Source: Hyphomicrobium sp.
GTDB lineage: Bacteria; Pseudomonadota; Alphaproteobacteria; Rhizobiales; Hyphomicrobiaceae
Direction of reading: 5' to 3'
Assembly (NCBI GenBank): GCA_003987725.1
Contig: RXJH01000001.1
Location: forward strand, 1 to 64,000
Length of the DNA: 64,000 nt
Shown here: positions 1 through 64,000 of the stretch, one piece after another
Layout: each line of letters begins with the position of its first letter
Position numbering within the stretch: position 1 is the first letter of the stretch
Notes under the pieces: generated by a model
Databases searched by the model: none
What the model was told of the DNA's origin: nothing
The model's input: the letters and a program-made list of their open reading frames with translations, nothing else
Made by a program: the position numbers and the translations under genes

Positions 1-330
1 GTGAAGACGATCGCGACGGAGATCTATCGCGCCGCCGACATCGCCTGCGACGCGAGCGTCGAGACGCAGTTCAAAGACTTCGAGGCCGCGGGCTTCGGCC
101 ACTTCCCGGTGTGCATGGCGAAGACGCAGTACTCGTTCTCGACCGACCCGGCGAAGCGCGGCGCACCGACCGGCCACATCGTGCCGATCCGCGAGCTCCG
201 CCTCTCGGCGGGCGCCGAGTTCATCGTCGTCGTCACCGGCGAGATCATGACCATGCCGGGCCTGCCGAAGGTGCCGTCGGCCGACTCGATCCGCCTCGAC
301 GACAAGGGGCAGATCCAGGGACTGTTCTAA
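1..330 (+). CDS. fhs: Formate--tetrahydrofolate ligase, C-terminal part (5' truncated by window edge)
   Basis: The reading frame is open from the first base and stops at 328-330, so only about the last 109 residues are present. Formate--tetrahydrofolate ligase makes 10-formyl-THF from formate, ATP and THF in the cytoplasm. The recognisable family ending is [16 protein letters not shown] followed by GQIQGLF, preceded by a TGEIMTMPG stretch, as in known Fhs C-termini. The GTG at position 1 is simply an internal valine codon. The next gene is folD, which interconverts 10-formyl-, methenyl- and methylene-THF, so the pair forms a one-carbon module. The identification rests on the C-terminus only. 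Confidence 0.88.
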
Positions 331-482
331 CAGCAGGCGCCGGCGGCTCTCCCAGCCGGGGGAAGTCGCCGACGCCCACCAAAGACGATGCGCCGGACGC
401 GCTCGGAATGCCTCGATCAAACTTCTGCCAACGCGCTGCAGGGTTCTTCTGAGAGCGCTGCAACACTTCAGCGAGCAACACA

Positions 483-1385
483 ATGACAGCCAAAATTATC
501 GACGGTAAATCCGTGGCAGCTGGCGTTCGTCAAGAGTGCCGGCAACGGGTCGATGTTCTCAAAAAGCAGTTCGGTGTGTCCCCGGGCCTCGCGGTCATCA
601 TGGTCGGAGAAGACCCGGCGTCGGCCGTGTACGTGCGAAAGAAGATCCAGGCCTGCGCCGACGTCGGCATCGATTCACGCAAGTTCCTTTTTCCGGCGGA
701 CGTCGATCAGTTGACCGTCATGCAGAAAATTGCAGAGCTCAGTGCGAACCCGTCGATCCACGGCATCTTGGTGCAGCTGCCGCTGCCGAAACACTTTGAC
801 GTCAAGGCGGTTCTCGGCGCCATCGATCAAGAGAAGGACGTCGACGGCTTCCATCTCTACAACGTCGGCGGCTTGGTCATCGGCGATACGGTGTTTCCGC
901 CCTGCACGCCTTACGGCGTCATGCTGATGCTCGACAGTGCGGGCGTCGAGGTTTCCGGTCGCAACGCGGTCGTTGTCGGCGCCAGCAACATTGTTGGCAA
1001 GCCGATGGCGCTGATGCTGATGCAGCGCGAGGCGACGGTGTCGGTGTGCCACGCGAAGACGCGCGATCTCGCTCAATTTACAATTCTCGCAGACATTCTG
1101 ATCGTGGCAGCTGGATACCCCAATCTGATCACCGCGCCGATGGTCAAGTCGGGCGCCGTGGTTATCGATGTCGGCATCAATCGCTTGGCGAACGGCCAGC
1201 TGGTGGGCGACTGCGATTTTGAGGGCGTGAGCCGGCGCGCGTCGATGATCACGCCCGTTCCGGGCGGTGTTGGCCCGATGACAGTGACGATGCTGCTCGT
1301 CAACACGATCAGCTCGGCCGAGCGCTCGTTGAATGCGATTGGCTCGCCCGCCAGCAACTATCGCGCAGTTGCACCCAGTGCATGA
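483..1385 (+). CDS. folD: Bifunctional methylene-THF dehydrogenase / methenyl-THF cyclohydrolase FolD
   Basis: A 300-residue protein of normal family length. FolD oxidises 5,10-methylene-THF with NADP+ and hydrolyses methenyl-THF to 10-formyl-THF in the cytoplasm. Visible signatures are the substrate-site block AVYVRKKIQACADVGI with the catalytic Tyr/Lys, ILVQLPLPKH, KDVDGFH, PCTPYGVM, the Rossmann segment VVVGASNIVGKPMA, the ADILIVAAG and VIDVGINR strands, and ITPVPGGVGPMTVTML near the C-terminus. It starts at an ATG about 150 bp after fhs, with no strong Shine-Dalgarno sequence. It follows the fhs gene directly, which fits a shared one-carbon role. The C-terminal 20 residues beyond the conserved core are not recognisable. 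Confidence 0.96.
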   Translation: MTAKIIDGKSVAAGVRQECRQRVDVLKKQFGVSPGLAVIMVGEDPASAVYVRKKIQACADVGIDSRKFLFPADVDQLTVMQKIAELSANPSIHGILVQLPLPKHFDVKAVLGAIDQEKDVDGFHLYNVGGLVIGDTVFPPCTPYGVMLMLDSAGVEVSGRNAVVVGASNIVGKPMALMLMQREATVSVCHAKTRDLAQFTILADILIVAAGYPNLITAPMVKSGAVVIDVGINRLANGQLVGDCDFEGVSRRASMITPVPGGVGPMTVTMLLVNTISSAERSLNAIGSPASNYRAVAPSA

Positions 1386-1533
1386 GGAGAGCGCGCTAGA
1401 ATGGAAGTGCAGGCCATACGTTATTGTCATCGAGCCTGAGCTTGCCACCCGCCGCTGAACTCACTTAACATTCCTGTCGGGAACGCCCGTTTCCATGGGC
1501 GATTTCTCGATCGGTTAATGTGGCGGTGCAGCA

Positions 1534-2502
1534 ATGTCTTCGAAGAACATTCGGCACGACGACTTTTTCCGGAACCTCGATTGGAATCTTTTTAAGATCT
1601 TCTGCATCATCGCGGAAACGGGCGGCGTAACATCGGCCGCCGAGCTGCTGCGCCGCAAACAGCCCTCGATAAGCCTCGCTCTGCAACGGCTTGAAGGTCA
1701 CCTCAATGTACGACTGTGCGAAAGAGGACCGAGCGGTTTCGAGCTGACCGATGAAGGCCGCGCACTCGCCGATACGTGCATGAAATTGAAGGCGCTGGTG
1801 CGTGGTATTCCTGATGCCATGGCCGATACGGTCAACATGGTCAGTGGTCCGGTGCGCATCAAAATGATCAGCAATGTCGTCAGCGAAGTTCTTGACGACG
1901 TGATCACGTCTTTTCACAGGAAGTGTCCGAACGTCGAGTTGATCGTCGACGTGGCCAGTTGGTCGGACGTCATCAATGCATTGCTTCGGAAAGAGATCGA
2001 CATCGGCGTCGCCCCATCGCGAAGCAAACGGGCTGACCTCATCTATCATCCGTTGTTCCGCGAAATTCATCGTCCCTATTGCGGGCGCAGCCATCGCCTC
2101 TATGGCCATAAACTTCTCGATCCTAAAGCACTGGCCCAGGAGTCCTTCATCCTCACCGGTGCCGACGAACCCGATCAGCTCTCCGATTTCCGCCTGAAAT
2201 ACGGAATTGGGCAAAAGGTTTCGGGTATCTCCCAACATCTGGAGGAGGCGCGCCGCCTGGCGATCCTGGGTGTTGGCATATGCTTCCTCCCCGATGCCTA
2301 TGCGGCTCCCGACGTTTCCTCGGGGCGGCTGTGGCCGCTGCTTGGCAAGCGCAACGCGCCTGCGATGGAGATTTTCATCATCTCGAATCCAGACCGGCCC
2401 TGGCACATGGCTCACATCTTCTTCATCGAAGAGTTGAAGCTGGTCGTCTGTGAAGCAAAGCGCGTTCGCTCACTCGTCGGCGCTGACGAGGCGGCAGACT
2501 AA
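1534..2502 (+). CDS. LysR-family transcriptional regulator
   Basis: A 322-residue protein with a typical LysR layout: an N-terminal winged helix-turn-helix at about residues 12-75 (DWNLFKIFCIIAETGGVTSA, then QPSISLALQRLEGHLNVRL and CERGPSGFELTDEGRAL), followed by a periplasmic-binding-like effector domain from about residue 95 to 300. It lies on the same strand as, and about 215 bp before, the ABC transporter/hydrolase operon, so it is the obvious candidate regulator of that operon; this is inferred from position only. LysR proteins usually bind T-N11-A dyads near the target promoter; I see no unambiguous one. The 148-bp gap from folD probably holds its promoter. The C-terminal tail beyond residue 300 is not distinctive. 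Confidence 0.9.
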   Translation: MSSKNIRHDDFFRNLDWNLFKIFCIIAETGGVTSAAELLRRKQPSISLALQRLEGHLNVRLCERGPSGFELTDEGRALADTCMKLKALVRGIPDAMADTVNMVSGPVRIKMISNVVSEVLDDVITSFHRKCPNVELIVDVASWSDVINALLRKEIDIGVAPSRSKRADLIYHPLFREIHRPYCGRSHRLYGHKLLDPKALAQESFILTGADEPDQLSDFRLKYGIGQKVSGISQHLEEARRLAILGVGICFLPDAYAAPDVSSGRLWPLLGKRNAPAMEIFIISNPDRPWHMAHIFFIEELKLVVCEAKRVRSLVGADEAAD

Positions 2503-2716
2503 CTGCATTCTTGAATCGCTGAAGCTGAACAGAGTGTGCGTGCTTGAGTGCGCGGCGATCGCGTGACAGCATTCGCGCTGCAGCATAGGCACCGTCAATG
2601 CTTTCCATTTTGATTTTGGGCGTTTTCTTGGAGATGCCCGCGCCACTACCTTCTTCGCAGAAACTGAGACTGAACAAAACGCCTTGTTTTTCAGTCTTTG
2701 TCGGGAGGGTAGAGCC

Positions 2717-3613
2717 TTGGAAAGTGCGATGTCCAAATCGCGCGACGCTTCAGTTTCCTCGCTTGAAAATTTGCCAAGCGAAAACGTGGAAGCCGCGCCA
2801 CTTTATATTCCACCGAAAGAAAGATTCCTTGAGTTTAGAAGACAGCCGAGTACGCAGCGAGCTTCAGTGCTGGCTTTCATCGGCGCGCTGGCCTTCTTCG
2901 GCTTGTGGGAGGCCGGCCACTATTTGACACCAGCGTCGGCCCGGAAGTTTTTCCCGTCGATCGGCGAGGTGGGTTCGGCCCTTTACATGCTGTTCGCCGA
3001 GCGCAATTTCCTCCACGACGTCTCGATCAGCTGCTGGCGGATTTTCGTCAGCTTCATGGCGGCGTCTGCGATCGGCGTGCCGATCGGCATTCTGATGGGC
3101 TGCTTCGGAAACATTCGCGCGCTCTTCAATCCGACCCTGACGGCTTGGCGATATCTGCCGGCGGCGTCTTTCATTCCGCTGCTGCTCGTCTGGTTCGGGC
3201 CGACAGACCAGGCGAAAATTGCACTCCTCTTTATCGGTGTCATTTTCTTCCTGATCTCGCTGGTTCTGGATAACACCACCGCCATCCAGAAAGAGTTCGT
3301 GGAAGCCGGTCTGACCATGGGGGCGTCACGCCGCGTCATTCTCACTGGGATCGTCGTCCCCGCGGCTCTGCCGGCAATCTTCGACTCCATGCGCAACATG
3401 ATCGCGGTGAGCTGGACCTATCTGGTCATCGCCGAAATCGTCGGTGCGCAGGATGGCATCGGCGCCGTGATGATGCGTGCCGGACGGTTTCTCAACGTCG
3501 ACGTGATCATGGCCGGCATCGTCACGATCGGTGCGTTGGGTCTGCTGACTGACGTGATTTTCCGGGGCGCCGCCCGCGTCCTGTTCCCGTGGAACGTCGA
3601 GCGGAGATCGTAA
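2717..3613 (+). CDS. ABC transporter permease, NitT/TauT (SsuC-like) family
   Basis: Inner-membrane permease of an importer for a small substrate. The protein has a hydrophilic N-terminus of about 45 residues and then about six membrane segments. It contains the EAA-type loop (EFVEAGLTMGASRRVILTGI) and the family ending VSWTYLVIAEIVGAQDGIG with AGRFLNVDVIMAGI, as in SsuC, TauC and NrtB. I place the start at TTG 2717 because GGGAGGG at 2703-2709 lies seven bases upstream. The ATG at 2729 is about 19 bases from it, so starting there would leave the ribosome site unused. It is followed after one base by the ATPase gene, then by the binding protein, so it is the first gene of a five-gene operon that also encodes a guanidinase-like enzyme. 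Confidence 0.9.
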   Translation: MESAMSKSRDASVSSLENLPSENVEAAPLYIPPKERFLEFRRQPSTQRASVLAFIGALAFFGLWEAGHYLTPASARKFFPSIGEVGSALYMLFAERNFLHDVSISCWRIFVSFMAASAIGVPIGILMGCFGNIRALFNPTLTAWRYLPAASFIPLLLVWFGPTDQAKIALLFIGVIFFLISLVLDNTTAIQKEFVEAGLTMGASRRVILTGIVVPAALPAIFDSMRNMIAVSWTYLVIAEIVGAQDGIGAVMMRAGRFLNVDVIMAGIVTIGALGLLTDVIFRGAARVLFPWNVERRS

Positions 3614-3614
3614 A

Positions 3615-4421
3615 ATGAATATCGTCGCAAAGGATTTTACGCCGGTGACAAACGTCCCTCCGCTGAAAGCGTCCCGCATCACCAAGGAGTATCTGGGCGG
3701 TTCCTTCAAGGCGCTCGACGACGTTTCGTTCGAGCTGCACAACAACCAAATCACAGCTTTCGTTGGTCCGTCAGGCTGTGGAAAGACGACGATGCTCCGC
3801 ATCATCGCGGGTCTCGAATATCCGACACGTGGGCGGCTTGAGGTCTTCGGCAAGAACGTGCAGGGGCCCGGGCCTGACCGAGGGATGATTTTTCAGGCGT
3901 ATACGTCGTTTCCTTGGCTGACCGCCATGCAGAACGTCGAATACGGGATGAAGATCCTGAAAGTTCCAGCCGCAGAGCGGCGCGAACGCACGATGAATTT
4001 TCTCAAGCTCGTGCATCTCGAGAAGTTCGCCGACACCTATCCGCGCAGTCTCTCAGGCGGCATGAAACAGCGCGTCGCGCTCGCTCGAACGCTGGCGCAA
4101 AATCCGGCGATCATCCTGATGGACGAACCGTTCGGTGCGCTCGATGCACAGGTTCGCTGGGAAATGCAGGAGCTCATGATCGAGTTGATCGAGCGTGAGA
4201 AGAAAACGGTCGTCGCGATCACGCACGATATCGAAGAAGCGATCTATCTCGCCGATCGGATCATCTTCTTCAGCCGCCAGCCGGGCCGCATCAAAGCCGA
4301 TATCCCGCTGACCTTCAAAGGCGGGCGGCGCATCAAGCAAAAAGAAGAGCTTCTCGAAATGCCCGGATATGCGGAGCTCGAGCGGCAGCTGTTCGCGATG
4401 ATGCGCGAGGAAATCAAATAG
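3615..4421 (+). CDS. ABC transporter ATP-binding protein, NitT/TauT (SsuB-like) family
   Basis: A 268-residue cytoplasmic ATPase that energises the permease encoded just upstream. Walker A is GPSGCGKTT (about residues 52-60), the Q-loop is IFQAYTSFPW, the ABC signature is LSGGMKQR, Walker B is IILMDEPFGALD, and the H-loop is AITHDIEEA. The ending with IKADIPL and a basic C-terminus is common in this subfamily. The start codon is one base after the permease stop, so translation is probably coupled. The operon context (substrate-binding protein, arginase-fold hydrolase, nickel permease-like protein) suggests import of guanidine or a related cation rather than nitrate or sulfonate; sequence alone does not fix the substrate. 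Confidence 0.93.
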   Translation: MNIVAKDFTPVTNVPPLKASRITKEYLGGSFKALDDVSFELHNNQITAFVGPSGCGKTTMLRIIAGLEYPTRGRLEVFGKNVQGPGPDRGMIFQAYTSFPWLTAMQNVEYGMKILKVPAAERRERTMNFLKLVHLEKFADTYPRSLSGGMKQRVALARTLAQNPAIILMDEPFGALDAQVRWEMQELMIELIEREKKTVVAITHDIEEAIYLADRIIFFSRQPGRIKADIPLTFKGGRRIKQKEELLEMPGYAELERQLFAMMREEIK

Positions 4422-4482
4422 CCAATCTGCTTCGACGAAAAAAAATCCAGGGATCGAAAATCGTTCAGGGAGACGACAAAAA

Positions 4483-5628
4483 ATGAAAACGAAGTCGTTC
4501 ACGAACACTTTGCTCGCTCTTGGCTTGGCGGCCGCGGCTGCGCCTCTCGGCGCACCATTGGCCAGCGCTGCCGAAAAGGTCAGTGTGGCGATCATTTCAT
4601 TCTCGCCCTACGCGCCCTGGTACATCGTCAAGGCGAAGGGCCTCGCGAAGGATATCGATCTCGACGTCAAGATCATCGAAGGCATCACGGAAAAGAACGC
4701 GGCGATCACGTCGGGGCAGGTTCAATGCATGAACAACACCATGGACAGCATGGTGTTGGCGCGCGCGGGTGACCTTCCGGTCAAGGTCGTCGCGTTTTCG
4801 GATATGTCCTACGGCCTCGACAAGATGGTGGTGACGAAGGACATCAATACGGTCGAGGACTTCAAGGGCAAGAAGTTCGGCGCCGACTACGGCTTCCTCA
4901 ATCATATGTGGATGCTGCTCACTATGAAGCGGGCAGGTATCGACATGAAGGAGCTGCAACACGCCGTCATGCTTCCGCAGGAGAGCGCGGCGGCGTTCGC
5001 GAGCGGCGGCATCGACATCGACGTCAACTACGATCCGTTCGCAGCTCAGTCCCTGAAGCGGGACGGAGCCAAGATCTTCAAATCGAGCCTCACGGACCGC
5101 ACATGGGAACGCGGGCTCATTTCCGATGCCATCGCCTGCAACGAATCCTGGCTCGCCGCGAAACCGGCGGTCGCTAAAGAGCTGCTTCGCGCGTGGTTCG
5201 AAGCAGTCAACTGGTGGAAGGAAAATCCGGAGGAAGGCGACGCGATCGTCGCTCAAGGTCTTTCATGGCCTGTCGCCGACGTAAAGCTCAATCAGTACGG
5301 CGCGATCATGCTCAACATCAGTCAGAACATGGGCGCGCTTGGTCTGGAGGGCGGGAAGCCTCTCTGTCAAAGCCTGCCTGAAGGAGCTCCGCATGCTCCT
5401 GACGGCAAGGGTTGGGGTGCGCTGTTCGGTGGGGAAGACTGCATCGCCGGCTACGCAGAGCCGACCTGGGATCTGTTCAGCGAGACCTATCTAGCGGCGG
5501 GCGTGTCGCAGAAGAAGGTCAGCTCAAAGGAAGCATTCGATCCGTCGATCATTTCCTCGCTCGCCAAAGATGGCTTCCCGGAGAAGTACTCGTCGAACAA
5601 ATGGATCGGGCGGCTCGGTCCGCAGTAG
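4483..5628 (+). CDS. ABC transporter periplasmic substrate-binding protein, NMT1/SsuA-like
   Basis: A 381-residue secreted protein. The N-terminus (MKTKSF, then a hydrophobic stretch ending PLASAAEK) is a Sec signal peptide with likely cleavage after ASA near residue 29. The mature part has the NitT/TauT binding-protein pattern: VAIISFSPYAPWYIVKAKGL at the first strand, a GITEKNAAITSGQVQ segment, and VEDFKGKKFGADYG for the hinge region. An AGGGAGA ribosome site lies upstream of the ATG. It is the third gene of the operon, 61 bp after the ATPase. By analogy with cyanobacterial clusters, where a similar three-part transporter sits beside the Ni-dependent guanidine hydrolase, guanidine is a plausible ligand; this is inference. 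The mature protein carries four cysteines, which might form disulfides. Confidence 0.88.
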   Translation: MKTKSFTNTLLALGLAAAAAPLGAPLASAAEKVSVAIISFSPYAPWYIVKAKGLAKDIDLDVKIIEGITEKNAAITSGQVQCMNNTMDSMVLARAGDLPVKVVAFSDMSYGLDKMVVTKDINTVEDFKGKKFGADYGFLNHMWMLLTMKRAGIDMKELQHAVMLPQESAAAFASGGIDIDVNYDPFAAQSLKRDGAKIFKSSLTDRTWERGLISDAIACNESWLAAKPAVAKELLRAWFEAVNWWKENPEEGDAIVAQGLSWPVADVKLNQYGAIMLNISQNMGALGLEGGKPLCQSLPEGAPHAPDGKGWGALFGGEDCIAGYAEPTWDLFSETYLAAGVSQKKVSSKEAFDPSIISSLAKDGFPEKYSSNKWIGRLGPQ

Positions 5629-5691
5629 CGGTGAGCCAACTCATCAACTCAGCGAATATCTCAAATATCTCACAGTAAAGGTCACTTCGAA

Positions 5692-6921
5692 ATGGCTCGT
5701 AGTCCTAAAGATCACGATCATCACCATCCCCACACGCACCGTCATGGCCATTCGCATGGCGTAAAGCGTGAGGAAACTCACGGCGCAAAGAGCATGGAGA
5801 CGTTGTCTCGCATCTCTCAGAAAAAGCAGGACGAGGAAGTTACCCGATCGCTCGAGTATGGGCTCGAGGCCGCAGATTCCGTCATCGATCGGAATATCTC
5901 GTTGTTCAGCCGTGGGCATCAGCCGGCGTTTGCGGGCATCAATACGTTTATGAAGGCGCCGTACTGCGAAGACATCCGCAAGATCGGCAACTACGAGGCG
6001 GCGTTCGTCGGCGCGCCATTCGACTCGGCGACGACCTACAGGCCGGGCACTCGTTTTGGACCACAGGCCGTCAGGCGGATCTCGGCGCTCTACGACGGCT
6101 ATTGGTTCGACGGCGGCGTCGATATCTACGAGGAACTCGATCTTTGCGACGCGGGGGATATCTTCGTCATTCCCGGCAACATCGAGAAGACGTTCGATCA
6201 GGTTACGAAAGCCGTTTCGCACATTTACACGTCCGGCGTCTTCCCGATCATCTGCGGCGGCGATCACAGCCTGGGCTTCCCGAACGTCAGGGGCATCGCT
6301 CCGCACATCGACGGCAACGTCGGCATCATTCACATCGACCGGCACATCGATATCCAGGAGAAGGATATGGATGAGCGCATGCATACGACGCCATGGTTCT
6401 GGACGACGAACGAAGGGACGCACGCGTCGCATCGTGACCACAGCCACATGCACGATGTCGGTTTGCCCAACTGCCATCCGAAAAATCTCGTGCAGATCGG
6501 CATCGGCGGCTGGTACGGCAACCGCCCGGGCACGGCCGTTGCCAAGCGCCGCGGCACGAGCGTGCTGACGATGCATGACGTTCAGCACCACGGTCCAAAG
6601 AAGGCCGCGGAAATCGCGCTCGAGATGGCGTGGGAAGGCTGCAAGGCGGTCTATCTGTCATTCGATATCGACTCGATCGATCCAGGGTTTGCTCCAGGCA
6701 CCGGTTCACCGGAGCCAGGAGGATTATTACCGCGTGAAGCGTTCGAGATGATCCATACGATCGCGGCGGAAGGCCTGTGCGGCATGGAGGTCGTCGAAGT
6801 GTCGCCGCCGTACGACGTCAACGACAACACGGCGCAGCTGGCCTGCCGGGTCGTGCTCGATGTGCTTGGAACCCTGGTGGCGAACGGCAAGCTCGGCCAT
6901 CGCGGCAAAGTCATGAAGTAG
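5692..6921 (+). CDS. Ureohydrolase (arginase) family enzyme, probable Ni-dependent guanidine hydrolase GdmH-like
   Basis: A 409-residue arginase-fold metallohydrolase. Metal-site motifs are GGDHS (189-193), DRHID (216-220) and FDIDSID (324-330). Most agmatinases and arginases have DAHxD at the second motif. The DRH form, together with ERMHTTPWF (228-236) and PEPGGLLPREA, resembles what I recall of the cyanobacterial Ni2+-dependent guanidine hydrolase (Synechocystis Sll1077), which releases urea and ammonia from guanidine. A long N-terminal region precedes the catalytic core, as in that group. Two histidine clusters stand out: nine His between residues 8 and 22, and five between 244 and 254. 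It sits between a NitT/TauT-type importer and a HupE-like gene, matching guanidine uptake and nickel supply. Agmatinase or guanidinobutyrase are alternatives; the substrate is inferred. Confidence 0.78.
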   Translation: MARSPKDHDHHHPHTHRHGHSHGVKREETHGAKSMETLSRISQKKQDEEVTRSLEYGLEAADSVIDRNISLFSRGHQPAFAGINTFMKAPYCEDIRKIGNYEAAFVGAPFDSATTYRPGTRFGPQAVRRISALYDGYWFDGGVDIYEELDLCDAGDIFVIPGNIEKTFDQVTKAVSHIYTSGVFPIICGGDHSLGFPNVRGIAPHIDGNVGIIHIDRHIDIQEKDMDERMHTTPWFWTTNEGTHASHRDHSHMHDVGLPNCHPKNLVQIGIGGWYGNRPGTAVAKRRGTSVLTMHDVQHHGPKKAAEIALEMAWEGCKAVYLSFDIDSIDPGFAPGTGSPEPGGLLPREAFEMIHTIAAEGLCGMEVVEVSPPYDVNDNTAQLACRVVLDVLGTLVANGKLGHRGKVMK

Positions 6922-6932
6922 GAGGGCATACG

Positions 6933-7556
6933 ATGAAAGTTTTACGCGCGCAGCACGTTCTCAAAGCCTTTGCCGCTGGCTCTATTCTGACTTTGGCGGC
7001 GACCGCTCCAGCCTCGGCTCACGTCGGGCTCGGTGCCGTCCACACGTTCAGTCAGGGCTTTCTGCATCCGATGAGCGGCATTGACCACATCATAGCGATG
7101 GTGGCCGTCGGCTTCTTTGCCATCAACATCGGTGGTTCGGCACGGTGGCTCGTACCAACAGCATTCGTCGTCGCGATGATGTTCGGTGGGCTGCTTGGCT
7201 ACTATGGTTGGCCGCTGCCGATGGTCGAACAGGGTATCGGTCTGTCCGTCGTTGCCATGAGTGCGGCAATCGCCGTCGGCATCCGTCCGCCGACGGTCCT
7301 TGCGATGGCGGCCGTCGGGTTGTTCGCGGTCTTTCATGGTCATGCCCATGGTAACGAGGGAGCCGGTCTCGGTTTCGCCTTCCTTCCCTACGCTGCAGGG
7401 TTCGTTGCCGCGACCGTGCTTCTGCACGTATCGGGAATGGTCTCCAGCCTCTGCATCGATCAGCTGAAACCATCGGCGGCGCTCACGTTCAAACGCGTTT
7501 CCGGCGTGATTGGCAGCCTTGTCGGCTTGTCACTGCTGCTCGGGGCAATGGGCTAA
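6933..7556 (+). CDS. HupE/UreJ family protein, probable nickel permease
   Basis: A 207-residue membrane protein. The start is ATG 6933, supported by GGAGGG six bases upstream. A signal-like N-terminus ending PASAH is followed by the family motif HPMSGIDH (residues 45-52) in the first helix and about six membrane helices; a further His motif FHGHAHG lies mid-protein. HupE and UreJ proteins move Ni2+ for hydrogenase or urease maturation. No hydrogenase or urease gene lies nearby; its partner here is the upstream ureohydrolase, only 11 bp away, so it probably feeds nickel to that enzyme. It is the last gene of the operon and is followed by a strong intrinsic terminator. Family assignment is firm; nickel specificity is inferred from family and context. 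Confidence 0.9.
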   Translation: MKVLRAQHVLKAFAAGSILTLAATAPASAHVGLGAVHTFSQGFLHPMSGIDHIIAMVAVGFFAINIGGSARWLVPTAFVVAMMFGGLLGYYGWPLPMVEQGIGLSVVAMSAAIAVGIRPPTVLAMAAVGLFAVFHGHAHGNEGAGLGFAFLPYAAGFVAATVLLHVSGMVSSLCIDQLKPSAALTFKRVSGVIGSLVGLSLLLGAMG

Positions 7557-7585
7557 CAGCTTTTTGTGTGCGGGTGTGTGAGGGA

Positions 7586-7620
7586 GAGGCAAGTCCCATC
7601 CGGGACTTGCCTCATTTTAC
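7586..7620 (+). terminator. Intrinsic terminator of the transporter/ureohydrolase operon
   Basis: A perfect 12-bp inverted repeat (GAGGCAAGTCCC at 7586-7597 and GGGACTTGCCTC at 7602-7613) with a four-base loop, followed by ATTTTA. It lies 30 bp after the HupE-like stop codon. Because the repeat is symmetrical it could also act on the other strand, but no minus-strand gene approaches it. Confidence 0.85.
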
Positions 7621-8189
7621 GACTACGTTTTGATCAGCTGAGGTGGATGGTTCTCAACTTCTTGCGCGATGACAACAAACGGGACCTCTACGTGCGCCGC
7701 GCCAGCTAAAACACATCGTCTCTTCCGGCGACTGTACCGCAATCGAGCGAGCGCAGAACTTTTTTAGACATTACACAAACTATTATACTTGTTTGCGAGG
7801 AACCGATGCCGCGCGCCATTCGCACATCTCATCATCTCCGAACGAGTGGACGTTGCAATTGACCCGAGAGGTCGCATGCTAGATAGTCCACAGCAATGCA
7901 GTGGCCTGATGATATGAAGCAGGTCTGATGGGAATGATCCCAGTTCCAATATTTTTTGGGCGGGTCCCACACGTCACGTAATAAAAACGGATGCTATCGC
8001 AAGGTTGTCCTCCGTGAGCGTGCGCGACGTTCGAGAAACAGCTCTGCGATCATAAACGACTGCTATCGGCACTTCGCCCGAAGCAACACTCCAGAACTTC
8101 GATATCGATCTACGAAGACGACGCATCGGCCAACCTGCAGCCGGCTTACTCGTAGCTTCTAACAATCGCGAGAGAAACAGGAGTTCAAC
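7621..8189. other. Gene-poor interval, about 570 bp
   Basis: No convincing gene. Short open frames on both strands lack ribosome sites and recognisable motifs. The stretch around 7740-7800 is noticeably AT-rich. A short plus-strand frame around 7830-7918 reads ERVDVAIDPRGRML, faintly like the start of a PilZ domain, but it ends after about 30 residues. The 3' end supplies the AGGAG ribosome site of the next gene. Confidence 0.5.
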
Positions 8190-8810
8190 ATGTCGAGATG
8201 TATCGCGTACGGCTTTGCGGCGCTCCTAACTGCCGCTCCAGCACTGGCCATCGCGCAAACAGCCCAACCCATGCAAGGCCAGCCGATGCAAGGCCAGACA
8301 ATGCAGGGAATGCCGATGCAAGGAATGCAACGGATGCAGGGGATGCAAGGGATGCAAGGGATGCCGGGAGGGCAAATCGGTGCCGGGGATGACGTGACCA
8401 CCAATCGGATCGATGTCGTGAAGGCTGCCTTGCAGCTAAGGCCCGATCAAATGCAGTACTGGCCCGCAGTCGAGGAAGCGATCCGTGCGCGGGCGGAGGG
8501 ACGCCGCGAAAGAATTGAGAACATGATGTCTCGCATGGAGGAAGGTCAATTTGACCGGAATTTCGTGCAGGTCTTGCAAAATCGAGCTGATAATCTCGTG
8601 GCTCGTGGCACCGAGCTCAAAAAGCTCGCTGACGCATGGCAGCCTCTTTATTCGACCCTGGACGACGCTCAGAAGCGGCGGATGCGCGTGCTCGGCGTCC
8701 TCATTCTCCATAGGATGAGGGAAGGCATGGAAGCCCGGCGCGAGCGGATGGAGGACGAAGGTGGCGGAGCCATGATGGGCGCCGGTGCCGGCGAGATGGG
8801 CCGCGAATAG
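8190..8810 (+). CDS. Spy/CpxP-like periplasmic protein (LTXXQ family) with Met/Gln/Gly repeat
   Basis: A 206-residue protein. A signal peptide (cleavage near LAIAQ, residue 23) is followed by a low-complexity segment (about 28-60) built from seven MQG units. Then comes an all-helical domain with two LTxxQ-like motifs, LRPDQMQYW and LDDAQKRRM, as in Spy/CpxP proteins. These are periplasmic chaperones or metal/envelope-stress sensors. The helical part is rich in Arg and Glu and ends in a Gly/Met-rich tail (GGGAMMGAGAGEMG). CAGGAG lies upstream of the ATG. The methionine repeat could bind Cu(I) or other soft metals, which is inference. It appears monocistronic, with a hairpin after it. Family assignment is by motif and composition only. 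Confidence 0.75.
   Translation: MSRCIAYGFAALLTAAPALAIAQTAQPMQGQPMQGQTMQGMPMQGMQRMQGMQGMQGMPGGQIGAGDDVTTNRIDVVKAALQLRPDQMQYWPAVEEAIRARAEGRRERIENMMSRMEEGQFDRNFVQVLQNRADNLVARGTELKKLADAWQPLYSTLDDAQKRRMRVLGVLILHRMREGMEARRERMEDEGGGAMMGAGAGEMGRE
8271..8363 (+). repeat. In-frame ATGCA(A/G)GG tandem repeat coding the MQG segment
   Basis: Tandem copies of a 6- to 12-base unit based on ATGCAAGG, some with CAG or CCG inserts, encode MQG repeats near the N-terminus of the Spy-like protein. Copies differ by single bases (AAGG/AGGG), so the array has drifted. Repeats of this kind can change length by slippage in multiples of three without breaking the frame. Confidence 0.8.
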
Positions 8811-8825
8811 GATCACCGCGTCAGA

Positions 8826-8861
8826 CGGAAGGCCGGAGGTAGAGAGACTTCCGGCTTTCCG
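8826..8861 (+). terminator. Hairpin after the Spy-like gene, possible terminator
   Basis: Arms CGGAAGGCCGGA (8826-8837) and TCCGGCTTTCCG (8850-8861) pair over 12 bp with one G-U wobble. No T tract follows on either strand, so it may stabilise the 3' end or serve the two converging genes as a weak terminator. Confidence 0.45.
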
Positions 8862-8907
8862 GGCTCGTCCGTCCGCGTCGGCGTAGTCTGCCGCGAGGGG
8901 TTGGTGG

Positions 8908-9441
8908 TCAAGCGGGAACGTAGGTCAACCTCATCGTGTCCTCACCAATTGCATCGCTGGCGACAAGGCGGAGCGGAGGCCGGGGGCCAGCAAAGAATGG
9001 CTTGCCTCGACCAAGCACAAAGGGGCGGAAGTAGAGGCGATACTCATCGATAAGGCCGAGGTCCGTCAGGCTTCCAGCCAACTCGGGTCCGGCGACCGCG
9101 ATCTCCCCGACATGCTTAGCCTTCAGCGCGCGCATCGCCGCTTCGACGTCGCCGCCGACGAGGGTGGCGTTAGGGCCGACGGACTTCAATGAACCAGACA
9201 CGACCCACTTCGGTTGGTTTCGCCATGCGGCTGCGAATTCATGTCGGTCCGCGTCCCACTCCGGATGGTCTTCATCCCAATATCGCATCACCTCGTACGT
9301 GCGGCGACCATAGACGCTGCCGGTCAGGTTGCGCACATGTTCTATCCAGTGACGAAAGAGGACGCGGTCAGGCGGCCGCATTTCCTCGTGATCGACGTAG
9401 CCGTCTAACGACAGGTTCATTCCGAACACGAACTTCGCCAT
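8908..9441 (-). CDS. RibD C-terminal/dihydrofolate-reductase-like family protein
   Basis: A 177-residue cytoplasmic protein of the RibD_C fold. The N-terminus MAKFVFGMNLSLDGYVD is the typical first strand of this family. GSVYGRRTYEVMRYW matches the second conserved block, WVVSGSLKSVGPNATLVGGD the middle, and EIAVAGPELAGSLTDLGLIDEY with VLGRGKPFF the C-terminal block. It probably reduces a small substrate with NADPH, but the substrate is unknown; members are often stand-alone genes annotated only as dihydrofolate reductase family. A longer open frame runs upstream, but it crosses the tRNA gene and reads as translated tRNA, so the start at 9441 with the family N-terminus is chosen. It converges on the Spy-like gene. 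Confidence 0.85.
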   Translation of the reverse strand: MAKFVFGMNLSLDGYVDHEEMRPPDRVLFRHWIEHVRNLTGSVYGRRTYEVMRYWDEDHPEWDADRHEFAAAWRNQPKWVVSGSLKSVGPNATLVGGDVEAAMRALKAKHVGEIAVAGPELAGSLTDLGLIDEYRLYFRPFVLGRGKPFFAGPRPPLRLVASDAIGEDTMRLTYVPA

Positions 9442-9645
9442 GCAGTGAAATCTCCATTTTGATGAAGCATAGCTTAAGGCGCCCAATCCGGGTGCTGCTC
9501 TATCTCCGTGACGATTGTCCAGAACTTTCGCCGAGAGCGCGACGTGAGCGATGGCAGACTGCGGAGGAACCGGTTGGCGGGAATTCCGAAGGGCCAGGGG
9601 GCAAAGCGACCCGGCGTGAGCGCCCGTGGGTGCGTGAGCTAATGG

Positions 9646-9735
9646 TGGCGGAGGGGGTGGGATTCGAACCCACGGTGGACTTGCGCCCACGCCGGTTTTC
9701 AAGACCGGTGCCTTAAACCACTCGGCCACCCCTCC
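9646..9735 (-). tRNA. tRNA-Ser (anticodon UGA)
   Basis: The minus-strand sequence begins GGAGGGG and ends CCCCTCC-G-CCA, a perfect 7-bp acceptor stem with encoded CCA. A D-arm (GGCCGAGTGG, then TTAAGGC) is followed by an anticodon stem CCGGT/ACCGG enclosing CTTGAAA, so the anticodon is TGA and reads UCA. A long variable arm typical of serine tRNA follows, then GTGGGTTCGAATCCCAC as the T-arm. The 90-base length fits a class II tRNA. It is upstream of, and co-oriented with, the RibD-like gene. Confidence 0.96.
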
Positions 9736-9962
9736 CAACATGCGACATCATCAAGGTACGACTTGTATGCCGAGCCAACAATAAGCGCCGGACCGTAAGG
9801 CCCGGCGTGTGGCGGAGTGTGACCGTTTACTTGCTAACGCGGCCGCCGACAAGGCTTTGCTGGGCCCAGCGGCGTCTTGCTACATTTCGAGTGGGGCGAC
9901 AACGCGTTGCGGGCGTCACGTCTCGTTGTCCCCAAAAGTTCGGCCGACCGCATTTTCGCTTA

Positions 9963-10430
9963 CTATTTTTTTCGCGGGTCATCTTCGGGATTGATGTAAG
10001 TCAGGTCGAACGGACCGATGGCCGCCACCTGAAGGATAGTTTCCTGGTCTTCAGACCACACGTAGTGCGGATGATCGGCGGGCAGCAGAAGCAACGATCC
10101 GGCCTCGAGCACTTTTCCTTTCGACTTGTCGACCTTCTCTCCCATGCCGCTACCCATCGCGCCCGTCATGATCGAAACGGATTCGAATACCGGATGGGTG
10201 TGGGGCGCAATCACGGAATGCGGTGGCAGCTTGACCCGCAGGATGAACATTCCGGGCTTCGACGGATCGCCGTAAAGAATCGCGGTTTGGATGCCTGAGG
10301 GAAACGCGGGATTGTCTTGAAAGTTGACGTCGGCGGGCGTCAATTCCTTTGCGTGGTGTTCGGCGTCCTGCGCGAACGCAGAGGTCGTCAGCCCTACCAG
10401 CGCGGCGACCATCAGTGCTTTTGTCATCAT
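9963..10430 (-). CDS. Secreted cupin-domain protein
   Basis: A 155-residue protein. The start is the first ATG of an ATGATG pair (10430) with AGGGAG about ten bases upstream. The signal peptide MMTKALMVAALVGLTTSAFAQ is followed by a single cupin domain. Motif 1 includes VIAPHTHPVFESV, giving the HxH..E metal ligands, and motif 2 is LPADHPHYVW with a further His. Single-domain periplasmic cupins of this kind have no assigned substrate. It is transcribed away from a two-component system whose kinase starts 163 bp off, so the two may share a control region. A longer frame upstream of 10430 is rejected because it would bury the signal peptide. Confidence 0.85.
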   Translation of the reverse strand: MMTKALMVAALVGLTTSAFAQDAEHHAKELTPADVNFQDNPAFPSGIQTAILYGDPSKPGMFILRVKLPPHSVIAPHTHPVFESVSIMTGAMGSGMGEKVDKSKGKVLEAGSLLLLPADHPHYVWSEDQETILQVAAIGPFDLTYINPEDDPRKK

Positions 10431-10593
10431 CGTTTGTCGTCTCCCTGTCTGTCCGGCCCTCCAGCAAAAGCCGTGTAAGCTCGTCCCGCCAGAGCGGTTC
10501 ACCCGGGGAATATTGGGCAAATTTCCTGAGCATCCGGGCCTCCTCTTCACAGCCTTGGCCGCGCCCTCTAGTTTCGCGGGCGAGAGGTGGCTC

Positions 10594-11964
10594 ATGAACC
10601 TTAAGTGGCTTTTGGTCAGACGGATCACGCTGGTGGCTTTGGCATGCTTCCTCACGGGGTCGGCGTTCGTACTTTACGAAACGGTCCGGGAGGCAAAGGG
10701 CCATAACTCGGCGCTCGCCGAACTCGTCGGCCGGCAACTCGAACTGCAGCTTTCGCGCATCGACAGGTCGACGGACATCGCAAAGCGATTTCCGGATTGG
10801 GACATCATAACGACGTACTCCCTGTTGCCCGGCCAATGCGTTGAATTGAGCGGCCACGACGGAAAGACGCAGCGATCGAGCTGCGGTGGCATGGACAATG
10901 CTTCGGTAACGACGCCCAAGTGGTTTCTGCAGGCGTACCGGACGTTTGTCGGCGGCAACTTGGATGCGGTCTGGCCCGTGTCCTATCGCGGGGTATCGCA
11001 CGGAACTGTCGCCGCATCTCTCAATCCAGCGGAGACAGCCGCGCAGGCGTGGTCGACCATTGCGCCGCTTATGCTTCTATCGGCTGTCCTCGTCGAAGCG
11101 CTTTGCCTCGTCACTTACATGATTGTTGTCCGCGCGCTGCAGCCGGCGGAGGAAATACTTTCCGGTTTGAATCGCTTGGCGCGCGGCGACCTCGGGTGCC
11201 GATTGCCGGCGTTCCGCTTGAGCGAATTCAACCGGATCAGCGAAGTCTTCAATGCGTTGACGGATGAACTCGGCAAAGTCACGTCGGAGCGTGCAGATCT
11301 TGCGGGGCGCCTCGTGGATACACAAGAGCAAGAGCGGCGCCATATCGCGCGCGAGCTTCACGATGAGATCGCCCAGAAGCTCGCTGCCCTGAACGCCCTT
11401 GCCGCGTCCATCCGAACTGTCGCGCAACGCGATGCACCGGAGCTTGTCGCCGAGGCAAGGCAGCTCGAGGAGATGGCCAGCGGCGCCATGAAATCGCTGC
11501 GCCGAACTCTCACCTATCTTCGGCCGCAAGAAATCGACGATTTGGGCTTGATTCAAAGCCTCAAGGACTTGGTCGATCAGCATAACAAGATCTCCTTTGG
11601 CCGTACGAGATTTTCATTCGAAACAACAGCCGAAATGGAGCAACTCCGCGCTGAAACCAGCGCTCACGTCTACCGTATCATCCAGGAAGCGCTTACCAAC
11701 GCGTCGAAGCATGCCAATGCCCGCAACGTAACCGTGCAGTTGAACCGGCTTCCTGATGCGGATCCGGTGCGCATCAGGCTATCGGTCGTCGACGACGGAG
11801 TAGGTCGCGACGGCGACGAGAGGGGGTCTCGTGCTTTAGGATGGGGATTGATCGGCATGCGCGAGCGCGTCCTGGCGCTGAGCGGAAAATTCGCCGCCGG
11901 ACCCTTGCCGAGCGGCGGTTTCGGGCTGCAAGTGGAATTCCCTACGGCACTGAGGAGTGCCTGA
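10594..11964 (+). CDS. Membrane sensor histidine kinase, NarX/DesK (HisKA_3) type
   Basis: A 456-residue protein. The start at ATG 10594 is supported by GAGAGG just upstream and places a membrane helix (RRITLVALACFLTGSAFVLY) at the N-terminus. A periplasmic sensor region of about 130 residues holds a Cys pair (QCVELSG and RSSCGG). A second helix (about 155-185), a HAMP linker, and the HisKA_3 dimerisation helix RRHIARELHDEIAQKL follow, with phospho-acceptor His256. The HATPase_c domain shows IIQEALTNASKHA (N box), VVDDGVGRD (G1) and GWGLIGMRERV (G2). It overlaps no other gene and is followed after five bases by its response regulator. The signal is unknown; the divergent cupin gene may be a target. 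Confidence 0.92.
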   Translation: MNLKWLLVRRITLVALACFLTGSAFVLYETVREAKGHNSALAELVGRQLELQLSRIDRSTDIAKRFPDWDIITTYSLLPGQCVELSGHDGKTQRSSCGGMDNASVTTPKWFLQAYRTFVGGNLDAVWPVSYRGVSHGTVAASLNPAETAAQAWSTIAPLMLLSAVLVEALCLVTYMIVVRALQPAEEILSGLNRLARGDLGCRLPAFRLSEFNRISEVFNALTDELGKVTSERADLAGRLVDTQEQERRHIARELHDEIAQKLAALNALAASIRTVAQRDAPELVAEARQLEEMASGAMKSLRRTLTYLRPQEIDDLGLIQSLKDLVDQHNKISFGRTRFSFETTAEMEQLRAETSAHVYRIIQEALTNASKHANARNVTVQLNRLPDADPVRIRLSVVDDGVGRDGDERGSRALGWGLIGMRERVLALSGKFAAGPLPSGGFGLQVEFPTALRSA

Positions 11965-11969
11965 GCGCC

Positions 11970-12623
11970 ATGGTCATACGCGTCCTGCTGGTCGACGATC
12001 ACGCTGTTGTCCGCGAGGGCTATCGCAGGCTGATCGAGAAGCATCAAGGCATTGAGATTGTCGCCGAAGCGAGTGATGCGGCGTCGGGTTATGAGGCTTT
12101 CAAGAAAAACAGCCCAGACGTCACTGTGATCGATATCTCAATGCCTGGAAGGGGAGGAATTGACCTCGTCCGGCAGATCCGGCAGCTGGATTCCGCCGCT
12201 CGCATTTTGATTTTCACGATGCATGCAAGTGCGAGCTATGCTCAGCAGACCTTTCGTGCCGGCGCGCGCGGCTATGTTACCAAAAGCAGTCCGCCGGATG
12301 TATTGGTCAGCGCCATCCGTGAGGTTTTTGCCGGACGCCCAGCGCTCTGCGCGGAAATCAACGAGGCCATCGCCAAAGATACGCTTGGGGATGAGTTGTC
12401 CGGCGTGGATCAGCTTTCGCCTCGGGAATTCGAGATCCTAAGAATGATTTTAGACGCCAAATCGGCGGAGGAAATCGCTTTGGCCTTCAATCTCAGTCCG
12501 AAGACTGTGGCGAACTACCATTATCAGATCAAATCCAAGCTCTGTGTCCGATCGGACATCGAACTCGTCTATTTCTGTATGCGACGAGGTCTGGTTGCTT
12601 CCCTTGCGGAGCCAAGGGTTTAG
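11970..12623 (+). CDS. NarL/FixJ-type response regulator
   Basis: A 217-residue DNA-binding regulator and partner of the kinase encoded five bases upstream. The receiver domain has VLLVDDH with the acidic pocket, the phosphorylation site Asp55 in VIDISMPG, and Lys in GYVTKSS. The C-terminal LuxR-type helix-turn-helix reads LSPREFEILRMILDAKSAEE followed by LSPKTVANYHYQIKSKL. The usual GxxxKEIA motif of LuxR regulators is altered to AKSAEEIA. The start codon follows the kinase stop closely, which suggests translational coupling. Targets are unknown; likely candidates are its own operon and the divergently transcribed cupin gene. Confidence 0.92.
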   Translation: MVIRVLLVDDHAVVREGYRRLIEKHQGIEIVAEASDAASGYEAFKKNSPDVTVIDISMPGRGGIDLVRQIRQLDSAARILIFTMHASASYAQQTFRAGARGYVTKSSPPDVLVSAIREVFAGRPALCAEINEAIAKDTLGDELSGVDQLSPREFEILRMILDAKSAEEIALAFNLSPKTVANYHYQIKSKLCVRSDIELVYFCMRRGLVASLAEPRV

Positions 12624-12813
12624 TTAGCCTCTCCCGCGAGGCGCGCGATGACTTTGCCATCGCCAGTTGTCTCGGCACCACGACGCGCGCGGGCTTAACC
12701 TGATCCTAAGCCGCATTTGTCATTATTCCGGCAAGCTTCGGCCTACCTTTGCGTGCTTGATACGCCGCGAGGGTGCGCTTGGGCGGGCGTAGCGTATCGA
12801 GTGAGTTTGCGTA

Positions 12814-14010
12814 ATGGAGAGGCGTGTATCCGGCGCGCTGGCCGCGTGCCGGCTGGCAGTCGCTGCGATTGTGGCTGCCCTTACAACTGGCTGTTCTTCG
12901 AATAACCCGTCTCCGGGGTCGCTGACCGGCGTCTCGCGCTCGGTCTTCTCGGAAGACGACTACGGCGTGAGAAGCAGCCCGCGCGTCGCGTCCGAGAATA
13001 TTCCCAAAGGTGGCGGACACTTCAAGCTCGGTTCGCCCTACAAGGTGGCGGGGCGATGGTATGTTCCGCGCGAAGATCCCAACTATCAAGAATATGGCGT
13101 GGCATCGTGGTACGGCGCCGATTTCCATGGCCGCAAGACCGCGAATGGCGAAGTCTTCGATGCGAAGGCGCTGACGGCAGCGCATCCGACGCTGCCGCTG
13201 CCCTGCTATGCCTACGTCACCAATCTCGCGAACGGGAGAACGGTGCTGGTCCGCGTCAACGACCGCGGGCCTTACGTAAATGACCGGCTTATCGATATGT
13301 CGTACGCGGCCGCGAAGCAGCTCGGGTATATCGACCAGGGACGGGCGCGGGTGCGGGTTCGGTTCGCAGGGTTGGCGCCGCTCAATGGCGACGATACCCG
13401 CGAAAAGCAATTTCTGGCGTCTCAAGAGCGGGGGCAGCGTCCGGATCAATGGGCGCCGGTTGCGCCTGCACGACAGTACGCCGCCGCCGAGTCGAGGTCT
13501 TCCGGGTTGCCACCTGATTCCTCGGACCGCTGGTCGGCGACGGCCTATCGCGCGGCGCTCGCCGGGAAGCCCGTTCGGCCTCCACCGGCGGCGGCGACCA
13601 CATATCGACCGTATGTGGAGACGGCAAGTTACACTGAGCCGCAAGCGGGACAGGGCCGGATGGCGCTTTCCGCCCCCCAACCGCAACCCTTTGTGCCGCA
13701 GCGGTTTGCGGCGGCCTCGGGCGATGCTTACGGCGGGATGGATGCTGGACCGGCCAATAGTGGCGCCCGGGCCTATGGTTCGGATCGGACCTACGTGCAG
13801 GTCGGCATTTTCCGAGACCGTTCGAACGCCGAAAGGTTGCGGCGCGAGCTTGGATCGCTCGGCCCCGTCGAAGTGGCGCCGCTACAAGTCGGTGGCGGGT
13901 CGCAAGCCTACCGCGTGCGTGTCGGGCCGTTTTCACAAGCCGACGCATCGCGCACGCAAAGCCGAATCGCGACATATGGCGTCGCCGGCACGGCAATCGT
14001 CAGCGATTGA
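12814..14010 (+). CDS. rlpA: RlpA family septal-ring lytic transglycosylase lipoprotein with SPOR domain
   Basis: A 398-residue lipoprotein. The signal sequence ends LTTGC, giving lipidated Cys27. The double-psi beta-barrel domain (about residues 90-185) begins YGVASWYGADFHGRKTANGE and contains AAHPTLPLPCYAYVTNL and VRVNDRGPYVNDRLIDMS, the active-site region of RlpA transglycosylases that cut denuded septal peptidoglycan. A Pro/Ala/Arg-rich linker of about 120 residues follows. The C-terminal SPOR domain (about 322-395) starts YVQVGIFRDRSNAERL and directs proteins to septal glycan strands. The gene is followed by a penicillin-binding DD-carboxypeptidase, forming a cell-wall pair. The ATG lacks a strong ribosome site but gives a good lipoprotein signal. 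Confidence 0.93.
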   Translation: MERRVSGALAACRLAVAAIVAALTTGCSSNNPSPGSLTGVSRSVFSEDDYGVRSSPRVASENIPKGGGHFKLGSPYKVAGRWYVPREDPNYQEYGVASWYGADFHGRKTANGEVFDAKALTAAHPTLPLPCYAYVTNLANGRTVLVRVNDRGPYVNDRLIDMSYAAAKQLGYIDQGRARVRVRFAGLAPLNGDDTREKQFLASQERGQRPDQWAPVAPARQYAAAESRSSGLPPDSSDRWSATAYRAALAGKPVRPPPAAATTYRPYVETASYTEPQAGQGRMALSAPQPQPFVPQRFAAASGDAYGGMDAGPANSGARAYGSDRTYVQVGIFRDRSNAERLRRELGSLGPVEVAPLQVGGGSQAYRVRVGPFSQADASRTQSRIATYGVAGTAIVSD

Positions 14011-14112
14011 GACCAAACAGCCGTTAGCCCAGCGTTGACCATGTCACGATCGGGCCGGATACTCCTATCTTAATGAGGGAGGGCGCTACCGGTTAGAGTG
14101 GCGCCGGCGAGC

Positions 14113-15303
14113 ATGGTCCGATCGATGTCGAAAACTTGCAGCATATGGTTCGCCGTCGTGGCGATCGTGGTGTCGCTCCTGGCGCCATTGAGTTCGGTGA
14201 AAGCCGCCGAATCGGCTTTTGCGACGAAAGCGCCGCGCGCCGTCCTCATGGATGCGGAAACCGGCGCGATCCTGTTCCAGCAGAATGCCGACGAGTTGGC
14301 GCCGCCCGCAAGCATGAGCAAGCTGATGACGCTTGCCGTGCTCTTCCGAGCGATCAAGGAAGGCCGCATCAACAAGACCGACGAATTCATCATGAGCGTC
14401 AATGCGTGGCGGAACGGTGGGGCGCCATCGGGCACATCCGCGATGATGGTGCCGGTGAACACCAAGGCGACGGTCGATGAACTCATTCAGGGCATCGCGG
14501 TGCAGTCTGGCAATGACGCCGCGATGTGCGTCGCGGAAGGCATGGCGGGGACAGAAGCTGCCTTTGCCCGCATGATGAATGACGAGGCGCGCCGCATCGG
14601 TCTCGTCAAATCGACATTCGCCAACGCGACGGGACTTGAAGCGCCGAACCATCTGATGACGGCGCGCGAACTCGCGTTGCTGGCGCGCTATCTCATCACC
14701 GAATATCCGGATTTCTACCCCGTCTTCGGACAGAAGGAATTTCTGTATCGCAAGCACAAGTTCATCAATCGCAATCCGCTGCTGTTTTTGAATATCGGCG
14801 CCGATGGACTGAAGACAGGCCACACCGCAATCGCGCGCTACGGTCTCGTTGGGTCAGCGGTGCAGGAAGGGAAGCGCCTGATCGTCGTCGTCAGCGGTCT
14901 CGAGAAAGCCGACCAGCGCAAGGACGAGGCCGCCAAGCTTCTCGAATGGGGTTTCCGCTCGTTCAGCGCGGTCAAGGTCTTCGACGACGGCGAGATCGTT
15001 GGCAAGGCGCGGGTGTGGGGCGGAAAGACTTGGTACGTGCCGCTCGCGCCAAAGGGCGACGTGATGTTTACGATGCCGAAATATCCGGCGGCGCAAAAAC
15101 TCTCGGCGGAGATCGTCTATAAGGCGCCCTTGAAGCCGCCGGTAAAGAAGGGCGACCAAGTCGCGATACTTAAAATTACAAGTACCAGCAGTGCGTCGAC
15201 GGAAGTGCCGCTCTACGCGACGGAAGACGTGGTCAACGGCGGCATCGTGCGGCAGGGTGTCGATTCGCTTGTTCTGATGGCCTTGCGCCGCCTGGCGCTC
15301 TAG
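14113..15303 (+). CDS. dacF: D-alanyl-D-alanine carboxypeptidase (PBP5/6, DacF-like)
   Basis: A serine DD-peptidase that trims the terminal D-Ala from peptidoglycan pentapeptides in the periplasm. From ATG 14113 it is 396 residues, with a signal peptide ending SVKAAES. Catalytic motifs are SMSK (Ser67, Lys70), SGN (132-134) and KTG (234-236), all with normal spacing. The C-terminal domain after about residue 270 is the PBP5 beta-rich stalk, ending in an amphipathic segment (LVLMALRRLAL) that may anchor the protein to the inner membrane. An in-frame GTG at 14098 and an ATG at 14125 are alternative starts; GGGAGGG lies far upstream at about 14077-14083. It follows rlpA by about 100 bp and precedes tmk-holB-metG-tatD. 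Confidence 0.93.
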   Translation: MVRSMSKTCSIWFAVVAIVVSLLAPLSSVKAAESAFATKAPRAVLMDAETGAILFQQNADELAPPASMSKLMTLAVLFRAIKEGRINKTDEFIMSVNAWRNGGAPSGTSAMMVPVNTKATVDELIQGIAVQSGNDAAMCVAEGMAGTEAAFARMMNDEARRIGLVKSTFANATGLEAPNHLMTARELALLARYLITEYPDFYPVFGQKEFLYRKHKFINRNPLLFLNIGADGLKTGHTAIARYGLVGSAVQEGKRLIVVVSGLEKADQRKDEAAKLLEWGFRSFSAVKVFDDGEIVGKARVWGGKTWYVPLAPKGDVMFTMPKYPAAQKLSAEIVYKAPLKPPVKKGDQVAILKITSTSSASTEVPLYATEDVVNGGIVRQGVDSLVLMALRRLAL

Positions 15304-15332
15304 ATTACCCGCCGGGAATAGAGGCGAGACCC

Positions 15333-15962
15333 ATGAAACGCGGAAAATTCATCACATTCGAGGGCGGGGAAGCGGCTGGCAAGTCGACCCAGGCGAAGCG
15401 CCTCGCAGAGCGGCTGGAACGAGCGGGTATCTCGGTCGTCGTTACGCGCGAACCGGGCGGCACGCCGGTCGGCGAGGACGTGCGCGAACTCATCATGAGG
15501 GATCGCCCGACCGATCCCGTGACGGAGCTCTTGCTCTTCGCTGCGGCGAGAGCCGAGCATGTGACGTCCGTCATTCGTCCGGCACTCGACGATGGGACGT
15601 GGGTGATCTCCGACCGCTTCATGGACTCGACGCGCGTCTATCAGGGCAAACTCTATGGCCTGGAGCCAGAGTTCATCGCTCAGCTCGAGCGCTATACGGT
15701 CGCGCCGGATTATCCCGATCTCACGTTGATCCTCGATCTCCCTGCAAGTGCCGGTGTCGAACGGGCGCAGCTTCGCGGCACGCTTTCCCGCTATGACGCC
15801 GAACGCATCGAGACGCACGAGACCTTGCGCGAGGGCTTTCTCGAGATCGCCGATGCGGAGCCGTTACGCTGCGTGCTGATCGATGCCAGTCTCTCGGTAT
15901 CAAGCGTCGAGACGGCGGTTTGGCAGGCGGTATCGGCGCACCTGCTCGCCGAGGCCAATTGA
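15333..15962 (+). CDS. tmk: Thymidylate kinase
   Basis: A 209-residue cytoplasmic kinase that phosphorylates dTMP to dTDP for DNA synthesis. The P-loop FEGGEAAGKSTQ lies at about residues 9-20, followed by TREPGGTPVGE (the DRX-type region is further on at VISDRFMDSTRVYQG). DLPASAG and the lid region follow in normal order. Length is typical. It overlaps holB by one base (TGATG), the usual tmk-holB arrangement, and lies 29 bp after the carboxypeptidase gene. Confidence 0.96.
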   Translation: MKRGKFITFEGGEAAGKSTQAKRLAERLERAGISVVVTREPGGTPVGEDVRELIMRDRPTDPVTELLLFAAARAEHVTSVIRPALDDGTWVISDRFMDSTRVYQGKLYGLEPEFIAQLERYTVAPDYPDLTLILDLPASAGVERAQLRGTLSRYDAERIETHETLREGFLEIADAEPLRCVLIDASLSVSSVETAVWQAVSAHLLAEAN

Positions 15963-17083
15963 TGGCGCGGGCTCCGCTCGCCGCCGAGACGGAAGTCCTT
16001 CCCGAGGCCGACCGGCTCGACGACTTTCCGCATCCGAGAGAGACGCGAGCCCTCTACGGTCAGGAGGGGGCGCAATCGATTTTCGCCGAAGCGCTCGCTG
16101 GCGATCGCATGCATCATGCATGGCTTCTCTCGGGGCCGGCGGGCGTCGGCAAGGCGACGCTCGCTTATCAGGTCGCGAAGGCTGCCCTTGCGGAGCCGGA
16201 AGAGCGCGATCTGTTCGGACAGGGCCTCGCGATCGAACCTGACTCGCGGACGGACCGGCAAGTACGGGCGCTATCGCATCCGTCGTTGATGATCATCAGG
16301 CGTCCGTTCGATCAGAAGACCAAGCGGTTTCCGCAGAGCATTCCGATCGACGAAGTCCGCAAGGTCAAAAACTTTCTTGCGCACAGCGCCACGGGCCAAG
16401 GTCGGCGCGTCGTGATCGTCGATACTGCCGATGAGCTCAATCAGAACGCCGCGAACGCGCTGTTGAAGTCGCTCGAGGAGCCGCCGTCGCGGACGATTTT
16501 TTTGATGACGACGTCCGCGCCCGGCCGGCTGCTTGCGACAATCCGGTCGCGCTGCCGGACGATCCAGATGGGGCCGCTCGCCGAAAGCGATTTGAAGCGC
16601 GCGGCGGCGCAGGCGCTCACGGCTGCAGGCAAGGCTGTTCCGGAACAGCACGAGTGGGAAACGCTCGCGCCTCTCGCCGAGGGCAGCGTCGGCCGCGCGC
16701 TCGTTTTGCTCGGCGGGGGCGGTCTCAGTCTTCAGTCGAGGATCGACCAGGTGCTTTCGAGCCTGCCGCGGCTCGACCTGAAGACGGTTCATGCCCTTTC
16801 TGACGAACTGCAACCGGCGGCACAGGACCGCAAGTTTCAGCTCTTCATGGACCTTCTGCAAACGTCGCTGGCGCGGCTTATTTCCGCTGCCGCCACCGGA
16901 AAGGGGCCGGAACGGGACGTTCAACTCGCAAAACGGCTTATTGGCGAGGGCCGCCTTGCCACTTTTGCCGAGCTATGGGAAACACTGGCCCGCGAAAAGG
17001 CTGATGTCGTTTCCCTCAACCTTGATCGCAAATCGCTCATCCTCGGAACTTTCGCGCGCCTCGAGGCGGCGAGCCGCGGTTGA
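15962..17083 (+). CDS. holB: DNA polymerase III subunit delta'
   Basis: A 373-residue clamp-loader subunit that helps load the beta sliding clamp during replication. The ATG overlaps the tmk stop by one base. The AAA+ core shows GPAGVGKATLAYQVA, where the usual Ser/Thr after GK is replaced by Ala-Thr, consistent with the non-ATPase delta' subunit. IPIDEVRKVKNFLA, VVIVDTADELNQNAANALLK, LEEPPSRTIFLM and TIRSRCRTIQM (the sensor region) follow in family order. The zinc module seen in E. coli delta' is not evident. It is probably co-transcribed with tmk and metG. Confidence 0.94.
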   Translation: MARAPLAAETEVLPEADRLDDFPHPRETRALYGQEGAQSIFAEALAGDRMHHAWLLSGPAGVGKATLAYQVAKAALAEPEERDLFGQGLAIEPDSRTDRQVRALSHPSLMIIRRPFDQKTKRFPQSIPIDEVRKVKNFLAHSATGQGRRVVIVDTADELNQNAANALLKSLEEPPSRTIFLMTTSAPGRLLATIRSRCRTIQMGPLAESDLKRAAAQALTAAGKAVPEQHEWETLAPLAEGSVGRALVLLGGGGLSLQSRIDQVLSSLPRLDLKTVHALSDELQPAAQDRKFQLFMDLLQTSLARLISAAATGKGPERDVQLAKRLIGEGRLATFAELWETLAREKADVVSLNLDRKSLILGTFARLEAASRG

Positions 17084-17131
17084 GGCGGGTGCGGTCGCAT
17101 CCTGCGATTGCGACAACGAAAGATACCGAGA

Positions 17132-18670
17132 GTGGCGGAAAAATTTTACATCACGACGCCGATTTTTTACCCGAACGGCAAGCCGCATATCGGCCACGCC
17201 TACACGGTGATCGCGAGCGATACGCTGGCCCGCTTTGCTCGTCTCGATGGGAAGGATGTGTTCTTTCTCTCAGGCACCGACGAGCATGGTCTCAAGATGC
17301 AGCAGACCGCCGAGAAGGAGGGGATTCCGACCAAGGAACTGGCGGACCGGAATTCGGCAATCTTCCGTTCGATGATTGAAACGCTCGGCGGCTCGAACGA
17401 CGACTTCATCCGCACGACCGAGCCGCGCCACTACGCGGCTTGCCAAGCCATCTGGGAGCGGATGGCTGCGAACGGCGATATTTATCTCGCCCGTTACGGC
17501 GGCTGGTACTCGGTGCGGCAGGAAGCCTATTTCGACGAGAAGGAAACGACTGTCGGCGAGGATGGCGTGCGCCGCGAGCCGCTCGGGTCGCCGGTCGAAT
17601 GGAACGAGGAAGAGAGCTATTTTTTCCGGTTGTCGGCTTACCAGGACAAGTTGCTCGCGCTTTATGAGAGCGATCCGGATTTCGTCGGCCCGGTCGAGCG
17701 GCGCAATGAAGTTGCGAGCTTCGTCAAATCCGGCCTCAAGGATCTTTCGATTTCGCGTTCGACGCTGAAGTGGGGCGTACCTGTTCCTGGCGACGACAAG
17801 CACGTGATGTACGTGTGGGTCGATGCGCTGACCAACTACATCACCGCTGCCGGATACCCGGATACGAACGGCGCGAAATGGAAGTATTGGCCCGCCGACG
17901 TTCACATCATCGGCAAGGACATCGTGCGGTTTCACGCCGTCTATTGGCCGGCCTTCCTGATGTCCGCCGGTATCGAACTTCCGAAACGGGTTTTCGCGCA
18001 CGGGTTTCTGTTCAACCGCGGCGAGAAGATGTCGAAATCGGTCGGCAACGTCGTCGATCCATTCGATCTCGTGAAGGCGTACGGCCGCGACACCATGCGC
18101 TACTTCTTCCTGCGCGAAGTGATGTTCGGTCAGGACGGAAACTACTCGTCGGACGTCATCGTCAATCGTATCAATGCCGATCTCGCCAACAATCTCGGAA
18201 ATCTGGCGCAGCGTTCGCTGTCGATGATTTTCAAGAACTGTGAGGGCGCGATACCGGCGCCGGGCCCGCTCACTGAAGCGGATCAGGCCATCCTGTCGGC
18301 GACGGACGGTCTTTACGTCATTGCGCGTGCCGAGATGGAGCGGCAAGCCGTCACCAAGTATCTCGATGCCGTGTGGAACGTGATCGCCGACGCCAATCGC
18401 TATTTCGCGGCCGAAGAGCCCTGGGCGAAAAAGAAGACGGATCCGGCGCGGATGGCCACGATCCTTTACGTCACGGCTGAAATCGTTCGCCAGTTCGGCA
18501 TTCTCATTCAGCCGGTGATGCCGGAAAGCGCTGCGAAGCTGCTCGACCTTCTTGGCATTGCGCCGGAGAACCGCACTTTTGCAAGCCTCGGCGAAAGTGG
18601 CCGTCTCCAGCCGGGGGGCAAAATCCCCGAACCGCAGGGTGTTTTCCCGCGCTACGTGGAACCAGAATAA
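17132..18670 (+). CDS. metG: Methionyl-tRNA synthetase
   Basis: A class I synthetase charging tRNA-Met, 512 residues from the GTG at 17132, the start that gives the family N-terminus [20 protein letters not shown]. An in-frame TTG at 17108 would add eight residues not expected in the family. The HIGH motif is PHIGHAYT and the KMSKS motif is [14 protein letters not shown]. The connective region [15 protein letters not shown] lacks zinc-binding cysteines, as in the zinc-free subgroup. No C-terminal tRNA-binding EMAPII extension is present. It follows holB by 48 bp and precedes tatD. Confidence 0.95.
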
Positions 18671-18724
18671 GCGACGACAACGCGCCGCACGGCAGATGAG
18701 CGCCTCTGAAGAGTAAAAGACCTG

Positions 18725-19534
18725 ATGCTTGTCGATCACCATTGCCATCTCGATTTCCCCGAGTTCGCTCCGGAACTCGATCAGGTCGTGGCGCGTGCGC
18801 AGCAAGCCGGCGTCGGGACGCTTGTCACGATCTCGACGCGCATTCGCAAGTTCGACGCTGTGAAAGCCGTCGCCGAACGCTTTGACGATGTCTTTTGCTC
18901 GGTCGGGACGCATCCCCACAACGCGCACGAGGAACTCGACATTCCTGTCGAGCGGATCGTCGAGCTTTCTAGGCATCCGAAAGTCGTGGCGATCGGGGAA
19001 GCCGGGCTCGATTATCATTATCAGCACTCGACGCCCGAAGCGCAGGCGGAAGGTTTTCGCCGGCACATCGCGGCCGCGCGCGAAACCGGGCTGCCGCTCG
19101 AAATTCACACGCGCGAAGCCGATGCCGATACGATTGCCATTCTTCAGGACGAGCACGCGAAAGGTGCGTTCCCGGCGGTGTTGCACTGCTTTACGGGCGG
19201 ACGAGAGCTTGCGATGCGTGCGCTCGATCTCGGGCTCTACGTGTCGTTCAGCGGCGTGATCACGTTCAAGAATTCGGAAGCCTTGCGCGAGATTGCGCGC
19301 GACGTGCCGCTCGACCGGCTGCTTGTCGAAACGGATGCGCCGTTCCTGGCGCCTATTCCATTTCGCGGGAAGCGCAACGAGCCGGCGTACGTTGTCCGCA
19401 CCGCCGCGGCGCTTGCCGACGTGAAGGGTGTCACCGCCGACGATCTCGCGCGGGCGACGACGGAGAATTTCTTCAGGCTCTACAGCAAAGCGAAGCGGCC
19501 GGCGGCCGGCGTCTCGGGGTCCGCCGCGGCATGA
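18725..19534 (+). CDS. tatD: TatD family metal-dependent DNase
   Basis: A 269-residue TIM-barrel hydrolase. Metal ligands appear in DHHCHLDF at the N-terminus, in AIGEAGLDYHY, in LEIHTREAD, in AVLHCFTGG, and in LLVETDAPFLAP, the five conserved blocks of TatD (YcfH) enzymes. The family has 3'-5' exonuclease activity on DNA in the cytoplasm. The stop codon overlaps the start of the next gene by ATGA, so the two are translationally coupled. The position after metG is common in many bacteria. The final 20 residues (Ala/Gly/Ser-rich) are not conserved. Confidence 0.94.
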   Translation: MLVDHHCHLDFPEFAPELDQVVARAQQAGVGTLVTISTRIRKFDAVKAVAERFDDVFCSVGTHPHNAHEELDIPVERIVELSRHPKVVAIGEAGLDYHYQHSTPEAQAEGFRRHIAAARETGLPLEIHTREADADTIAILQDEHAKGAFPAVLHCFTGGRELAMRALDLGLYVSFSGVITFKNSEALREIARDVPLDRLLVETDAPFLAPIPFRGKRNEPAYVVRTAAALADVKGVTADDLARATTENFFRLYSKAKRPAAGVSGSAAA

Positions 19535-20328
19535 GTTTTCGCTGTACGATACTTGGTTCCGGATCCTCGGGCGGCGTGCCGCGCATCGGGATGAATTGGG
19601 GTTCGTGCGATCCCAACAACCCGAAGAACCGGCGGCTCAGATGTTCTGCCCTCGTCGAGCGTACCGGCTCGGGCGGCCGAACGTCCGTGCTCATCGATAC
19701 GTCGCCGGATTTCCGCGAACAGCTTTTGGCGACGCGCCTGATGGCGCTCGATGGCGTGCTCTATACGCACGATCATGCCGATCACACGCACGGTATCGAT
19801 GATCTGCGCATGGTATCGTTTGCGATGAAGCGGCGGGTGGACGTTTATTTCACCAAGGAAACGGGCGACAGCCTGAAGACGCGTTTCGGCTATTGTTTCG
19901 AAACGCCGAAGGGCTCGGAATACATGCCGATGCTCAACGCTCACGAGATCGACGGGGTTTCTCCGGTTGTCGTCGAGGGTGGTGGCGGTCCGGTCATCGC
20001 TCAGCCGATACCGCAGTGGCATGGTTCGATGCAATCGCTCGGCTTTCGCGTTTCGAACCTCGCCTATTCGCCGGACGTCAACGACATCCCGGAAAAGTCG
20101 ATCCCGTTACTCGAAGGGCTGGACGTGTGGATCGTCGACGCCTTGCGTCATACGCCGCATGAATCGCATTTCAGTGTCAAACAGGCGCTCGCATGGTCGG
20201 CGCGGCTGAAGCCGAAGCGCACGATCCTGACGCATATGACGAGTGAACTCGACTATGAAACGCTCGCGCGACAACTGCCCGAGGGTGTCGAGCCCGCCTA
20301 TGACGGCATGATGATTACGTTCTCCTGA
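19531..20328 (+). CDS. MBL-fold metal-dependent hydrolase (PhnP-like)
   Basis: A 265-residue metallo-beta-lactamase-fold protein. The core signature is YTHDHADHTHGIDDLR, the HxHxDH di-zinc site, at about residues 77-92. The N-terminal strand FRCTILGSGSSGGVPRIG and the GSCDP..NRRLRCSALVE block match the PhnP/lipoate-like subgroup acting on cyclic phosphodiester or phosphate ester substrates; the exact substrate is unknown. C-terminal ligands are in WIVDALRHTPHESHFS and TILTHMTSELD. It overlaps tatD by four bases and has no gene after it on this strand, being followed by a convergent gene. Confidence 0.9.
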   Translation: MSFRCTILGSGSSGGVPRIGMNWGSCDPNNPKNRRLRCSALVERTGSGGRTSVLIDTSPDFREQLLATRLMALDGVLYTHDHADHTHGIDDLRMVSFAMKRRVDVYFTKETGDSLKTRFGYCFETPKGSEYMPMLNAHEIDGVSPVVVEGGGGPVIAQPIPQWHGSMQSLGFRVSNLAYSPDVNDIPEKSIPLLEGLDVWIVDALRHTPHESHFSVKQALAWSARLKPKRTILTHMTSELDYETLARQLPEGVEPAYDGMMITFS

Positions 20329-20361
20329 TATCGCGGACTCGTTCGTCTCGCGCAGGCGGCG

Positions 20362-20754
20362 TCACTTCCAGAGGCCGTAATCTTCCCATTTGTTTTCGGG
20401 GATTTCGCCGCCGAGCTTGTAGTCGAACGACGTCGCCTTCATTTGATCGCCGCTCACGGCGCAGGTGAAATCCAGAAAGTACCAGTGGTTTTTCGCGCGT
20501 ACCGCAGCGCTTTTGGCAACGACCACGTTATCTTTGAAAACCGCGGGCTTCTGAACGGTGGTGGTGACGCGATCGACGCCTTTGAGGTGGCTTCCCTTCC
20601 TTACCGCATCGATGCCACGCAGGTTGCAGACCTGATGGGCTCGTTCTTCGGGTTCGAGTTCCTTCAACACCCGGTCCATCGAAGCATCGGCCAAAGCCGT
20701 TTCTGTGCCGCCCGCCAAGATGAGCAGCATCACGAGAGTTCTCGCTGCAAGCAT
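20362..20754 (-). CDS. DUF930 domain-containing secreted protein
   Basis: A 130-residue protein from ATG 20754, preceded by GGGGGAAG at good spacing. The N-terminus MLAARTLVMLLILAGGTETA is a signal peptide. The mature part begins DASMDRVLKELEPEERAHQV and contains CNLRGIDAVRK and YFLDFTCAVS, so two cysteines are likely paired. This layout matches the DUF930 family of small secreted proteins found mainly in Rhizobiales, with no known function. It is read toward the MBL gene. The longer open frame to 20826 lacks a signal and is rejected. Confidence 0.78.
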   Translation of the reverse strand: MLAARTLVMLLILAGGTETALADASMDRVLKELEPEERAHQVCNLRGIDAVRKGSHLKGVDRVTTTVQKPAVFKDNVVVAKSAAVRAKNHWYFLDFTCAVSGDQMKATSFDYKLGGEIPENKWEDYGLWK

Positions 20755-20969
20755 TCCGTTAGCTTCCCCCAATGCCCTGCACGGCTCTCGCCGGTCCCAA
20801 CACGGCCCCCCGACCGCCACAGTCAAAGCGCGCGAGGTTGTGTCCGTAATGAGGCGAAAACCTGCAGGTCTCCAATGCGGCGCAGGAATGATAGGCGGGT
20901 TATCTGCGCGAGGCGCGGCTTATGTCGCAAAAGCTTCATTGCCGGCGTTGGGGTGACAGCGCGAAGGTC

Positions 20970-21737
20970 TCAAGCGTCCGGCGATATTTCGATGGTTGAG
21001 CCCGTGGCACCCTGTTCCGTGCGCCATTCGCGGAAATTCACGATCTCGCCGTTGCGTGCGCAGCCCGGAGAGGCGAGATCGACGAACAGAGGGACGAGTG
21101 CTTCGGGGGAGGGAAGCGTTTCAGGATCTTCGCCGGGGAAGGCTTTCGCGCGCATGCCGGTGCGCGTTGCGCCGGGATTGATCAGGTTTGCCCTGACGGG
21201 CGTGTTCACGAGCTCTGCGGCCCAGGATTTCACGAGGGCCTCGAGACCAGCCTTGGAAGCCGCGTAGGGTCCCCAGTAGGCGTACTTTCCGCTCGCCGCA
21301 CCTGACGTCAGGAAAATAGCGCGGCCGGCGTCCGAGCGCTTCAGCAGAGGATCGAGCGTTCGGATCAATCGCCAATTGGCAACGAGATTGATATCGATCG
21401 TCGAGACGAAGCCATCGTCCGTCGTGTGGCCGAGCGGCGAAAGAGGGCCGAGAATGCCGGCGTTCGCCACCAGAATGTCGAGACGCTGCCAGCGCTGAAA
21501 GATCGTCGGGCCGACCTGATCGACGCGGTCACCCTTTTTCAGATCCAGTTGCAGGAGTGTGGCGGCGCCGCCGATTGCCTGGATCTCATCATCGAGGGAT
21601 TCGAGCGCTCCGACGGAGCGGGCCGCAATGATGACATGAGCGCCGGCCTTGGCGAGGCCCAGCGCGACGGCGCGACCGATCCCGCGCGACGCGCCCGTCA
21701 CAAGTGCAATGCGACCGGAAAGCGGGCTGTCGGTCAT
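20970..21737 (-). CDS. SDR family NAD(P)-dependent oxidoreductase
   Basis: A 255-residue classical short-chain dehydrogenase. The Rossmann nucleotide motif TGASRGIG lies at residues 14-21, NAGILGP is the NAG motif, the catalytic Ser is in FLTSGAASG, and YxxxK is in GPYAASKAGLEA. LINPGATRTGM follows as in the family. The substrate is not indicated. It follows purF by 30 bp on the same strand and appears to be the distal gene of the radA-cvpA-purF operon. This purF-SDR arrangement is seen in related Rhizobiales, which I state from memory. Confidence 0.92.
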   Translation of the reverse strand: MTDSPLSGRIALVTGASRGIGRAVALGLAKAGAHVIIAARSVGALESLDDEIQAIGGAATLLQLDLKKGDRVDQVGPTIFQRWQRLDILVANAGILGPLSPLGHTTDDGFVSTIDINLVANWRLIRTLDPLLKRSDAGRAIFLTSGAASGKYAYWGPYAASKAGLEALVKSWAAELVNTPVRANLINPGATRTGMRAKAFPGEDPETLPSPEALVPLFVDLASPGCARNGEIVNFREWRTEQGATGSTIEISPDA

Positions 21738-21767
21738 GGTTCACTTACGAAGCTAGGGGTGGGCCGC

Positions 21768-23255
21768 TCAGCCGACTTCGGCCAAGAGAGAAAGCTGACG
21801 CGGCACCGCTTCACCACCGTAATCGGTCAGGTTCGTCGGGTAATCGCCGGTGAAGCAATGATCGGTGAACTGCGGCGCGCGGTCGTCGCGGCTATCGAGG
21901 CCGATGGCGCGGTAGATGCCGTCCACCGACAGAAACGCCAGACTATCGGCCTCCATGAAATCCCGCATCTCGTCGAGCGACATGTTCGCTGCGAGCAGGT
22001 CCTTTTTGCTCGGCGTGTCGATGCCGTAGAAATCAGGGTGGGTGATCGGCGGGGAAGAAATGCGCATATGAACTTCGGCGGCGCCTGCGTCGCGGATGAG
22101 CTGCACGATCTTTTTCGAGGTCGTGCCGCGGACGACGCTGTCATCGATCAGGACCACGCGGTTGCCCCGGATGACGCCCGAGTTTGCCGAATGCTTCAGC
22201 TTGACGCCGAGCTGACGAATACGCTGCTCGGGCTCGATGAAGGTGCGTCCGATGTAATGGTTGCGAATGATGCCCAGTTCGAACGGGATGCCGCTCTGCT
22301 GACTGAAGCCGATCGCGGCGGGAACGCCGGAGTCGGGAATGGGAACGATGACGTCTGCGCCGGTATTTGCTTCACGGGCCAGCTCGACGCCCATCCGCTT
22401 GCGGATGTCATAAACGGTCTGGCCGCCGACGATTGAATCGGGGCGAGCGAAATAGATGTATTCGAAAATGCATGGCCGCGCTGGGCGGATCGGGAACGGG
22501 CGGTGGCTTTCGAGCCCGCCGTCGGTGATGACGACGACTTCGCCGTTATCGACTTCGCGGACGAATTCGGCGCCGACCATATCGAGCGCGCAGGTTTCCG
22601 AAGCAAGAACGTAGGATTGGCCGAGACGGCCTATGACGAGAGGCCGGATGCCGATCGGATCGCGAACGCCGATCATCATGTCGTTCGTCAGGCAGACGAG
22701 AGCGTAGGAGCCTTCGATCTGGCGGATGGCGTCGATCAGGCGTTCGACGATGCGGCGCTTCTTCGAGCGCGAGAGAAGGTGGAGAATGACTTCGGTGTCG
22801 GAGGTCGACTGGCAGATTGCGCCGGAGGAGATGAGCTCGCGCCGGAGCGTCAGAGCGTTCGTGAGGTTGCCGTTGTGGGCGACGGCGAAACCGCCGGTAT
22901 CGATATCTGCGAAGAGTGGCTGGACGTTTCGGATGAGGGCTTCGCCGGTCGTCGAGTAACGATCATGGCCGATGGCCATACGGCCTTTGAGGCGGGCGAG
23001 AACATCTGGCTTGGAGAAGTTATCACCGACGAGGCCCATGCGGCGCTCGGAGTGAAAGTTGCGGCCGTCGTAGGAGCAGATGCCTGCTGCTTCCTGGCCG
23101 CGGTGCTGGAGTGCGTGGAGGCCCAGCGCGGTTATGGCTGCGGCATCGGGATGGTCAAAGATGCCGAAGACCCCACACTCCTCACGAAGGCGATCATCGC
23201 CATAGCGAGTAAAGGTCAGACCATCGATTGTGGTCACGCCGCCTTGCTGTGCCAT
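21768..23255 (-). CDS. purF: Amidophosphoribosyltransferase
   Basis: The first committed enzyme of purine synthesis, converting PRPP and glutamine to phosphoribosylamine in the cytoplasm. The start at ATG 23255 has GGGAGGG seven bases upstream and gives 495 residues. EECGVFGIFD places the glutamine-amidotransferase nucleophile Cys at about residue 27, so a propeptide would be removed. HRGQEAAGI, SDTEVILHLL, and the PRTase signature VVLIDDSVVRGTTSKK are all present. It lies downstream of cvpA by 83 bp, the widespread cvpA-purF pairing. The open frame extends upstream to 23342 but that part lacks family sequence. Confidence 0.96.
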   Translation of the reverse strand: MAQQGGVTTIDGLTFTRYGDDRLREECGVFGIFDHPDAAAITALGLHALQHRGQEAAGICSYDGRNFHSERRMGLVGDNFSKPDVLARLKGRMAIGHDRYSTTGEALIRNVQPLFADIDTGGFAVAHNGNLTNALTLRRELISSGAICQSTSDTEVILHLLSRSKKRRIVERLIDAIRQIEGSYALVCLTNDMMIGVRDPIGIRPLVIGRLGQSYVLASETCALDMVGAEFVREVDNGEVVVITDGGLESHRPFPIRPARPCIFEYIYFARPDSIVGGQTVYDIRKRMGVELAREANTGADVIVPIPDSGVPAAIGFSQQSGIPFELGIIRNHYIGRTFIEPEQRIRQLGVKLKHSANSGVIRGNRVVLIDDSVVRGTTSKKIVQLIRDAGAAEVHMRISSPPITHPDFYGIDTPSKKDLLAANMSLDEMRDFMEADSLAFLSVDGIYRAIGLDSRDDRAPQFTDHCFTGDYPTNLTDYGGEAVPRQLSLLAEVG

Positions 23256-23338
23256 AGGCACCCTCCCGCGATTGAGCCGCCTGCTCTGCCCGATACATCG
23301 GTTAACATCTGAACGTTTCGCTACGTTCGACGCCTGTG

Positions 23339-23974
23339 TCACGCGAGCGTCATATAGTACCGCTTGCCGCCGATGACCAGCGCGACTGAACGACCCTTTT
23401 GGTCATTAAATCCTTGTTGTCCAGGCTGTTCGTTGGGCGACGGTGGCGGTGGCGCCGTCGACGGCTGCGGAATGACCTGGAGCAGGACATTGCGTATCGC
23501 TTCGCCCGTGCCTTTTACGTAGTCGCGGAAATATGCGTCGCGAACAAGGGGATGCTGCTTTTCTTTGTCCGGCGAGATGAAGGCCTCGTACGCCATGTAG
23601 GGAATGACGAAGAGCAGGAACCCGCGCAGCACACCGAAAATGAAGCCCAAGATGCGGTCGATCATCCCGACCTGACTGTCGAGGATCGCATCAGATATGC
23701 GCGCCGTGATCAGGTGCACGATGATTAATACGATCAGCGCGACGACGACGGCGACGGCGATTGTCGCAATTTGGGGCGGCAGGCTTGTCTGCGCCGCGAT
23801 ATCGGCCGTCATTTCCTTTTTGGTCGCGAAGATCCAGTAGCCGACGCCGGCTGCGGCGATCCACGAAACGATCGAAAGAAGCTCGCGTGCGAAGCCCCGG
23901 TACATGGCAAGCAGACCGGATATGAAGGCAACGCAGATCAGTGCCAGGTCCAAGTAGGTGAATGGACCGATCAT
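23339..23974 (-). CDS. cvpA: CvpA family inner-membrane protein
   Basis: A 211-residue protein with four predicted membrane helices: LALICVAFISGLLAMYRG, LLSIVSWIAAAGVGYWIF, IATIAVAVVVALIVLIIVHL and ILGFIFGVLRGFLLFVIP. The helix-1 region with RGFARELLS and the IDRILGFIFGVLRG block are the CvpA hallmarks. The family is linked to colicin V production in E. coli but its general role is uncertain. A Pro-rich cytoplasmic tail follows (PSTAPPPPSPNEQ). It sits between radA and purF, a common context. The start is ATG 23974; an in-frame extension to 24058 reaches into radA and is less likely. Confidence 0.92.
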   Translation of the reverse strand: MIGPFTYLDLALICVAFISGLLAMYRGFARELLSIVSWIAAAGVGYWIFATKKEMTADIAAQTSLPPQIATIAVAVVVALIVLIIVHLITARISDAILDSQVGMIDRILGFIFGVLRGFLLFVIPYMAYEAFISPDKEKQHPLVRDAYFRDYVKGTGEAIRNVLLQVIPQPSTAPPPPSPNEQPGQQGFNDQKGRSVALVIGGKRYYMTLA

Positions 23975-24029
23975 GGCCAAAATCCCTCGTTGATCGACAG
24001 CTCCCCGCGCTTCAGACTCGCGCGGAAAT

Positions 24030-25406
24030 TCAGTCGCATGGCGCCGTTGCCTCCGCAAGCGACTTGAGATGGGAGAGGCGAGAAAGCGACAACTTCATCC
24101 CTTGTACATCGACCTCGCCGCTTTCGGGCAAAAAGGCGCGTCCGAAGCCCAGTTTTGAGGCTTCTTTCAATCTTGATGTCATCATGGAGGCCGCACGAAC
24201 GGCTCCAGACAATGAAACTTCGCCGAAATAAACGGCATCCCGTGGCAGCGTCACCCCGGAAATCGATGACAGCAGTGCTGCTGCGGCGGCCAAATCTGCT
24301 GCCGGTTCAGTGATCTTCAGGCCACCTGCCACATTTAGATAAACATCGTGGTTGCTGAACGACACGCCGCAGCGGGCGTCCAGTACCGCCAGCAGCATGG
24401 CGAGCCTATTGCTATCCCACCCGACGACGGCGCGGCGGGGCGTTCCGAGCCCTGACGGTGCGACAAGCGCCTGAATTTCAACGAGGAGGGGGCGGGTGCC
24501 TTCGACGCCCGCAAAGATCGAGGCACCAGGGCTCCGGCTTTCGCGGTCGCCCAGAAAGAGTTCAGACGGGTTGGCAACCTCTTGCAGGCCGCCGCTGACC
24601 ATTTCGAAAACGCCGATCTCGTCGCTCGGTCCGAACCGGTTTTTGACCGCGCGCAGGATGCGATACGTGAGGCCGCGATCACCTTCGAAATACAACACGG
24701 TATCGACCATGTGCTCGATAACCTTCGGGCCCGCGATTTGGCCGTCCTTCGTGACGTGGCCGACGAGCAGCAGGGCGGAGCCTGCCATCTTGGCGTAGCG
24801 GATCAGGGAGAGCGCGGCGGCGCGGACCTGGCTGACGGTGCCGGGTGCCGCATCGAGCGTGTCGGCCCAGAGCGTCTGAATGGAATCGATGATGATGAGA
24901 TCGGGCGGACGCTCGTCGCCAAGCGTCGCGAGAATATTCGACAGGTTCGTTTCGGACGCGAGACCGACTGGAGCGTTGTCGAGGCCAAGGCGTGCGGCGC
25001 GCAGACGAACTTGCGCGACCGCTTCTTCGCCCGAGAAATAGACGGCGCGTCCGCCGCCGCGGGCCACGTGCGCGGCGACCTGAAGCAACAGCGTCGATTT
25101 TCCGATACCGGGTTCGCCGCCGATCAGAATTGCGGAACCCGGGACGATGCCGCCACCGGTCACGCGATCGAGTTCGGCGATGCCGCTCGAAAAGCGCGGC
25201 GCTTCCTGAGCTTCGCCTTTGAGCGGCTCGAGCTTGACGATGCGGCCCTTGGTTTGCCGCGTGACGCCGGAACCGGGCGGTGGACCGGCATCGGTTTCTT
25301 CGACGAGCGCGTTCCATTCACCGCATGACGTGCACTTTCCCGCCCAGCGCGACGAGGTCGCTCCGCAGGACTGACAGACGTAGAGAGATCGAGAGGCTTT
25401 TGCCAT
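24030..25406 (-). CDS. radA: DNA repair protein RadA
   Basis: A 458-residue RecA-related ATPase that promotes branch migration in recombinational repair. The N-terminal zinc finger is VCQSCGATSSRWAGKCTSCG, four Cys at about residues 11-31. Walker A is GEPGIGKSTL, Walker B LIIIDSIQT, and the RadA-specific KNRFG motif appears in VKNRFGPSDEIGVFEM. The C-terminal third is the Lon-like domain, with FSNHDVYLNVAGGLKI and PRDAVYFGEVSLSGAVR. It starts three bases after the alr stop, so alr and radA are co-transcribed. Confidence 0.96.
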   Translation of the reverse strand: MAKASRSLYVCQSCGATSSRWAGKCTSCGEWNALVEETDAGPPPGSGVTRQTKGRIVKLEPLKGEAQEAPRFSSGIAELDRVTGGGIVPGSAILIGGEPGIGKSTLLLQVAAHVARGGGRAVYFSGEEAVAQVRLRAARLGLDNAPVGLASETNLSNILATLGDERPPDLIIIDSIQTLWADTLDAAPGTVSQVRAAALSLIRYAKMAGSALLLVGHVTKDGQIAGPKVIEHMVDTVLYFEGDRGLTYRILRAVKNRFGPSDEIGVFEMVSGGLQEVANPSELFLGDRESRSPGASIFAGVEGTRPLLVEIQALVAPSGLGTPRRAVVGWDSNRLAMLLAVLDARCGVSFSNHDVYLNVAGGLKITEPAADLAAAAALLSSISGVTLPRDAVYFGEVSLSGAVRAASMMTSRLKEASKLGFGRAFLPESGEVDVQGMKLSLSRLSHLKSLAEATAPCD

Positions 25407-25409
25407 GGC

Positions 25410-26552
25410 TTAAGGATTGTCGTCGAGGTAGAGGCGCGTGAAGCGATGTCCCAATCGCGTCAGGATTTCGTATCCGATCGTGCCGGCCGCGAAGCCTGCG
25501 TCTTCGATCGTCAGCCCTTCGCCAATGAGCTTCGCGAACTCGCCGGGCCTTGCGGCGCCTTCTGGAAGGTCCGTGACGTCGACGGTGATGAGGTCCATGG
25601 AAACGCGCCCGACGATCGGTGCGAGATGACCGCTGATGAGGACCTGCCCGCCGGGCTTGCCGTCGGGTGAGCTGGCACTGCGCGGGACGCCGTCGGCGTA
25701 ACCTGCTGCGATCGTGGCGATGCGGCTCGGCCGCATTGCGCGCCATGTCGCCGAGTAGCCGACGGTCTCGCCGCGAAGGACATCGGCAACAGCGAGAATG
25801 CGCGCTGCGACCGTCACTGCAGGTTTCACCGGGGTTGGCGTGCTTTGCGATGCCTGGCCGCCGTAGAGCGCATAGCCGGGCCGTACGAGATCGAAGTGAT
25901 ATGCCGGTCCGAGCATCAGGCCGTCGGACGCGGCGAGGCTCCGCGGTATGCCTGCGAAAAGTGCTGACAGCGTTTCGAAGGCGAGAAGCTGATCGCGATT
26001 TTTCGGATCGCGCGGATTATCTGCGGATGCGAGGTGGCTCATGATGAGTTCGAGCGTGACGCCCTTCATCATCGATGGCTCGCTTGCGAGACGGCGAACG
26101 TCGCGGACAGGCAGGCCCAGACGATTGAGGCCCGTATCGATGTGGAGCGCTGCCGGTAAGTCTCCGCCTCGGGCACGGCTCAGAGCCGACCAGGCGACGA
26201 CGTCGTCGAGCGTCGACAAGACAGGCTTGACCGAAAGCCGGTCGAAAGCAGCAGCGGAATTTCCGACGAGTCCGTCCAACGCGTAGATGTCGGCTTGCGG
26301 CACGATCTTGCGCGCGGCTTCGGCTTCCTCGGGTGTCGCAATGAAGAAGGTGTTGCAGCCCGCTCGCGCGAGGGCTGCGATGACACGCTCGGCGCCGAGG
26401 CCGTAGGCATCCGCCTTGACGACGGCGGCGCAACGTGCGGGCGCGACCGTGGCGGCAAGCGCGCGCCAGTTGGCTGCGATCTGTGCGAGATCAACCGTGA
26501 TCGTGCCGGTCGCGCTGGCAAGGCTTTCCGGCATGCGCGTGTTGACCGTCAT
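25410..26552 (-). CDS. alr: Alanine racemase
   Basis: A 380-residue PLP enzyme that supplies D-alanine for peptidoglycan. The lysine that binds PLP is in AAVVKADAYGLGAERV (about residues 40-55). HIDTGLNRLG, the substrate-site Tyr in RPGYALYGG, and TVGYSATWRAMRPSRIATI with the second catalytic Tyr are in family order; GRVSMDLITVDVTDLP closes the C-terminal barrel. The chosen start (ATG 26552) yields MTVNTRMPESL. An ATG at 26534 is an alternative. It lies 22 bp after dnaB and 3 bp before radA. Confidence 0.95.
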   Translation of the reverse strand: MTVNTRMPESLASATGTITVDLAQIAANWRALAATVAPARCAAVVKADAYGLGAERVIAALARAGCNTFFIATPEEAEAARKIVPQADIYALDGLVGNSAAAFDRLSVKPVLSTLDDVVAWSALSRARGGDLPAALHIDTGLNRLGLPVRDVRRLASEPSMMKGVTLELIMSHLASADNPRDPKNRDQLLAFETLSALFAGIPRSLAASDGLMLGPAYHFDLVRPGYALYGGQASQSTPTPVKPAVTVAARILAVADVLRGETVGYSATWRAMRPSRIATIAAGYADGVPRSASSPDGKPGGQVLISGHLAPIVGRVSMDLITVDVTDLPEGAARPGEFAKLIGEGLTIEDAGFAAGTIGYEILTRLGHRFTRLYLDDNP

Positions 26553-26574
26553 CTCGTCGTTTCCACCCGATCTC

Positions 26575-28086
26575 TTACCGCTCGGGCACCATATAGTCCC
26601 GAGCCAAATTGCCAAAGCGCGTGTACTGGCCTTCGAATGCCAGCTCGACGGTGCCGACGGGACCGTGGCGCTGCTTGCCGATAATGACCTCGGCTTTGCC
26701 AGATACCTGGCTCATCTTGGTCATCCAATCGGCAAATTCAGGCGTTCCTTCGGCAGGCTTCAAGCGCTCGACGTAATATTCTTCGCGGAAGACGAACATC
26801 ACGACGTCGGCGTCCTGCTCGATCGAGCCAGATTCGCGAAGGTCGGAAAGCTGCGGGCGTTTGTCTTCGCGCTGCTCGACCTGACGAGAAAGCTGCGAAA
26901 GCGCGATGATGGGTACGACCAATTCTTTCGCCAGCGCCTTGAGCCCCGTCGTGATTTCGGTGATTTCCTGCACGCGGTTGGCGCTGCTGCTCAATTTCGA
27001 TCCGGCGAGCAGCTGGAGGTAGTCGACCACGAGCAGATCGAGGCCGTTCTGGCGCTTCAACTTTCGCGCTCGCGCCGAAAGCTGCGCGATGGTGATGCCG
27101 CCGGTCTGATCGATGTACAGCGGAATGCGGGACATCTCCGAGGCGACCTCGGAGAGCTTGCGGAATTCGTTCTCGTCGATCATGCCGCGGCGAATCTTTT
27201 CCGAGCTGATTTCCGCCTGCTCGGCAAGGATACGTGTCGCGAGCTGCTCGGACGACATTTCGAGCGAGAAGAAGCCGACGATGCCGCCGTCGGCCGTCTT
27301 CATCGAGCCGTCCGCCTGGCGTTCGCCCCGATAGGCCTTGGCGACGTTGTAGGCGATGTTCGTGACCAGCGCCGTCTTACCCATCGACGGACGGCCCGCG
27401 AGGATGATGAGATCCGACCGCTGCAAGCCGCCGAGCTTGTTGTCGAGATCGGAAAGGCCCGTCGACGCGCCCGATAGATGTCCGGCACGCTGGAAGGCAC
27501 TGTTCGCCATCTCGACGGCCGTGATGAGCGCGGATTTGAAGGTCTCGAATCCCTTGCCGTACTTGTTCTGCTCGGCGAGCGAGTAGAGGCGGCCTTCCGC
27601 CTCCTCGATCTGTGCCCGGGGCGGGTGGTCGACGGCGCTGTCGTAGGCCGTGTTGACCAGATCTTCGCCGATGATGATCAGCGAGCGGCGAGTCGAAAGA
27701 TCATAGATCGTGCGGCCATATTCGGCGGCATTGATGATCGTGGTGGCGTTGGCTGCGAGACGGCCGAGATATTGCGGCACCGTCAGATTCGAATCGATCG
27801 GCTCGGCATTCTCGAAGAATGTTTTGACCGTAACCGGCGTCGCCGTCTTGCCCGCATGAATGAGGGTTGCCAGCGTTTCGAAGATTCGCCCGTGCAGCGG
27901 ATCGAAGAAATGTGCGGGAGAGAGAAAGCCGGAAACGCGATCGAGCGCCTCGTTGTTGACGAGGATCGCACCGAGAAGCGCCTGTTCGGCTTCGAGATTG
28001 TGGGGCGGCTGACGGAAGGTCAGCGCCTCTTCGGCCGAGACGGCTTGCTTCAGCTTCTCGGTCGCGAGGTATGCGGGATTTGCCAT
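26575..28086 (-). CDS. dnaB: Replicative DNA helicase
   Basis: A 503-residue hexameric helicase that unwinds DNA at the replication fork. The N-terminal domain begins RQPPHNLEAEQALLGAIL; the RecA-like core has ILAGRPSMGKTAL (Walker A), GFFSLEMSSEQLATR, LDLLVVDYLQLLAG (Walker B) and SQLSRQVEQREDKRPQLSDL (H4). DADVVMFVFREEYY follows as in the family. The ATG at 28086 gives MANPAYLATE; an in-frame ATG at 28134 would add 16 residues. It is followed by alr and radA, and preceded by a hairpin that ends the ribosomal-protein operon. Confidence 0.96.
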   Translation of the reverse strand: MANPAYLATEKLKQAVSAEEALTFRQPPHNLEAEQALLGAILVNNEALDRVSGFLSPAHFFDPLHGRIFETLATLIHAGKTATPVTVKTFFENAEPIDSNLTVPQYLGRLAANATTIINAAEYGRTIYDLSTRRSLIIIGEDLVNTAYDSAVDHPPRAQIEEAEGRLYSLAEQNKYGKGFETFKSALITAVEMANSAFQRAGHLSGASTGLSDLDNKLGGLQRSDLIILAGRPSMGKTALVTNIAYNVAKAYRGERQADGSMKTADGGIVGFFSLEMSSEQLATRILAEQAEISSEKIRRGMIDENEFRKLSEVASEMSRIPLYIDQTGGITIAQLSARARKLKRQNGLDLLVVDYLQLLAGSKLSSSANRVQEITEITTGLKALAKELVVPIIALSQLSRQVEQREDKRPQLSDLRESGSIEQDADVVMFVFREEYYVERLKPAEGTPEFADWMTKMSQVSGKAEVIIGKQRHGPVGTVELAFEGQYTRFGNLARDYMVPER

Positions 28087-28176
28087 GGCCGGGACGCTAG
28101 CAGATTCCGCGGCGCGTACTCTGCTTGTGGGCATACAACCAGCAAAGCATCCCCGATATCAACACGGGGCGAGAGA

Positions 28177-28214
28177 AGTGCTTGGCCGTGGGAATCACGC
28201 CACGGCCAGGCACT
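28177..28214 (-). terminator. Terminator-like hairpin after rplI
   Basis: Arms AGTGCTTGGCCGTGG (28177-28191) and CCACGGCCAGGCACT (28200-28214) pair over 15 bp with one wobble around an eight-base loop. It lies about 20 bases after the rplI stop on the minus strand, just before dnaB. The following TCTCTC is a weak T tract on that strand. Confidence 0.7.
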
Positions 28215-28234
28215 AGCGATTCTAAAGCCTGGAC

Positions 28235-28810
28235 TCAGGCCGATTCGTCGTCCGAAGCCGAACGGCCCTCTTCGAAGACTGCGTCGGGGTTGAAGGTCTC
28301 GAGCTCGAGCGCTTCTTCCTTGACGACGGCAACGTTTTCGCCGCGCGCCTGCTTGTCGGCTTCGTCCTGCGAACGAGCGATGTTCAGATCGACGCTGGCA
28401 ACGACTTCCGGGTGAAGCTGAACCTTGGCAGACGTCACGCCGAGCGCCTTGATTGGCTTTTCGAGGATGATCTGGTTGCGGTCGACGGTGAAGCCGCCTT
28501 CGGTGATCACGGTCGCGATGTCACGGGTGGAGACCGAACCGTACAGCTGGCCGGTATCGCCAGCGGCGCGGATGAGGACGAACGACTTGCCCGTGAGCTT
28601 CGCGGAAACGGCTTCGGCTTCCGACTTGTGGGCGAGGTTGTCGGCTTCGAGCTGGGCGCGGCGGCCTTCGAAGACCTTCTTGTTGTCTTCGGTCGCGCGC
28701 AGCGCCTTTTTCTGCGGCAGCAGGTAATTGCGGGCGTAGCCGTCCTTGACGTTGACGATATCGCCGATCTGGCCAAGGCGGCCGATACGCTGGAGAAGAA
28801 TGACTTGCAT
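28235..28810 (-). CDS. rplI: 50S ribosomal protein L9
   Basis: A 191-residue protein. The N-domain [19 protein letters not shown] with [16 protein letters not shown] is the L9 signature that binds 23S rRNA. The C-domain covers about residues 75-150 ([20 protein letters not shown]). A long acidic C-terminal extension (about 40 residues, ending SASDDESA) goes beyond the typical 150-residue E. coli length, which is usual for Rhizobiales L9. It is the last gene of the rpsF-rpsR-DUF2232-rplI operon. Confidence 0.97.
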
Positions 28811-28865
28811 CGTTTGTAGCTCCTATTGAGATCAGATGATGAGGTTGAATTATTGGGTGGGCGTC

Positions 28866-29816
28866 TCAGGTGGGCGTTTCTGGCGGCCGCCCAGCCGCTC
28901 GATAGTGAAAAACGGTTTCCGCCAAGCCGGTGATGGCGAGCAAAAGGCCGATGTAGGGAACGAAAAGAACGCCGGTGTAGAGAGCGGTCAGGATGAACGC
29001 GCGCCATGGTGAGCCGCGCGTCAGCGCATGAACAACCGCGAGACCGACGAGGGCGAAGGCCAGCGTAAAGGGTGCGGCGACGGCGGCTGCCAAAAGGCCC
29101 GGCATATCGCCCACGAACGACAGCGCGATAGCGATCAGGAGCGCGAACACGGCCGTTCCCGGCAGGGAGAATGCCGCTAGATCCGGCCATGGACGTTGGA
29201 GGCGTCCGGAAGCCAGCGTGATTCGCCCGGAAAGCCAAAGATTGAGCAGGATCGTTCCCATCGAGAGCAGACCCAGCGCCCACGGCAGCGACGAAACCGT
29301 TGAGCGTGTGATGGAATCGATCTCGGCCGGGCCGATCTCCGGGGCGCCCGGGACGCGCGAGAGCTCAGTTTTCACGAAACTCTCGACGACGGTGCGGAGC
29401 AGCTTTGTCAGCGTTTCCATGTCGCCGCCCATCAGCATCAATGCGAGCATTGCAAAGATGGCGGAGAAGATCGCGGCGGTAACGGCGATGCGCCCGACCG
29501 GATACCATTCGCGTTCACCGTCGAAATCGCGGCTCAGAAGTGCGAGGCGCGTGCAGACGACGGCGGGAAGCGCGGTGCTGATGGCGTAGACTTCGCCCGC
29601 AAGCGGGTTGGCGATCAGAAGAACAGCGGCGGTTGCGGTGATCGCAGCGATGGCCGCTGCGACGGGGCCAAGCCCGAGGCCCGTCAGGTAGAGCGGCAGC
29701 GGCGTCAACAGAAAGAGAATGATGCGGAGCAGAAACGCTCCCGTCGTCGCCGAAGCGAAGACGACTGCCGAGATCAACCCGGCGCCGATGGCGAGTATGA
29801 AAATTTTCGACTGCAT
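28866..29816 (-). CDS. DUF2232 family integral membrane protein
   Basis: A 316-residue inner-membrane protein with about eight hydrophobic helices and no large soluble domain. The N-terminus MQSKIFILAIGAGLISAVVF, the early LTGLGLGPVAAAIAA helix pair and GLLSMGTILLNLWLSGRI fit the DUF2232 (YybS-like) family, which is repeatedly found between rpsR and rplI. Its function is unknown. It sits 55 bp before rplI and about 110 bp after rpsR, so it is probably part of the ribosomal operon transcript. Membership is by hydropathy and location more than by a catalytic motif. Confidence 0.82.
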   Translation of the reverse strand: MQSKIFILAIGAGLISAVVFASATTGAFLLRIILFLLTPLPLYLTGLGLGPVAAAIAAITATAAVLLIANPLAGEVYAISTALPAVVCTRLALLSRDFDGEREWYPVGRIAVTAAIFSAIFAMLALMLMGGDMETLTKLLRTVVESFVKTELSRVPGAPEIGPAEIDSITRSTVSSLPWALGLLSMGTILLNLWLSGRITLASGRLQRPWPDLAAFSLPGTAVFALLIAIALSFVGDMPGLLAAAVAAPFTLAFALVGLAVVHALTRGSPWRAFILTALYTGVLFVPYIGLLLAITGLAETVFHYRAAGRPPETPT

Positions 29817-29927
29817 TCGTTTGCTGTCCCGCGATGTTGGCGGTTAGAGGCGGATCCGGTTGCCCGTCCCGACCCAACGTATAGAAGAGAAGGCGGAGCG
29901 AACCCAAGGCCCGCTCCGCCGCCCTGA

Positions 29928-30182
29928 TTACTTGATCACGTAAGGCAGAAGACCGAGGAAGCGAGCGCGCTTGATGGCACGGGCCAGCTCGCGCTGCTTC
30001 TTGGCCGAAACGGCCGTGATGCGGCTCGGCACGATCTTGCCGCGCTCGGAGATGTAGCGGCCGAGCGTGCGGACATCCTTGTAGTCGATCTTCGGTGCGC
30101 CGGCGCCCGAGAACGGGCAGGTCTTGCGGCGACGCTGGAACGGACGGCGGGCTCCGCCGCCTGACGAGGCGATTTCAGCCAT
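29928..30182 (-). CDS. rpsR: 30S ribosomal protein S18
   Basis: An 84-residue protein. The core [37 protein letters not shown] and [20 protein letters not shown] is characteristic of S18, which pairs with S6 on the small-subunit platform. The N-terminus is Gly/Arg-rich. Translated three bases after the rpsF stop. Confidence 0.97.
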
Positions 30183-30185
30183 GGG

Positions 30186-30737
30186 TTAACCCTCCGACTC
30201 AGTTGAATCACGGCGAGGTGCGCGGGGCGCATCGCCATCGCGAGGCGGACGCGGACCGCGGTCGCCAGGTGCGCCGCCTTCACGGGGCGGGCGCGAACGG
30301 AACGTGGAGCCGCCTTCGCGACCACCACCGAAGCCACCACGATCACCGCGCGGGGGGCCGCCACGGCCCGGACCGCCGAAGCCGCGGTCGCCACGATCAC
30401 CGCGCTCGTCGCGATCCTGCTTGCGCATCTGGACGCTCGGCTCGGCCTCGAGTTCTTCGACGCGGACGGTCATGAAGCGGATGACGTCGGCGTTGATGCC
30501 CATGCGCCGTTCCATTTCGGTCACGGCGGCAGGGGGAGCATCGACGTTGAAGAACGCGTAGTGCGCTTTGCGGTTCTTCTTGATCTTGAAGGCGAGGTTC
30601 TTGAGACCCCAGTATTCTTGCTTGGTGACTTTGCCCTGGCCTTCTTCGATGACGCCCTGAAATTCCTTCATGAGCGCTTCGACTTGGGCCTGGGTAACGT
30701 CCTGGCGTGCCAGGAAGGTATGCTCGTAGAGCGGCAT
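30186..30737 (-). CDS. rpsF: 30S ribosomal protein S6 with Arg/Gly-rich C-terminal tail
   Basis: A 183-residue protein. The start at ATG 30737 has GAAAGG about eight bases upstream and gives [18 protein letters not shown], the S6 N-terminus. The ferredoxin-like domain covers about 1-95 ([20 protein letters not shown] and [17 protein letters not shown]). The remaining ~85 residues form a tail of RGD, GGF, RGG and RPPR motifs, much longer than in E. coli and unlike its acidic tail. It binds S18 at the platform of the small subunit. An open frame extends upstream to 30848 without family sequence. This is the first gene of the operon. Confidence 0.96.
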
Positions 30738-31107
30738 ACGTTGGCCTTTCGGTTCGAGTTCAACGTCTTGCGACGTCCTGTCTTCCCGCCGGCGCAAAGC
30801 CCCAAAAGGCCGAGAAAGGCCAATCTGGTACCAAATAGGAGAAGACACTGGGGGACGGCGCGCGAAGCGCCCCTCGGGCTTAAACGGCCACTCAGCCGGT
30901 ACAACCTAAGCCCCCGTTCAGCCTCCTGCCGACACGGGAAAGCGGGCTTATACAGTAATTTCGGGAGAGGGCAAGCGGGCGGACCGCCGGTCACGTCGTC
31001 AATTTCTGCTCAATAGCCGCGTAAGTGCCACCCGTCCATCACGGGAATCATGGCCTAGATGCGGTGCCGGGGGACCGTCCCGGCGCGTGAAGGGAGACGA
31101 GAAGACC
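30738..31107. other. Divergent intergenic region between rpsF and a small acidic-protein gene
   Basis: About 370 bp without a supported gene. It must hold the minus-strand promoter and leader of the rpsF operon and the plus-strand promoter of the 31108 gene. The minus-strand leader contains a short GGCC-TTTCTC-GGCC hairpin followed by TTTT around 30811-30825, which might take part in S6:S18 autoregulation; I cannot show this. Several other GC-rich hairpins are present with no clear identity. Confidence 0.4.
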
Positions 31108-31350
31108 ATGAAGTTTGCAGCCTATACCGAAGAAACGATCTGGGCGGTCGAGGATGACGAAGCGACCGCTAAAAGCGAAGGCGAGGCGACGATGCAGGAG
31201 AACGGCGTCTCGGATGTCGCAGCTCTCAAAGTGGCGCCAATCGATGACGACCTCGTGGAAGCCCTTGCCAAGGCCGAGGCCTCTGGCGGCGATGTGCTTT
31301 TCGACCTGATCGACGGAGAGCTTTGCGAGGTCGAAACAGTCGAAGGCTGA
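31108..31350 (+). CDS. Small acidic hypothetical protein
   Basis: An 80-residue soluble protein, strongly acidic (many Asp and Glu, no Cys until ELCEV near the end), beginning MKFAAYTEETIWAVEDDEAT. I recognise no family. It has AGGGAGA about 11 bases before the ATG and ends 34 bp before a strong terminator, so it looks like a genuine single-gene unit. An in-frame GTG at 31087 would add seven residues but ignores that ribosome site. It is transcribed away from rpsF. Confidence 0.65.
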   Translation: MKFAAYTEETIWAVEDDEATAKSEGEATMQENGVSDVAALKVAPIDDDLVEALAKAEASGGDVLFDLIDGELCEVETVEG

Positions 31351-31384
31351 TCGAGACGGACTTCGCAATTCGCCTTCACATGGG

Positions 31385-31412
31385 GCGCCGCGTTCTCGCG
31401 GCGCTTTTTTTT
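31385..31412 (+). terminator. Intrinsic terminator
   Basis: Arms GCGCCGCG (31385-31392) and CGCGGCGC (31397-31404) with loop TTCT, directly followed by eight T residues. It ends the transcript of the small acidic gene. Confidence 0.9.
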
Positions 31413-31487
31413 GCGCCTAAGGGATGTCTTGCCTCGCTGTCGGCACCTCCCATCTTCTCAGCCAAGGATAACTCAGGAGTTTCATCC

Positions 31488-32012
31488 GTGACGAACGAGC
31501 CTCATTCAGTGGCGGCCCAGCCTTCGCCCATCGATGGCGGAGTCAGAATTGGCCACGTTCATCTCAAGGTCGCAGATCTTCAGCGTGCGCTTGATTTCTA
31601 TACCGGCGTGCTCGGTTTCCAGCTGATGCAGCGTTACGGAAGCCAGGCGGCCTTCATTTCCGCCGGTGGTTACCATCATCACATCGGCCTCAATACGTGG
31701 GAAAGCAAAGGGGGATCGCCGCCGCCTCCAGGTACGACCGGGCTTTATCATGTCGCCATTCTTTATCCGACGAGAGCAGCGCTGGCGGATGCCTTGCGAC
31801 GGCTCATCGCGGCGGGCGTACGGCTGACGGGCGCGAGCGATCACGGCGTCAGCCAGGCGCTCTATCTCGACGATCCCGACGGCAACGGCGTCGAACTCTA
31901 TTGGGACCGTCCCGGAGCCGAATGGCCGCGCGACGCCACCGGGAATATTGCGATGTTCACCCGGGCCCTGGACCTGGACGATCTTCTGCGCGAACCCGCC
32001 CCGGCGGCGTAG
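31488..32012 (+). CDS. VOC family (glyoxalase-like) protein
   Basis: A 174-residue protein started at GTG 31488, with CAGGAG eight bases upstream. The vicinal-oxygen-chelate fold begins IGHVHLKVADLQRALDFYTG, giving one metal His. The second half contains GLYHVAILYPTRAALADAL, then YLDDPDGNGVELYWDR with the metal Glu in VELYW. GGYHHHIGLNTWESKG in the middle is typical of the catechol dioxygenase/glyoxalase-like subgroup close to CatE. Likely metal-dependent; the substrate is unknown. It is preceded by a terminator, so it has its own promoter. A longer open frame to 31323 is rejected because it lacks VOC sequence and overlaps the previous gene and terminator. Confidence 0.86.
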   Translation: MTNEPHSVAAQPSPIDGGVRIGHVHLKVADLQRALDFYTGVLGFQLMQRYGSQAAFISAGGYHHHIGLNTWESKGGSPPPPGTTGLYHVAILYPTRAALADALRRLIAAGVRLTGASDHGVSQALYLDDPDGNGVELYWDRPGAEWPRDATGNIAMFTRALDLDDLLREPAPAA

Positions 32013-32215
32013 GGCCAAGGGCTAAAAGGAAAGGAAAATCGATCGCGTTGTGCTGCGCTCCCTGCAAGCACGGGGGCGTCGGGGTTTCTGGCGGCTGCCT
32101 CTGGGCAGTTCCCTGCGTCTCTTGACAGCCGCAGGGTAGGGGTGGACTAAGGCCGCCAAATCTCGCCGCGGGGGCAGGCTTCCCGGCAATCCAGCACAAG
32201 GTATTTCTCAAAACG

Positions 32216-33163
32216 ATGGCACGCGCATTCGTTTTTCCGGGTCAGGGCAGCCAGGACGTGGGGATGGGCAAAGCGCTTGCCGATGCGTTTCCGTCCGCCC
32301 GAGCCGTTTTCGACGAGGTCGACGAGGCGCTGGGCGAAAAGCTCTCCGCGCTCATCTGGGAGGGTCCGAAAGAAACCCTGACGTTGACCGAAAACGCGCA
32401 ACCCGCGCTCATGGCCGTTTCCGTTGCTGTCATGCGTGTGCTCGAACAGGAAAAGGGCTTCTCTCTCGCCGGTAAGGTGAACTTCGTCGCCGGTCACTCG
32501 CTCGGCGAATGGTCGGCTCTGACCGCTGCCGGCGCGCTGTCGATCGCCGATGCCGCACGGCTTCTCAGGCTTCGCGGGCAGGCGATGCAGAAAGCCGTTC
32601 CGGTCGGCGTGGGTGCGATGGCCGCGCTTCTCGGCGTCGGTATCGATGTTGCCGAAAAGGTTGCTGCCGAGGCGGCGCAGGGCGATGTCTGCCAGATCGC
32701 CAACGATAACGAGCCGACGCAGGTCGTGCTCTCGGGGCACAAAACGGCAATCGACCGGGTGGGCGAAATCGGGAAAGCGTTCGGCGTCCGCCGCGCTGTG
32801 CCGCTTCCGGTCTCCGCGCCCTTCCATTGCAAGCTGATGCAACCCGCGGCCGACGCGATTGCCGAAGCGCTGGCGACCGTCACGGTTCGCGCGCCCGTAG
32901 TGCCGGTGGTCGCGAACGTTTTGGCGCAGCCGATCAGCGATCCGGATGAGATCAAAAAGCGTCTCGTCGAGCAGGTTACCGGCACCGTCCGCTGGCGCGA
33001 ATGCGTCGCGACGATGGCGGCCGCCGGCGTGACAGATTTCTACGAAATCGGCGCAGGCAAGGTCCTCGCCGGGCTCGTCAAGCGCACAGCGGCAAATGCC
33101 AACGCGACGAGCGTCGGCACGCCCGCAGACATCGATGCGGCGATTGCCGCACTCACCAAGTAA
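32216..33163 (+). CDS. fabD: Malonyl-CoA:ACP transacylase
   Basis: A 315-residue enzyme that moves malonyl from CoA to acyl carrier protein to start chain elongation. The N-terminus ARAFVFPGQGSQDVGMGKAL has the GQGSQ oxyanion motif; the nucleophile Ser is in VAGHSLGEWSAL, the second catalytic His in SAPFHCKLMQPA, and the Gln in SIADAARLLRLRGQAMQ. FYEIGAGKVLAGLVKR is typical of the C-terminus. It precedes fabG by 10 bp and leads a fabD-fabG-acpP-fabF set. Confidence 0.97.
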   Translation: MARAFVFPGQGSQDVGMGKALADAFPSARAVFDEVDEALGEKLSALIWEGPKETLTLTENAQPALMAVSVAVMRVLEQEKGFSLAGKVNFVAGHSLGEWSALTAAGALSIADAARLLRLRGQAMQKAVPVGVGAMAALLGVGIDVAEKVAAEAAQGDVCQIANDNEPTQVVLSGHKTAIDRVGEIGKAFGVRRAVPLPVSAPFHCKLMQPAADAIAEALATVTVRAPVVPVVANVLAQPISDPDEIKKRLVEQVTGTVRWRECVATMAAAGVTDFYEIGAGKVLAGLVKRTAANANATSVGTPADIDAAIAALTK

Positions 33164-33173
33164 GGAGATTTGA

Positions 33174-33920
33174 ATGTTCGATTTGACCGGCAAGACTGCG
33201 CTCGTGACGGGCGCTACCGGCGGGCTCGGCGCGGAGATTGCGCGGACGCTGCACAAGGCTGGCGCTTCGGTTGCCATTTCGGGGCGCAAGGTCGAAGCGC
33301 TCGATGCTTTGGCCAAGGAACTGGGCGACCGTGTTCACGTCGTTCCGTGCGACCTCGCCGATCGCGCCAGCGTTTCGAAACTCGTCGATGAAGCGGTCAA
33401 GGCGCTGGGCGGACGGCTGGATATCCTCGTCAACAACGCCGGTCTCACCAAGGACAATCTCTTCATGGTGATGAAGGATGACCAGTGGGACGACGTCATC
33501 GCCGTCAATCTGACGTCGACGTTCATGCTGTGCCGCGCCGCTTCGCGCCACATGATGCGCTCGAAGACGGGCTATGGCCGTATCATCAATATCGCCTCCG
33601 TTTCGGGCGTATTCGGCAATCCGGGGCAGGGCAATTATGCAGCTTCCAAAGCCGGTATGATCGGCATGACCAAATCGCTCGCGCGCGAAGTCGCATCCCG
33701 CGGCATTACCGCCAACTGCATCGCGCCCGGCTTTATCAAAACGGCGATGACGGATGTTCTGACTGAAAAGCAGAAAGGCGAAATCGCTCAAATCATTCCG
33801 GCCCAGCGGTTCGGCGAGCCCTTGGACGTGGCCGCGGGCTGCCTCTATCTCGCCTCGAATGAAGGCGGCTACATCACCGGGCAAACGCTGCACATCAATG
33901 GCGGCATGGCGATGGTTTGA
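33174..33920 (+). CDS. fabG: 3-oxoacyl-ACP reductase
   Basis: A 248-residue NADPH-dependent reductase in fatty-acid elongation. The start has AGGAG upstream. TGATGGLGAEIA is the nucleotide motif, NNAGLTKDNL contains the FabG Asn/Lys, the catalytic triad is Ser in IASVSGVFG, and YAASKAGMIGMTKS has the Tyr and Lys. IAPGFIKTAMTD and GGYITGQTLHINGGM are typical FabG C-terminal features. Co-transcribed with fabD. Confidence 0.97.
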   Translation: MFDLTGKTALVTGATGGLGAEIARTLHKAGASVAISGRKVEALDALAKELGDRVHVVPCDLADRASVSKLVDEAVKALGGRLDILVNNAGLTKDNLFMVMKDDQWDDVIAVNLTSTFMLCRAASRHMMRSKTGYGRIINIASVSGVFGNPGQGNYAASKAGMIGMTKSLAREVASRGITANCIAPGFIKTAMTDVLTEKQKGEIAQIIPAQRFGEPLDVAAGCLYLASNEGGYITGQTLHINGGMAMV

Positions 33921-34316
33921 GACCGTCTTCCGGGTTGGTAAACGTCCAGAATGCCTGATTTATTGGCCGCTCGGGTCTCTGGATTTCGGATGCTGAACGG
34001 TGCGTCACCGCGTGCTTTGCATTGCTCCTGAAGTGTGTTAACGACACCACGGTTTTGAGGCGTCAAAATCACGTCATCGGGACGGTGCGTAGCTGGGGAC
34101 AACTCGGCGGCGTGCAAGTTGGGGACGGTGCCTAGCGACGAGACTCGCGCTACGGCGACTAAGGAAAAAAGACTTCTGAACGGGGCGAACCCCTATCCGA
34201 ACAGGCTAGACTTCTCGTAAGTTGAATTCCTGTCATGCGGCTTTTAGCGGGTTCTGCAGGGCGAATAGGCGAGCAATAAAGGGCCGCCAAAAATTAGAAA
34301 GACACGAGGATTGACG
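33921..34316 (+). promoter_or_regulatory. Long intergenic region upstream of acpP
   Basis: About 400 bp separate fabG from acpP with no supported coding frame, so acpP probably has its own strong promoter here. The region contains two near-identical 14-base direct repeats, GGGACGGTGCGTAG (34079-34092) and GGGACGGTGCCTAG (34122-34135), with a further GGGGAC between. AT-rich sequence lies just before the acpP ribosome site. I could not assign promoter boxes with confidence. Confidence 0.5.
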
Positions 34317-34559
34317 ATGAGCGATGTCGCAGAGCGCGTGAAGAAAATTGTCGTAGAACATCTTGGGGTCGAGGCCGACAAGGTCACCGACAATGCAAGC
34401 TTCATCGACGACCTGGGTGCAGACAGCTTGGATACTGTTGAGCTCGTGATGGCCTTCGAAGAGGAATTCGGCTGCGAAATTCCGGACGATGCCGCTGAGC
34501 ACATCCTGACCGTCGGCGATGCCGTCAAATTTCTCGAGAAGAACGCGAGCGCGGCTTAA
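34317..34559 (+). CDS. acpP: Acyl carrier protein
   Basis: An 80-residue acidic protein that carries growing fatty acyl chains on a 4'-phosphopantetheine. The attachment Ser is in [13 protein letters not shown] (about residue 39). The start is ATG 34317 with GAGGA six bases upstream; an in-frame TTG six bases earlier is less likely. Upstream residues [20 protein letters not shown] are typical ACP helix 1. It is followed by fabF after 133 bp including a stable hairpin. Confidence 0.97.
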
Positions 34560-34616
34560 GAGCCAGCCCTTCCGTTTCGTCCGGAGCGCAATTGCGCCTT
34601 AAGGACAGGCTTAATA

Positions 34617-34638
34617 GGGGGCTGGGCAACCGGCCCCC
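34617..34638 (+). other. GCAA-tetraloop hairpin between acpP and fabF
   Basis: Arms GGGGGCTGG (34617-34625) and CCGGCCCCC (34630-34638) pair over 9 bp with one G-U wobble around the loop GCAA, a GNRA tetraloop. Only TT follows before a C, so it is not a full terminator; it may attenuate transcription or stabilise the acpP 3' end. Confidence 0.6.
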
Positions 34639-34692
34639 TTCACGTGCCCAACGTGGATCGCAATCAGAGCAACGGTAAATAAGAAAAAATCG

Positions 34693-35955
34693 ATGCGCCG
34701 TGTCGTCATTACAGGAATGGGTCTCGTCACTCCCGTCGGATGCGGTGTCGAGGCTGCGTGGTCCAATCTTTTGGCTGGACAGAGCGGTGCGCGGCGTATC
34801 GAGGAATTCGAAGTTTCGGACATTACCTGCCAGATCGCGAACTTCATTCCGCGCGGGGCGACGTCCGAGGGGAAGTTCAATCCTGACGATTGGATGGAGC
34901 CGAAAGAGCAGCGCAAGGTCGATGATTTCATCATCTATGCGGTTGCCGCTGCCGATCAGGCGATTGCAGATTCGGGCTTGAAATTCGATACCTCCGACGC
35001 GCAGGAGCGCGCTGGGGTGCTCATCGGCTCGGGTATCGGTGGACTTTCGGGAATTGCGGATACGTCGATCCTTCTCAAAGAGAAGGGGCCGCGCCGCGTT
35101 TCTCCGTTCTTCATTCCGGGCCGGCTCATCAATCTCGCGGGCGGCTACGTTTCCATCAAGCATCACCTGCGCGGGCCGAACAATGCGGTCGTGACCGCGT
35201 GCGCGACCGGCACGCATGCAATCGGCGATGCTGCGCGGATCATCGCGCTCGACGATGCCGACGTGATGGTGGCGGGCGGAACAGAAAGCCCGATCTGCCG
35301 GATCGCGATGGCAGGCTTCGCAGCTTGCCGTGCGCTCTCGACGGACTTCAACGACAACCCGACGCGCGCGTCGCGTCCTTACGACAAGGACCGCGACGGT
35401 TTCGTGATGGGTGAAGGCGCCGGCGTCGTCATTCTCGAAAGCTATGAGCACGCCAAGGCGCGCGGCGCGAAGATCTATGCCGAGGTCATCGGCTACGGCA
35501 TGTCGGCGGACGCCTATCACATCACGGCGCCTGCCGAGGACGGCGACGGCGGTTATCGATGCATGAAGGCCGCTCTTGCGCGCGCAGGCATCGCGCCAAG
35601 CGAGATCGATTACGTCAATGCGCACGGCACCTCGACGCCGATGGGCGACGAAATCGAACTCAAGGCTGTTGAACGCCTGTTCGGAAACAGCGCGGGCAAA
35701 CTTGCGATGTCGTCGACGAAATCGGCTATCGGGCATCTGCTCGGTGCGGCCGGTGCCGTCGAGGCGATATTCTCCGTTCTCGCCATTCGCGACAACGTCG
35801 CCCCGCCGACGCTCAACCTCGACAATCCGTCGGTCGAGACGGCCATCGATCTTGTGCCTCACAAGGCACAAAAGCGTGATATCAATACCGCGCTTTCGAA
35901 CTCGTTCGGCTTCGGCGGGACGAATGCATCGCTCGTTCTTCGCCGCGTAGCGTGA
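34693..35955 (+). CDS. fabF: 3-oxoacyl-ACP synthase II
   Basis: A 420-residue condensing enzyme that elongates fatty acyl-ACP with malonyl-ACP. The nucleophile Cys is in VVTACATGTHAIGDA, and the catalytic His residues are in YVNAHGTSTPMGDE and KSAIGHLLGAAG. The C-terminal block LSNSFGFGGTNASLV is also present. The N-terminus MRRVVITGMGLVTPVG is standard. Length is normal. It follows acpP and precedes mltG, a widespread order. Confidence 0.97.
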   Translation: MRRVVITGMGLVTPVGCGVEAAWSNLLAGQSGARRIEEFEVSDITCQIANFIPRGATSEGKFNPDDWMEPKEQRKVDDFIIYAVAAADQAIADSGLKFDTSDAQERAGVLIGSGIGGLSGIADTSILLKEKGPRRVSPFFIPGRLINLAGGYVSIKHHLRGPNNAVVTACATGTHAIGDAARIIALDDADVMVAGGTESPICRIAMAGFAACRALSTDFNDNPTRASRPYDKDRDGFVMGEGAGVVILESYEHAKARGAKIYAEVIGYGMSADAYHITAPAEDGDGGYRCMKAALARAGIAPSEIDYVNAHGTSTPMGDEIELKAVERLFGNSAGKLAMSSTKSAIGHLLGAAGAVEAIFSVLAIRDNVAPPTLNLDNPSVETAIDLVPHKAQKRDINTALSNSFGFGGTNASLVLRRVA

Positions 35956-36086
35956 AAGCTGCGGCGAATACGGGTTTTTGCCACATTTTACGTTGAGCGT
36001 CTCGCGCGGGTGGGGGATCGAGCAGCGCAATTCGAGGCAAAGAGCCTCGCATGCGGTGCTCTTTCAATGACGGTGCTCGCGGTATC

Positions 36087-37433
36087 ATGAGTCAAAATAG
36101 GAAGCGTCCGGACGGCGTCCGAACGGCCCGGACTGCTGGGGCTCGAAGCCCTGCCGAACGGTTGGAGCCCGGGCGCGCGCCGGGGCGTCCCCGCGGCCTG
36201 CAGGCTCGCGAGCCGTCGCGGGCGCTGGGGAGCATTGTCCGCGCCATCAGCGGCGTTCTCACAGTATCGCTAATCGTCATGGTGCTCGTCGGTGGAACGG
36301 CGTTCGCCATCTTCAACAATTTCGAAAGTCCCGGCCCGCTCGATGCGCCGCGTACCATCGTCATTCCGAAAGGCGAAGGGCGGATCGCGATCGCGGAACG
36401 GCTAGAAAGAGAAGGCATCATCACCAATCGGTGGACCTTCGTCGGCGGTTATCTGCTGCAAGGATTTCTCGGCTCGAAAAAGACGAGTGAGCTTCGCGCA
36501 GGCGAGTACGAAATCAAGGAACACGCCTCGATGCGGGACGTGATCGATACCCTCTCCGAGGGCAAGTCGATCCTCTACAAGGCGACCCTTCCCGAAGGCC
36601 TGACAAGCGAGCAGATCGTCGAGCGTCTCAAAGCCGAGCCGAACCTCAGCGGCGAGATAACGAATATTCCTCCCGAAGGTACCCTCCTTCCCGATACCTA
36701 CTATTTCTCGAAGGGCGCGTCGCGGAACGAGGTCCTGGACCGGATGCGCGACGGCATGGAGAAGGCGATGGCGGAAATCTGGGAGGGACGTGATCCGGAC
36801 CTTCCGATCCGGTCCGTCGAGGAACTGGTGACGTTCGCGTCCATCGTCGAGAAGGAAACGGGCCGCCAGGACGAGCGCGACAGGGTCGCGGCGGTCTTCT
36901 ACAACCGGCTAAGGAAGGGCATGAGGCTGCAATCCGATCCGACGATCATCTACGGCATCGTCGGCGGACATGGCGTCCTTGGCCGCGGCATCACCAAGGC
37001 CGATATCGATACGAAGTCGCCGTACAACACCTATCAGGTCAACGGACTGCCGCCGGGGCCGATCTGCAACCCAGGCAAATCCGCGCTTCAGGCGGCGCTG
37101 CATCCGGCCAAGACGTCCGATCTCTACTTCGTCGCCGACGGTACCGGCGGCCACACGTTCTCGGAAACCCTGAAAGAGCACAATTCGGCCGTTCAGAAAT
37201 GGCGGGCCGTTGAGAAGCAGACGAAATCCGGTAAGCAGGGCGCGGCCGACGCCGATCCGGACACCGGGACGGCGCCCATTCCGCAAAGCGTCGATGGCGG
37301 CCCGAAGCCCGGTCCCGTCACGACGAAGGCGCAGAAATCGACCAAGGCGTCGGCATCAGCCGATAGTTCAGCCTCGGCTGACAGCAATGGGGCCGACGTT
37401 CCTTTGCCGGTTCGGAAACCAAAAAAGCAATAG
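36087..37433 (+). CDS. mltG: Endolytic transglycosylase MltG (YceG-like)
   Basis: A 448-residue inner-membrane enzyme that cuts nascent peptidoglycan strands. A basic, Pro/Arg-rich cytoplasmic N-terminus of about 60 residues is followed by one membrane helix (LTVSLIVMVLVGGTAFAIF) and a periplasmic LysM-like plus YceG domain. The catalytic Glu is in ASIVEKETGRQDERDRV, with AAVFYNRLRKGMRLQSDPT next, as in MltG. PYNTYQVNGLPPGPICNPG follows. The C-terminal ~70 residues are Ser/Ala/Lys-rich and not conserved. The start at ATG 36087 is preferred over 36051 by protein layout, but neither has a strong ribosome site. Confidence 0.95.
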   Translation: MSQNRKRPDGVRTARTAGARSPAERLEPGRAPGRPRGLQAREPSRALGSIVRAISGVLTVSLIVMVLVGGTAFAIFNNFESPGPLDAPRTIVIPKGEGRIAIAERLEREGIITNRWTFVGGYLLQGFLGSKKTSELRAGEYEIKEHASMRDVIDTLSEGKSILYKATLPEGLTSEQIVERLKAEPNLSGEITNIPPEGTLLPDTYYFSKGASRNEVLDRMRDGMEKAMAEIWEGRDPDLPIRSVEELVTFASIVEKETGRQDERDRVAAVFYNRLRKGMRLQSDPTIIYGIVGGHGVLGRGITKADIDTKSPYNTYQVNGLPPGPICNPGKSALQAALHPAKTSDLYFVADGTGGHTFSETLKEHNSAVQKWRAVEKQTKSGKQGAADADPDTGTAPIPQSVDGGPKPGPVTTKAQKSTKASASADSSASADSNGADVPLPVRKPKKQ

Positions 37434-37524
37434 ATCGGGCTCGACCATAAGTCCTGTTGGCGGGCGCGGCGCTTCCCGTTAAGTTGCGCGCCGCATAGCC
37501 CACCCGTCGATGAGACCTTCCCCG

Positions 37525-38415
37525 ATGACAATTTCCAGCATGACGGGATTTGCCCGTGTCGATGGCTCGAACGATGGGCTCGCGTGGACATGGGAAGCGC
37601 GCAGCGTCAACGGCCGCGGGCTCGATGTCCGCTTGCGCCTGCCGCCGGGCTACGAGGCGCTCGAAGTCGCGGCGCGTGAGGCCGTTGCGAAGCGGTTTGC
37701 GCGCGGCAACATCGCGCTGTCGCTCGCACTCGAACGGCAGCAGGGGAACGGGTCCGTCCGGTTGAATGAACTCGTACTCGCGGACGTCATGAAGGCTGCG
37801 GAACGCGTCTCGGCGCTATCGGGTGCGTCGAAGCCGGATGCGGCGCAGTTTCTCATGATCAAAGGTGTTCTCGAGACTTCAGATCAAACGGTCGAGGACA
37901 GCGAAGCTCGTGCAGTGCGTGAAAGCGCCGTTCTGCGGAGCCTCGAAGCGACGCTCGACAAACTTGGCGAAGCGCGGCGGGCAGAGGGCACGCGTCTCGC
38001 CGAGATCGTGCGCGATCAGCTCGCGCAGATCGAGCGTCTGGCAGGCGAGGTGCGGGCGTCGCCTTCGCGATCTCCCGAAGCCATCGCCACCCGGCTCAAG
38101 GATGCCATAGCGCGTCTCTTCGAGGCGACGGCGGCCCTCGATCAGGACCGCCTCCATCAGGAGGCCATGTTGCTGGCGACGCGCGCCGACGTCGAGGAAG
38201 AACTGCAGAGGCTTGCCGCGCACGTTGCGGGCGCCCGCGATATCATCGGTGAGCCTGGCGCCGTCGGGCGCAAACTCGATTTTCTGGCGCAGGAATTCAA
38301 TCGCGAAGCCAACACGCTTTGCTCCAAGGCCAATGCGGTCGATATCACGCGGCTCGGCCTGCAATTGAAGACGGTCATCGACCAGCTTCGCGAACAAGTG
38401 CAAAATGTCGAATAG
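37525..38415 (+). CDS. yicC: YicC family endoribonuclease-like protein
   Basis: A 296-residue protein starting MTISSMTGFARVDG, the family N-terminus. Conserved blocks include WTWEARSVNGRGLDVRLRLP and the C-terminal DFLAQEFNREANTLCSKAN with TLCSKA, both diagnostic. YicC proteins act as RNases in E. coli. An in-frame ATG at 37510 is an alternative start. Placement directly before gmk, whose start overlaps its stop, is common. Confidence 0.93.
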   Translation: MTISSMTGFARVDGSNDGLAWTWEARSVNGRGLDVRLRLPPGYEALEVAAREAVAKRFARGNIALSLALERQQGNGSVRLNELVLADVMKAAERVSALSGASKPDAAQFLMIKGVLETSDQTVEDSEARAVRESAVLRSLEATLDKLGEARRAEGTRLAEIVRDQLAQIERLAGEVRASPSRSPEAIATRLKDAIARLFEATAALDQDRLHQEAMLLATRADVEEELQRLAAHVAGARDIIGEPGAVGRKLDFLAQEFNREANTLCSKANAVDITRLGLQLKTVIDQLREQVQNVE

Positions 38416-39106
38416 AATGACCAAGAACGCTGCCGACACTTCGAACCAAGGTTCAAACGACGAGAGCATCGCCGTGCCGCACATCGCGCGCCGGGGATTG
38501 CTCTATATCGTCTCGTCGCCGTCAGGCGCTGGGAAGACGACGCTGGCGCGGCGCGTTCTTGCCGCCGACAGCAACATCGAGATGTCGGTTTCCGTCACCA
38601 CGCGAGCGCCGCGGCCGGGTGAAAAGGATGGCGTCGACTATCACTTCGTCGATCACGCCGCATTCGAGGGCATGAAGGACCGCGGTGAACTTCTCGAGTG
38701 GGCGCGCGTCTTCGACAATTATTACGGTACGCCACGCGCGCCGGTCGAAGCGGCCATTCGCGACGGCCGCGACGTGCTCTTCGATATCGACTGGCAGGGT
38801 GCGCAGCAGCTGTCCGAGAAGATGCCCAACGATGTCGTCAGGGTGTTCGTTCTGCCGCCATCGGGCGACGTGCTGGAGAACCGGCTGAAATCGCGTGCGC
38901 AGGATCCCGCTGACGTCGTTGCGAAGCGCATGGCGGCGGCGGCGTCCGAGATCAGCCATTGGCCGGAATACGATTACGTGCTCGTCAATTCACACATCGA
39001 ACAGAGCACGGCTGCGGCGCTTGCCATTCTTCTCGCCGAGCGGCTGAAGCGTGGCCGTCAGCTCGGCCTCTCGGACTTCGTTCGCAAATTACAGTCCGCG
39101 CTTTAG
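38405..39106 (+). CDS. gmk: Guanylate kinase
   Basis: A 233-residue kinase that converts GMP to GDP. The P-loop is [16 protein letters not shown], followed by [19 protein letters not shown], the GMP-binding region, and [30 protein letters not shown] and [15 protein letters not shown] are in normal order. It has a longer N-terminus (about 28 residues) than E. coli Gmk. ATG 38405 overlaps yicC by 11 bases; ATG 38417 would start after the stop. It ends at a TTAG shared with the convergent rsmA. Confidence 0.96.
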
Positions 39107-39981
39107 GCTTTCGCGGGCGCCTCTCCGCCTGCGTCGAGAATTGCGGCGAGGCGCGCAAAATCCGAAACGGAGAGTTCCTCGGCGCGCCGTTCCGGCGAGA
39201 GCCCAGCGCGTTGCAGAAGAAGCTCGGGAAACGGCGTCAACTGTTTCAGGCTCGAACGCAGCATCTTGCGGCGCTGGCCGAAGGCTGCCGCCGAGACGCG
39301 GGCCAGCGTCTTGACCTCGCAGCGCGGCTCCGGATTTGCGCGCGGGCGAAACTCGACAATGGCTGATGCAACTTTCGGCGGGGGTGTGAAGGCTTCCGGC
39401 GGCAGATTCATGACGATTTTTGCCTCCGTCCGCCATTGAGCGAGGACGGAAAGCCGGCCGTAGGCCTTCGATTTCGGGGCCGCGACGATGCGTTCGGCAA
39501 CCTCGCGCTGGAACATCAAGACCATCCGGTCGTACCACGGCGGCCAGGGTTCGGTTTCGAGCCAATTCACGAGCAGCAGCGAGGCGATGCCATAGGGAAG
39601 GTTTGCCGCGACCGTGACCTTACCCGCACCCGCCAGCAACGTCTGCCAATCGGCATCGAGAGCATCGTCGGCGTGGACCTCCAGCTGGCCCGGAAACCGC
39701 TCCGCGATTTCGGCGAGCGCTGGGAGGCAGCGGTCGTCGCGTTCGATGGCGACGACCCGCTTGGCGCCTTCCATCAGGAGCGCGCGCGTCAGGCCGCCGG
39801 GTCCGGGGCCGACCTCAACGACGGTCCGATCGCTCAAATCGCCGGCGAGGCGCGCGATCTTCCGCGTCAAATTGAGGTCGAGCAGAAAGTTCTGCCCGAG
39901 CGATTTCTTGGCGCTGAGGCCATAGCGTTCGATGATTTCGCGAAGGGGCGGTAATCCGTCGGGAGCGGTGGAGGTTTTCAT
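39103..39981 (-). CDS. rsmA: 16S rRNA dimethyladenosine transferase
   Basis: A 292-residue methyltransferase (KsgA) that dimethylates two adjacent adenines near the 3' end of 16S rRNA. The SAM motif is [16 protein letters not shown], with [12 protein letters not shown] before it and [17 protein letters not shown] (the NLPY motif) following. [15 protein letters not shown] is also diagnostic. ATG overlaps the pdxA stop by four bases. It is the last gene of the lptF-lptG-lptD-surA-pdxA-rsmA cluster. Confidence 0.96.
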
Positions 39982-41027
39982 GTCGTGCCCGCGCGACGCC
40001 GGCGCGCGCTCATCTCGCCTGCGAGTTTCAGGGCAGCCTTGAGGCTCGCAGCCGATGCAACTCCCTTGCCGGCGATGCCGAATGCCGTCCCGTGATCGGG
40101 GGACGTGCGAACGAACGGCAGGCCGATCGTTGCGTTGACGCCTTCATCGAAGGCCAGCGTCTTGATCGGGATCAGTCCTTGATCGTGATACATGGCGAGC
40201 GCCGCATCATACGTCTTGCGTGCCGCTTCGTGAAACATCGTATCGGCGGCGTGGGGGCCGGTCACGTCAAGCCCCTCGGCCTGCAAGGCTTCGATGGCCG
40301 GGCGTATGATTTCGGAATCTTCCGAGCCGAGCGCGCCATCTTCGCCCGCGTGCGGGTTCAGTCCCGCGACGGCAATTCGCGGATGTTCGATGCCGAAATC
40401 ATGCCGTAGCGACGCTGCCATGATGCGTGCGGTCTTGATGATCTTATCGGTTGTCAGCAAGGCGGGCACGTCTTTCAACGGAACGTGGATCGTCAGCGGC
40501 ACGACGCGGAGCTGCGAAGAGGCGAGCAGCATCACCGGATCGGCGGGTTCGCCCGGCCAGAATTCGGCCGCCAGTGCGCCGAGATATTCGGTATGTCCCG
40601 GAAATTCGAAGCCCGCGCCATAGAGCACCGATTTCGCGATCGGGTTGGTCACGACGGCCGACGCACGGCCAGCGGCGACGTCGGCCACCGCGGTACGGAT
40701 AGCGTTGATCGTGGCGGGCCCATTGTTGACGGACGGGTTGCCCGGCTGCGCAGGCTCGGCGAGGGGAATGGGGAAGACCGGAAGCGCATCCTCGAAGACC
40801 TCCGCGCCGGCCGATAGATCCGCCACGGGTACGATGCGTCCCTCATCAAAGCCGGCCGCGCGCGCGGTGGCGCGCATCAGGGCGATGTCCGCATAGAGAA
40901 CGAACGCGGGCAATCGATCGGTGATGCGGTCTCGCCAGGCTTGAAGGGCAAGCTCGGGGCCGATCCCCGCAGCATCGCCCATCGTCAGTGCCAGGGGCGC
41001 CCGCGGCTCCTTAGCGGGAACCGACAT
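39978..41027 (-). CDS. pdxA: 4-hydroxythreonine-4-phosphate dehydrogenase
   Basis: A 349-residue dehydrogenase in vitamin B6 synthesis. Signatures are [16 protein letters not shown] (N-terminal), FPGHTEYLG with a metal His, [18 protein letters not shown] and [20 protein letters not shown], which contain the remaining metal ligands. The final block [20 protein letters not shown] is also present. It lies between the SurA-like gene and rsmA, sharing a 17-base overlap with the former and ATGA with the latter. Confidence 0.96.
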
Positions 41028-42348
41028 TTATCCGGTACTCGATGTGGGCGTCTTCGCGCAGGTCTTTGAGATAGCGCTTGGCCATCAGCTCGAACTCTTT
41101 CTGCTTGAGTTCGCCTTCAGCCTGGTTGCGCTTCTCGTCGACGGCTTTCACGACATTGCGGCCGCAAACGACCCAAAGCTCGATGGCCCCGTCGTTCACG
41201 GTGGGCGGCAGCATTTCGCCGTCGCTCGCGTTGACGAGCAGCGTCCTGGTCGGCTCGGAAATTGTCGAAGGCCGGCGCTTGCCGAGATCCTCGAAGGTCG
41301 CGCCGGGAACTCCGGTGGCCGCAGCGGCCGTCGTCTGGCAGCCCGCGAATTTCGACTTGATCTTGTCGGCCTCCTGGATGCGCGCAGCGACGCCATTTTC
41401 CTCGATCTTGACGGGCATCGATATCCGAACGCGCTGCACCTGCAATTCGACATCGTCGTTGCCGGCGACGGAGGTCGCGGCGACGAGCTTATCGACGTCC
41501 TTGTTGGTGACGTTGATCAATGGACCGAACCGGCGGCGCACGACCTCATTCCAAGAGAGCGTTGCCTTGATGCGCGCCTTGATCGGCTCAAGGGTGCCGC
41601 CGATCTGCGTCCTGAACTGCTCGGTCGTCATTTTGTTGCGTTCGGCGATGCCGTTGACGATACGATCAATCTCGGCATCTTCGATCGTGACGCTCTGCTT
41701 TTTGGCTTCCTGCATCTTGAGCCGATCATCGATCAGCTCTTCGAGCGCCTGCTTCTTCATGGCGGGAAGTGCCGAGTTCCTGGCGCCTTCAAACGCCTGC
41801 TTCTGCAGGCTCATGCCGAATTCTTTTTTGCGGCGCTCGAAAATCGCTATGATCTCCTCGCGCGGTTTTCCTTCGTTTGCCTTCACCGTTTCCTGCAGGA
41901 TCGCCTTGAGGCGTTCCGACGTTTTCGGATTTTTGACGATGGCCTCGAAGTTGGCTTTCGCCTGCTGCTGAATGTTGGTGCCACTCAGCATCATCGCGCG
42001 CTGTTCGATCTCGAAGCCGGTGATCGGCTCGTCGTTGACGAGCGCTGCAATGGCGCGCTGGTCACTGGAAGGCACGGTTGCATCGTGGCCCGCGTGCTCG
42101 GCGGCAGCGGCCTTCGGTGACTGCTTATTCTTCTGATTTTTGCCTTTGCCCTTCGTATCGGAGGACGAATCGGCGGCGGAATCACCAACGGCGGGCTTCG
42201 GCAGAGCCGACGTCCCGTCGCCCGTCACCGCGACCGTACCTCCTTGTGCGGCTGCGGCGAACGACATCGCAATGCTTGCGAGGCCGGCGAGCGCGTATCG
42301 GGCTGCGAAGCTTAAGAATTGAGCGGCACTGGTCCGTGGCAAGGGCAT
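41011..42348 (-). CDS. surA: SurA-like periplasmic chaperone (SurA N-terminal domain)
   Basis: A 445-residue secreted protein. From ATG 42348 a signal peptide (ALAGLASIAMSFAAAAQ) is followed by a low-complexity Ser/Lys/Gln linker (about residues 40-85). Next is a SurA N-terminal chaperone domain with IAALVNDEPITGFEIEQRA, ALEELIDDRLKMQEAKKQSV and WNEVVRRRFGPLINVTNKDV. The region where a parvulin domain is expected (about 305-430) shows no clear PPIase motif, so it may act only as a chaperone for outer-membrane proteins. Position directly after lptD and before pdxA is the classic one. The frame remains open to 42444 but lacks a signal there. Confidence 0.85.
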   Translation of the reverse strand: MPLPRTSAAQFLSFAARYALAGLASIAMSFAAAAQGGTVAVTGDGTSALPKPAVGDSAADSSSDTKGKGKNQKNKQSPKAAAAEHAGHDATVPSSDQRAIAALVNDEPITGFEIEQRAMMLSGTNIQQQAKANFEAIVKNPKTSERLKAILQETVKANEGKPREEIIAIFERRKKEFGMSLQKQAFEGARNSALPAMKKQALEELIDDRLKMQEAKKQSVTIEDAEIDRIVNGIAERNKMTTEQFRTQIGGTLEPIKARIKATLSWNEVVRRRFGPLINVTNKDVDKLVAATSVAGNDDVELQVQRVRISMPVKIEENGVAARIQEADKIKSKFAGCQTTAAAATGVPGATFEDLGKRRPSTISEPTRTLLVNASDGEMLPPTVNDGAIELWVVCGRNVVKAVDEKRNQAEGELKQKEFELMAKRYLKDLREDAHIEYRINVGSR

Positions 42349-42489
42349 GCTTGAACGACATCCATAAGTCCGAATCGGCTTGGGCGTCAGGATACCGCGC
42401 CCGCGGCCGGTGACTGGGGGCTTATCCACATCAAGAGTGGCCAAAATCCGATCCCCCGTGGTTCGAGGGGGCGGGTACCGCCAGCCGGA

Positions 42490-45027
42490 TCAGTTCGTAC
42501 GCTGGTCGCCGCCCATATTGAAGTCCAGATTTCCGGTCGTCGCCGCAAAATCTCCGAGATGCTTGAATTCGAACCGCAACATGACCGTCTGGTCGGGTTC
42601 GATCGAGAGGTCAGAGTAGTTGGACTGGATATACGAGGCGGTCAGGACGAAGCACTCGTCGGCGTATTTTAAGCTGACGCTGTCGTAGCGGAAGCTTCCC
42701 GTCTGCAGGTCGTACCGGGACGACCCGCCGATGCTCCAACGGTTCGTAAGCTGCAAGGTTGCGGCCGCCAGGACTTCCTCCAATGGCGTCGAAACAGCGA
42801 TCACGTCGGGATTTTCCGGGTCTGTAAACAGGGCATCGGCGTCATAGGAGTAGCCTGCCTGAACCGACAGCGGGCCGTATTTGGCCACTGCGGCAAGATC
42901 CTCGCGCTTCAAAGCGAGCGTGGATTCGTTGAACCGGCTCTGCGAAATGATCCGGAAATCGGCGATGGGGGCGAAATAGGCGCCGAGGACGTAGTCGGAC
43001 TTTTGGGTCTCAAGGCCGTTAAGAGGATTAAAGACGAAGTTGCCCTCGCCAGTCCGGCCCGGCAATAGATAGGCGTTGTCTCCCGTCAGCTGATAGCTCT
43101 GGCCTGCCAGGAAGCGCGCGTAACCGCCGTCGTTGGACTGGAAGGTGTACTGAAGACCTGCATTGACCCGCGTTCCCGTTTCAATGCGGTCGTAGCCAGA
43201 AAACTTCGTGGTCGCGAACAGGTTGGTATCGTCGAAAACGAGGCTCTGAGCGTCTTCGTTGGGCAGCCGGCGTTGCGGCAGGCTTTCCTGGTGCGCAATG
43301 ATCTGGCCGATCGGCTCGATGATGTGTGTTCCCTCGGCCCTGTTCGCAACCCAGGGATAAGAGACGAGGACGCCGCCGTCGACGACGCCGCGCGTGACGG
43401 TTTCGCTTCCAATTATTCGCGTCGTATCAGGGTTCACCTCGGGCCCGTTAGGTCCGGGTTGCAATGTTATGCTCGTGGGATCGACGACGTTGTCATATTG
43501 GTAAACATCGCCGCGAATATCGGCGAATGGCGTATAGCTGATGCCGATGGTGTCGGTGAAACGGCGACGCCAATTAAGCTCGGTGATGATGCGGTTAATG
43601 TTCTGGTCCTGTTGGCGACCAGTCGTCGGATCGACAACGGTGCCGTCCGTACGCGTGAAGCTCAAGGCATTGGTGTTCCACTTGAGCTCGCCGCCGAGGA
43701 CGGGATCCGCGAACACGTAATTATAGTTGACGATGGGGTGGGTGTAGCTTTCCGTTTCCGGCGTGTCGTTCGTCAACAACCCGCCGAACTGATAGAGCGT
43801 CGCGTTGAAGTAGTTCCGGTCGGACTGGCCGGTCAGGTAAACCTGATTGACGCGATCGGTAACCAGAACGCTGTCGAGCTTATAGAAGCGGCGGAATTGA
43901 TCGTCGCTTTCGACGATCGCATCCCAGCCGAATTTCCACCAGCTCGACAGTGAGAACAAGCCGTGGGTCTCGACGCTGCCGCGGAAGCCGTCGAGTTTCG
44001 CGTTCCCCAGGGCGTTCGCTCCGCCCGGAAGGTTGTTCGCATCCTGGTCAATGCCGGCAAGCTTGACGGTGTATTCGCCGTTGGCCAAGCGATGCCGCCA
44101 CTCGGCCTTCATGAACAGGCCCTGCTCGCTCATGTAGAGCGGATCGAGCGTGATGTCGTAGTTCGGCGCGAGGTTCCAGAAATACGGAATGCCGGTGATG
44201 TAGCCGAGGGTCGATGAGTGGCCGTAGTCGGGCGTCAAGAAGCCGGACTTCCGCTTCACCGAGGGGTCGGGGCTCTGGAAATACGGAAGGTAGAGGATCG
44301 GCTGGCCGTAAATCTGGAAGTACGCGTCCTGGTAGGTGAGGGTCGCTGCTTCCTGATCGTGGATGATGCGCGCGGCGCTAATGCACCAAAGGGGAGGCGT
44401 GTTGCCATCGCTTTGGCACGGCGTGAACTTGCCGTTCTCGAATTCGGTGATGTTGCCCTCGCGGCGGGTCGCGCGATCGGCGGAGATATGAGACTTGTCG
44501 GCTGACACGATCGACAGCGCCGACACGAAGCCGTCGCGGAAGTCGTCGGTCAGCGTATAGCGGTCGGCGTGGACGATGTTGCCTTGCGGCTCTTTCAGCG
44601 TGACGTTGCCGACGGCCGTCAGCGTTCCGCCGCTCTGATCGTAGACGACCTCGTCGGCGGTCAGGATGTAGTTGTTGTAGAAAATTTCGACGTTGCCGCG
44701 CGAAATAACGCGATCGCCCGATTTATCGTAGATCAGCTGGTCGCCCTGCAAACGCATGGGCTGTGCGCGATCGATGTTCGTGTTGACCTTGCCGAAGATC
44801 GCGCTCGGCGCATTCGCGGCGCCGAAGGACGACTTGTTCTTTTTCGAATTGGGCAGCGTTGCGCCGTTGGCATCGATGCCCTGCGCGTGCGCTAAGGTCG
44901 AAACGGAAGTAACGAAGCTGATGACAACGAGGCGCAGAAGCGCACGAGCGGCCCCGCGCGCCGTGCGGCGCCGAGAACCCTCGCGAAACGGCCCGCAACC
45001 CTCTTGCGGTGTCCGCGCTTCACGCAT
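42490..45027 (-). CDS. lptD: LPS-assembly outer-membrane protein LptD
   Basis: An 845-residue protein that inserts lipopolysaccharide into the outer leaflet with LptE. A signal peptide (LLRLVVISFVTSVSTLAHAQ) is followed by a jellyroll OstA-like domain (about 90-200; MRLQGDQLIYDKSGDRVISR) and a large beta-barrel (about 280-845). PILYLPYFQSPDPSVKRKSG is a well-conserved LptD sequence, and RSGFLTPDYG-like residues follow. ATG 45027 has AGGAGG about ten bases upstream, and the lptG stop lies three bases further. Ends with an aromatic-poor strand LDFNMGGDQ. Confidence 0.95.
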   Translation of the reverse strand: MREARTPQEGCGPFREGSRRRTARGAARALLRLVVISFVTSVSTLAHAQGIDANGATLPNSKKNKSSFGAANAPSAIFGKVNTNIDRAQPMRLQGDQLIYDKSGDRVISRGNVEIFYNNYILTADEVVYDQSGGTLTAVGNVTLKEPQGNIVHADRYTLTDDFRDGFVSALSIVSADKSHISADRATRREGNITEFENGKFTPCQSDGNTPPLWCISAARIIHDQEAATLTYQDAYFQIYGQPILYLPYFQSPDPSVKRKSGFLTPDYGHSSTLGYITGIPYFWNLAPNYDITLDPLYMSEQGLFMKAEWRHRLANGEYTVKLAGIDQDANNLPGGANALGNAKLDGFRGSVETHGLFSLSSWWKFGWDAIVESDDQFRRFYKLDSVLVTDRVNQVYLTGQSDRNYFNATLYQFGGLLTNDTPETESYTHPIVNYNYVFADPVLGGELKWNTNALSFTRTDGTVVDPTTGRQQDQNINRIITELNWRRRFTDTIGISYTPFADIRGDVYQYDNVVDPTSITLQPGPNGPEVNPDTTRIIGSETVTRGVVDGGVLVSYPWVANRAEGTHIIEPIGQIIAHQESLPQRRLPNEDAQSLVFDDTNLFATTKFSGYDRIETGTRVNAGLQYTFQSNDGGYARFLAGQSYQLTGDNAYLLPGRTGEGNFVFNPLNGLETQKSDYVLGAYFAPIADFRIISQSRFNESTLALKREDLAAVAKYGPLSVQAGYSYDADALFTDPENPDVIAVSTPLEEVLAAATLQLTNRWSIGGSSRYDLQTGSFRYDSVSLKYADECFVLTASYIQSNYSDLSIEPDQTVMLRFEFKHLGDFAATTGNLDFNMGGDQRTN

Positions 45028-45030
45028 CAC

Positions 45031-46125
45031 TCAGCCGTCCTCCTGGTGCAACAGCACCGTGGTTGCAATGATCAAAACTAGCGCGACGGGCAACCATGCC
45101 GCCGCCCACGCCGGTGCCAGACCTGCGATGCCAATTTGTCTCGCGATTTCCGAGAACAAGAAGAACCCGACCCCACCGATCATCCCGGTCGTAACCATAG
45201 TCTGGATGCCACCAGAGCGGAATGACCGCAATGACACAGTTGCCGCCAAAAGGACCATTGCCACACATAGCAACGGCCGGACCAGAAGGGACTCGTACTG
45301 GACCTTGAGCCGTTCGGTTGAAAGTTTCGCCTTTTCAGCGGCTTCGATAAGTTCGGGAAGATCCCAGAAGGAGACCGAGAAAACGGTGCCCAGCGCCTCC
45401 TGGACACGGTCCGGGGTGAGGTAGGTTGATACAAGGTAGGAGTTGAACTTTTCGGGCTGCTGACCGAGACGCGAAACCCAGGCATCGGTCAGCTGCCAAT
45501 AGCCGTCCTTCAGCTCAGCCGCGTTGGCGTCGACGCGCTCGGCGAAATGCCCGTCACGATCATAAGCGAAAATCATAACGCCGTTCAGCGTCAGGCCCCG
45601 GTTCGTCGCCGCTGCGGCGCCCAAAACCGACTCGCCGTCGACGCCATTCTGCGTGATCCAGGACCCGCCACCCTGGGCGCGAAGCAGGTTGGTGTCGTTG
45701 CCGAAGGCCTTGGCGAAGACCTGTTCGGATTTGGCCCGGCCGCGGGCCGCGAGGGGGTTGTAGACCGTCACGCCGAAGATGCCGACGAGAAGTCCGACGG
45801 CGATGCCCGGCGCCAGGAACTGCCAGACGGACATGCCGCCGGCCCGCATGACGGCGAGTTCGCTCTTCCGGTTGAGATAGATGAGGGCGCTGATCGTGCC
45901 GACGAGAACCGCGAAGCCGATGAGAAATTCGACATACGCGCTGAGGCGGAGCAGGGCGATGCCAACGAGTGTCGTTACCGGAACGCTGCCGAACTTGCTC
46001 GATTGCCGCAACAACTCGACAAAATCGATCATGAAGATCAAGAGGGCGCAGACGGCGAGCGTTGAGGCGATCGCGACGAAGAACAATTTCGCGATGTAGC
46101 GTGTGAGGGTGAACGAGCGGATCAT
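45031..46125 (-). CDS. lptG: LPS export ABC transporter permease LptG
   Basis: A 364-residue inner-membrane subunit of the LptB2FG transporter that moves LPS towards the cell surface. It has the family layout of three N-terminal helices, a periplasmic beta-jellyroll domain (about 130-265), and three C-terminal helices. LTRYIAKLFFVAIASTLAV is the N-terminal helix, and MRAGGMSVWQFLAPGI lies in the cytoplasmic coupling region. Overlaps lptF by ATGA and precedes lptD. Confidence 0.94.
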   Translation of the reverse strand: MIRSFTLTRYIAKLFFVAIASTLAVCALLIFMIDFVELLRQSSKFGSVPVTTLVGIALLRLSAYVEFLIGFAVLVGTISALIYLNRKSELAVMRAGGMSVWQFLAPGIAVGLLVGIFGVTVYNPLAARGRAKSEQVFAKAFGNDTNLLRAQGGGSWITQNGVDGESVLGAAAATNRGLTLNGVMIFAYDRDGHFAERVDANAAELKDGYWQLTDAWVSRLGQQPEKFNSYLVSTYLTPDRVQEALGTVFSVSFWDLPELIEAAEKAKLSTERLKVQYESLLVRPLLCVAMVLLAATVSLRSFRSGGIQTMVTTGMIGGVGFFLFSEIARQIGIAGLAPAWAAAWLPVALVLIIATTVLLHQEDG

Positions 46126-47312
46126 GTGGCGGCCTTCCGGCGCGGCATGACGAGGCGAATCGCAAGATCAGCCATCGCGGACGCCATATCGCGGATGCGT
46201 CCGAAGAGTGCCGATCCCGACCGCTGGCGGTCAGCCCGTTTGATGACAATCAGCGATAGAACGATGGCGATCGTGGGGACCGCGTAGAGTGCGACGAGCA
46301 TCGAGGCATCGCGCGTGACTGCGCTATTCAGCGCCAGTCCGGCCATGCGGCAGGTGGCGGCGAAAAGGAATGTCAGCACAAGGCTTTGCATGCGGCTCGA
46401 GCGGGTCGATCTGGCTTGTCCGACGAACGCTACAATGAGGAAGACGAAGGCTATCGGATAGAGTGGGCCCACTAATCTTTCGTGGATTTCGGCGCGGAAC
46501 TGACCGGGCGAACTCTTGTAAAGCTTGCTGTCGGGGCTCGGTTGCGTGAGTTCGCTCCAATAGCGCTCGCGCGGCTTTCTTTCGCCCGATGCGTCGTCCT
46601 GAGGTTCGAAGCGGTCGAGGTCGACGACGTATTTGTCGAAGGCCACGATCTGCGGCGGGGCGTCGGCATCGGTCCTGCGGATGATGTGGCCCGTCGACAT
46701 GACGAGATAGGCGGTGCCGTCCTGCTTCACGATCGACCCATGCTCGGCGAGATAGCTCTGCGTCTGTGCCTTGTCCCGGGTGTCATGCATGACGAGGCCG
46801 AGTAGCTCACCGTCGGCCGAGCGATCGCGGATATGAAACATGAGGTCGGGTTCGGGGCTGGAGAAGCGGCCGGGCTGGATGACCTGGGTCAGGAGATCGC
46901 TTCTGACCTGCACGAGATAATCGCTCAGGAGCCGCATGCTCCAGGGCTGCGCGATGTGGCCGACGAACGCCAGAAATAAGCTGACGAGCAAGGCCAAAAG
47001 CATGAGGGGCCGGGCAACCGTCCAGACCTTAGAACCGGCCGCCGACAGGACGATGAGTTCACTATCGGTATTCAGGCGGTTGAGGGTTTGGAGGGCCGCG
47101 ATCAAAAATGAAAATGGAGCGATGATCGCCATCAGATTGGGGACGGCGAGGGATGTCATTCTGATGAGCATCCAGGTGTCCTGACCCTGGCTCGTCACGA
47201 CGTTGAACTGGCGCAACGCCAGCGCGATCCAGACAATGCCCGTCAACGACGCGAGGATGAGCAGAAACGAGCCCACCGCCTGCCGGAAGACATATCTCGA
47301 TAAAATTCGCAT
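46122..47312 (-). CDS. lptF: LPS export ABC transporter permease LptF
   Basis: A 396-residue partner of LptG with the same three-plus-three helix layout around a periplasmic domain. MRILSRYVFRQAVGSFLLIL starts the protein; LNRLNTDSELIVLSAAGS is the conserved coupling loop. YWSELTQPSPDSKLYKSSPG and EIHERLVGPLYPIAFVFLIV are in the C-terminal half. It is the first gene of the cluster; its promoter lies in the 390-bp divergent gap to pepA. Confidence 0.94.
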   Translation of the reverse strand: MRILSRYVFRQAVGSFLLILASLTGIVWIALALRQFNVVTSQGQDTWMLIRMTSLAVPNLMAIIAPFSFLIAALQTLNRLNTDSELIVLSAAGSKVWTVARPLMLLALLVSLFLAFVGHIAQPWSMRLLSDYLVQVRSDLLTQVIQPGRFSSPEPDLMFHIRDRSADGELLGLVMHDTRDKAQTQSYLAEHGSIVKQDGTAYLVMSTGHIIRRTDADAPPQIVAFDKYVVDLDRFEPQDDASGERKPRERYWSELTQPSPDSKLYKSSPGQFRAEIHERLVGPLYPIAFVFLIVAFVGQARSTRSSRMQSLVLTFLFAATCRMAGLALNSAVTRDASMLVALYAVPTIAIVLSLIVIKRADRQRSGSALFGRIRDMASAMADLAIRLVMPRRKAAT

Positions 47313-47705
47313 GCGTCAGCCGCTCTCCCCCCTCCGGCCACACTGGCCGAAGCAAACTCCCCATCACCGGCTCCTGTGAGGATATGTCCGGCTCCCATAG
47401 CACAGTGGCGGAATTTCGGCTTCTCGCCGTGCCCTGGCCGTCTGGCGGATGCCAAAAAACGATCTTTGGGCACAAATGGTTAGATCGCGAAAGAGGCTAA
47501 GATGGAAGAGCGATTGCAACGGCTCCCTTGCCTCGCCCTCACGAACGACTAAGTTGAGCCGTCTCGCCACCGGTTCTTGCCACTTCCTCCGCCATCGTGA
47601 CAGGGTGCGGGAAATCCAGCGGATCGGCGTCCGCGTCCCGGCATCCTATCCCATCCTCGGCCCGTTCGCGGCCGCGACCCTCTTCAACTTGGAGTCCTTT
47701 TGAAA
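47313..47705. promoter_or_regulatory. Divergent region between lptF and pepA
   Basis: About 390 bp without a supported gene. Promoters for the minus-strand lpt cluster and the plus-strand pepA must lie here. Short frames across it show no family sequence. I see no repeat or RNA motif I can name. Confidence 0.5.
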
Positions 47706-49241
47706 ATGTCCGACCGCCTCGAAATTGCTTTCGCGCCACTCAACGCCGAGCCCGAATCCGTAACGGTCGTATTCGCAGGCGACGCCTTGAGTCTTGGATC
47801 CAAGGCTCGCGAGTTCGAGACGAAGTCGGCCAGCGCGCTCAGCAAGGCTGCAGCTGCCGCGGATTTCAAAGGCAAATACAAATCGTCGATCGAGATTCTC
47901 GCTCCCGCCAAGATCGGTATCGATCGCCTGATCGTCGGCGGTCTCGGCAAGACGGCGACGCTGACCGATCTGCAGCTCGTCGATCTCGGCGGCGCAATCC
48001 TGGCGGCCATTCAAAGCCGCAAGACGTCGTCGGCCAGCGTGATCGTCGATGTGGAAGGCGCGGGCAATTTCTCGGCAGATGACGTAGGCGCGTTGATTGC
48101 CCAGGGCGCAATGCTCCGCCACTACAACTTCAGAAAATACCTGACGAAGAAGTCGGGCGAGGATTCCGCGGACAAAGACGGCTTGAAAAAACTCGTCATC
48201 CAGGTGCCGCATCCGGACAAGGCCAAGGCTGCATTCCAGCCGCTGAAGGCCGTCGCCAATGGCGTCAACGTCGCGCGCGATCTCGTCAACGAGCCGGCAA
48301 ACATCCTCGGCCCTGTCGAACTCGCTGAGAAGGCGAATGCTCTCGAAAAGCTCGGCGTCAGCGTCGAAATCCTCGACGTCAAGGATATGGAAAAGCTCGG
48401 GATGGGCTCGCTTCTCTGCGTGGGTCAGGGCAGCGCCAGGCCGTCCCGCCTTGCCGTCATGGTTTGGAACGGCGCGAAGGGCAACAAGAAGCAGCGGCCC
48501 ATCTGCTTCGTCGGCAAGGGCGTGGTCTTCGATACCGGCGGCATCTCGATCAAGCCCGCGGCCGGCATGGAGGACATGAAGGGCGACATGGGCGGCGCTG
48601 CCGCCGTGATCGGCACGATGCACGCGCTCGCGGAGCGCAAGGCGAACGTCAATGCCGTGGGGTTGATCGGTTGCGTCGAGAACATGCCGTCCGGCAATGC
48701 CGTCCGTCCGGGCGACATTGTGAAGTCGATGTCGGGTCAGACAATCGAAGTGATCAACACGGACGCGGAAGGCCGGCTCGTGCTTGCGGACGTCCTCTGG
48801 TACGCGCAGGAGAACTTCAAGCCGAAGGTCGTCATCGATCTCGCGACGCTGACGGGCGCCATCATGGTGGCGCTCGGCAAGGAGTACGCCGGTCTATTCT
48901 CCAACGACGACAAGCTCGCCGATGAGCTGCTGTCGGCGTCGAAGGCGACGGGAGAGAAAATTTGGCGGATGCCGCTCGACAAGGCTTTCGACAAGATGAT
49001 GGATTCGAAGAACGCCGACATGAAGAACGCCGGTGGCCGGTGGGCCGGCGCTGCGACCGCGGCGGCCTTCCTGCAGCGCTTCGTTCACAAGGATACGGCC
49101 TGGAGCCACATCGATCTCGCCGGTACCGCGATGGACGGCAGCCGCAATGACACGAACCAAAGCTGGGGCGCCGGCTGGGGCGTGAGGCTGCTCAACGCTT
49201 TCGCGGAGCAGCACGAGAAGTCGGAGAAGCCCGAGAAGTAA
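47706..49241 (+). CDS. pepA: Leucyl aminopeptidase (M17)
   Basis: A 511-residue di-metal aminopeptidase removing N-terminal residues from peptides in the cytoplasm; homologues also act as a Xer/regulatory DNA-binding protein. Metal and catalytic motifs are FVGKGVVFDTGGISIKP and EVINTDAEGRLVLADVL, the M17 signature. The N-terminal domain is about residues 1-170. An in-frame TTG at 47700 is two codons upstream; ATG 47706 is preferred. It is followed by a likely terminator. Confidence 0.96.
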   Translation: MSDRLEIAFAPLNAEPESVTVVFAGDALSLGSKAREFETKSASALSKAAAAADFKGKYKSSIEILAPAKIGIDRLIVGGLGKTATLTDLQLVDLGGAILAAIQSRKTSSASVIVDVEGAGNFSADDVGALIAQGAMLRHYNFRKYLTKKSGEDSADKDGLKKLVIQVPHPDKAKAAFQPLKAVANGVNVARDLVNEPANILGPVELAEKANALEKLGVSVEILDVKDMEKLGMGSLLCVGQGSARPSRLAVMVWNGAKGNKKQRPICFVGKGVVFDTGGISIKPAAGMEDMKGDMGGAAAVIGTMHALAERKANVNAVGLIGCVENMPSGNAVRPGDIVKSMSGQTIEVINTDAEGRLVLADVLWYAQENFKPKVVIDLATLTGAIMVALGKEYAGLFSNDDKLADELLSASKATGEKIWRMPLDKAFDKMMDSKNADMKNAGGRWAGAATAAAFLQRFVHKDTAWSHIDLAGTAMDGSRNDTNQSWGAGWGVRLLNAFAEQHEKSEKPEK

Positions 49242-49275
49242 GAGTCATCTAGAAATTCTGAAATTCAAGCGCATT

Positions 49276-49312
49276 GGGACCGGCGTATCTTTTTGATACA
49301 TATGCCGGTTCC
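49276..49312 (+). terminator. Probable terminator after pepA
   Basis: GGGACCGGC pairs with GCCGGTTCC (one wobble) and an inner stem GTATC/GATAC closes a TTTTT loop, with an ATAT bulge on the 3' side. T-rich sequence (TGTCTTTG) follows. Confidence 0.6.
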
Positions 49313-49358
49313 TGTCTTTGTTTCCATAATATATATTATGCGAAATTAGGAGCGCCGA

Positions 49359-50207
49359 TCAGGCCAGCAGAAATTTCGTGGGGTTCTGCTGGATGAAGTT
49401 CGGCATCTCGTCGATGCCGACGATCTCCGTCTCGTCATCGAGGCTCGTTGCGTACGCGATTGGGCACTCATAGCTCTCCCACAGCTTGTGTTCCGTGTGC
49501 GAGTAAGCGGAGATCTTTCGGCGCCACGTTTCCCAATTGCCCAAGCTCGTGATGTGCCAGCCACCGTTCGGAATGACGCGAACGGGGCTCATGATGCCGC
49601 CGTTGATCCGGTTCCAGATTCTGGTGTGAAGGCGTCCGAGCACCGTCCCCCGCAAATGTCCGGAAGCCCAGATCTTGGTCATCCGAAGACGCTGACCGCC
49701 GGGGAAGCTTCCATACTCGATGAGACGCGGCCCCTTATCCCAGGGCGGCTCCCTCACCCGGCGGTTGGCACTGCCGCGGTACATCGGCATCTCGAAGATC
49801 GTCAGGTCGCCGGGCCTCCGTACGGCAAGAGCGCGTTTCAGCGCTTCGGCGCTCAGAATCTCATCCACGTCAGACACAATGATCAAGTCGCTCTGGGTTG
49901 CCGTGACCAATCCGCGGGAGATCTGATTGCGCTGATAGTGCTCGCGCGCCCAATTGTCATCGAGGGGCCTGGTGTCCAAACGGTAGGCTTCTCTTGCCTC
50001 GGGGAAGTCGATGGCGACGTGAATGATCTTGTCGGCATAACTTCGGAAGCGATCGGCGTTGTCGGCGTAATAGAGAGGCTTTGGCGCGCCTTGAAAGGTC
50101 TGGCGCGCTTCGACGAGCACAAAGTAATCGACGACCGTGTGGAGCTCGTTGAGGCGTACTTCGAGCAAATCGAGTTCGTCAAAAAAGCTGAAGCAATCGA
50201 AGATCAT
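49359..50207 (-). CDS. Glycosyltransferase family 17 protein
   Basis: A 282-residue soluble protein. It matches the GT17 pattern (beta-1,4-mannosyl-glycoprotein N-acetylglucosaminyltransferase-like): IFDCFSFFDELDLLEVRLNE at the start, DYFVLVEARQTFQGAPKPL, RNQISRGL, and the nucleotide-sugar/metal site IIVSDVDEIL. GGWHITSLG and the KISAYSHTEH block follow. GT17 occurs in bacteria with unknown acceptor. The chosen start, ATG 50207, has GGGTGG at good spacing; an in-frame GTG at 50216 is possible. No adjacent polysaccharide genes are seen. It converges with pepA. Confidence 0.87.
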   Translation of the reverse strand: MIFDCFSFFDELDLLEVRLNELHTVVDYFVLVEARQTFQGAPKPLYYADNADRFRSYADKIIHVAIDFPEAREAYRLDTRPLDDNWAREHYQRNQISRGLVTATQSDLIIVSDVDEILSAEALKRALAVRRPGDLTIFEMPMYRGSANRRVREPPWDKGPRLIEYGSFPGGQRLRMTKIWASGHLRGTVLGRLHTRIWNRINGGIMSPVRVIPNGGWHITSLGNWETWRRKISAYSHTEHKLWESYECPIAYATSLDDETEIVGIDEMPNFIQQNPTKFLLA

Positions 50208-50457
50208 CGCGACCACCCATCATGCCGGATCCGGATGCGGTCTTTTCGTCATTGCGTGATTGCAAAATCCGCGCGGCAACGTCGCGGTCGAATGATTAAG
50301 TCCGATACGGGCTGAGGTTAGCGCTGGGACCGGCTTTTTCCGCATCAAAAGGCGAAACGAGCGGTTTTTATCGATGTATGGCGACGAAAATACACCGCTG
50401 GCGTTGCAATTGTTCATCCGGCTGATAATCGCCAGGCCAGTTAGTCGGCGCGCGCTC

Positions 50458-50796
50458 CTAACCGCCTCTTCGGTACCAAAACGGAAACGGGGCTCCCATG
50501 ATCACGATCAGGAACGCGAGCACGGCGTTTCTGATGGGGTGTTTCTCGAAGCCGTCGCTTTCGATTGATTTGTAGCCCGGGACGTCGTGGGTATCCGCGA
50601 TCAACGTCCGGGCATTTTCAAAATCTTCCTCCTCGACCAGGATCGAAATTCCGCCGAAGAGCACCGCGAAGTGCGGGCATTGCGTGACGATATCCTTCCC
50701 GGCCGTGACGAAGCGAATACCGTGCGCCTCGAGCAGGCTTTCGATGACGAGGATCTCGGGAAGCATCAAACTGGTGTGGGCGATCACATGCGGCAT
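50458..50796 (-). CDS. DUF2007-like protein with C-terminal membrane segment
   Basis: A 112-residue protein. The N-terminal ~70 residues (LPEILVIESLLEAHGIRFV, then ISILVEEEDFENARTLI) have the DUF2007 putative signal-transducing fold, which resembles PII-type domains. The C-terminal end has one hydrophobic segment (IRNAVLAFLIVIMGAPFPFWY). GAGG lies before the ATG. It follows the 50817 gene by 20 bp on the same strand. The function is unknown. Confidence 0.68.
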   Translation of the reverse strand: MPHVIAHTSLMLPEILVIESLLEAHGIRFVTAGKDIVTQCPHFAVLFGGISILVEEEDFENARTLIADTHDVPGYKSIESDGFEKHPIRNAVLAFLIVIMGAPFPFWYRRGG

Positions 50797-50816
50797 TTCT
50801 TTGCCTCAACGTCAGT

Positions 50817-51545
50817 TCAGGGCTCGCGGCGTTCGAGTGTTCTGATGCCCTCGGCGATCAGCACGGCATAAAGCGCCAGGACGAACCCCGACAGCATGTT
50901 GACCGAAACGACGGCTCCGATCGCCTGCGCCAGCGCCGGATCGAACACCCAGGACAGCATTCTGACGACGATTTCGTCGAAGCTCTGTTTCAAAAGAAAC
51001 AGGAACTCGCTCGCCTGCTCCATGGTCGGCTTCGTCGGGAGATCGAAGGCGGCGCGCTTGGCCAGTTCGGTGATGCCGGGGGCCGGCAGGAACGTCAGAC
51101 CGGCCGAGAACAACAATCCGAGCGGCGCGGCGAGCCGGAAATAGCCCCAGCGCAGCGGACGCGCTTTCAGGCGGTCCATCAGGAAGCGAACAGCCTGCAC
51201 ACCGAGGAAGAGCGAAACGGCGAAAATGACAGCGACGAACTTCAGCCGTTCCTCATCCGTGCCGAGGAACGTCAGGAGCCCGACGACGCCCGCGAGGATG
51301 GCCTTGGTGATGGCTTCCAGCGCCCCGACCGTCACGATGACGATCATGGACCGGCCCGGAGCGCGATCGAAATAAAACGGAAACTCGTATTTGAGGCGTG
51401 CGATTTCGAGAGCGGCGCCGACACCGAGCGCCAACAGCCCGGTACCGGCGGCGAAGATCAATGGGGCCGTAAAGCCGGTCCAGGCGATGGCGACTATCGC
51501 CGCTAGTTCCAGCGCCATCATGAGGCCGTTGAAGAGAATGTGCAT
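50817..51545 (-). CDS. Hypothetical multi-pass membrane protein
   Basis: A 242-residue protein with about five hydrophobic segments: LELAAIVAIAWTGFTAPLIF, FAAGTGLLALGVGAAL, ALEAITKAILAGVVGLLTFL, VIFAVSLFLGVQAVRFL and AIGAVVSVNMLSGFVLALYA. I recognise no family. Between the last two lies an amphipathic, soluble region (TKPTMEQASEFLFLLKQSF). It is followed by the DUF2007-like gene, possibly an operon. A palindromic repeat lies just upstream. Confidence 0.6.
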   Translation of the reverse strand: MHILFNGLMMALELAAIVAIAWTGFTAPLIFAAGTGLLALGVGAALEIARLKYEFPFYFDRAPGRSMIVIVTVGALEAITKAILAGVVGLLTFLGTDEERLKFVAVIFAVSLFLGVQAVRFLMDRLKARPLRWGYFRLAAPLGLLFSAGLTFLPAPGITELAKRAAFDLPTKPTMEQASEFLFLLKQSFDEIVVRMLSWVFDPALAQAIGAVVSVNMLSGFVLALYAVLIAEGIRTLERREP

Positions 51546-51569
51546 CGCTACCCCGCTCCGCCGTCGAGA

Positions 51570-51676
51570 CTAGAGCGTTTCCGCTTTTCGTTGAATTGCG
51601 AAAACGCTCTAGCTTTTTGGCTTGACGCAATTCCGAACGCAAAACCGCTGCGCACTTTGGCTGGAATTGCTCTAGC
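51570..51676. repeat. Rhizobiales-type palindromic intergenic repeat
   Basis: Two linked hairpins. The first has arms AGAGCGTTTCCGC and GCGAAAACGCTCT (51572-51610, one mismatch). The second has arms GCAATTCC (51627-51634) and GGAATTGC (51663-51670), with the inner sequence AACGCAAAACCGCTGCGCAC. This matches my memory of a common intergenic element of Rhizobiales beginning TAGAGCAATTCC. It lies between the start of the 51545 gene and the stop of the next minus-strand gene. Confidence 0.7.
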
Positions 51677-51727
51677 AGAGCCGCAGGGCTCGGCAACGGG
51701 CGGTATCGCCGGGGCGCGGTTCGGCCG

Positions 51728-52336
51728 TCAGCTCGTCGCCTTATCGATGTTGCAAGTTGCATCACCAGCGCGCTCGAAGGTGGCTTCCAGCGGAAACGAG
51801 CGGCGAAAGAGCATCAGTTCGGGGCCGGTATCACCGAGGAGATGAAGCTGAACGGCTTTGGTTTCCGCATCGGCCGAGTACCAAGCTTCGACCGTATACG
51901 GGGCCGCGCCTTTCGCGAGTTCGAGCTTGCCCTTGAAGGCGGCATCGCCTTCCTTGGCGTCTGCCGCGAGATGGACTGCCACCGCGCCACAGGACTTGTC
52001 GTCCTTTATCGTGATGCCGCACCAGCCTTCTTTGCACGCAACGATATCGTAGGTCAGGCCGCAGCCATCGGCGCCGCAGTCTTGCGCGTCCTTGCCCCGG
52101 CCGTAGCCGTAATAGCGGCCGACCCATCGGCCGGCGAGCGAGACAGGAACGACGGCGGATTCGCCGGCCTTTGTGGCGACGGCCTCGTCCGCCGCCGCAG
52201 AGCCGCCAAATCCTGACGCCATGATGCCTACCGCAATGACCGATATGGCGACGACAACTCCTGCTGCAGTTCGCGCGAAGCGCTCGCGCACTTCGCCTTT
52301 GGGTGTGCCGTCGAGGTTCGTTCTTCGCGTTGCCAT
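51728..52336 (-). CDS. Hypothetical secreted, cysteine-rich protein
   Basis: A 202-residue protein from ATG 52336. A signal sequence (FARTAAGVVVAISVIAVGIM) is followed by a Gly/Ala segment and a mature domain starting LAGRWVGRYYGYGRGKD. A cluster of five Cys occurs within about 35 residues (QDCGADGCG, VACKEGWCGI, KSCGAV), with one more near the C-terminus. WVGRYYGYG resembles the first strand of lipocalin-like DUF domains, but I cannot name a family. Alternative starts are ATG 52348 and GTG 52291. With ATG 52336 its 5' end overlaps the divergent membrane gene. Confidence 0.62.
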   Translation of the reverse strand: MATRRTNLDGTPKGEVRERFARTAAGVVVAISVIAVGIMASGFGGSAAADEAVATKAGESAVVPVSLAGRWVGRYYGYGRGKDAQDCGADGCGLTYDIVACKEGWCGITIKDDKSCGAVAVHLAADAKEGDAAFKGKLELAKGAAPYTVEAWYSADAETKAVQLHLLGDTGPELMLFRRSFPLEATFERAGDATCNIDKATS

Positions 52337-52934
52337 TCTGCTGATCATCGGCTTCCTCGTTATTCCTGTTGGCGCGGTTGCGATCGGATCAGGAACCGGC
52401 CTAATACCACTACCCTTTGAAATGTTCGAACTCGCCGGACGCGCGCCGATCCTTTTTCCGGCGCACATGTTGTCTTCCGCAATGGCGCTGCTGATCGCTC
52501 CGGTCGTCATTGCCGTCAGACATCGCCCCGAGCTTCACAGAGCGCTTGGCCGGCTGTTGGGCGTATTTGTGGTGATTGGGGGGCTGACGTCGTTACCGGT
52601 CGCCATCATGAGCCACTCGCCGGCACTGGCCCGGGCCGGGTTCTTCGTGCAGGGACTTGTCTGGCTCTATCTCTTCGGAGCGGCACTTATCGCGATCCGC
52701 CAGCGGAACATTTCCCGCCACGCGGAACTGATGATGGCGATGGTTGCGGTGACGACGGGCGCCGTCTGGTTCCGGGTCATCACGGGCACCGCAATCGCCC
52801 TCAGCCTGCCGTTCGAGCCCGTCTATGCGCTTGCGGCGTGGATCGGCTGGATGCTGCCATTGTCGATTGTTCTCGCCAGGCCGCGTCTCGTTTCGGCTGT
52901 CCTCAACTCGGGCACGTCGACTTGGGCGAGATAG
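52305..52934 (+). CDS. DUF2306-like integral membrane protein
   Basis: A 209-residue protein with six to seven hydrophobic helices and the central motif FPAHMLSSAMALLIAPVVIA and RHRPELHRALGRL, the His-rich helix pair of DUF2306. ISRHAELMMAMVAVTTGAVW is also characteristic. The family's function is unknown. No ATG occurs in frame before residue ~45, so GTG 52305 is taken as the start; it lies only 13 bases from a possible divergent GTG at 52291. No ribosome site is obvious. Confidence 0.72.
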   Translation: MPSRFVLRVAILLIIGFLVIPVGAVAIGSGTGLIPLPFEMFELAGRAPILFPAHMLSSAMALLIAPVVIAVRHRPELHRALGRLLGVFVVIGGLTSLPVAIMSHSPALARAGFFVQGLVWLYLFGAALIAIRQRNISRHAELMMAMVAVTTGAVWFRVITGTAIALSLPFEPVYALAAWIGWMLPLSIVLARPRLVSAVLNSGTSTWAR

Positions 52935-53001
52935 CCGCAGGACCGGCTCTCGTGGAATTCAGGTCCGTCGTCTACTGTCCGCCCATCGAAAGAGGACGGA
53001 T

Positions 53002-53895
53002 ATGGCGGATACACTCAAACCCTCGCGCGATATTTCGCGGCTGGTCGAAATCATGGCCGCACTCAGGACGCCCAAGACGGGTTGCCCTTGGGATCTCGAG
53101 CAGACCTTCGAGACGATCGCGCCATACACGATCGAGGAAGCCTACGAGGTTGCCGATGCGATCGCGCGGAAGGATCTCGTCGACCTCAAGGACGAGCTTG
53201 GCGATCTTCTTCTGCAGGTCGTCTATCACACAAGGCTTGCCGAGGAAGAAGGTGCGTTCGTGTTCGGCGACGTCGTCGAAGCCGTGACAAAGAAGATGAT
53301 CCGGCGGCATCCGCATGTCTTCGGCGATGGCACCGCGCGGAACCCGGCGGACGTCAATACGATCTGGGACAAGATCAAGGCGGAAGAGCGCGCCGAGAAA
53401 GCTCAGGAGCGTTCGCGCCAAACGGGCGCCGGTTCAACTCCGTCTTACAAGGCCGCGACGCTGGCGGATGTGCCGGTCGGGCTTCCGGCTTTGACGCGCG
53501 CAATCAAGTTGCAGGACAAAGCTGCAAAGGTCGGGTTCGATTGGCCCAACCTTCACCCCGTGTTCGAAAAGCTGAAGGAGGAAATTGCCGAGCTGGAGGA
53601 GGTCGCTTTCGCGGCCGATCCCAGGGGACAGTCTTCCGCTGCGTCCTTGCCGCCGGGCGCAAACCAAGACGCCGTCAAGGAAGAGTTCGGAGACATGCTC
53701 TTCGTCATGGCGAACATCGCGCGCCATCTGAAGCTCGACCCCGAGGCTGCATTGCGTGCCGCCAACGACAAGTTCGTCCGGCGTTTTGCGCACATCGAAA
53801 AAGTGCTGGGCGAACGCGGAAAATCTCCGTCGCAATCGTCGCTCGCTGAAATGGATGCGCTTTGGGACGATGCGAAAGCGATCGAGAAGGGTTAG
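53002..53895 (+). CDS. mazG: Nucleoside triphosphate pyrophosphohydrolase MazG
   Basis: A 297-residue enzyme that hydrolyses (d)NTPs to the monophosphates and PPi. The N-terminal MazG domain has CPWDLEQTFETIAPYTIEE, EEAYEVADAI and LKDELGDLLLQVVYH with acidic Mg2+ ligands; the second domain has KEEFGDMLFVMANIARHL. The middle part contains a longer-than-usual insert. AGAGGA lies before ATG 53002. It ends in TTAG shared with the convergent FAD enzyme gene. It lies near hflX, a common neighbourhood. Confidence 0.95.
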   Translation: MADTLKPSRDISRLVEIMAALRTPKTGCPWDLEQTFETIAPYTIEEAYEVADAIARKDLVDLKDELGDLLLQVVYHTRLAEEEGAFVFGDVVEAVTKKMIRRHPHVFGDGTARNPADVNTIWDKIKAEERAEKAQERSRQTGAGSTPSYKAATLADVPVGLPALTRAIKLQDKAAKVGFDWPNLHPVFEKLKEEIAELEEVAFAADPRGQSSAASLPPGANQDAVKEEFGDMLFVMANIARHLKLDPEAALRAANDKFVRRFAHIEKVLGERGKSPSQSSLAEMDALWDDAKAIEKG

Positions 53896-55118
53896 ACGCC
53901 CTTCGCGTTTCGTATCGCCTCGGAGATGTGCTCGGGCCGAAATCCAAGGCCGAGAAGCCGCGCGGGGATGCGAGAGAAAAACGGCAGGCCCGTCATGATC
54001 CGGACCAACAGCGGCGGCTTCAGGGGGCCCGTCGCTCCGAGCGTCTTTGCGATCACCATATTCTGAATGCCGAGTTGTAGGCGCTGCGTCGCGCGGGTCG
54101 GAAAGTCCCGGCGGGCCTGCACGGCCTCGAGATCTTTGAGCGTCACGCGGCCGGACTTCAGCGGTTGCTGTAATAGATTGGCAGCGGCGACTGCATCCTG
54201 GATCGCGAGATTGATACCGACGCCACCGACGGGGCTCATCGCGTGCGCGGCGTCACCGATGCAAAGGAAGCCGGGCCGTGCCCACGTCTTCAGGCGATCG
54301 ACGACGACGGTCAGAAGTTTGACGTCATCCCAGCTGGCAATATCATTTGCGCGCGCGGCATCGAATGGAAGGAGTTTTCCAACCGACTTGCGGAATACAT
54401 CGAGCCCCGCGGCGCGAATTCTTGCATCTCCGCCTTTCGGAATGACGAAGGCGCACTGCCAATAATCTCCGCGCTGGAGCATGATGAAGATATGCCCGGC
54501 CTCGAACCGGCCCTGCGTCTCCTCCGTATCGGTCGGCAGCCGCGGCAGCCGGAACCACATCACGTCCATCGGCGCGCCGAAGTTCTCGCTCACGAGGCCG
54601 GCAGCGCCGCGCAGGATGGATGATCGTCCGTCGGCCGCGACCACGAGATCGGCTTCGATGGTTTTATCGCCTGCCGGCGTCTTGACCTTCACGCCCGTTA
54701 CGCGGTCGCGATCGAATACGAGGCCGGTCGCTTCCGCATTCATCTCCAAATGGAAGTTTGGATATGCCCGGCCCTTCTCCGCGAGGAAATTCAGAAAGTC
54801 CCATTGCGGCATCAGGGCGATGAACTTCGTCGTAATCGGAAGATGTGAAAAATTCGCCATCTCGAAGCGCGTGTCGCCGATCTGGGCGTAAATGCTCTTC
54901 GTCTCTTGATGCGGCAGCTTCAGAAAATCACCGAGCCAGCCAAGCTCCTCCATCAATCGCAACGTCGACGGATGAATTGTATCGCCACGAAAATCGCGGA
55001 AAAAATCGTTGTGCTTTTCGAGAACGGTGACGCGGACGCCGGCGCGTGCCAGAAGCACTCCCAGCATCATCCCGGCCGGGCCGCCGCCGGCTATGCAGCA
55101 TGTGACGCGTTCATCCAC
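53892..55118 (-). CDS. FAD-dependent oxidoreductase (aromatic-ring hydroxylase-like)
   Basis: A 408-residue flavoprotein. The FAD motif CCIAGGGPAGMMLGVLLARA (GxGxxG) is at the N-terminus; VVAADGRSSILR is the DG motif, and CIGDAAHAMSPVGGVGINLA is the GD motif of class A monooxygenases. Its substrate is unclear. A GTG at 55118 is the only suitable start. It lies 10 bp after hflX on the same strand and may be part of the ntr-hfq-hflX operon. Confidence 0.85.
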   Translation of the reverse strand: MDERVTCCIAGGGPAGMMLGVLLARAGVRVTVLEKHNDFFRDFRGDTIHPSTLRLMEELGWLGDFLKLPHQETKSIYAQIGDTRFEMANFSHLPITTKFIALMPQWDFLNFLAEKGRAYPNFHLEMNAEATGLVFDRDRVTGVKVKTPAGDKTIEADLVVAADGRSSILRGAAGLVSENFGAPMDVMWFRLPRLPTDTEETQGRFEAGHIFIMLQRGDYWQCAFVIPKGGDARIRAAGLDVFRKSVGKLLPFDAARANDIASWDDVKLLTVVVDRLKTWARPGFLCIGDAAHAMSPVGGVGINLAIQDAVAAANLLQQPLKSGRVTLKDLEAVQARRDFPTRATQRLQLGIQNMVIAKTLGATGPLKPPLLVRIMTGLPFFSRIPARLLGLGFRPEHISEAIRNAKGV

Positions 55119-55128
55119 GCGGATGAGC

Positions 55129-56544
55129 TTAAACCGATATCCCGGCTTTGCGAAGCTGTCCTATGACGCGCGCCTTCTTTTCGCTCGGCACGCGAAGCCG
55201 CAATTCGATATTTCCGTCCTTGCGCGCTTCCCTCGCGAGAACGTCACACGTTTCGTGCAGCCAATTGAGAAGCGAACCATTACTGCCCGGAACGATGACA
55301 TCCAGAATTTCGTCGGATGCGCCAAGACGATCGTCGATCGTGTGAAGCAGCGGCGCCATCCCCTCGCCTGTCGCCGCCGAGACGAGTACGGGAGGCCGCG
55401 CGTTGCGGTGCATCTCGTGTTGCAGCTCCGTCCGGCGATCCGCGGGCAGAAGATCGATCTTATTCCAGACTTCGAGAATGTGGCTTTCGACCGGCAGCGT
55501 ATCGATGCCGAGATCCGTCAGGACCTTTTCGACGTCCTCTGCCTGGGCATCCGTCTCTTCGTGGGCAATATCGCGGACGTGAAGGACAAGATCGGCTTCG
55601 ACGACCTCTTCTAGCGTCGCGCGAAACGCTGCGACCAGCATCGTCGGGAGATCGGAGATGAAACCGACGGTATCGGACAGGATGATGCGCCGGGCGCTCG
55701 GAAGTTTCACTTCGCGCATCGTCGGATCGAGCGTCGCGAAGACCTGGTCCATCGCAACGACGCCCGCGCCGGTGATCTTATTGAAGAGCGTCGACTTGCC
55801 GGCGTTCGTGTAACCGACGATCGCGACGATGGGGTAAGGCACCTTGCGCCTTCCCTTTCGATGCAGATCGCGCGTTTTCACGACATCGGCCAAGTCGCGT
55901 TTGATCGCATCGATGCGATCCTGAAGCATGCGTCGATCGAGTTCGATCTGAGCTTCGCCGGGGCCGCCGAGGAAGCCGCCGCCGCCGCGCTGGCGTTCCA
56001 AATGGGTCCAGGCGCGAACCAGGCGGCCTTTTTGATACGTCAAATGTGCGAGCTCGACTTGCAGCACGCCTTCGCGTGTTCTTGCGCGCGCACCGAAGAT
56101 TTCGAGGATCAGGCCGGTGCGATCGAGAACTTTGGCGTTCCACGCCTTCTCGAGGTTTCGCTGCTGCACCGGCGTGATGTTGTAATCGACAACGACGAGG
56201 CCGATCTCAAGCTCCTCTACGAGGCCCTTGATCTCTTCGACCTTTCCCGATCCTAGCAACGTCGACGGCCGCGGTTCGGAGATCGGCACGATCGTCGAGT
56301 CGATGATGTCGAGTTCGATAGCGTTCGCGAGGCCTACGGCTTCGGCCAAGCGATTTTCGGGAGTGTGCGTTGAGCTTGAGGATTTGGCCGTTGATGCGGA
56401 CTTGGACTTCGGTGGCCGCTTGAACGCCGGCACGACGACGAGCGTTCGCGTTCTCGGCGCTCTCGTCTCCTTCGAGCCGCGCCGCTCGCGATGTCGTCCG
56501 CCCTCGTGCTTTTCGCCTTCCCCGTCCTTAGAACGCGAGGTCAA
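55129..56544 (-). CDS. hflX: GTPase HflX
   Basis: A 471-residue GTPase that splits stalled or stressed ribosomes. G1 is [15 protein letters not shown]3 [10 protein letters not shown] and G4 WNKIDLL. The N-terminal HflX domain has [19 protein letters not shown] and [13 protein letters not shown] with the [13 protein letters not shown] loop. The first ~45 residues are Lys/Arg/Ser-rich. The open frame begins at TTG 56544, overlapping the hfq stop; no ATG occurs in the first part, so TTG or a downstream codon is the start. It follows hfq, its usual partner. Confidence 0.93.
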
Positions 56545-56789
56545 CCTGCGGCGCTTTCATCCTGGTCGTTGAGATTGACGGGGCCGCCCGGCATGATCGT
56601 CGAAATCGCGTGCTTGTAGACGAGCTGGGAATGACCGTCACGGCGCAGGAGAACGCAGAAATTATCAAACCAGCTGACGATGCCTTGGAGTTTCACGCCA
56701 TTGATGAGGAAGATCGTCAGTGGCGTTTTATTTTTGCGAACATAATTTAAAAATGTGTCCTGCAAATTTTGTGGTTTTTCAGCCGCCAT
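56541..56789 (-). CDS. hfq: RNA chaperone Hfq
   Basis: An 82-residue Sm-like hexameric protein that pairs sRNAs with mRNAs. The Sm1 motif is [20 protein letters not shown] and [20 protein letters not shown], and Sm2 [11 protein letters not shown] short acidic tail is typical of alphaproteobacterial Hfq. The start is ATG 56789. The upstream 185 bp are AT-rich and probably contain its own promoter. It lies between dat and hflX. Confidence 0.97.
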
Positions 56790-56974
56790 TTTTGTTGTCC
56801 GTTTTTTTCTCGACGTCTTGTTTTACGCGTCTTCTCTTAGCCGACTGGCGCCGCCGCGTTTTGACAGCGATGGAGCTCCGTTGCAATGATCACCGCGAAA
56901 TGCGTCGATGATCTAAGCGAAGGCACTTTACAGTCATTGTTGCCACGCACAATGCGGCAACATTCGCACCTACC

Positions 56975-57835
56975 TCACGCTGAAAATTCAGCAACCTGAT
57001 GAAATCTCGACCGTAGTCGGTGGGAAAGCTTTCCCGGCCGGCCGTCGCCGATTGTGGTTTTATCTATCTTTACGACGGGCATTACGATGTTCGTCGCCGA
57101 CGTAATGAAGGCTTCGCGCGCCGCGAGCGCCTCATCCCGGCTAAAGGTCCGCTGTTCAATTTTTATTCCCTCCGTTTTTGCAACGTCCATCACGGTTGCA
57201 CGCGTGACGCCGGGAAGGATGTGATGATCGAGCTGGCGCGTGACAAGGGTACCATCGGGAGTCACGATCCAGGCGTTGCTGGAGGCGCCTTCTGTGACGT
57301 TGCCTGCGCTATCCACGAACCATGCTTCGCGGGCGCCGGCGCGACGCGCTTCGTCTTTCGCCAGAACAGCAGGAAGCAGCATCACCGTCTTGATATCGCA
57401 ACGGCCCCACCGGTTGTCGGGCACGGTCTTCACGGCGATGCCCGTTTCAGCGAGTTCAGCCGACCATCCGCGCCGGTGGGCACGCGCGAGCACGACGAGC
57501 GTCGGCGGGGTCGTGGCTGGCGGCAAGGCAAAATCCCTCGGCCCAGCGCCGCGTGAGACTTGCATATAGACGATGCCATCGCGCACGCGATTGCGGCGGA
57601 TCACGACATTCATGACGTGGAGCAGCGCGCCGTCCGACATCGGCGGCGGGATTGCGAGTTCCGTCAACGACCGGGCGAGGCGCGCGAGATGACGGGTTGC
57701 ATCAACCAGCCCGCCGTCGCGGATCTCGATGACTTCGTAAATCGCATCGGCGAGTTGAAAGCCGCGATCCTCCACATGGATTGCGGCCTGCGCATACGGC
57801 CTGTAGGCGCCGTTGACATAAACAATGCGGGTCAA
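56975..57835 (-). CDS. dat: D-amino-acid aminotransferase (class IV PLP)
   Basis: A 286-residue fold-type IV PLP enzyme that interconverts D-alanine and D-glutamate for cell-wall synthesis. The PLP Lys is in GRCDIKTVMLLPAVLAKDEA; GNVTEGASSNAWIV binds the cofactor phosphate, and the start VYVNGAYRPYAQAAIHVEDR has the family N-terminus. GVTRATVMDVA is also typical. The start is TTG 57835 with AGGAG about nine bases upstream. Lies between ntrX and hfq. A branched-chain aminotransferase-like role is an alternative, but the sequence looks closer to D-amino-acid transaminases. Confidence 0.9.
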   Translation of the reverse strand: MTRIVYVNGAYRPYAQAAIHVEDRGFQLADAIYEVIEIRDGGLVDATRHLARLARSLTELAIPPPMSDGALLHVMNVVIRRNRVRDGIVYMQVSRGAGPRDFALPPATTPPTLVVLARAHRRGWSAELAETGIAVKTVPDNRWGRCDIKTVMLLPAVLAKDEARRAGAREAWFVDSAGNVTEGASSNAWIVTPDGTLVTRQLDHHILPGVTRATVMDVAKTEGIKIEQRTFSRDEALAAREAFITSATNIVMPVVKIDKTTIGDGRPGKLSHRLRSRFHQVAEFSA

Positions 57836-57847
57836 GCGAGACGGCTC

Positions 57848-59248
57848 CTACGACGCTGACCTCAGGTCGCCGCTACGCTGTTCCGATGACACGCCGAGCG
57901 CGCGAAGCTTACGATGCAATGCGGATCGCTCCATGCCCACGAATTCGGCGGTTCTCGAAATGTTGCCTCCGAACCGGTTGATCTGCGCCAGCAGGTATTC
58001 GCGCTCGAAGATTTCGCGCGCTTCGCGCAGCGGCAGCGACATCAGGTGTTCGGCGCCGCCATTGACCGGGAGCGGGACGTTGGAGCCGATTTCGTCGGGA
58101 AGCATGTCGGCCGTGATGGCCGCATTCGGTTCGCCACCGGCGAGGATCAAAAGACGCTCGACGTTGTTGCGGAGTTCGCGAACGTTGCCCGGCCAATCGT
58201 GCGCCTGCAGAACGGCGATTGCATCCTCGCCGATGCGGCGCGGGGCGAGACCCGACGTCTGCGCGACCTGGCCGATGAAGTACTGGATAAGCTCGGGAAT
58301 ATCTTCCCGGCGTTCGGCGAGGCTCGGCACCCTGAGCGTCACGACGTTCAGCCGGTGGTAGAGATCTTCCCGGAAGCGTCCTTCGCGGATGTCCTGTTCG
58401 AGATCGCGCGAGGTCGACGAAATGATCCTGACGTCGACGGAAACTTTCTGCGATCCGCCAAGGCGCAGGAACTTCTGCTCGACGAGCACGCGCAGGATCT
58501 TGCCCTGGGTTTCCATCGGCATGTCGGCGACTTCATCGATGTAAAGCGTTCCGGTATGCGCCTCCTCGAGCGCACCGACCTTGCGCGGGCCGCCGGTGCG
58601 GTCCTCGGTGCCGAACAATTCGTCCTCGACGCGGTCCGGAACCATGGCGGCGGCGTTCAGCACGACGAAGGGACCGTCGGCGCGCAGCGATTTCTGATGA
58701 AGCACGCGGGCGGCCAGCTCCTTGCCCGTGCCCGACGCGCCGCGGAGCATGATGCGGCTGTTGGTCGGGCCGGCCTTCTCGATGTTGTTCTTCAGCTGAT
58801 TGATTGCGGGCGACTTGCCGATCATTTCGGCCGAGACGACCGAGCGTTCCTTCAGCTCGCGCACTTCGCGCTTCAGCTGGGAGGCTTCGAGAGCGCGCAA
58901 CGCGACAAGGATGAGGCGGTCGGATTTGAACGGCTTCTCGATGTAATCGTAAGCGCCGCGCTTAATCGCGGTGACGGCCGTTTCGATGTTGCCGTGGCCG
59001 GAGATGATCACCACCGGCAGATCCGGATAGGTGCGCTTCATCACGGTCAAGACCTCGAGCCCGTCGAGGCGGCTTCCCTGCAGCCAGATGTCGAGGACGA
59101 CGAGGTGAGGCCGTCGATCCTCGATCGCGCGGAGCGCTTCATCGCTGTCGCGAGCAAGACGGGTGCGATGCCCCTCGTCCTGGAGAATGCCGGCGATCAA
59201 ATCCCGGATATCCGCCTCGTCATCGACGATCAATATATCAGCTGACAT
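57848..59248 (-). CDS. ntrX: Nitrogen response regulator NtrX
   Basis: A 466-residue response regulator of the NtrY/NtrX pair, which controls nitrogen, redox and envelope responses in alphaproteobacteria. The receiver has ILIVDDEADIRD and VVLDIWLQGSRLDG (phospho-Asp about 53). The AAA+ domain has LRGASGTGKELAAR (Walker A) and GTLYIDEVADMP (Walker B). At the place of the sigma-54 loop the sequence is FGTEDRTGGPRKVGALEEA, without GAFTGA. The C-terminal Fis-type helix-turn-helix ends VGMERSALHRKLRALGV. AGGAG precedes the ATG. It is co-transcribed with ntrY. Confidence 0.95.
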   Translation of the reverse strand: MSADILIVDDEADIRDLIAGILQDEGHRTRLARDSDEALRAIEDRRPHLVVLDIWLQGSRLDGLEVLTVMKRTYPDLPVVIISGHGNIETAVTAIKRGAYDYIEKPFKSDRLILVALRALEASQLKREVRELKERSVVSAEMIGKSPAINQLKNNIEKAGPTNSRIMLRGASGTGKELAARVLHQKSLRADGPFVVLNAAAMVPDRVEDELFGTEDRTGGPRKVGALEEAHTGTLYIDEVADMPMETQGKILRVLVEQKFLRLGGSQKVSVDVRIISSTSRDLEQDIREGRFREDLYHRLNVVTLRVPSLAERREDIPELIQYFIGQVAQTSGLAPRRIGEDAIAVLQAHDWPGNVRELRNNVERLLILAGGEPNAAITADMLPDEIGSNVPLPVNGGAEHLMSLPLREAREIFEREYLLAQINRFGGNISRTAEFVGMERSALHRKLRALGVSSEQRSGDLRSAS

Positions 59249-59281
59249 TGCTGCGCTCCTGGGGGGTTAAGCGTTTTCATA

Positions 59282-61606
59282 TCATGCTCCGCCGGCGATC
59301 TGCACTGCGGCGCGAATTTCATCTGAAGACATCTCACGGGACGGTCCGGCCTTGATCGGCAATGTCAGCCGGACCAGTGCGCCGCGCGTTCTGGTATTGC
59401 TCGCCGGCGCGTCCTCGAGGGCCAAGGTACCGCCGTGCTGCTCGACGACTTTCTGCACGATTGCGAGACCGAGGCCTGTGCCCTTGGCCCTTGTCGTAAC
59501 ATAGGGTTCGAGAAGCTTGGCACGGTTTTGTTTGGGAAGGCCGATGCCGTTGTCGATGACTTCGATCGCGACGCGATCCGGCGACGGCACAAGCCGCACT
59601 TCGATCTCGCCCTTGTAGCCCGGCGGACGGCCTTGCGCCTCGCCGAAGGACTCGATCGCCTCCGCGCCGTTCTTGATGAGATTTGTGACGGCTTGCGAGA
59701 TCAATCGCAAATCGAAGTGCGCCGTGACGGGGCGATCCGGCAGCACGAGTTTGAAGTCGAGGTCCTTGTGTCCTTCGCGGAAAAGGATAGCGGGTTCCTG
59801 GACCGCAAGCCGCAAATCCTGATCGGCCATCACAGGCTGGGGCATGCGGGCGAACGACGCGAACTCGTCGACCATGCTTTTGATCTGGCCCGTCTGGCGT
59901 TCGATCGTCTGCGTCAGCGTTTCGAACAGCTCGCGATTGTCGCCGATCTGGGCGCCGAACTTCCGGCGTAGCCGCTCTGCTGAAAGTTGTATCGGCGTGA
60001 GCGGGTTTTTGATTTCGTGTGCGATGCGCCGCGCGACGTCCGCCCAGGCGCTGGTTCGTTGCGCCTGCACGAGTTCGGAAATGTCGTCGAACGTGACGAC
60101 GGAGCCGACGTCCCCCTCCCCTTCCCGCTCATGGGTGATCCTGACGGCAAAGGTCCGTTCTTCGTCACCGATCTGTTTCTGGATCTCGTACTGTTTGTTC
60201 TTCGGTCCAGGCTCCTCCCCGCCCGCCAGAACCGGCGCGAATTCGGGAACGACATCCTTCATCGGTTTGCCGACGGCCTCGGCACCTGAGAAGCCGAGCA
60301 AGCGTTCGGCGGAACGGCTGATGAGCGTAATGCAGTCGGCGCTGTCGAGACCGATGACACCGGCGGAGACGCCCGACAGAACGGCTTCGATGAAGTTCCG
60401 CCGCTCGGTCAATTGCGCGTTCGTTGCAACGAGGGCGTTCTGCTGCTGCTTCAGATCGCGCGTCATGACGTTGAAGGTTTGCGAAAGGCGCCGCAGGTCG
60501 CCTTCGCCGCGGATCTCGGGCAGCGCGAATTCGAGATTACCTTTCGACACTTCCTGAGCGCCCGCGATCAAGCGGCGGATCGGCGCGACGAACCGGCCTG
60601 CGAACCACATGCCGACCCAGATGGCGGCGAGCAGCGACGTCATCGAGATCATGAAGTAGATGAGGCCGTGCGCGACCTTGAGGCCGCCTTTGGCCTGTCT
60701 CAGCCGCGTATATTCGTAGACATTTTGCTCGGTGCTCTGAAGGTGACTGATGACCTTCGGGCTCACGCCGCGCGCGACGTAGAGATAGCGCCCGGGCATG
60801 CTGTCGATTTTTGCGATTGCGGAAATGCGATAATCGCTCGACGGTCGCGATAAGGCGACTTGGCCGGATTCCGCCTGTTGGATGGAAGCGGGCGTCGGCA
60901 CCACATACGGCAGTTTCGGGTCATCGAGGGCCAAAACGATCGGCACGCCTTCGGCGTCGATCACGTACGCCGACGTCAAGTCGCGCAGGCCTGCCTGGCC
61001 GATGAGAAACTTCTGAAATGCATCCGGATCGACGTTGAGGGTCGGAGCTTCGCCGTTGATATCGCGGACCATGTTGACGATGTCGGTCCGGATGATCTGG
61101 CTGTGCTCGTCGACGTAGGCTTTCGCGACGTCGTAGGAGTTCTCGACGATGGCGCGCGTACGCCCCGAGAACCAGCCGTCGAGCGAGCGCGAGAAGGTTG
61201 TAGTTGCGGCGACCGCGAGCAGCACGGCCGGCAACGCCGCCGTCAGTGTGAAGAGCGCGACGATACGCGTGTGCAGCCGGGCTCCGGGGACCTTCTGTTT
61301 CCACGACCTCCAAAGGCCCAAGGCCTGCCAGACGATCGTGCCGAACATCGCCACGATGAGGACCGCGTTCACCGCCAGTGCCGCCCAGACGTATTCGTTG
61401 CGCGGCGTGACCGCGGTCAAACCCGTGAGGATGAGATAGCTTCCGAGAGCGGAGATCAGCGAGAGCAGAACGACGCCCAGGCCGAACCAAAACGCCCGGT
61501 CGGATGGATTGAGCGGTGTGGCTCCTTCCTCGACCAGCGCAGCAGCAGGCACCTTATCGCGCACGGCGATCGTGTCGGCTTTGCAATCGCTGTTGCTGGC
61601 GTTCAT
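59282..61606 (-). CDS. ntrY: Sensor histidine kinase NtrY
   Basis: A 774-residue membrane kinase. From ATG 61606 there are two N-terminal helices (FGLGVVLLSLISALGSYLIL and YVWAALAVNAVLIVAMF), another helix pair near 100 and 325, a periplasmic sensor, HAMP, a PAS domain (about 410-530), and a HisKA/HATPase unit. The H-box is RRIAHEIKNPLTPIQLSAER, the N-box AVTNLIKNGAEAIE, the G1 EVIDNGIGLP and G2 GTGLGLAIVQ. The paired regulator is NtrX, 33 bp downstream. The frame is open to 61681 but no ribosome site marks either start. Confidence 0.93.
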   Translation of the reverse strand: MNASNSDCKADTIAVRDKVPAAALVEEGATPLNPSDRAFWFGLGVVLLSLISALGSYLILTGLTAVTPRNEYVWAALAVNAVLIVAMFGTIVWQALGLWRSWKQKVPGARLHTRIVALFTLTAALPAVLLAVAATTTFSRSLDGWFSGRTRAIVENSYDVAKAYVDEHSQIIRTDIVNMVRDINGEAPTLNVDPDAFQKFLIGQAGLRDLTSAYVIDAEGVPIVLALDDPKLPYVVPTPASIQQAESGQVALSRPSSDYRISAIAKIDSMPGRYLYVARGVSPKVISHLQSTEQNVYEYTRLRQAKGGLKVAHGLIYFMISMTSLLAAIWVGMWFAGRFVAPIRRLIAGAQEVSKGNLEFALPEIRGEGDLRRLSQTFNVMTRDLKQQQNALVATNAQLTERRNFIEAVLSGVSAGVIGLDSADCITLISRSAERLLGFSGAEAVGKPMKDVVPEFAPVLAGGEEPGPKNKQYEIQKQIGDEERTFAVRITHEREGEGDVGSVVTFDDISELVQAQRTSAWADVARRIAHEIKNPLTPIQLSAERLRRKFGAQIGDNRELFETLTQTIERQTGQIKSMVDEFASFARMPQPVMADQDLRLAVQEPAILFREGHKDLDFKLVLPDRPVTAHFDLRLISQAVTNLIKNGAEAIESFGEAQGRPPGYKGEIEVRLVPSPDRVAIEVIDNGIGLPKQNRAKLLEPYVTTRAKGTGLGLAIVQKVVEQHGGTLALEDAPASNTRTRGALVRLTLPIKAGPSREMSSDEIRAAVQIAGGA

Positions 61607-61867
61607 CAGTTGTCGACCAATCCAACTACGACTCTGAATTCGTTCCCAATAACCCGCCTGTCCAAATCGGAGGACGGGCATTCCCGACGAAGCTTCTTCG
61701 TATCGGGCCTGCTGACAGCGACGACAACGCTACAGCTGCGAACTACCAACAGCCTAACTGTGACATTTTCGCGACGGGTGTGGCGCACATCAAGCGCCAA
61801 ACGCGTCTTCGGTCAAGGTCTGTGGAAAAACTTCTGGGTTCGGAGGTCGTTTGGCCGGCCTTGGCGA

Positions 61868-63313
61868 TCAGCCCTCAACGGTCCGGAAAACCCGGATGTT
61901 GAGGTCGCGAATGCGCGCGCGCAGCGTATTCCGATTGAGCCCAAGAAGCTCCGCTGCACGAATTTGATTGCCGCGCGTCGCGGCTAGCGCGGCGCTGAGC
62001 AGAGGCTTCTCGACGTCGCGGATAACCCGGTCGTAAAGGCCGGGCGGCGGCAGATCGTTGCCGAATGTCGAAAAATACCGCTGGAGGTATCGTTCGACCG
62101 CCTCTCCGAGGTCGCCGCTTTCCGCGACCCCTCCGCCTTGCGGTGTGAGTGCCGAGCCCGCGAGTTCCTGCTCGACGATCTGCGCGGTCAGCGTGTCCTG
62201 CGTGTAAAGGGCGACGAGGCGGCGGACGACATTTTCCAGCTCGCGGACGTTGCCGGGCCAGGGATGCGACTTCAGCCGTTCGATGGCGGCGCTCTCGATC
62301 GATTTTTGTCCGAGGCCTTCCCGCGATGCCTGTCTCAGGAAGTGGCGGACGAGATCACCGATATCTTCGAGGCGCTCGCGCAGCGGCGGCAAACGGATCG
62401 GCACGACATTCAGCCGGTAGAAAAGATCTTCGCGGAAGAGGCCCTGCTGAATCTGCGTTTTCAGATCGCGGTGGGTCGCGGCGATGATGCGGACGTTGGT
62501 CTTGATCGGGGTGCGGCCGCCGACGGTCGTGTATTCGCCCTGCTGCAGGACGCGCAACAGCCGCGTCTGCGCCTCGAGCGGCATGTCGCCGATCTCATCA
62601 AGAAATAGCGTGCCGCCCTCGGCCTGCTCGAACCGGCCGGGTGTGCGGGTCTGAGCGCCGGTGAAGGCGCCCTTCTCATGGCCGAAGAGTTCGCTTTCGA
62701 TCAGCTCGCGCGGTATCGCCGCCATGTTGATCGCGACAAACGGGCCGTGACGGCGCTTGCCGTAATCGTGCAGCACACGCGCGACGAGTTCCTTGCCCGT
62801 GCCGCTCTCGCCGTTGATCATGACGGTCAGATCGCTCTGCGTCAGCCGGGCAAGGACGCGATAAATGTCCTGCATGGGCAGCGAGCGGCCGATGAGCGGC
62901 AATTCATCCGTTTCACGCTCCGTCGTCACCGTCTGGCGTTTGCGGCCGGGCTCCGACAGCGCGCGGGAAACGACAGCCACGACTTCGTTGAGATCGAACG
63001 GCTTCGGAAGATATTCGAAGGCGCCCTTCTCGGCCGCCGTCAGCGCCGTCATCAACGTGTTCTGAGCGCTCATGACGATGATCGGCAGATCCGGACGCAG
63101 CTTCTTCATGCGCGGAATGAGGTCGAAGGCGTTTTCGTCCGGCATGACGACATCGGTGATGACGACGTCGCCCTCGCCCTGGCTCACCCAGCGCCAGAGC
63201 GTTGCGGCATTGCCCGTCGCACGGGGTGCGAAACCGGCGCGTGCCAATGCCTGGTTCAAGACGGTACGAATAGCCGTATCGTCGTCGGCGATCAGAATTG
63301 TGCCTCTGGCCAT
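61868..63313 (-). CDS. ntrC: Nitrogen regulator NtrC
   Basis: A 481-residue sigma-54 activator. The receiver has [12 protein letters not shown] and [20 protein letters not shown] (phospho-Asp about 55). The central AAA+ domain has [15 protein letters not shown] (Walker A), [20 protein letters not shown] (an intact GAFTGA loop), and [12 protein letters not shown] (Walker B). The C-terminal Fis-type helix-turn-helix reads [20 protein letters not shown]. The ATG at 63313 overlaps the ntrB stop and has GAGAGAG upstream. It controls nitrogen-assimilation genes. Confidence 0.96.
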
Positions 63314-64000
63314 CACGTCTCTCTCGTGGTCGGCACGGGAGCTGGCCGCGTGCGTTGCATGGGAAGCAGCACGCGGAAGATCGTGCGCTTGGGTTCACTT
63401 TCACATTCGATGATGCCGCCGTGATCGGCGATGATCTTGGCGACAAGGGCAAGGCCGAGGCCGCTGCCGGATGTTTTCGTGGTGACGAACGGATCGAACA
63501 GGTGCGGTTTCAGATGTTCTGGAATGCCACAGCCGTTGTCCTCGATCTGGATCATCAGAGGGAGGCTGACGCGCGTATCGGAGCCGGGGAGCGACAGGCG
63601 GACGCCGGGGCGGAACGCCGTCTGCATGATGATGCGGCCGGAGTCTGTCTTGTCGCCGATGGCTTCGGCGGCGTTCTTCAGAAGATTGAGGAAGACCTGC
63701 ACGAGCTTGTCGCGATTGCCGAGCACGTTCGGCAACGAGGGATCGTAATCTTCGACGTAGCGGACGTTGCGGCCGAATCCATGCTCGGCAATACGGCGCA
63801 CGTGATTGAGCACGTCGTGGATGTTGACTGCATCCTTCGTGATCGGGCGTTCGTCGCCGAACACCTCCATACGATCGACGAGATTACGAATGCGATCGGT
63901 TTCGGAGCAGATGAGCTGGGTCAGCGCGCGATCTTCGTCCGAAAGAGCGGGTTCGAGAAGCTGGGCGGCGCCGCGGATGCCGGACAACGGATTTTTGATC
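63313..64000 (-). CDS. ntrB: Nitrogen-regulation sensor kinase NtrB (GlnL), C-terminal part (5' end beyond window)
   Basis: The frame is open to the right edge, so the N-terminus is missing. The visible ~228 residues begin [20 protein letters not shown], so the phosphorylated His of the HEIKNP box lies just outside. The HATPase domain has [32 protein letters not shown], and [20 protein letters not shown]. NtrB is a cytoplasmic kinase that, with PII, controls NtrC phosphorylation. The stop overlaps the ntrC start by one base, the standard ntrBC arrangement. Confidence 0.95.

Follow-up and report, generated by a model that had tools for sequence, protein, structure and literature searches.

An operon near the start of the window (the whole 64,000-nucleotide stretch of Hyphomicrobium sp. 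DNA analysed here) is, judging from its sequence, proposed with moderate confidence to serve the breakdown of an alkylated guanidine. The likeliest substrate would be monomethylguanidine, which arises from creatinine. A LysR-type regulator would sense the compound or its product, a NitT/TauT-type ABC transporter would bring methylguanidine into the cell and HupE may import nickel. The ureohydrolase, a family relative of guanidinase with the same di-metal ligands, would split methylguanidine into urea and methylamine, with Ser339, in place of a tryptophan, perhaps leaving space for the methyl group. A urease, for which the gene set is present in the genome, would then free ammonia from the urea, and the N-methylglutamate pathway, recognised by family and synteny, would take the methylamine as a source of carbon and nitrogen.

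The operon comprises five consecutive genes, all present as reading frames on the + strand with the families that an earlier note on this DNA had given them. These are an ABC permease of the TauC/SsuC type (2717..3613, PF00528), an ABC ATPase of the NitT/TauT type (3615..4421, PF00005), a periplasmic binding protein of the NMT1/SsuA family with a putative ligand (4483..5628, PF09084), the 409-residue ureohydrolase (5692..6921; family, alignment and tree) and a HupE/UreJ nickel permease (6933..7556, PF04955, 162.7 bits against a gathering score of 23). Adjacent genes are separated by 1, 61, 63 and 11 bases, in near agreement with the 1-64 bp claimed earlier. The permease ends at 3613 and may start at TTG 2684, TTG 2717 or ATG 2729. 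At the family level the SsuA/NMT1 binding protein, TauC-like permease and matching ATPase together make a NitT/TauT-type importer; no NCBIfam model listed for the permease reaches its cut-off, nor does any of the best 25 of 190 for the ATPase. The binding protein weakly matches four others of solved structure, of which three are named for sulfonate, taurine and nitrate binding. Folding of the region downstream gave the perfect 12-bp stem described before (7586..7613, + strand; -28.8 kcal/mol, z -5.7), a likely terminator with a weak tail of only four T, which is absent from the consensus scan listing. Upstream, a LysR-type gene (1534..2502, + strand, PF03466/PF00126) encodes the probable regulator. 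The order LysR, permease, ATPase, binding protein, enzyme, HupE is repeated in loci L003, L004, L005 and L008, and the co-conserved LysR gene belongs with the five-gene operon.

Among solved structures the enzyme comes closest to the two characterised guanidinases, at 439 and 437 bits: GdmH from Synechocystis (Sll1077, PDB 7ESR/7OI1) and that of N. inopinata (PDB 9FEK). The next is a guanidinobutyrase at 161. In the alignment all six of the metal ligands common to this family are kept (H192, D216, H218, D220, D325 and D327, for the reference ligands H182, D207, H209, D211, D299 and D301 in N. inopinata numbering), as are Thr105 (Thr115 in the window enzyme), His222 and Glu344. The assignment as a GdmH relative is supported, with nickel the likely metal, and by analogy urea would be the expected product. 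While the automatic models TIGR01230 and PRK02190 match the protein, it is highly improbable that it is a classical ureohydrolase such as an agmatinase or guanidinobutyrase, given the gap in score to the guanidinobutyrase; the agmatinase assignment was rejected with a TIGR01230 score of 153.4 against a cut-off of 174.3, which another protein of the genome passes with 230. The earlier note was thus right to class the enzyme with GdmH and not with the agmatinases. The DRHID and ERMHTTPWF sequences to which it drew attention are indeed there, but both characterised guanidinases have the D-R-H-x-D and ERMHT-PWF patterns too, so these do not set the window enzyme apart.

What does differ is the specificity tryptophan, which is Trp313 of the N. 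inopinata enzyme and Trp305 of that from Synechocystis and aligns with Ser339 (codon 6706..6708, + strand). This column holds Ser in 25 and Thr in 22 of the 47 Ser/Thr rows, Ser being found in L009, and Trp in 55/55 rows of the guanidinase clade. Since the tryptophan is absent, plain guanidine is an unlikely substrate; in the part of PMC11410670 covered, proteins without both Thr105 and Trp313 are classed as inferred not to be guanidinases. The enzyme also has a His-rich N-terminal tail (residues 1-23, 5692..5760, + strand; 9 His in residues 1-25), a possible nickel-binding arm. At least six His are present in this stretch in all ten of L003-L012. The remaining 36 Ser/Thr loci, among them L061, a fragment that lacks the N-terminus, have at most three. 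A second His-rich segment, an insert at about residues 237-253 (6400..6450, + strand), follows the HTTPW loop and is absent from the guanidinases; His247, His250, His252 and Met253 are found in 39/47 Ser/Thr rows, and the columns are gapped in 55/55 Trp rows. The structure model of the enzyme (mean pLDDT 76.9) is below 50 for residues 1-20, weak in the active-site loops 112-121 and 232-256, and 14 angstrom in rmsd from 9FEK over 373 columns; it was relied on for the fold, with the substrate pocket left aside. The tail, the insert and Ser339, like the LysR gene, had gone unmentioned in the earlier note.

When the specificity column is masked, the tree unites both characterised guanidinases in a clade of 55 rows that all carry Trp (support 100). 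The window enzyme is placed outside it, in a separate Ser/Thr clade of 39 rows (support 100). The agmatinase outgroup carries Thr at the specificity position, suggesting that the Ser/Thr state is probably ancestral, and hence the residue argues against guanidine better than it argues for methylguanidine. Within 6 kb of the enzyme, a LysR protein at least 40% identical to that of the window is found at 14/46 Ser/Thr loci and 0/34 Trp loci, and the same counts hold for a binding protein at least 50% identical, though such clade contrasts are dependent events, as the split needs only one change on the tree. Binding proteins beside the Trp-clade enzymes are of the same broad NMT1 family, and the importer is of the general type found beside guanidinases, as had been claimed. 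Neighbours across the Ser/Thr clade are varied (amidohydrolases, FAD oxidases, GcvT-like proteins), and at many loci they are uninformative on substrate.

A nickel permease lies within 5 kb at 14 of the 46 Ser/Thr loci (HupE at 8, NicO-like at 6) against none of the 34 Trp loci, where a search with the window HupE gave no match better than E = 2. That either of two nickel permease families can fill this slot argues separately for the enzyme's need for nickel. The C16 proteins give mixed results against the NicO cut-off: that of L039 passes (30.5 against 27.7), that of L033 falls below (19.6) and L016 gives none, and the C16 protein of L010 has no match. Family, position and an HX4DH-like motif together suggest that these proteins may serve in nickel supply. 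The pairing of HupE with a nickel ureohydrolase has been published before: in the part of PMC11399263 covered, metformin/dimethylguanidine hydrolase operons contain hypA/hypB and HupE together with the nickel ureohydrolase. The proposal that HupE replaces the chaperones finds no support here, given these operons and the presence, elsewhere in the genome, of a HypB above the cut-off and two weaker hits beside the ureases, UreG by position.

Guanidine itself, the substrate put forward in the earlier note, would require a GdmH-type hydrolase with Ser for Trp that supplies nitrogen from guanidine under a LysR regulator instead of a riboswitch, and this we consider unlikely. The guanidinases are the closest characterised relatives, with Thr105, His222, Glu344 and all metal ligands kept, the binding protein shares its broad family with the Trp-clade neighbours, and guanidine-II riboswitches, which would respond to guanidine too, lie close to the L006 enzyme (32.5 bits against a gathering score of 32) and the L008 enzyme (35.8). 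The tryptophan is, however, missing in 47/47 rows outside the guanidinase clade, and a guanidine-I riboswitch is present at 31/34 Trp loci against 0/46 Ser/Thr loci (7/7 against 0/15 by direct scan only). A tRNA alone passes the Rfam gathering score in the whole window, with no guanidine riboswitch, and for positions 1-9000 an Rfam scan is empty up to E = 5. Moreover, the genome already has a guanidine carboxylase operon with guanidine-I and -II riboswitches and its own importer, 0.22 Mb along contig C5, and its two PF00491 matches are the window enzyme and a separate agmatinase; the window operon is therefore probably for a third guanidino compound.

That compound could be another small guanidino substrate (N,N-dimethylguanidine, guanidinoacetate, a creatine-like compound or ethylguanidine), which would be split into urea and the corresponding amine or amino acid, a reading that seems somewhat improbable. 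HypB and tandem genes resembling dimethylguanidine hydrolase (DmgH) adjoin the enzyme in L013 and L029, and the diversity of clade neighbours could mean diverse substrates, but where DmgH-like genes are present there would be no need for a further enzyme acting on dimethylguanidine, and guanidinoacetate or creatine would leave the methylamine operon beside L025 unexplained. Methylguanidine is the best fit because of that operon, the two loci with DmgH-like pairs, and the genome's own methylamine pathway and urease. The enzyme frame of L025/L133 lies 248 bp from, and diverges from, an operon of soxB/soxA-like, glutamate-synthase-like and GmaS-type genes (N-methylglutamate, methylamine); such genes are also found 8.2 kb off in L039 and 8.6 kb off in L016, and methylamine operon genes above 38% identity at 0/34 Trp loci. 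By family and synteny the window's genome holds the same operon (L124), and it has two ureases. Core methylamine genes are within reach at only 3/46 Ser/Thr loci against 0/34 Trp loci (p = 0.26). GmaS-family genes above the cut-off occur in 37/42 Ser/Thr genomes against 6/34 Trp genomes, but this co-occurrence was rejected as strong evidence, since the contrast fades within the window's order: among 67 genomes searched they are present in 5/5 Ser/Thr, 13/21 Trp (counting L107 and L108, partial enzyme matches typed Trp) and 12/41 with neither, 5/5 against 13/21 giving p = 0.28. A type III glutamine synthetase (cluster C8) is near 8/46 Ser/Thr loci; as GmaS it was given little weight, seven copies being 34-42% identical to either own-genome copy and only that of L039 close to one (77%). 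For the L007 copy, a glutamate--methylamine ligase is the nearest solved chain. Against methylguanidine, the metformin hydrolases (PMC11399263) and the N. inopinata guanidinase (PMC11410670) are reported, in the parts covered, to be inactive on it, so that activity on this compound is not known from any relative.

The window operon and the Synechocystis guanidinase operon both include an ABC importer (PMC12186494, in the part covered), whereas the window operon lacks the adjacent nickel chaperone genes of the latter. It further differs from GdmH and the guanidinases in Ser339, its separate clade, the His-rich tail and insert, the LysR and HupE genes and the lack of a guanidine-I riboswitch. 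DmgH and the metformin hydrolase MefH from Aminobacter and Pseudomonas, with one DmgH from Hyphomicrobium, belong to the same nickel ureohydrolase family and likewise have HupE downstream, but are two-subunit enzymes with adjacent hypA/hypB; their heteromer requires tandem subunits and the window operon has a single ureohydrolase gene. Of the two DmgH-alpha-like proteins, that of L013 shares 32% identity with the window enzyme and that of L029 31%. Where guanidinases have the tryptophan, the L013 protein carries Ser close to the metals, as the window enzyme does, and the L029 protein Ala. The reaction proposed for the window enzyme, methylguanidine to methylamine, is that of the methylguanidine amidinohydrolase of Alcaligenes sp. 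N-42, which we take to be EC 3.5.3.16 and for which, to our knowledge, no gene or sequence is known. This enzyme (Nakajima 1980) is cited in the covered part of PMC11970497. MgdH/MgdL, a dioxygenase and lyase, share the proposed substrate but act by oxidative demethylation to guanidine and formaldehyde, from an operon with guanidine riboswitches, and in the literature covered theirs is the genetically defined methylguanidine route (PMC12508155).

Within that literature, nickel ureohydrolases have been characterised for guanidine, dimethylguanidine and metformin, and no gene is named for monomethylguanidine hydrolysis. We tentatively suggest that the clade may comprise nickel methylguanidine hydrolases, representing the gene for the 1980 amidinohydrolase activity, and that in Hyphomicrobiales a His-rich nickel arm built into the enzyme, paired with a permease for nickel (HupE or, independently, NicO-like), may stand in for adjacent HypA/HypB. 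If this is true, proteins matched as agmatinase-like by automatic models would gain a different function, one substitution, Trp to Ser/Thr, would be a testable specificity switch, and methylguanidine would be a source of carbon and nitrogen for methylotrophs.

In a sequence search against solved proteins, the window enzyme (5692–6921, + strand) matched 9fek, the N. inopinata guanidinase, best at 439 bits, followed by the Synechocystis guanidinium hydrolase 7esr/7oi1 at 437 bits and a guanidinobutyrase at 161 bits. For the predicted model of the enzyme the same two guanidinases rank first, followed by metformin hydrolases. Among the best 80 of 396 places encoding a relative, the nearest in sequence come from a MAG at 99% identity, from Hyphomicrobium facile at 97% and from MAGs of Hyphomicrobium, so the source is probably Hyphomicrobium or a close relative. 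According to PMC11410670, the guanidinase metal ligands are H182, D207, H209, D211, D299 and D301, the residues important for guanidine are T105, H222, W313 and E344, and proteins without both T105 and W313 are inferred not to be guanidinases. On alignment the window enzyme keeps every one of these residues but W313, which is Ser339.

With the Trp313 column masked, a tree was built from 105 rows: 79 of the 80 named loci, 20 further relatives, the window enzyme, two PDB chains and three outgroups. As only the best 80 of the 396 places were kept, the sample is skewed to close relatives. Three fragments (L107 and L108, which carry Trp, and L061, which carries Thr) and three duplicates (L084, L085 and L086) were removed beforehand. 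The 55 Trp rows form a single clade (SH-aLRT 100) with both characterised guanidinases inside it. Another clade (support 100) holds 39 rows including the window enzyme, and eight Ser/Thr rows (L040–L045, L075 and L077), with Actinomycetospora, Arthrobacter, Streptomyces and Embleya among them, lie outside both. Set against characterised enzymes, as the earlier note had proposed, the guanidinases are the nearest solved relatives, but the window enzyme falls outside their clade. The Trp313 position is Ser/Thr in 47/47 non-Trp rows of the alignment and Trp in 55/55, and since the outgroup agmatinase has Thr, Ser/Thr is probably the ancestral state.

Of the 34 Trp genomes, 32 have the guanidine-I riboswitch (RF00442) above cut-off, against 6 of the 42 Ser/Thr genomes. 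Its coordinate falls within the range of the enzyme locus for 31/34 Trp loci, a contig name match not being possible for every one, and direct scanning found it in 7/7 Trp loci and 0/15 Ser/Thr loci tested. Because none of the six above-cut-off matches in Ser/Thr genomes sits at an enzyme locus (four have positions past the locus or contig end), the count for Ser/Thr loci is 0/46, with 45 of them covered by the genome search, run under stricter filters, and the last, L015, by scanning it directly. L011 had none by direct scan, and in the genome of L008 the riboswitch is ~40 kb from the enzyme. Sub-threshold matches of 34 bits also occur in the Ser/Thr genomes of L033 and L044, and these may or may not be at the enzyme. 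Guanidine-II riboswitches, above cut-off in 9 of 43 genomes (the window's own counted), lie close to the enzyme at L006 and L008; PMC12508155 reports that a riboswitch of this class responds to methylguanidine and guanidine alike, whereas guanidine-I is selective against methylguanidine. At L006 a marginal guanidine-II match (6671–6720) comprises two ACGR-loop hairpins ~200 bases 5′ of the LysR gene of the second H. facile enzyme copy, with small frames and no clear gene start in between.

Re-analysis of the window, from a genome of 4.25 Mb in 15 contigs, bore out the five genes and spacing described in the earlier note. The stem-loop 3′ of HupE (6933–7556) has a perfect 12-bp stem at 7586–7613 (−28.8 kcal/mol, z −5.7); its T tail is short and it is absent from the output of a consensus scan. 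The LysR gene (1534–2502), which lies 5′ of these genes in the same orientation, is found with the enzyme in relatives too, so we count it in the system. A tRNA gene lies at 9649–9735 on the − strand.

Neighbours were counted with window proteins as queries, except for a NicO-like protein taken from clustering, a design that would overlook more remote counterparts at Trp loci. HupE lies within 5 kb at 8/46 Ser/Thr loci vs 0/34 Trp loci (no match better than E = 2), the NicO-like protein is nearby at 6/46 vs 0/34, and a binding protein at least 50% identical and a LysR at least 40% identical are each present at 14/46 vs 0/34. The slot after the enzyme holds HupE in some relatives and the NicO-like protein in others; at L015 HupE sits after the ABC genes rather than after the enzyme. 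Pairing of HupE with a nickel ureohydrolase is already known and not new, since PMC11399263 describes a HupE homologue directly 3′ of the two metformin hydrolase genes, which are themselves preceded by hypA and hypB. PMC11410670 reports finding no nickel chaperones for the guanidinase of N. inopinata. Only the window's subclade has a His-rich N-terminus: the window enzyme and 10/10 of L003–L012 carry it, but none of the 36 remaining Ser/Thr loci, one of which is a fragment. A His-rich insert occurs in 39/47 Ser/Thr rows of the alignment. At 15/34 Trp loci a conserved protein of median ~154 residues directly follows the enzyme (e.g. L057 11233–11661); a Pfam scan of one gave no match.

Some relatives in the Ser/Thr group have methylamine or dimethylguanidine genes as neighbours. 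In Hongsoonwoonella zoysiae (L025/L133) an N-methylglutamate-type operon, its four main proteins 57–83% identical to window-genome counterparts, diverges 248 bp from the enzyme frame. L039 has GmaS and a partial adjacent glutamate-synthase-like gene 8.2 kb 3′ of the enzyme; at L016 the distance to a glutamate-synthase-like gene is 8.6 kb, and in genome G038, not among the 46 loci, that to GmaS is ~14 kb; no methylamine operon gene in the 34 Trp loci exceeded 38% identity. At L013 and L029 the enzyme is grouped with HypB and two DmgH-like ureohydrolases. DmgH-alpha is reported to have Ser288-Thr289-Ser290 near the nickel ions (PMC11399263); the L013 DmgH-alpha-like protein has the motif PGSTSPE, its final Ser aligned to Trp313, and that of L029 has Ala there. 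An APC permease lies 5′ of the enzyme at L006 and L012, the former scoring 844 with the model for trimethylamine N-oxide permeases (cut-off 690). One H. facile genome carries two near-identical enzyme copies (L004 and L006), one with an ABC importer and the other with this permease. A module of AllG-like, TetR regulator and type III glutamine-synthetase-like proteins, families taken from single members, recurs near the Ser/Thr enzyme at L007, L011, L013, L020 and L031, clustering with an APC permease in all but L020.

The window's own genome also has an operon of soxB-like, soxA-like, glutamate-synthase-like and GmaS-type genes, which we take to be the N-methylglutamate pathway for methylamine, its small subunits placed by position only. 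For urease alpha the genome gave two strong matches and one marginal match; it also has one HypB above cut-off, with two weaker matches adjoining the ureases, and a second PF00491 protein that is an agmatinase (230, cut-off 174). About 0.22 Mb along C5, the contig that holds the window, a further operon (L131 6319–16220; G000:C5:212000–231900) has a guanidine-I riboswitch before an ABC importer, whose binding protein matches TIGR03427 at 543 bits (cut-off 334). Next comes a guanidine-II riboswitch before UAAP1 (318, cut-off 206), UAAP2 (339, cut-off 285), a urea/guanidine carboxylase (1892, cut-off 1304) and an allophanate hydrolase (785, cut-off 511). By family this is a complete predicted guanidine carboxylase pathway.

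The clade of the window enzyme has the catalytic core in common with guanidinases but neither the specificity residue nor the guanidine-I riboswitch. Because of this, of the methylamine and dimethylguanidine neighbours and of the product pathways in its own genome, we infer that monomethylguanidine, hydrolysed to methylamine and urea, would be the simplest single substrate joining these facts. The comparison of GmaS within the same order, the few loci with methylamine genes and the probably ancestral Ser/Thr weaken this reading. A 1980 methylguanidine enzyme from Alcaligenes N-42 is cited in PMC11970497; no gene for methylguanidine hydrolysis is named among the matches listed (titles and abstract starts in open-access PMC, which subscription papers could escape). 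If methylguanidine is the substrate, the products of the reaction would feed pathways found in the organism's own genome.
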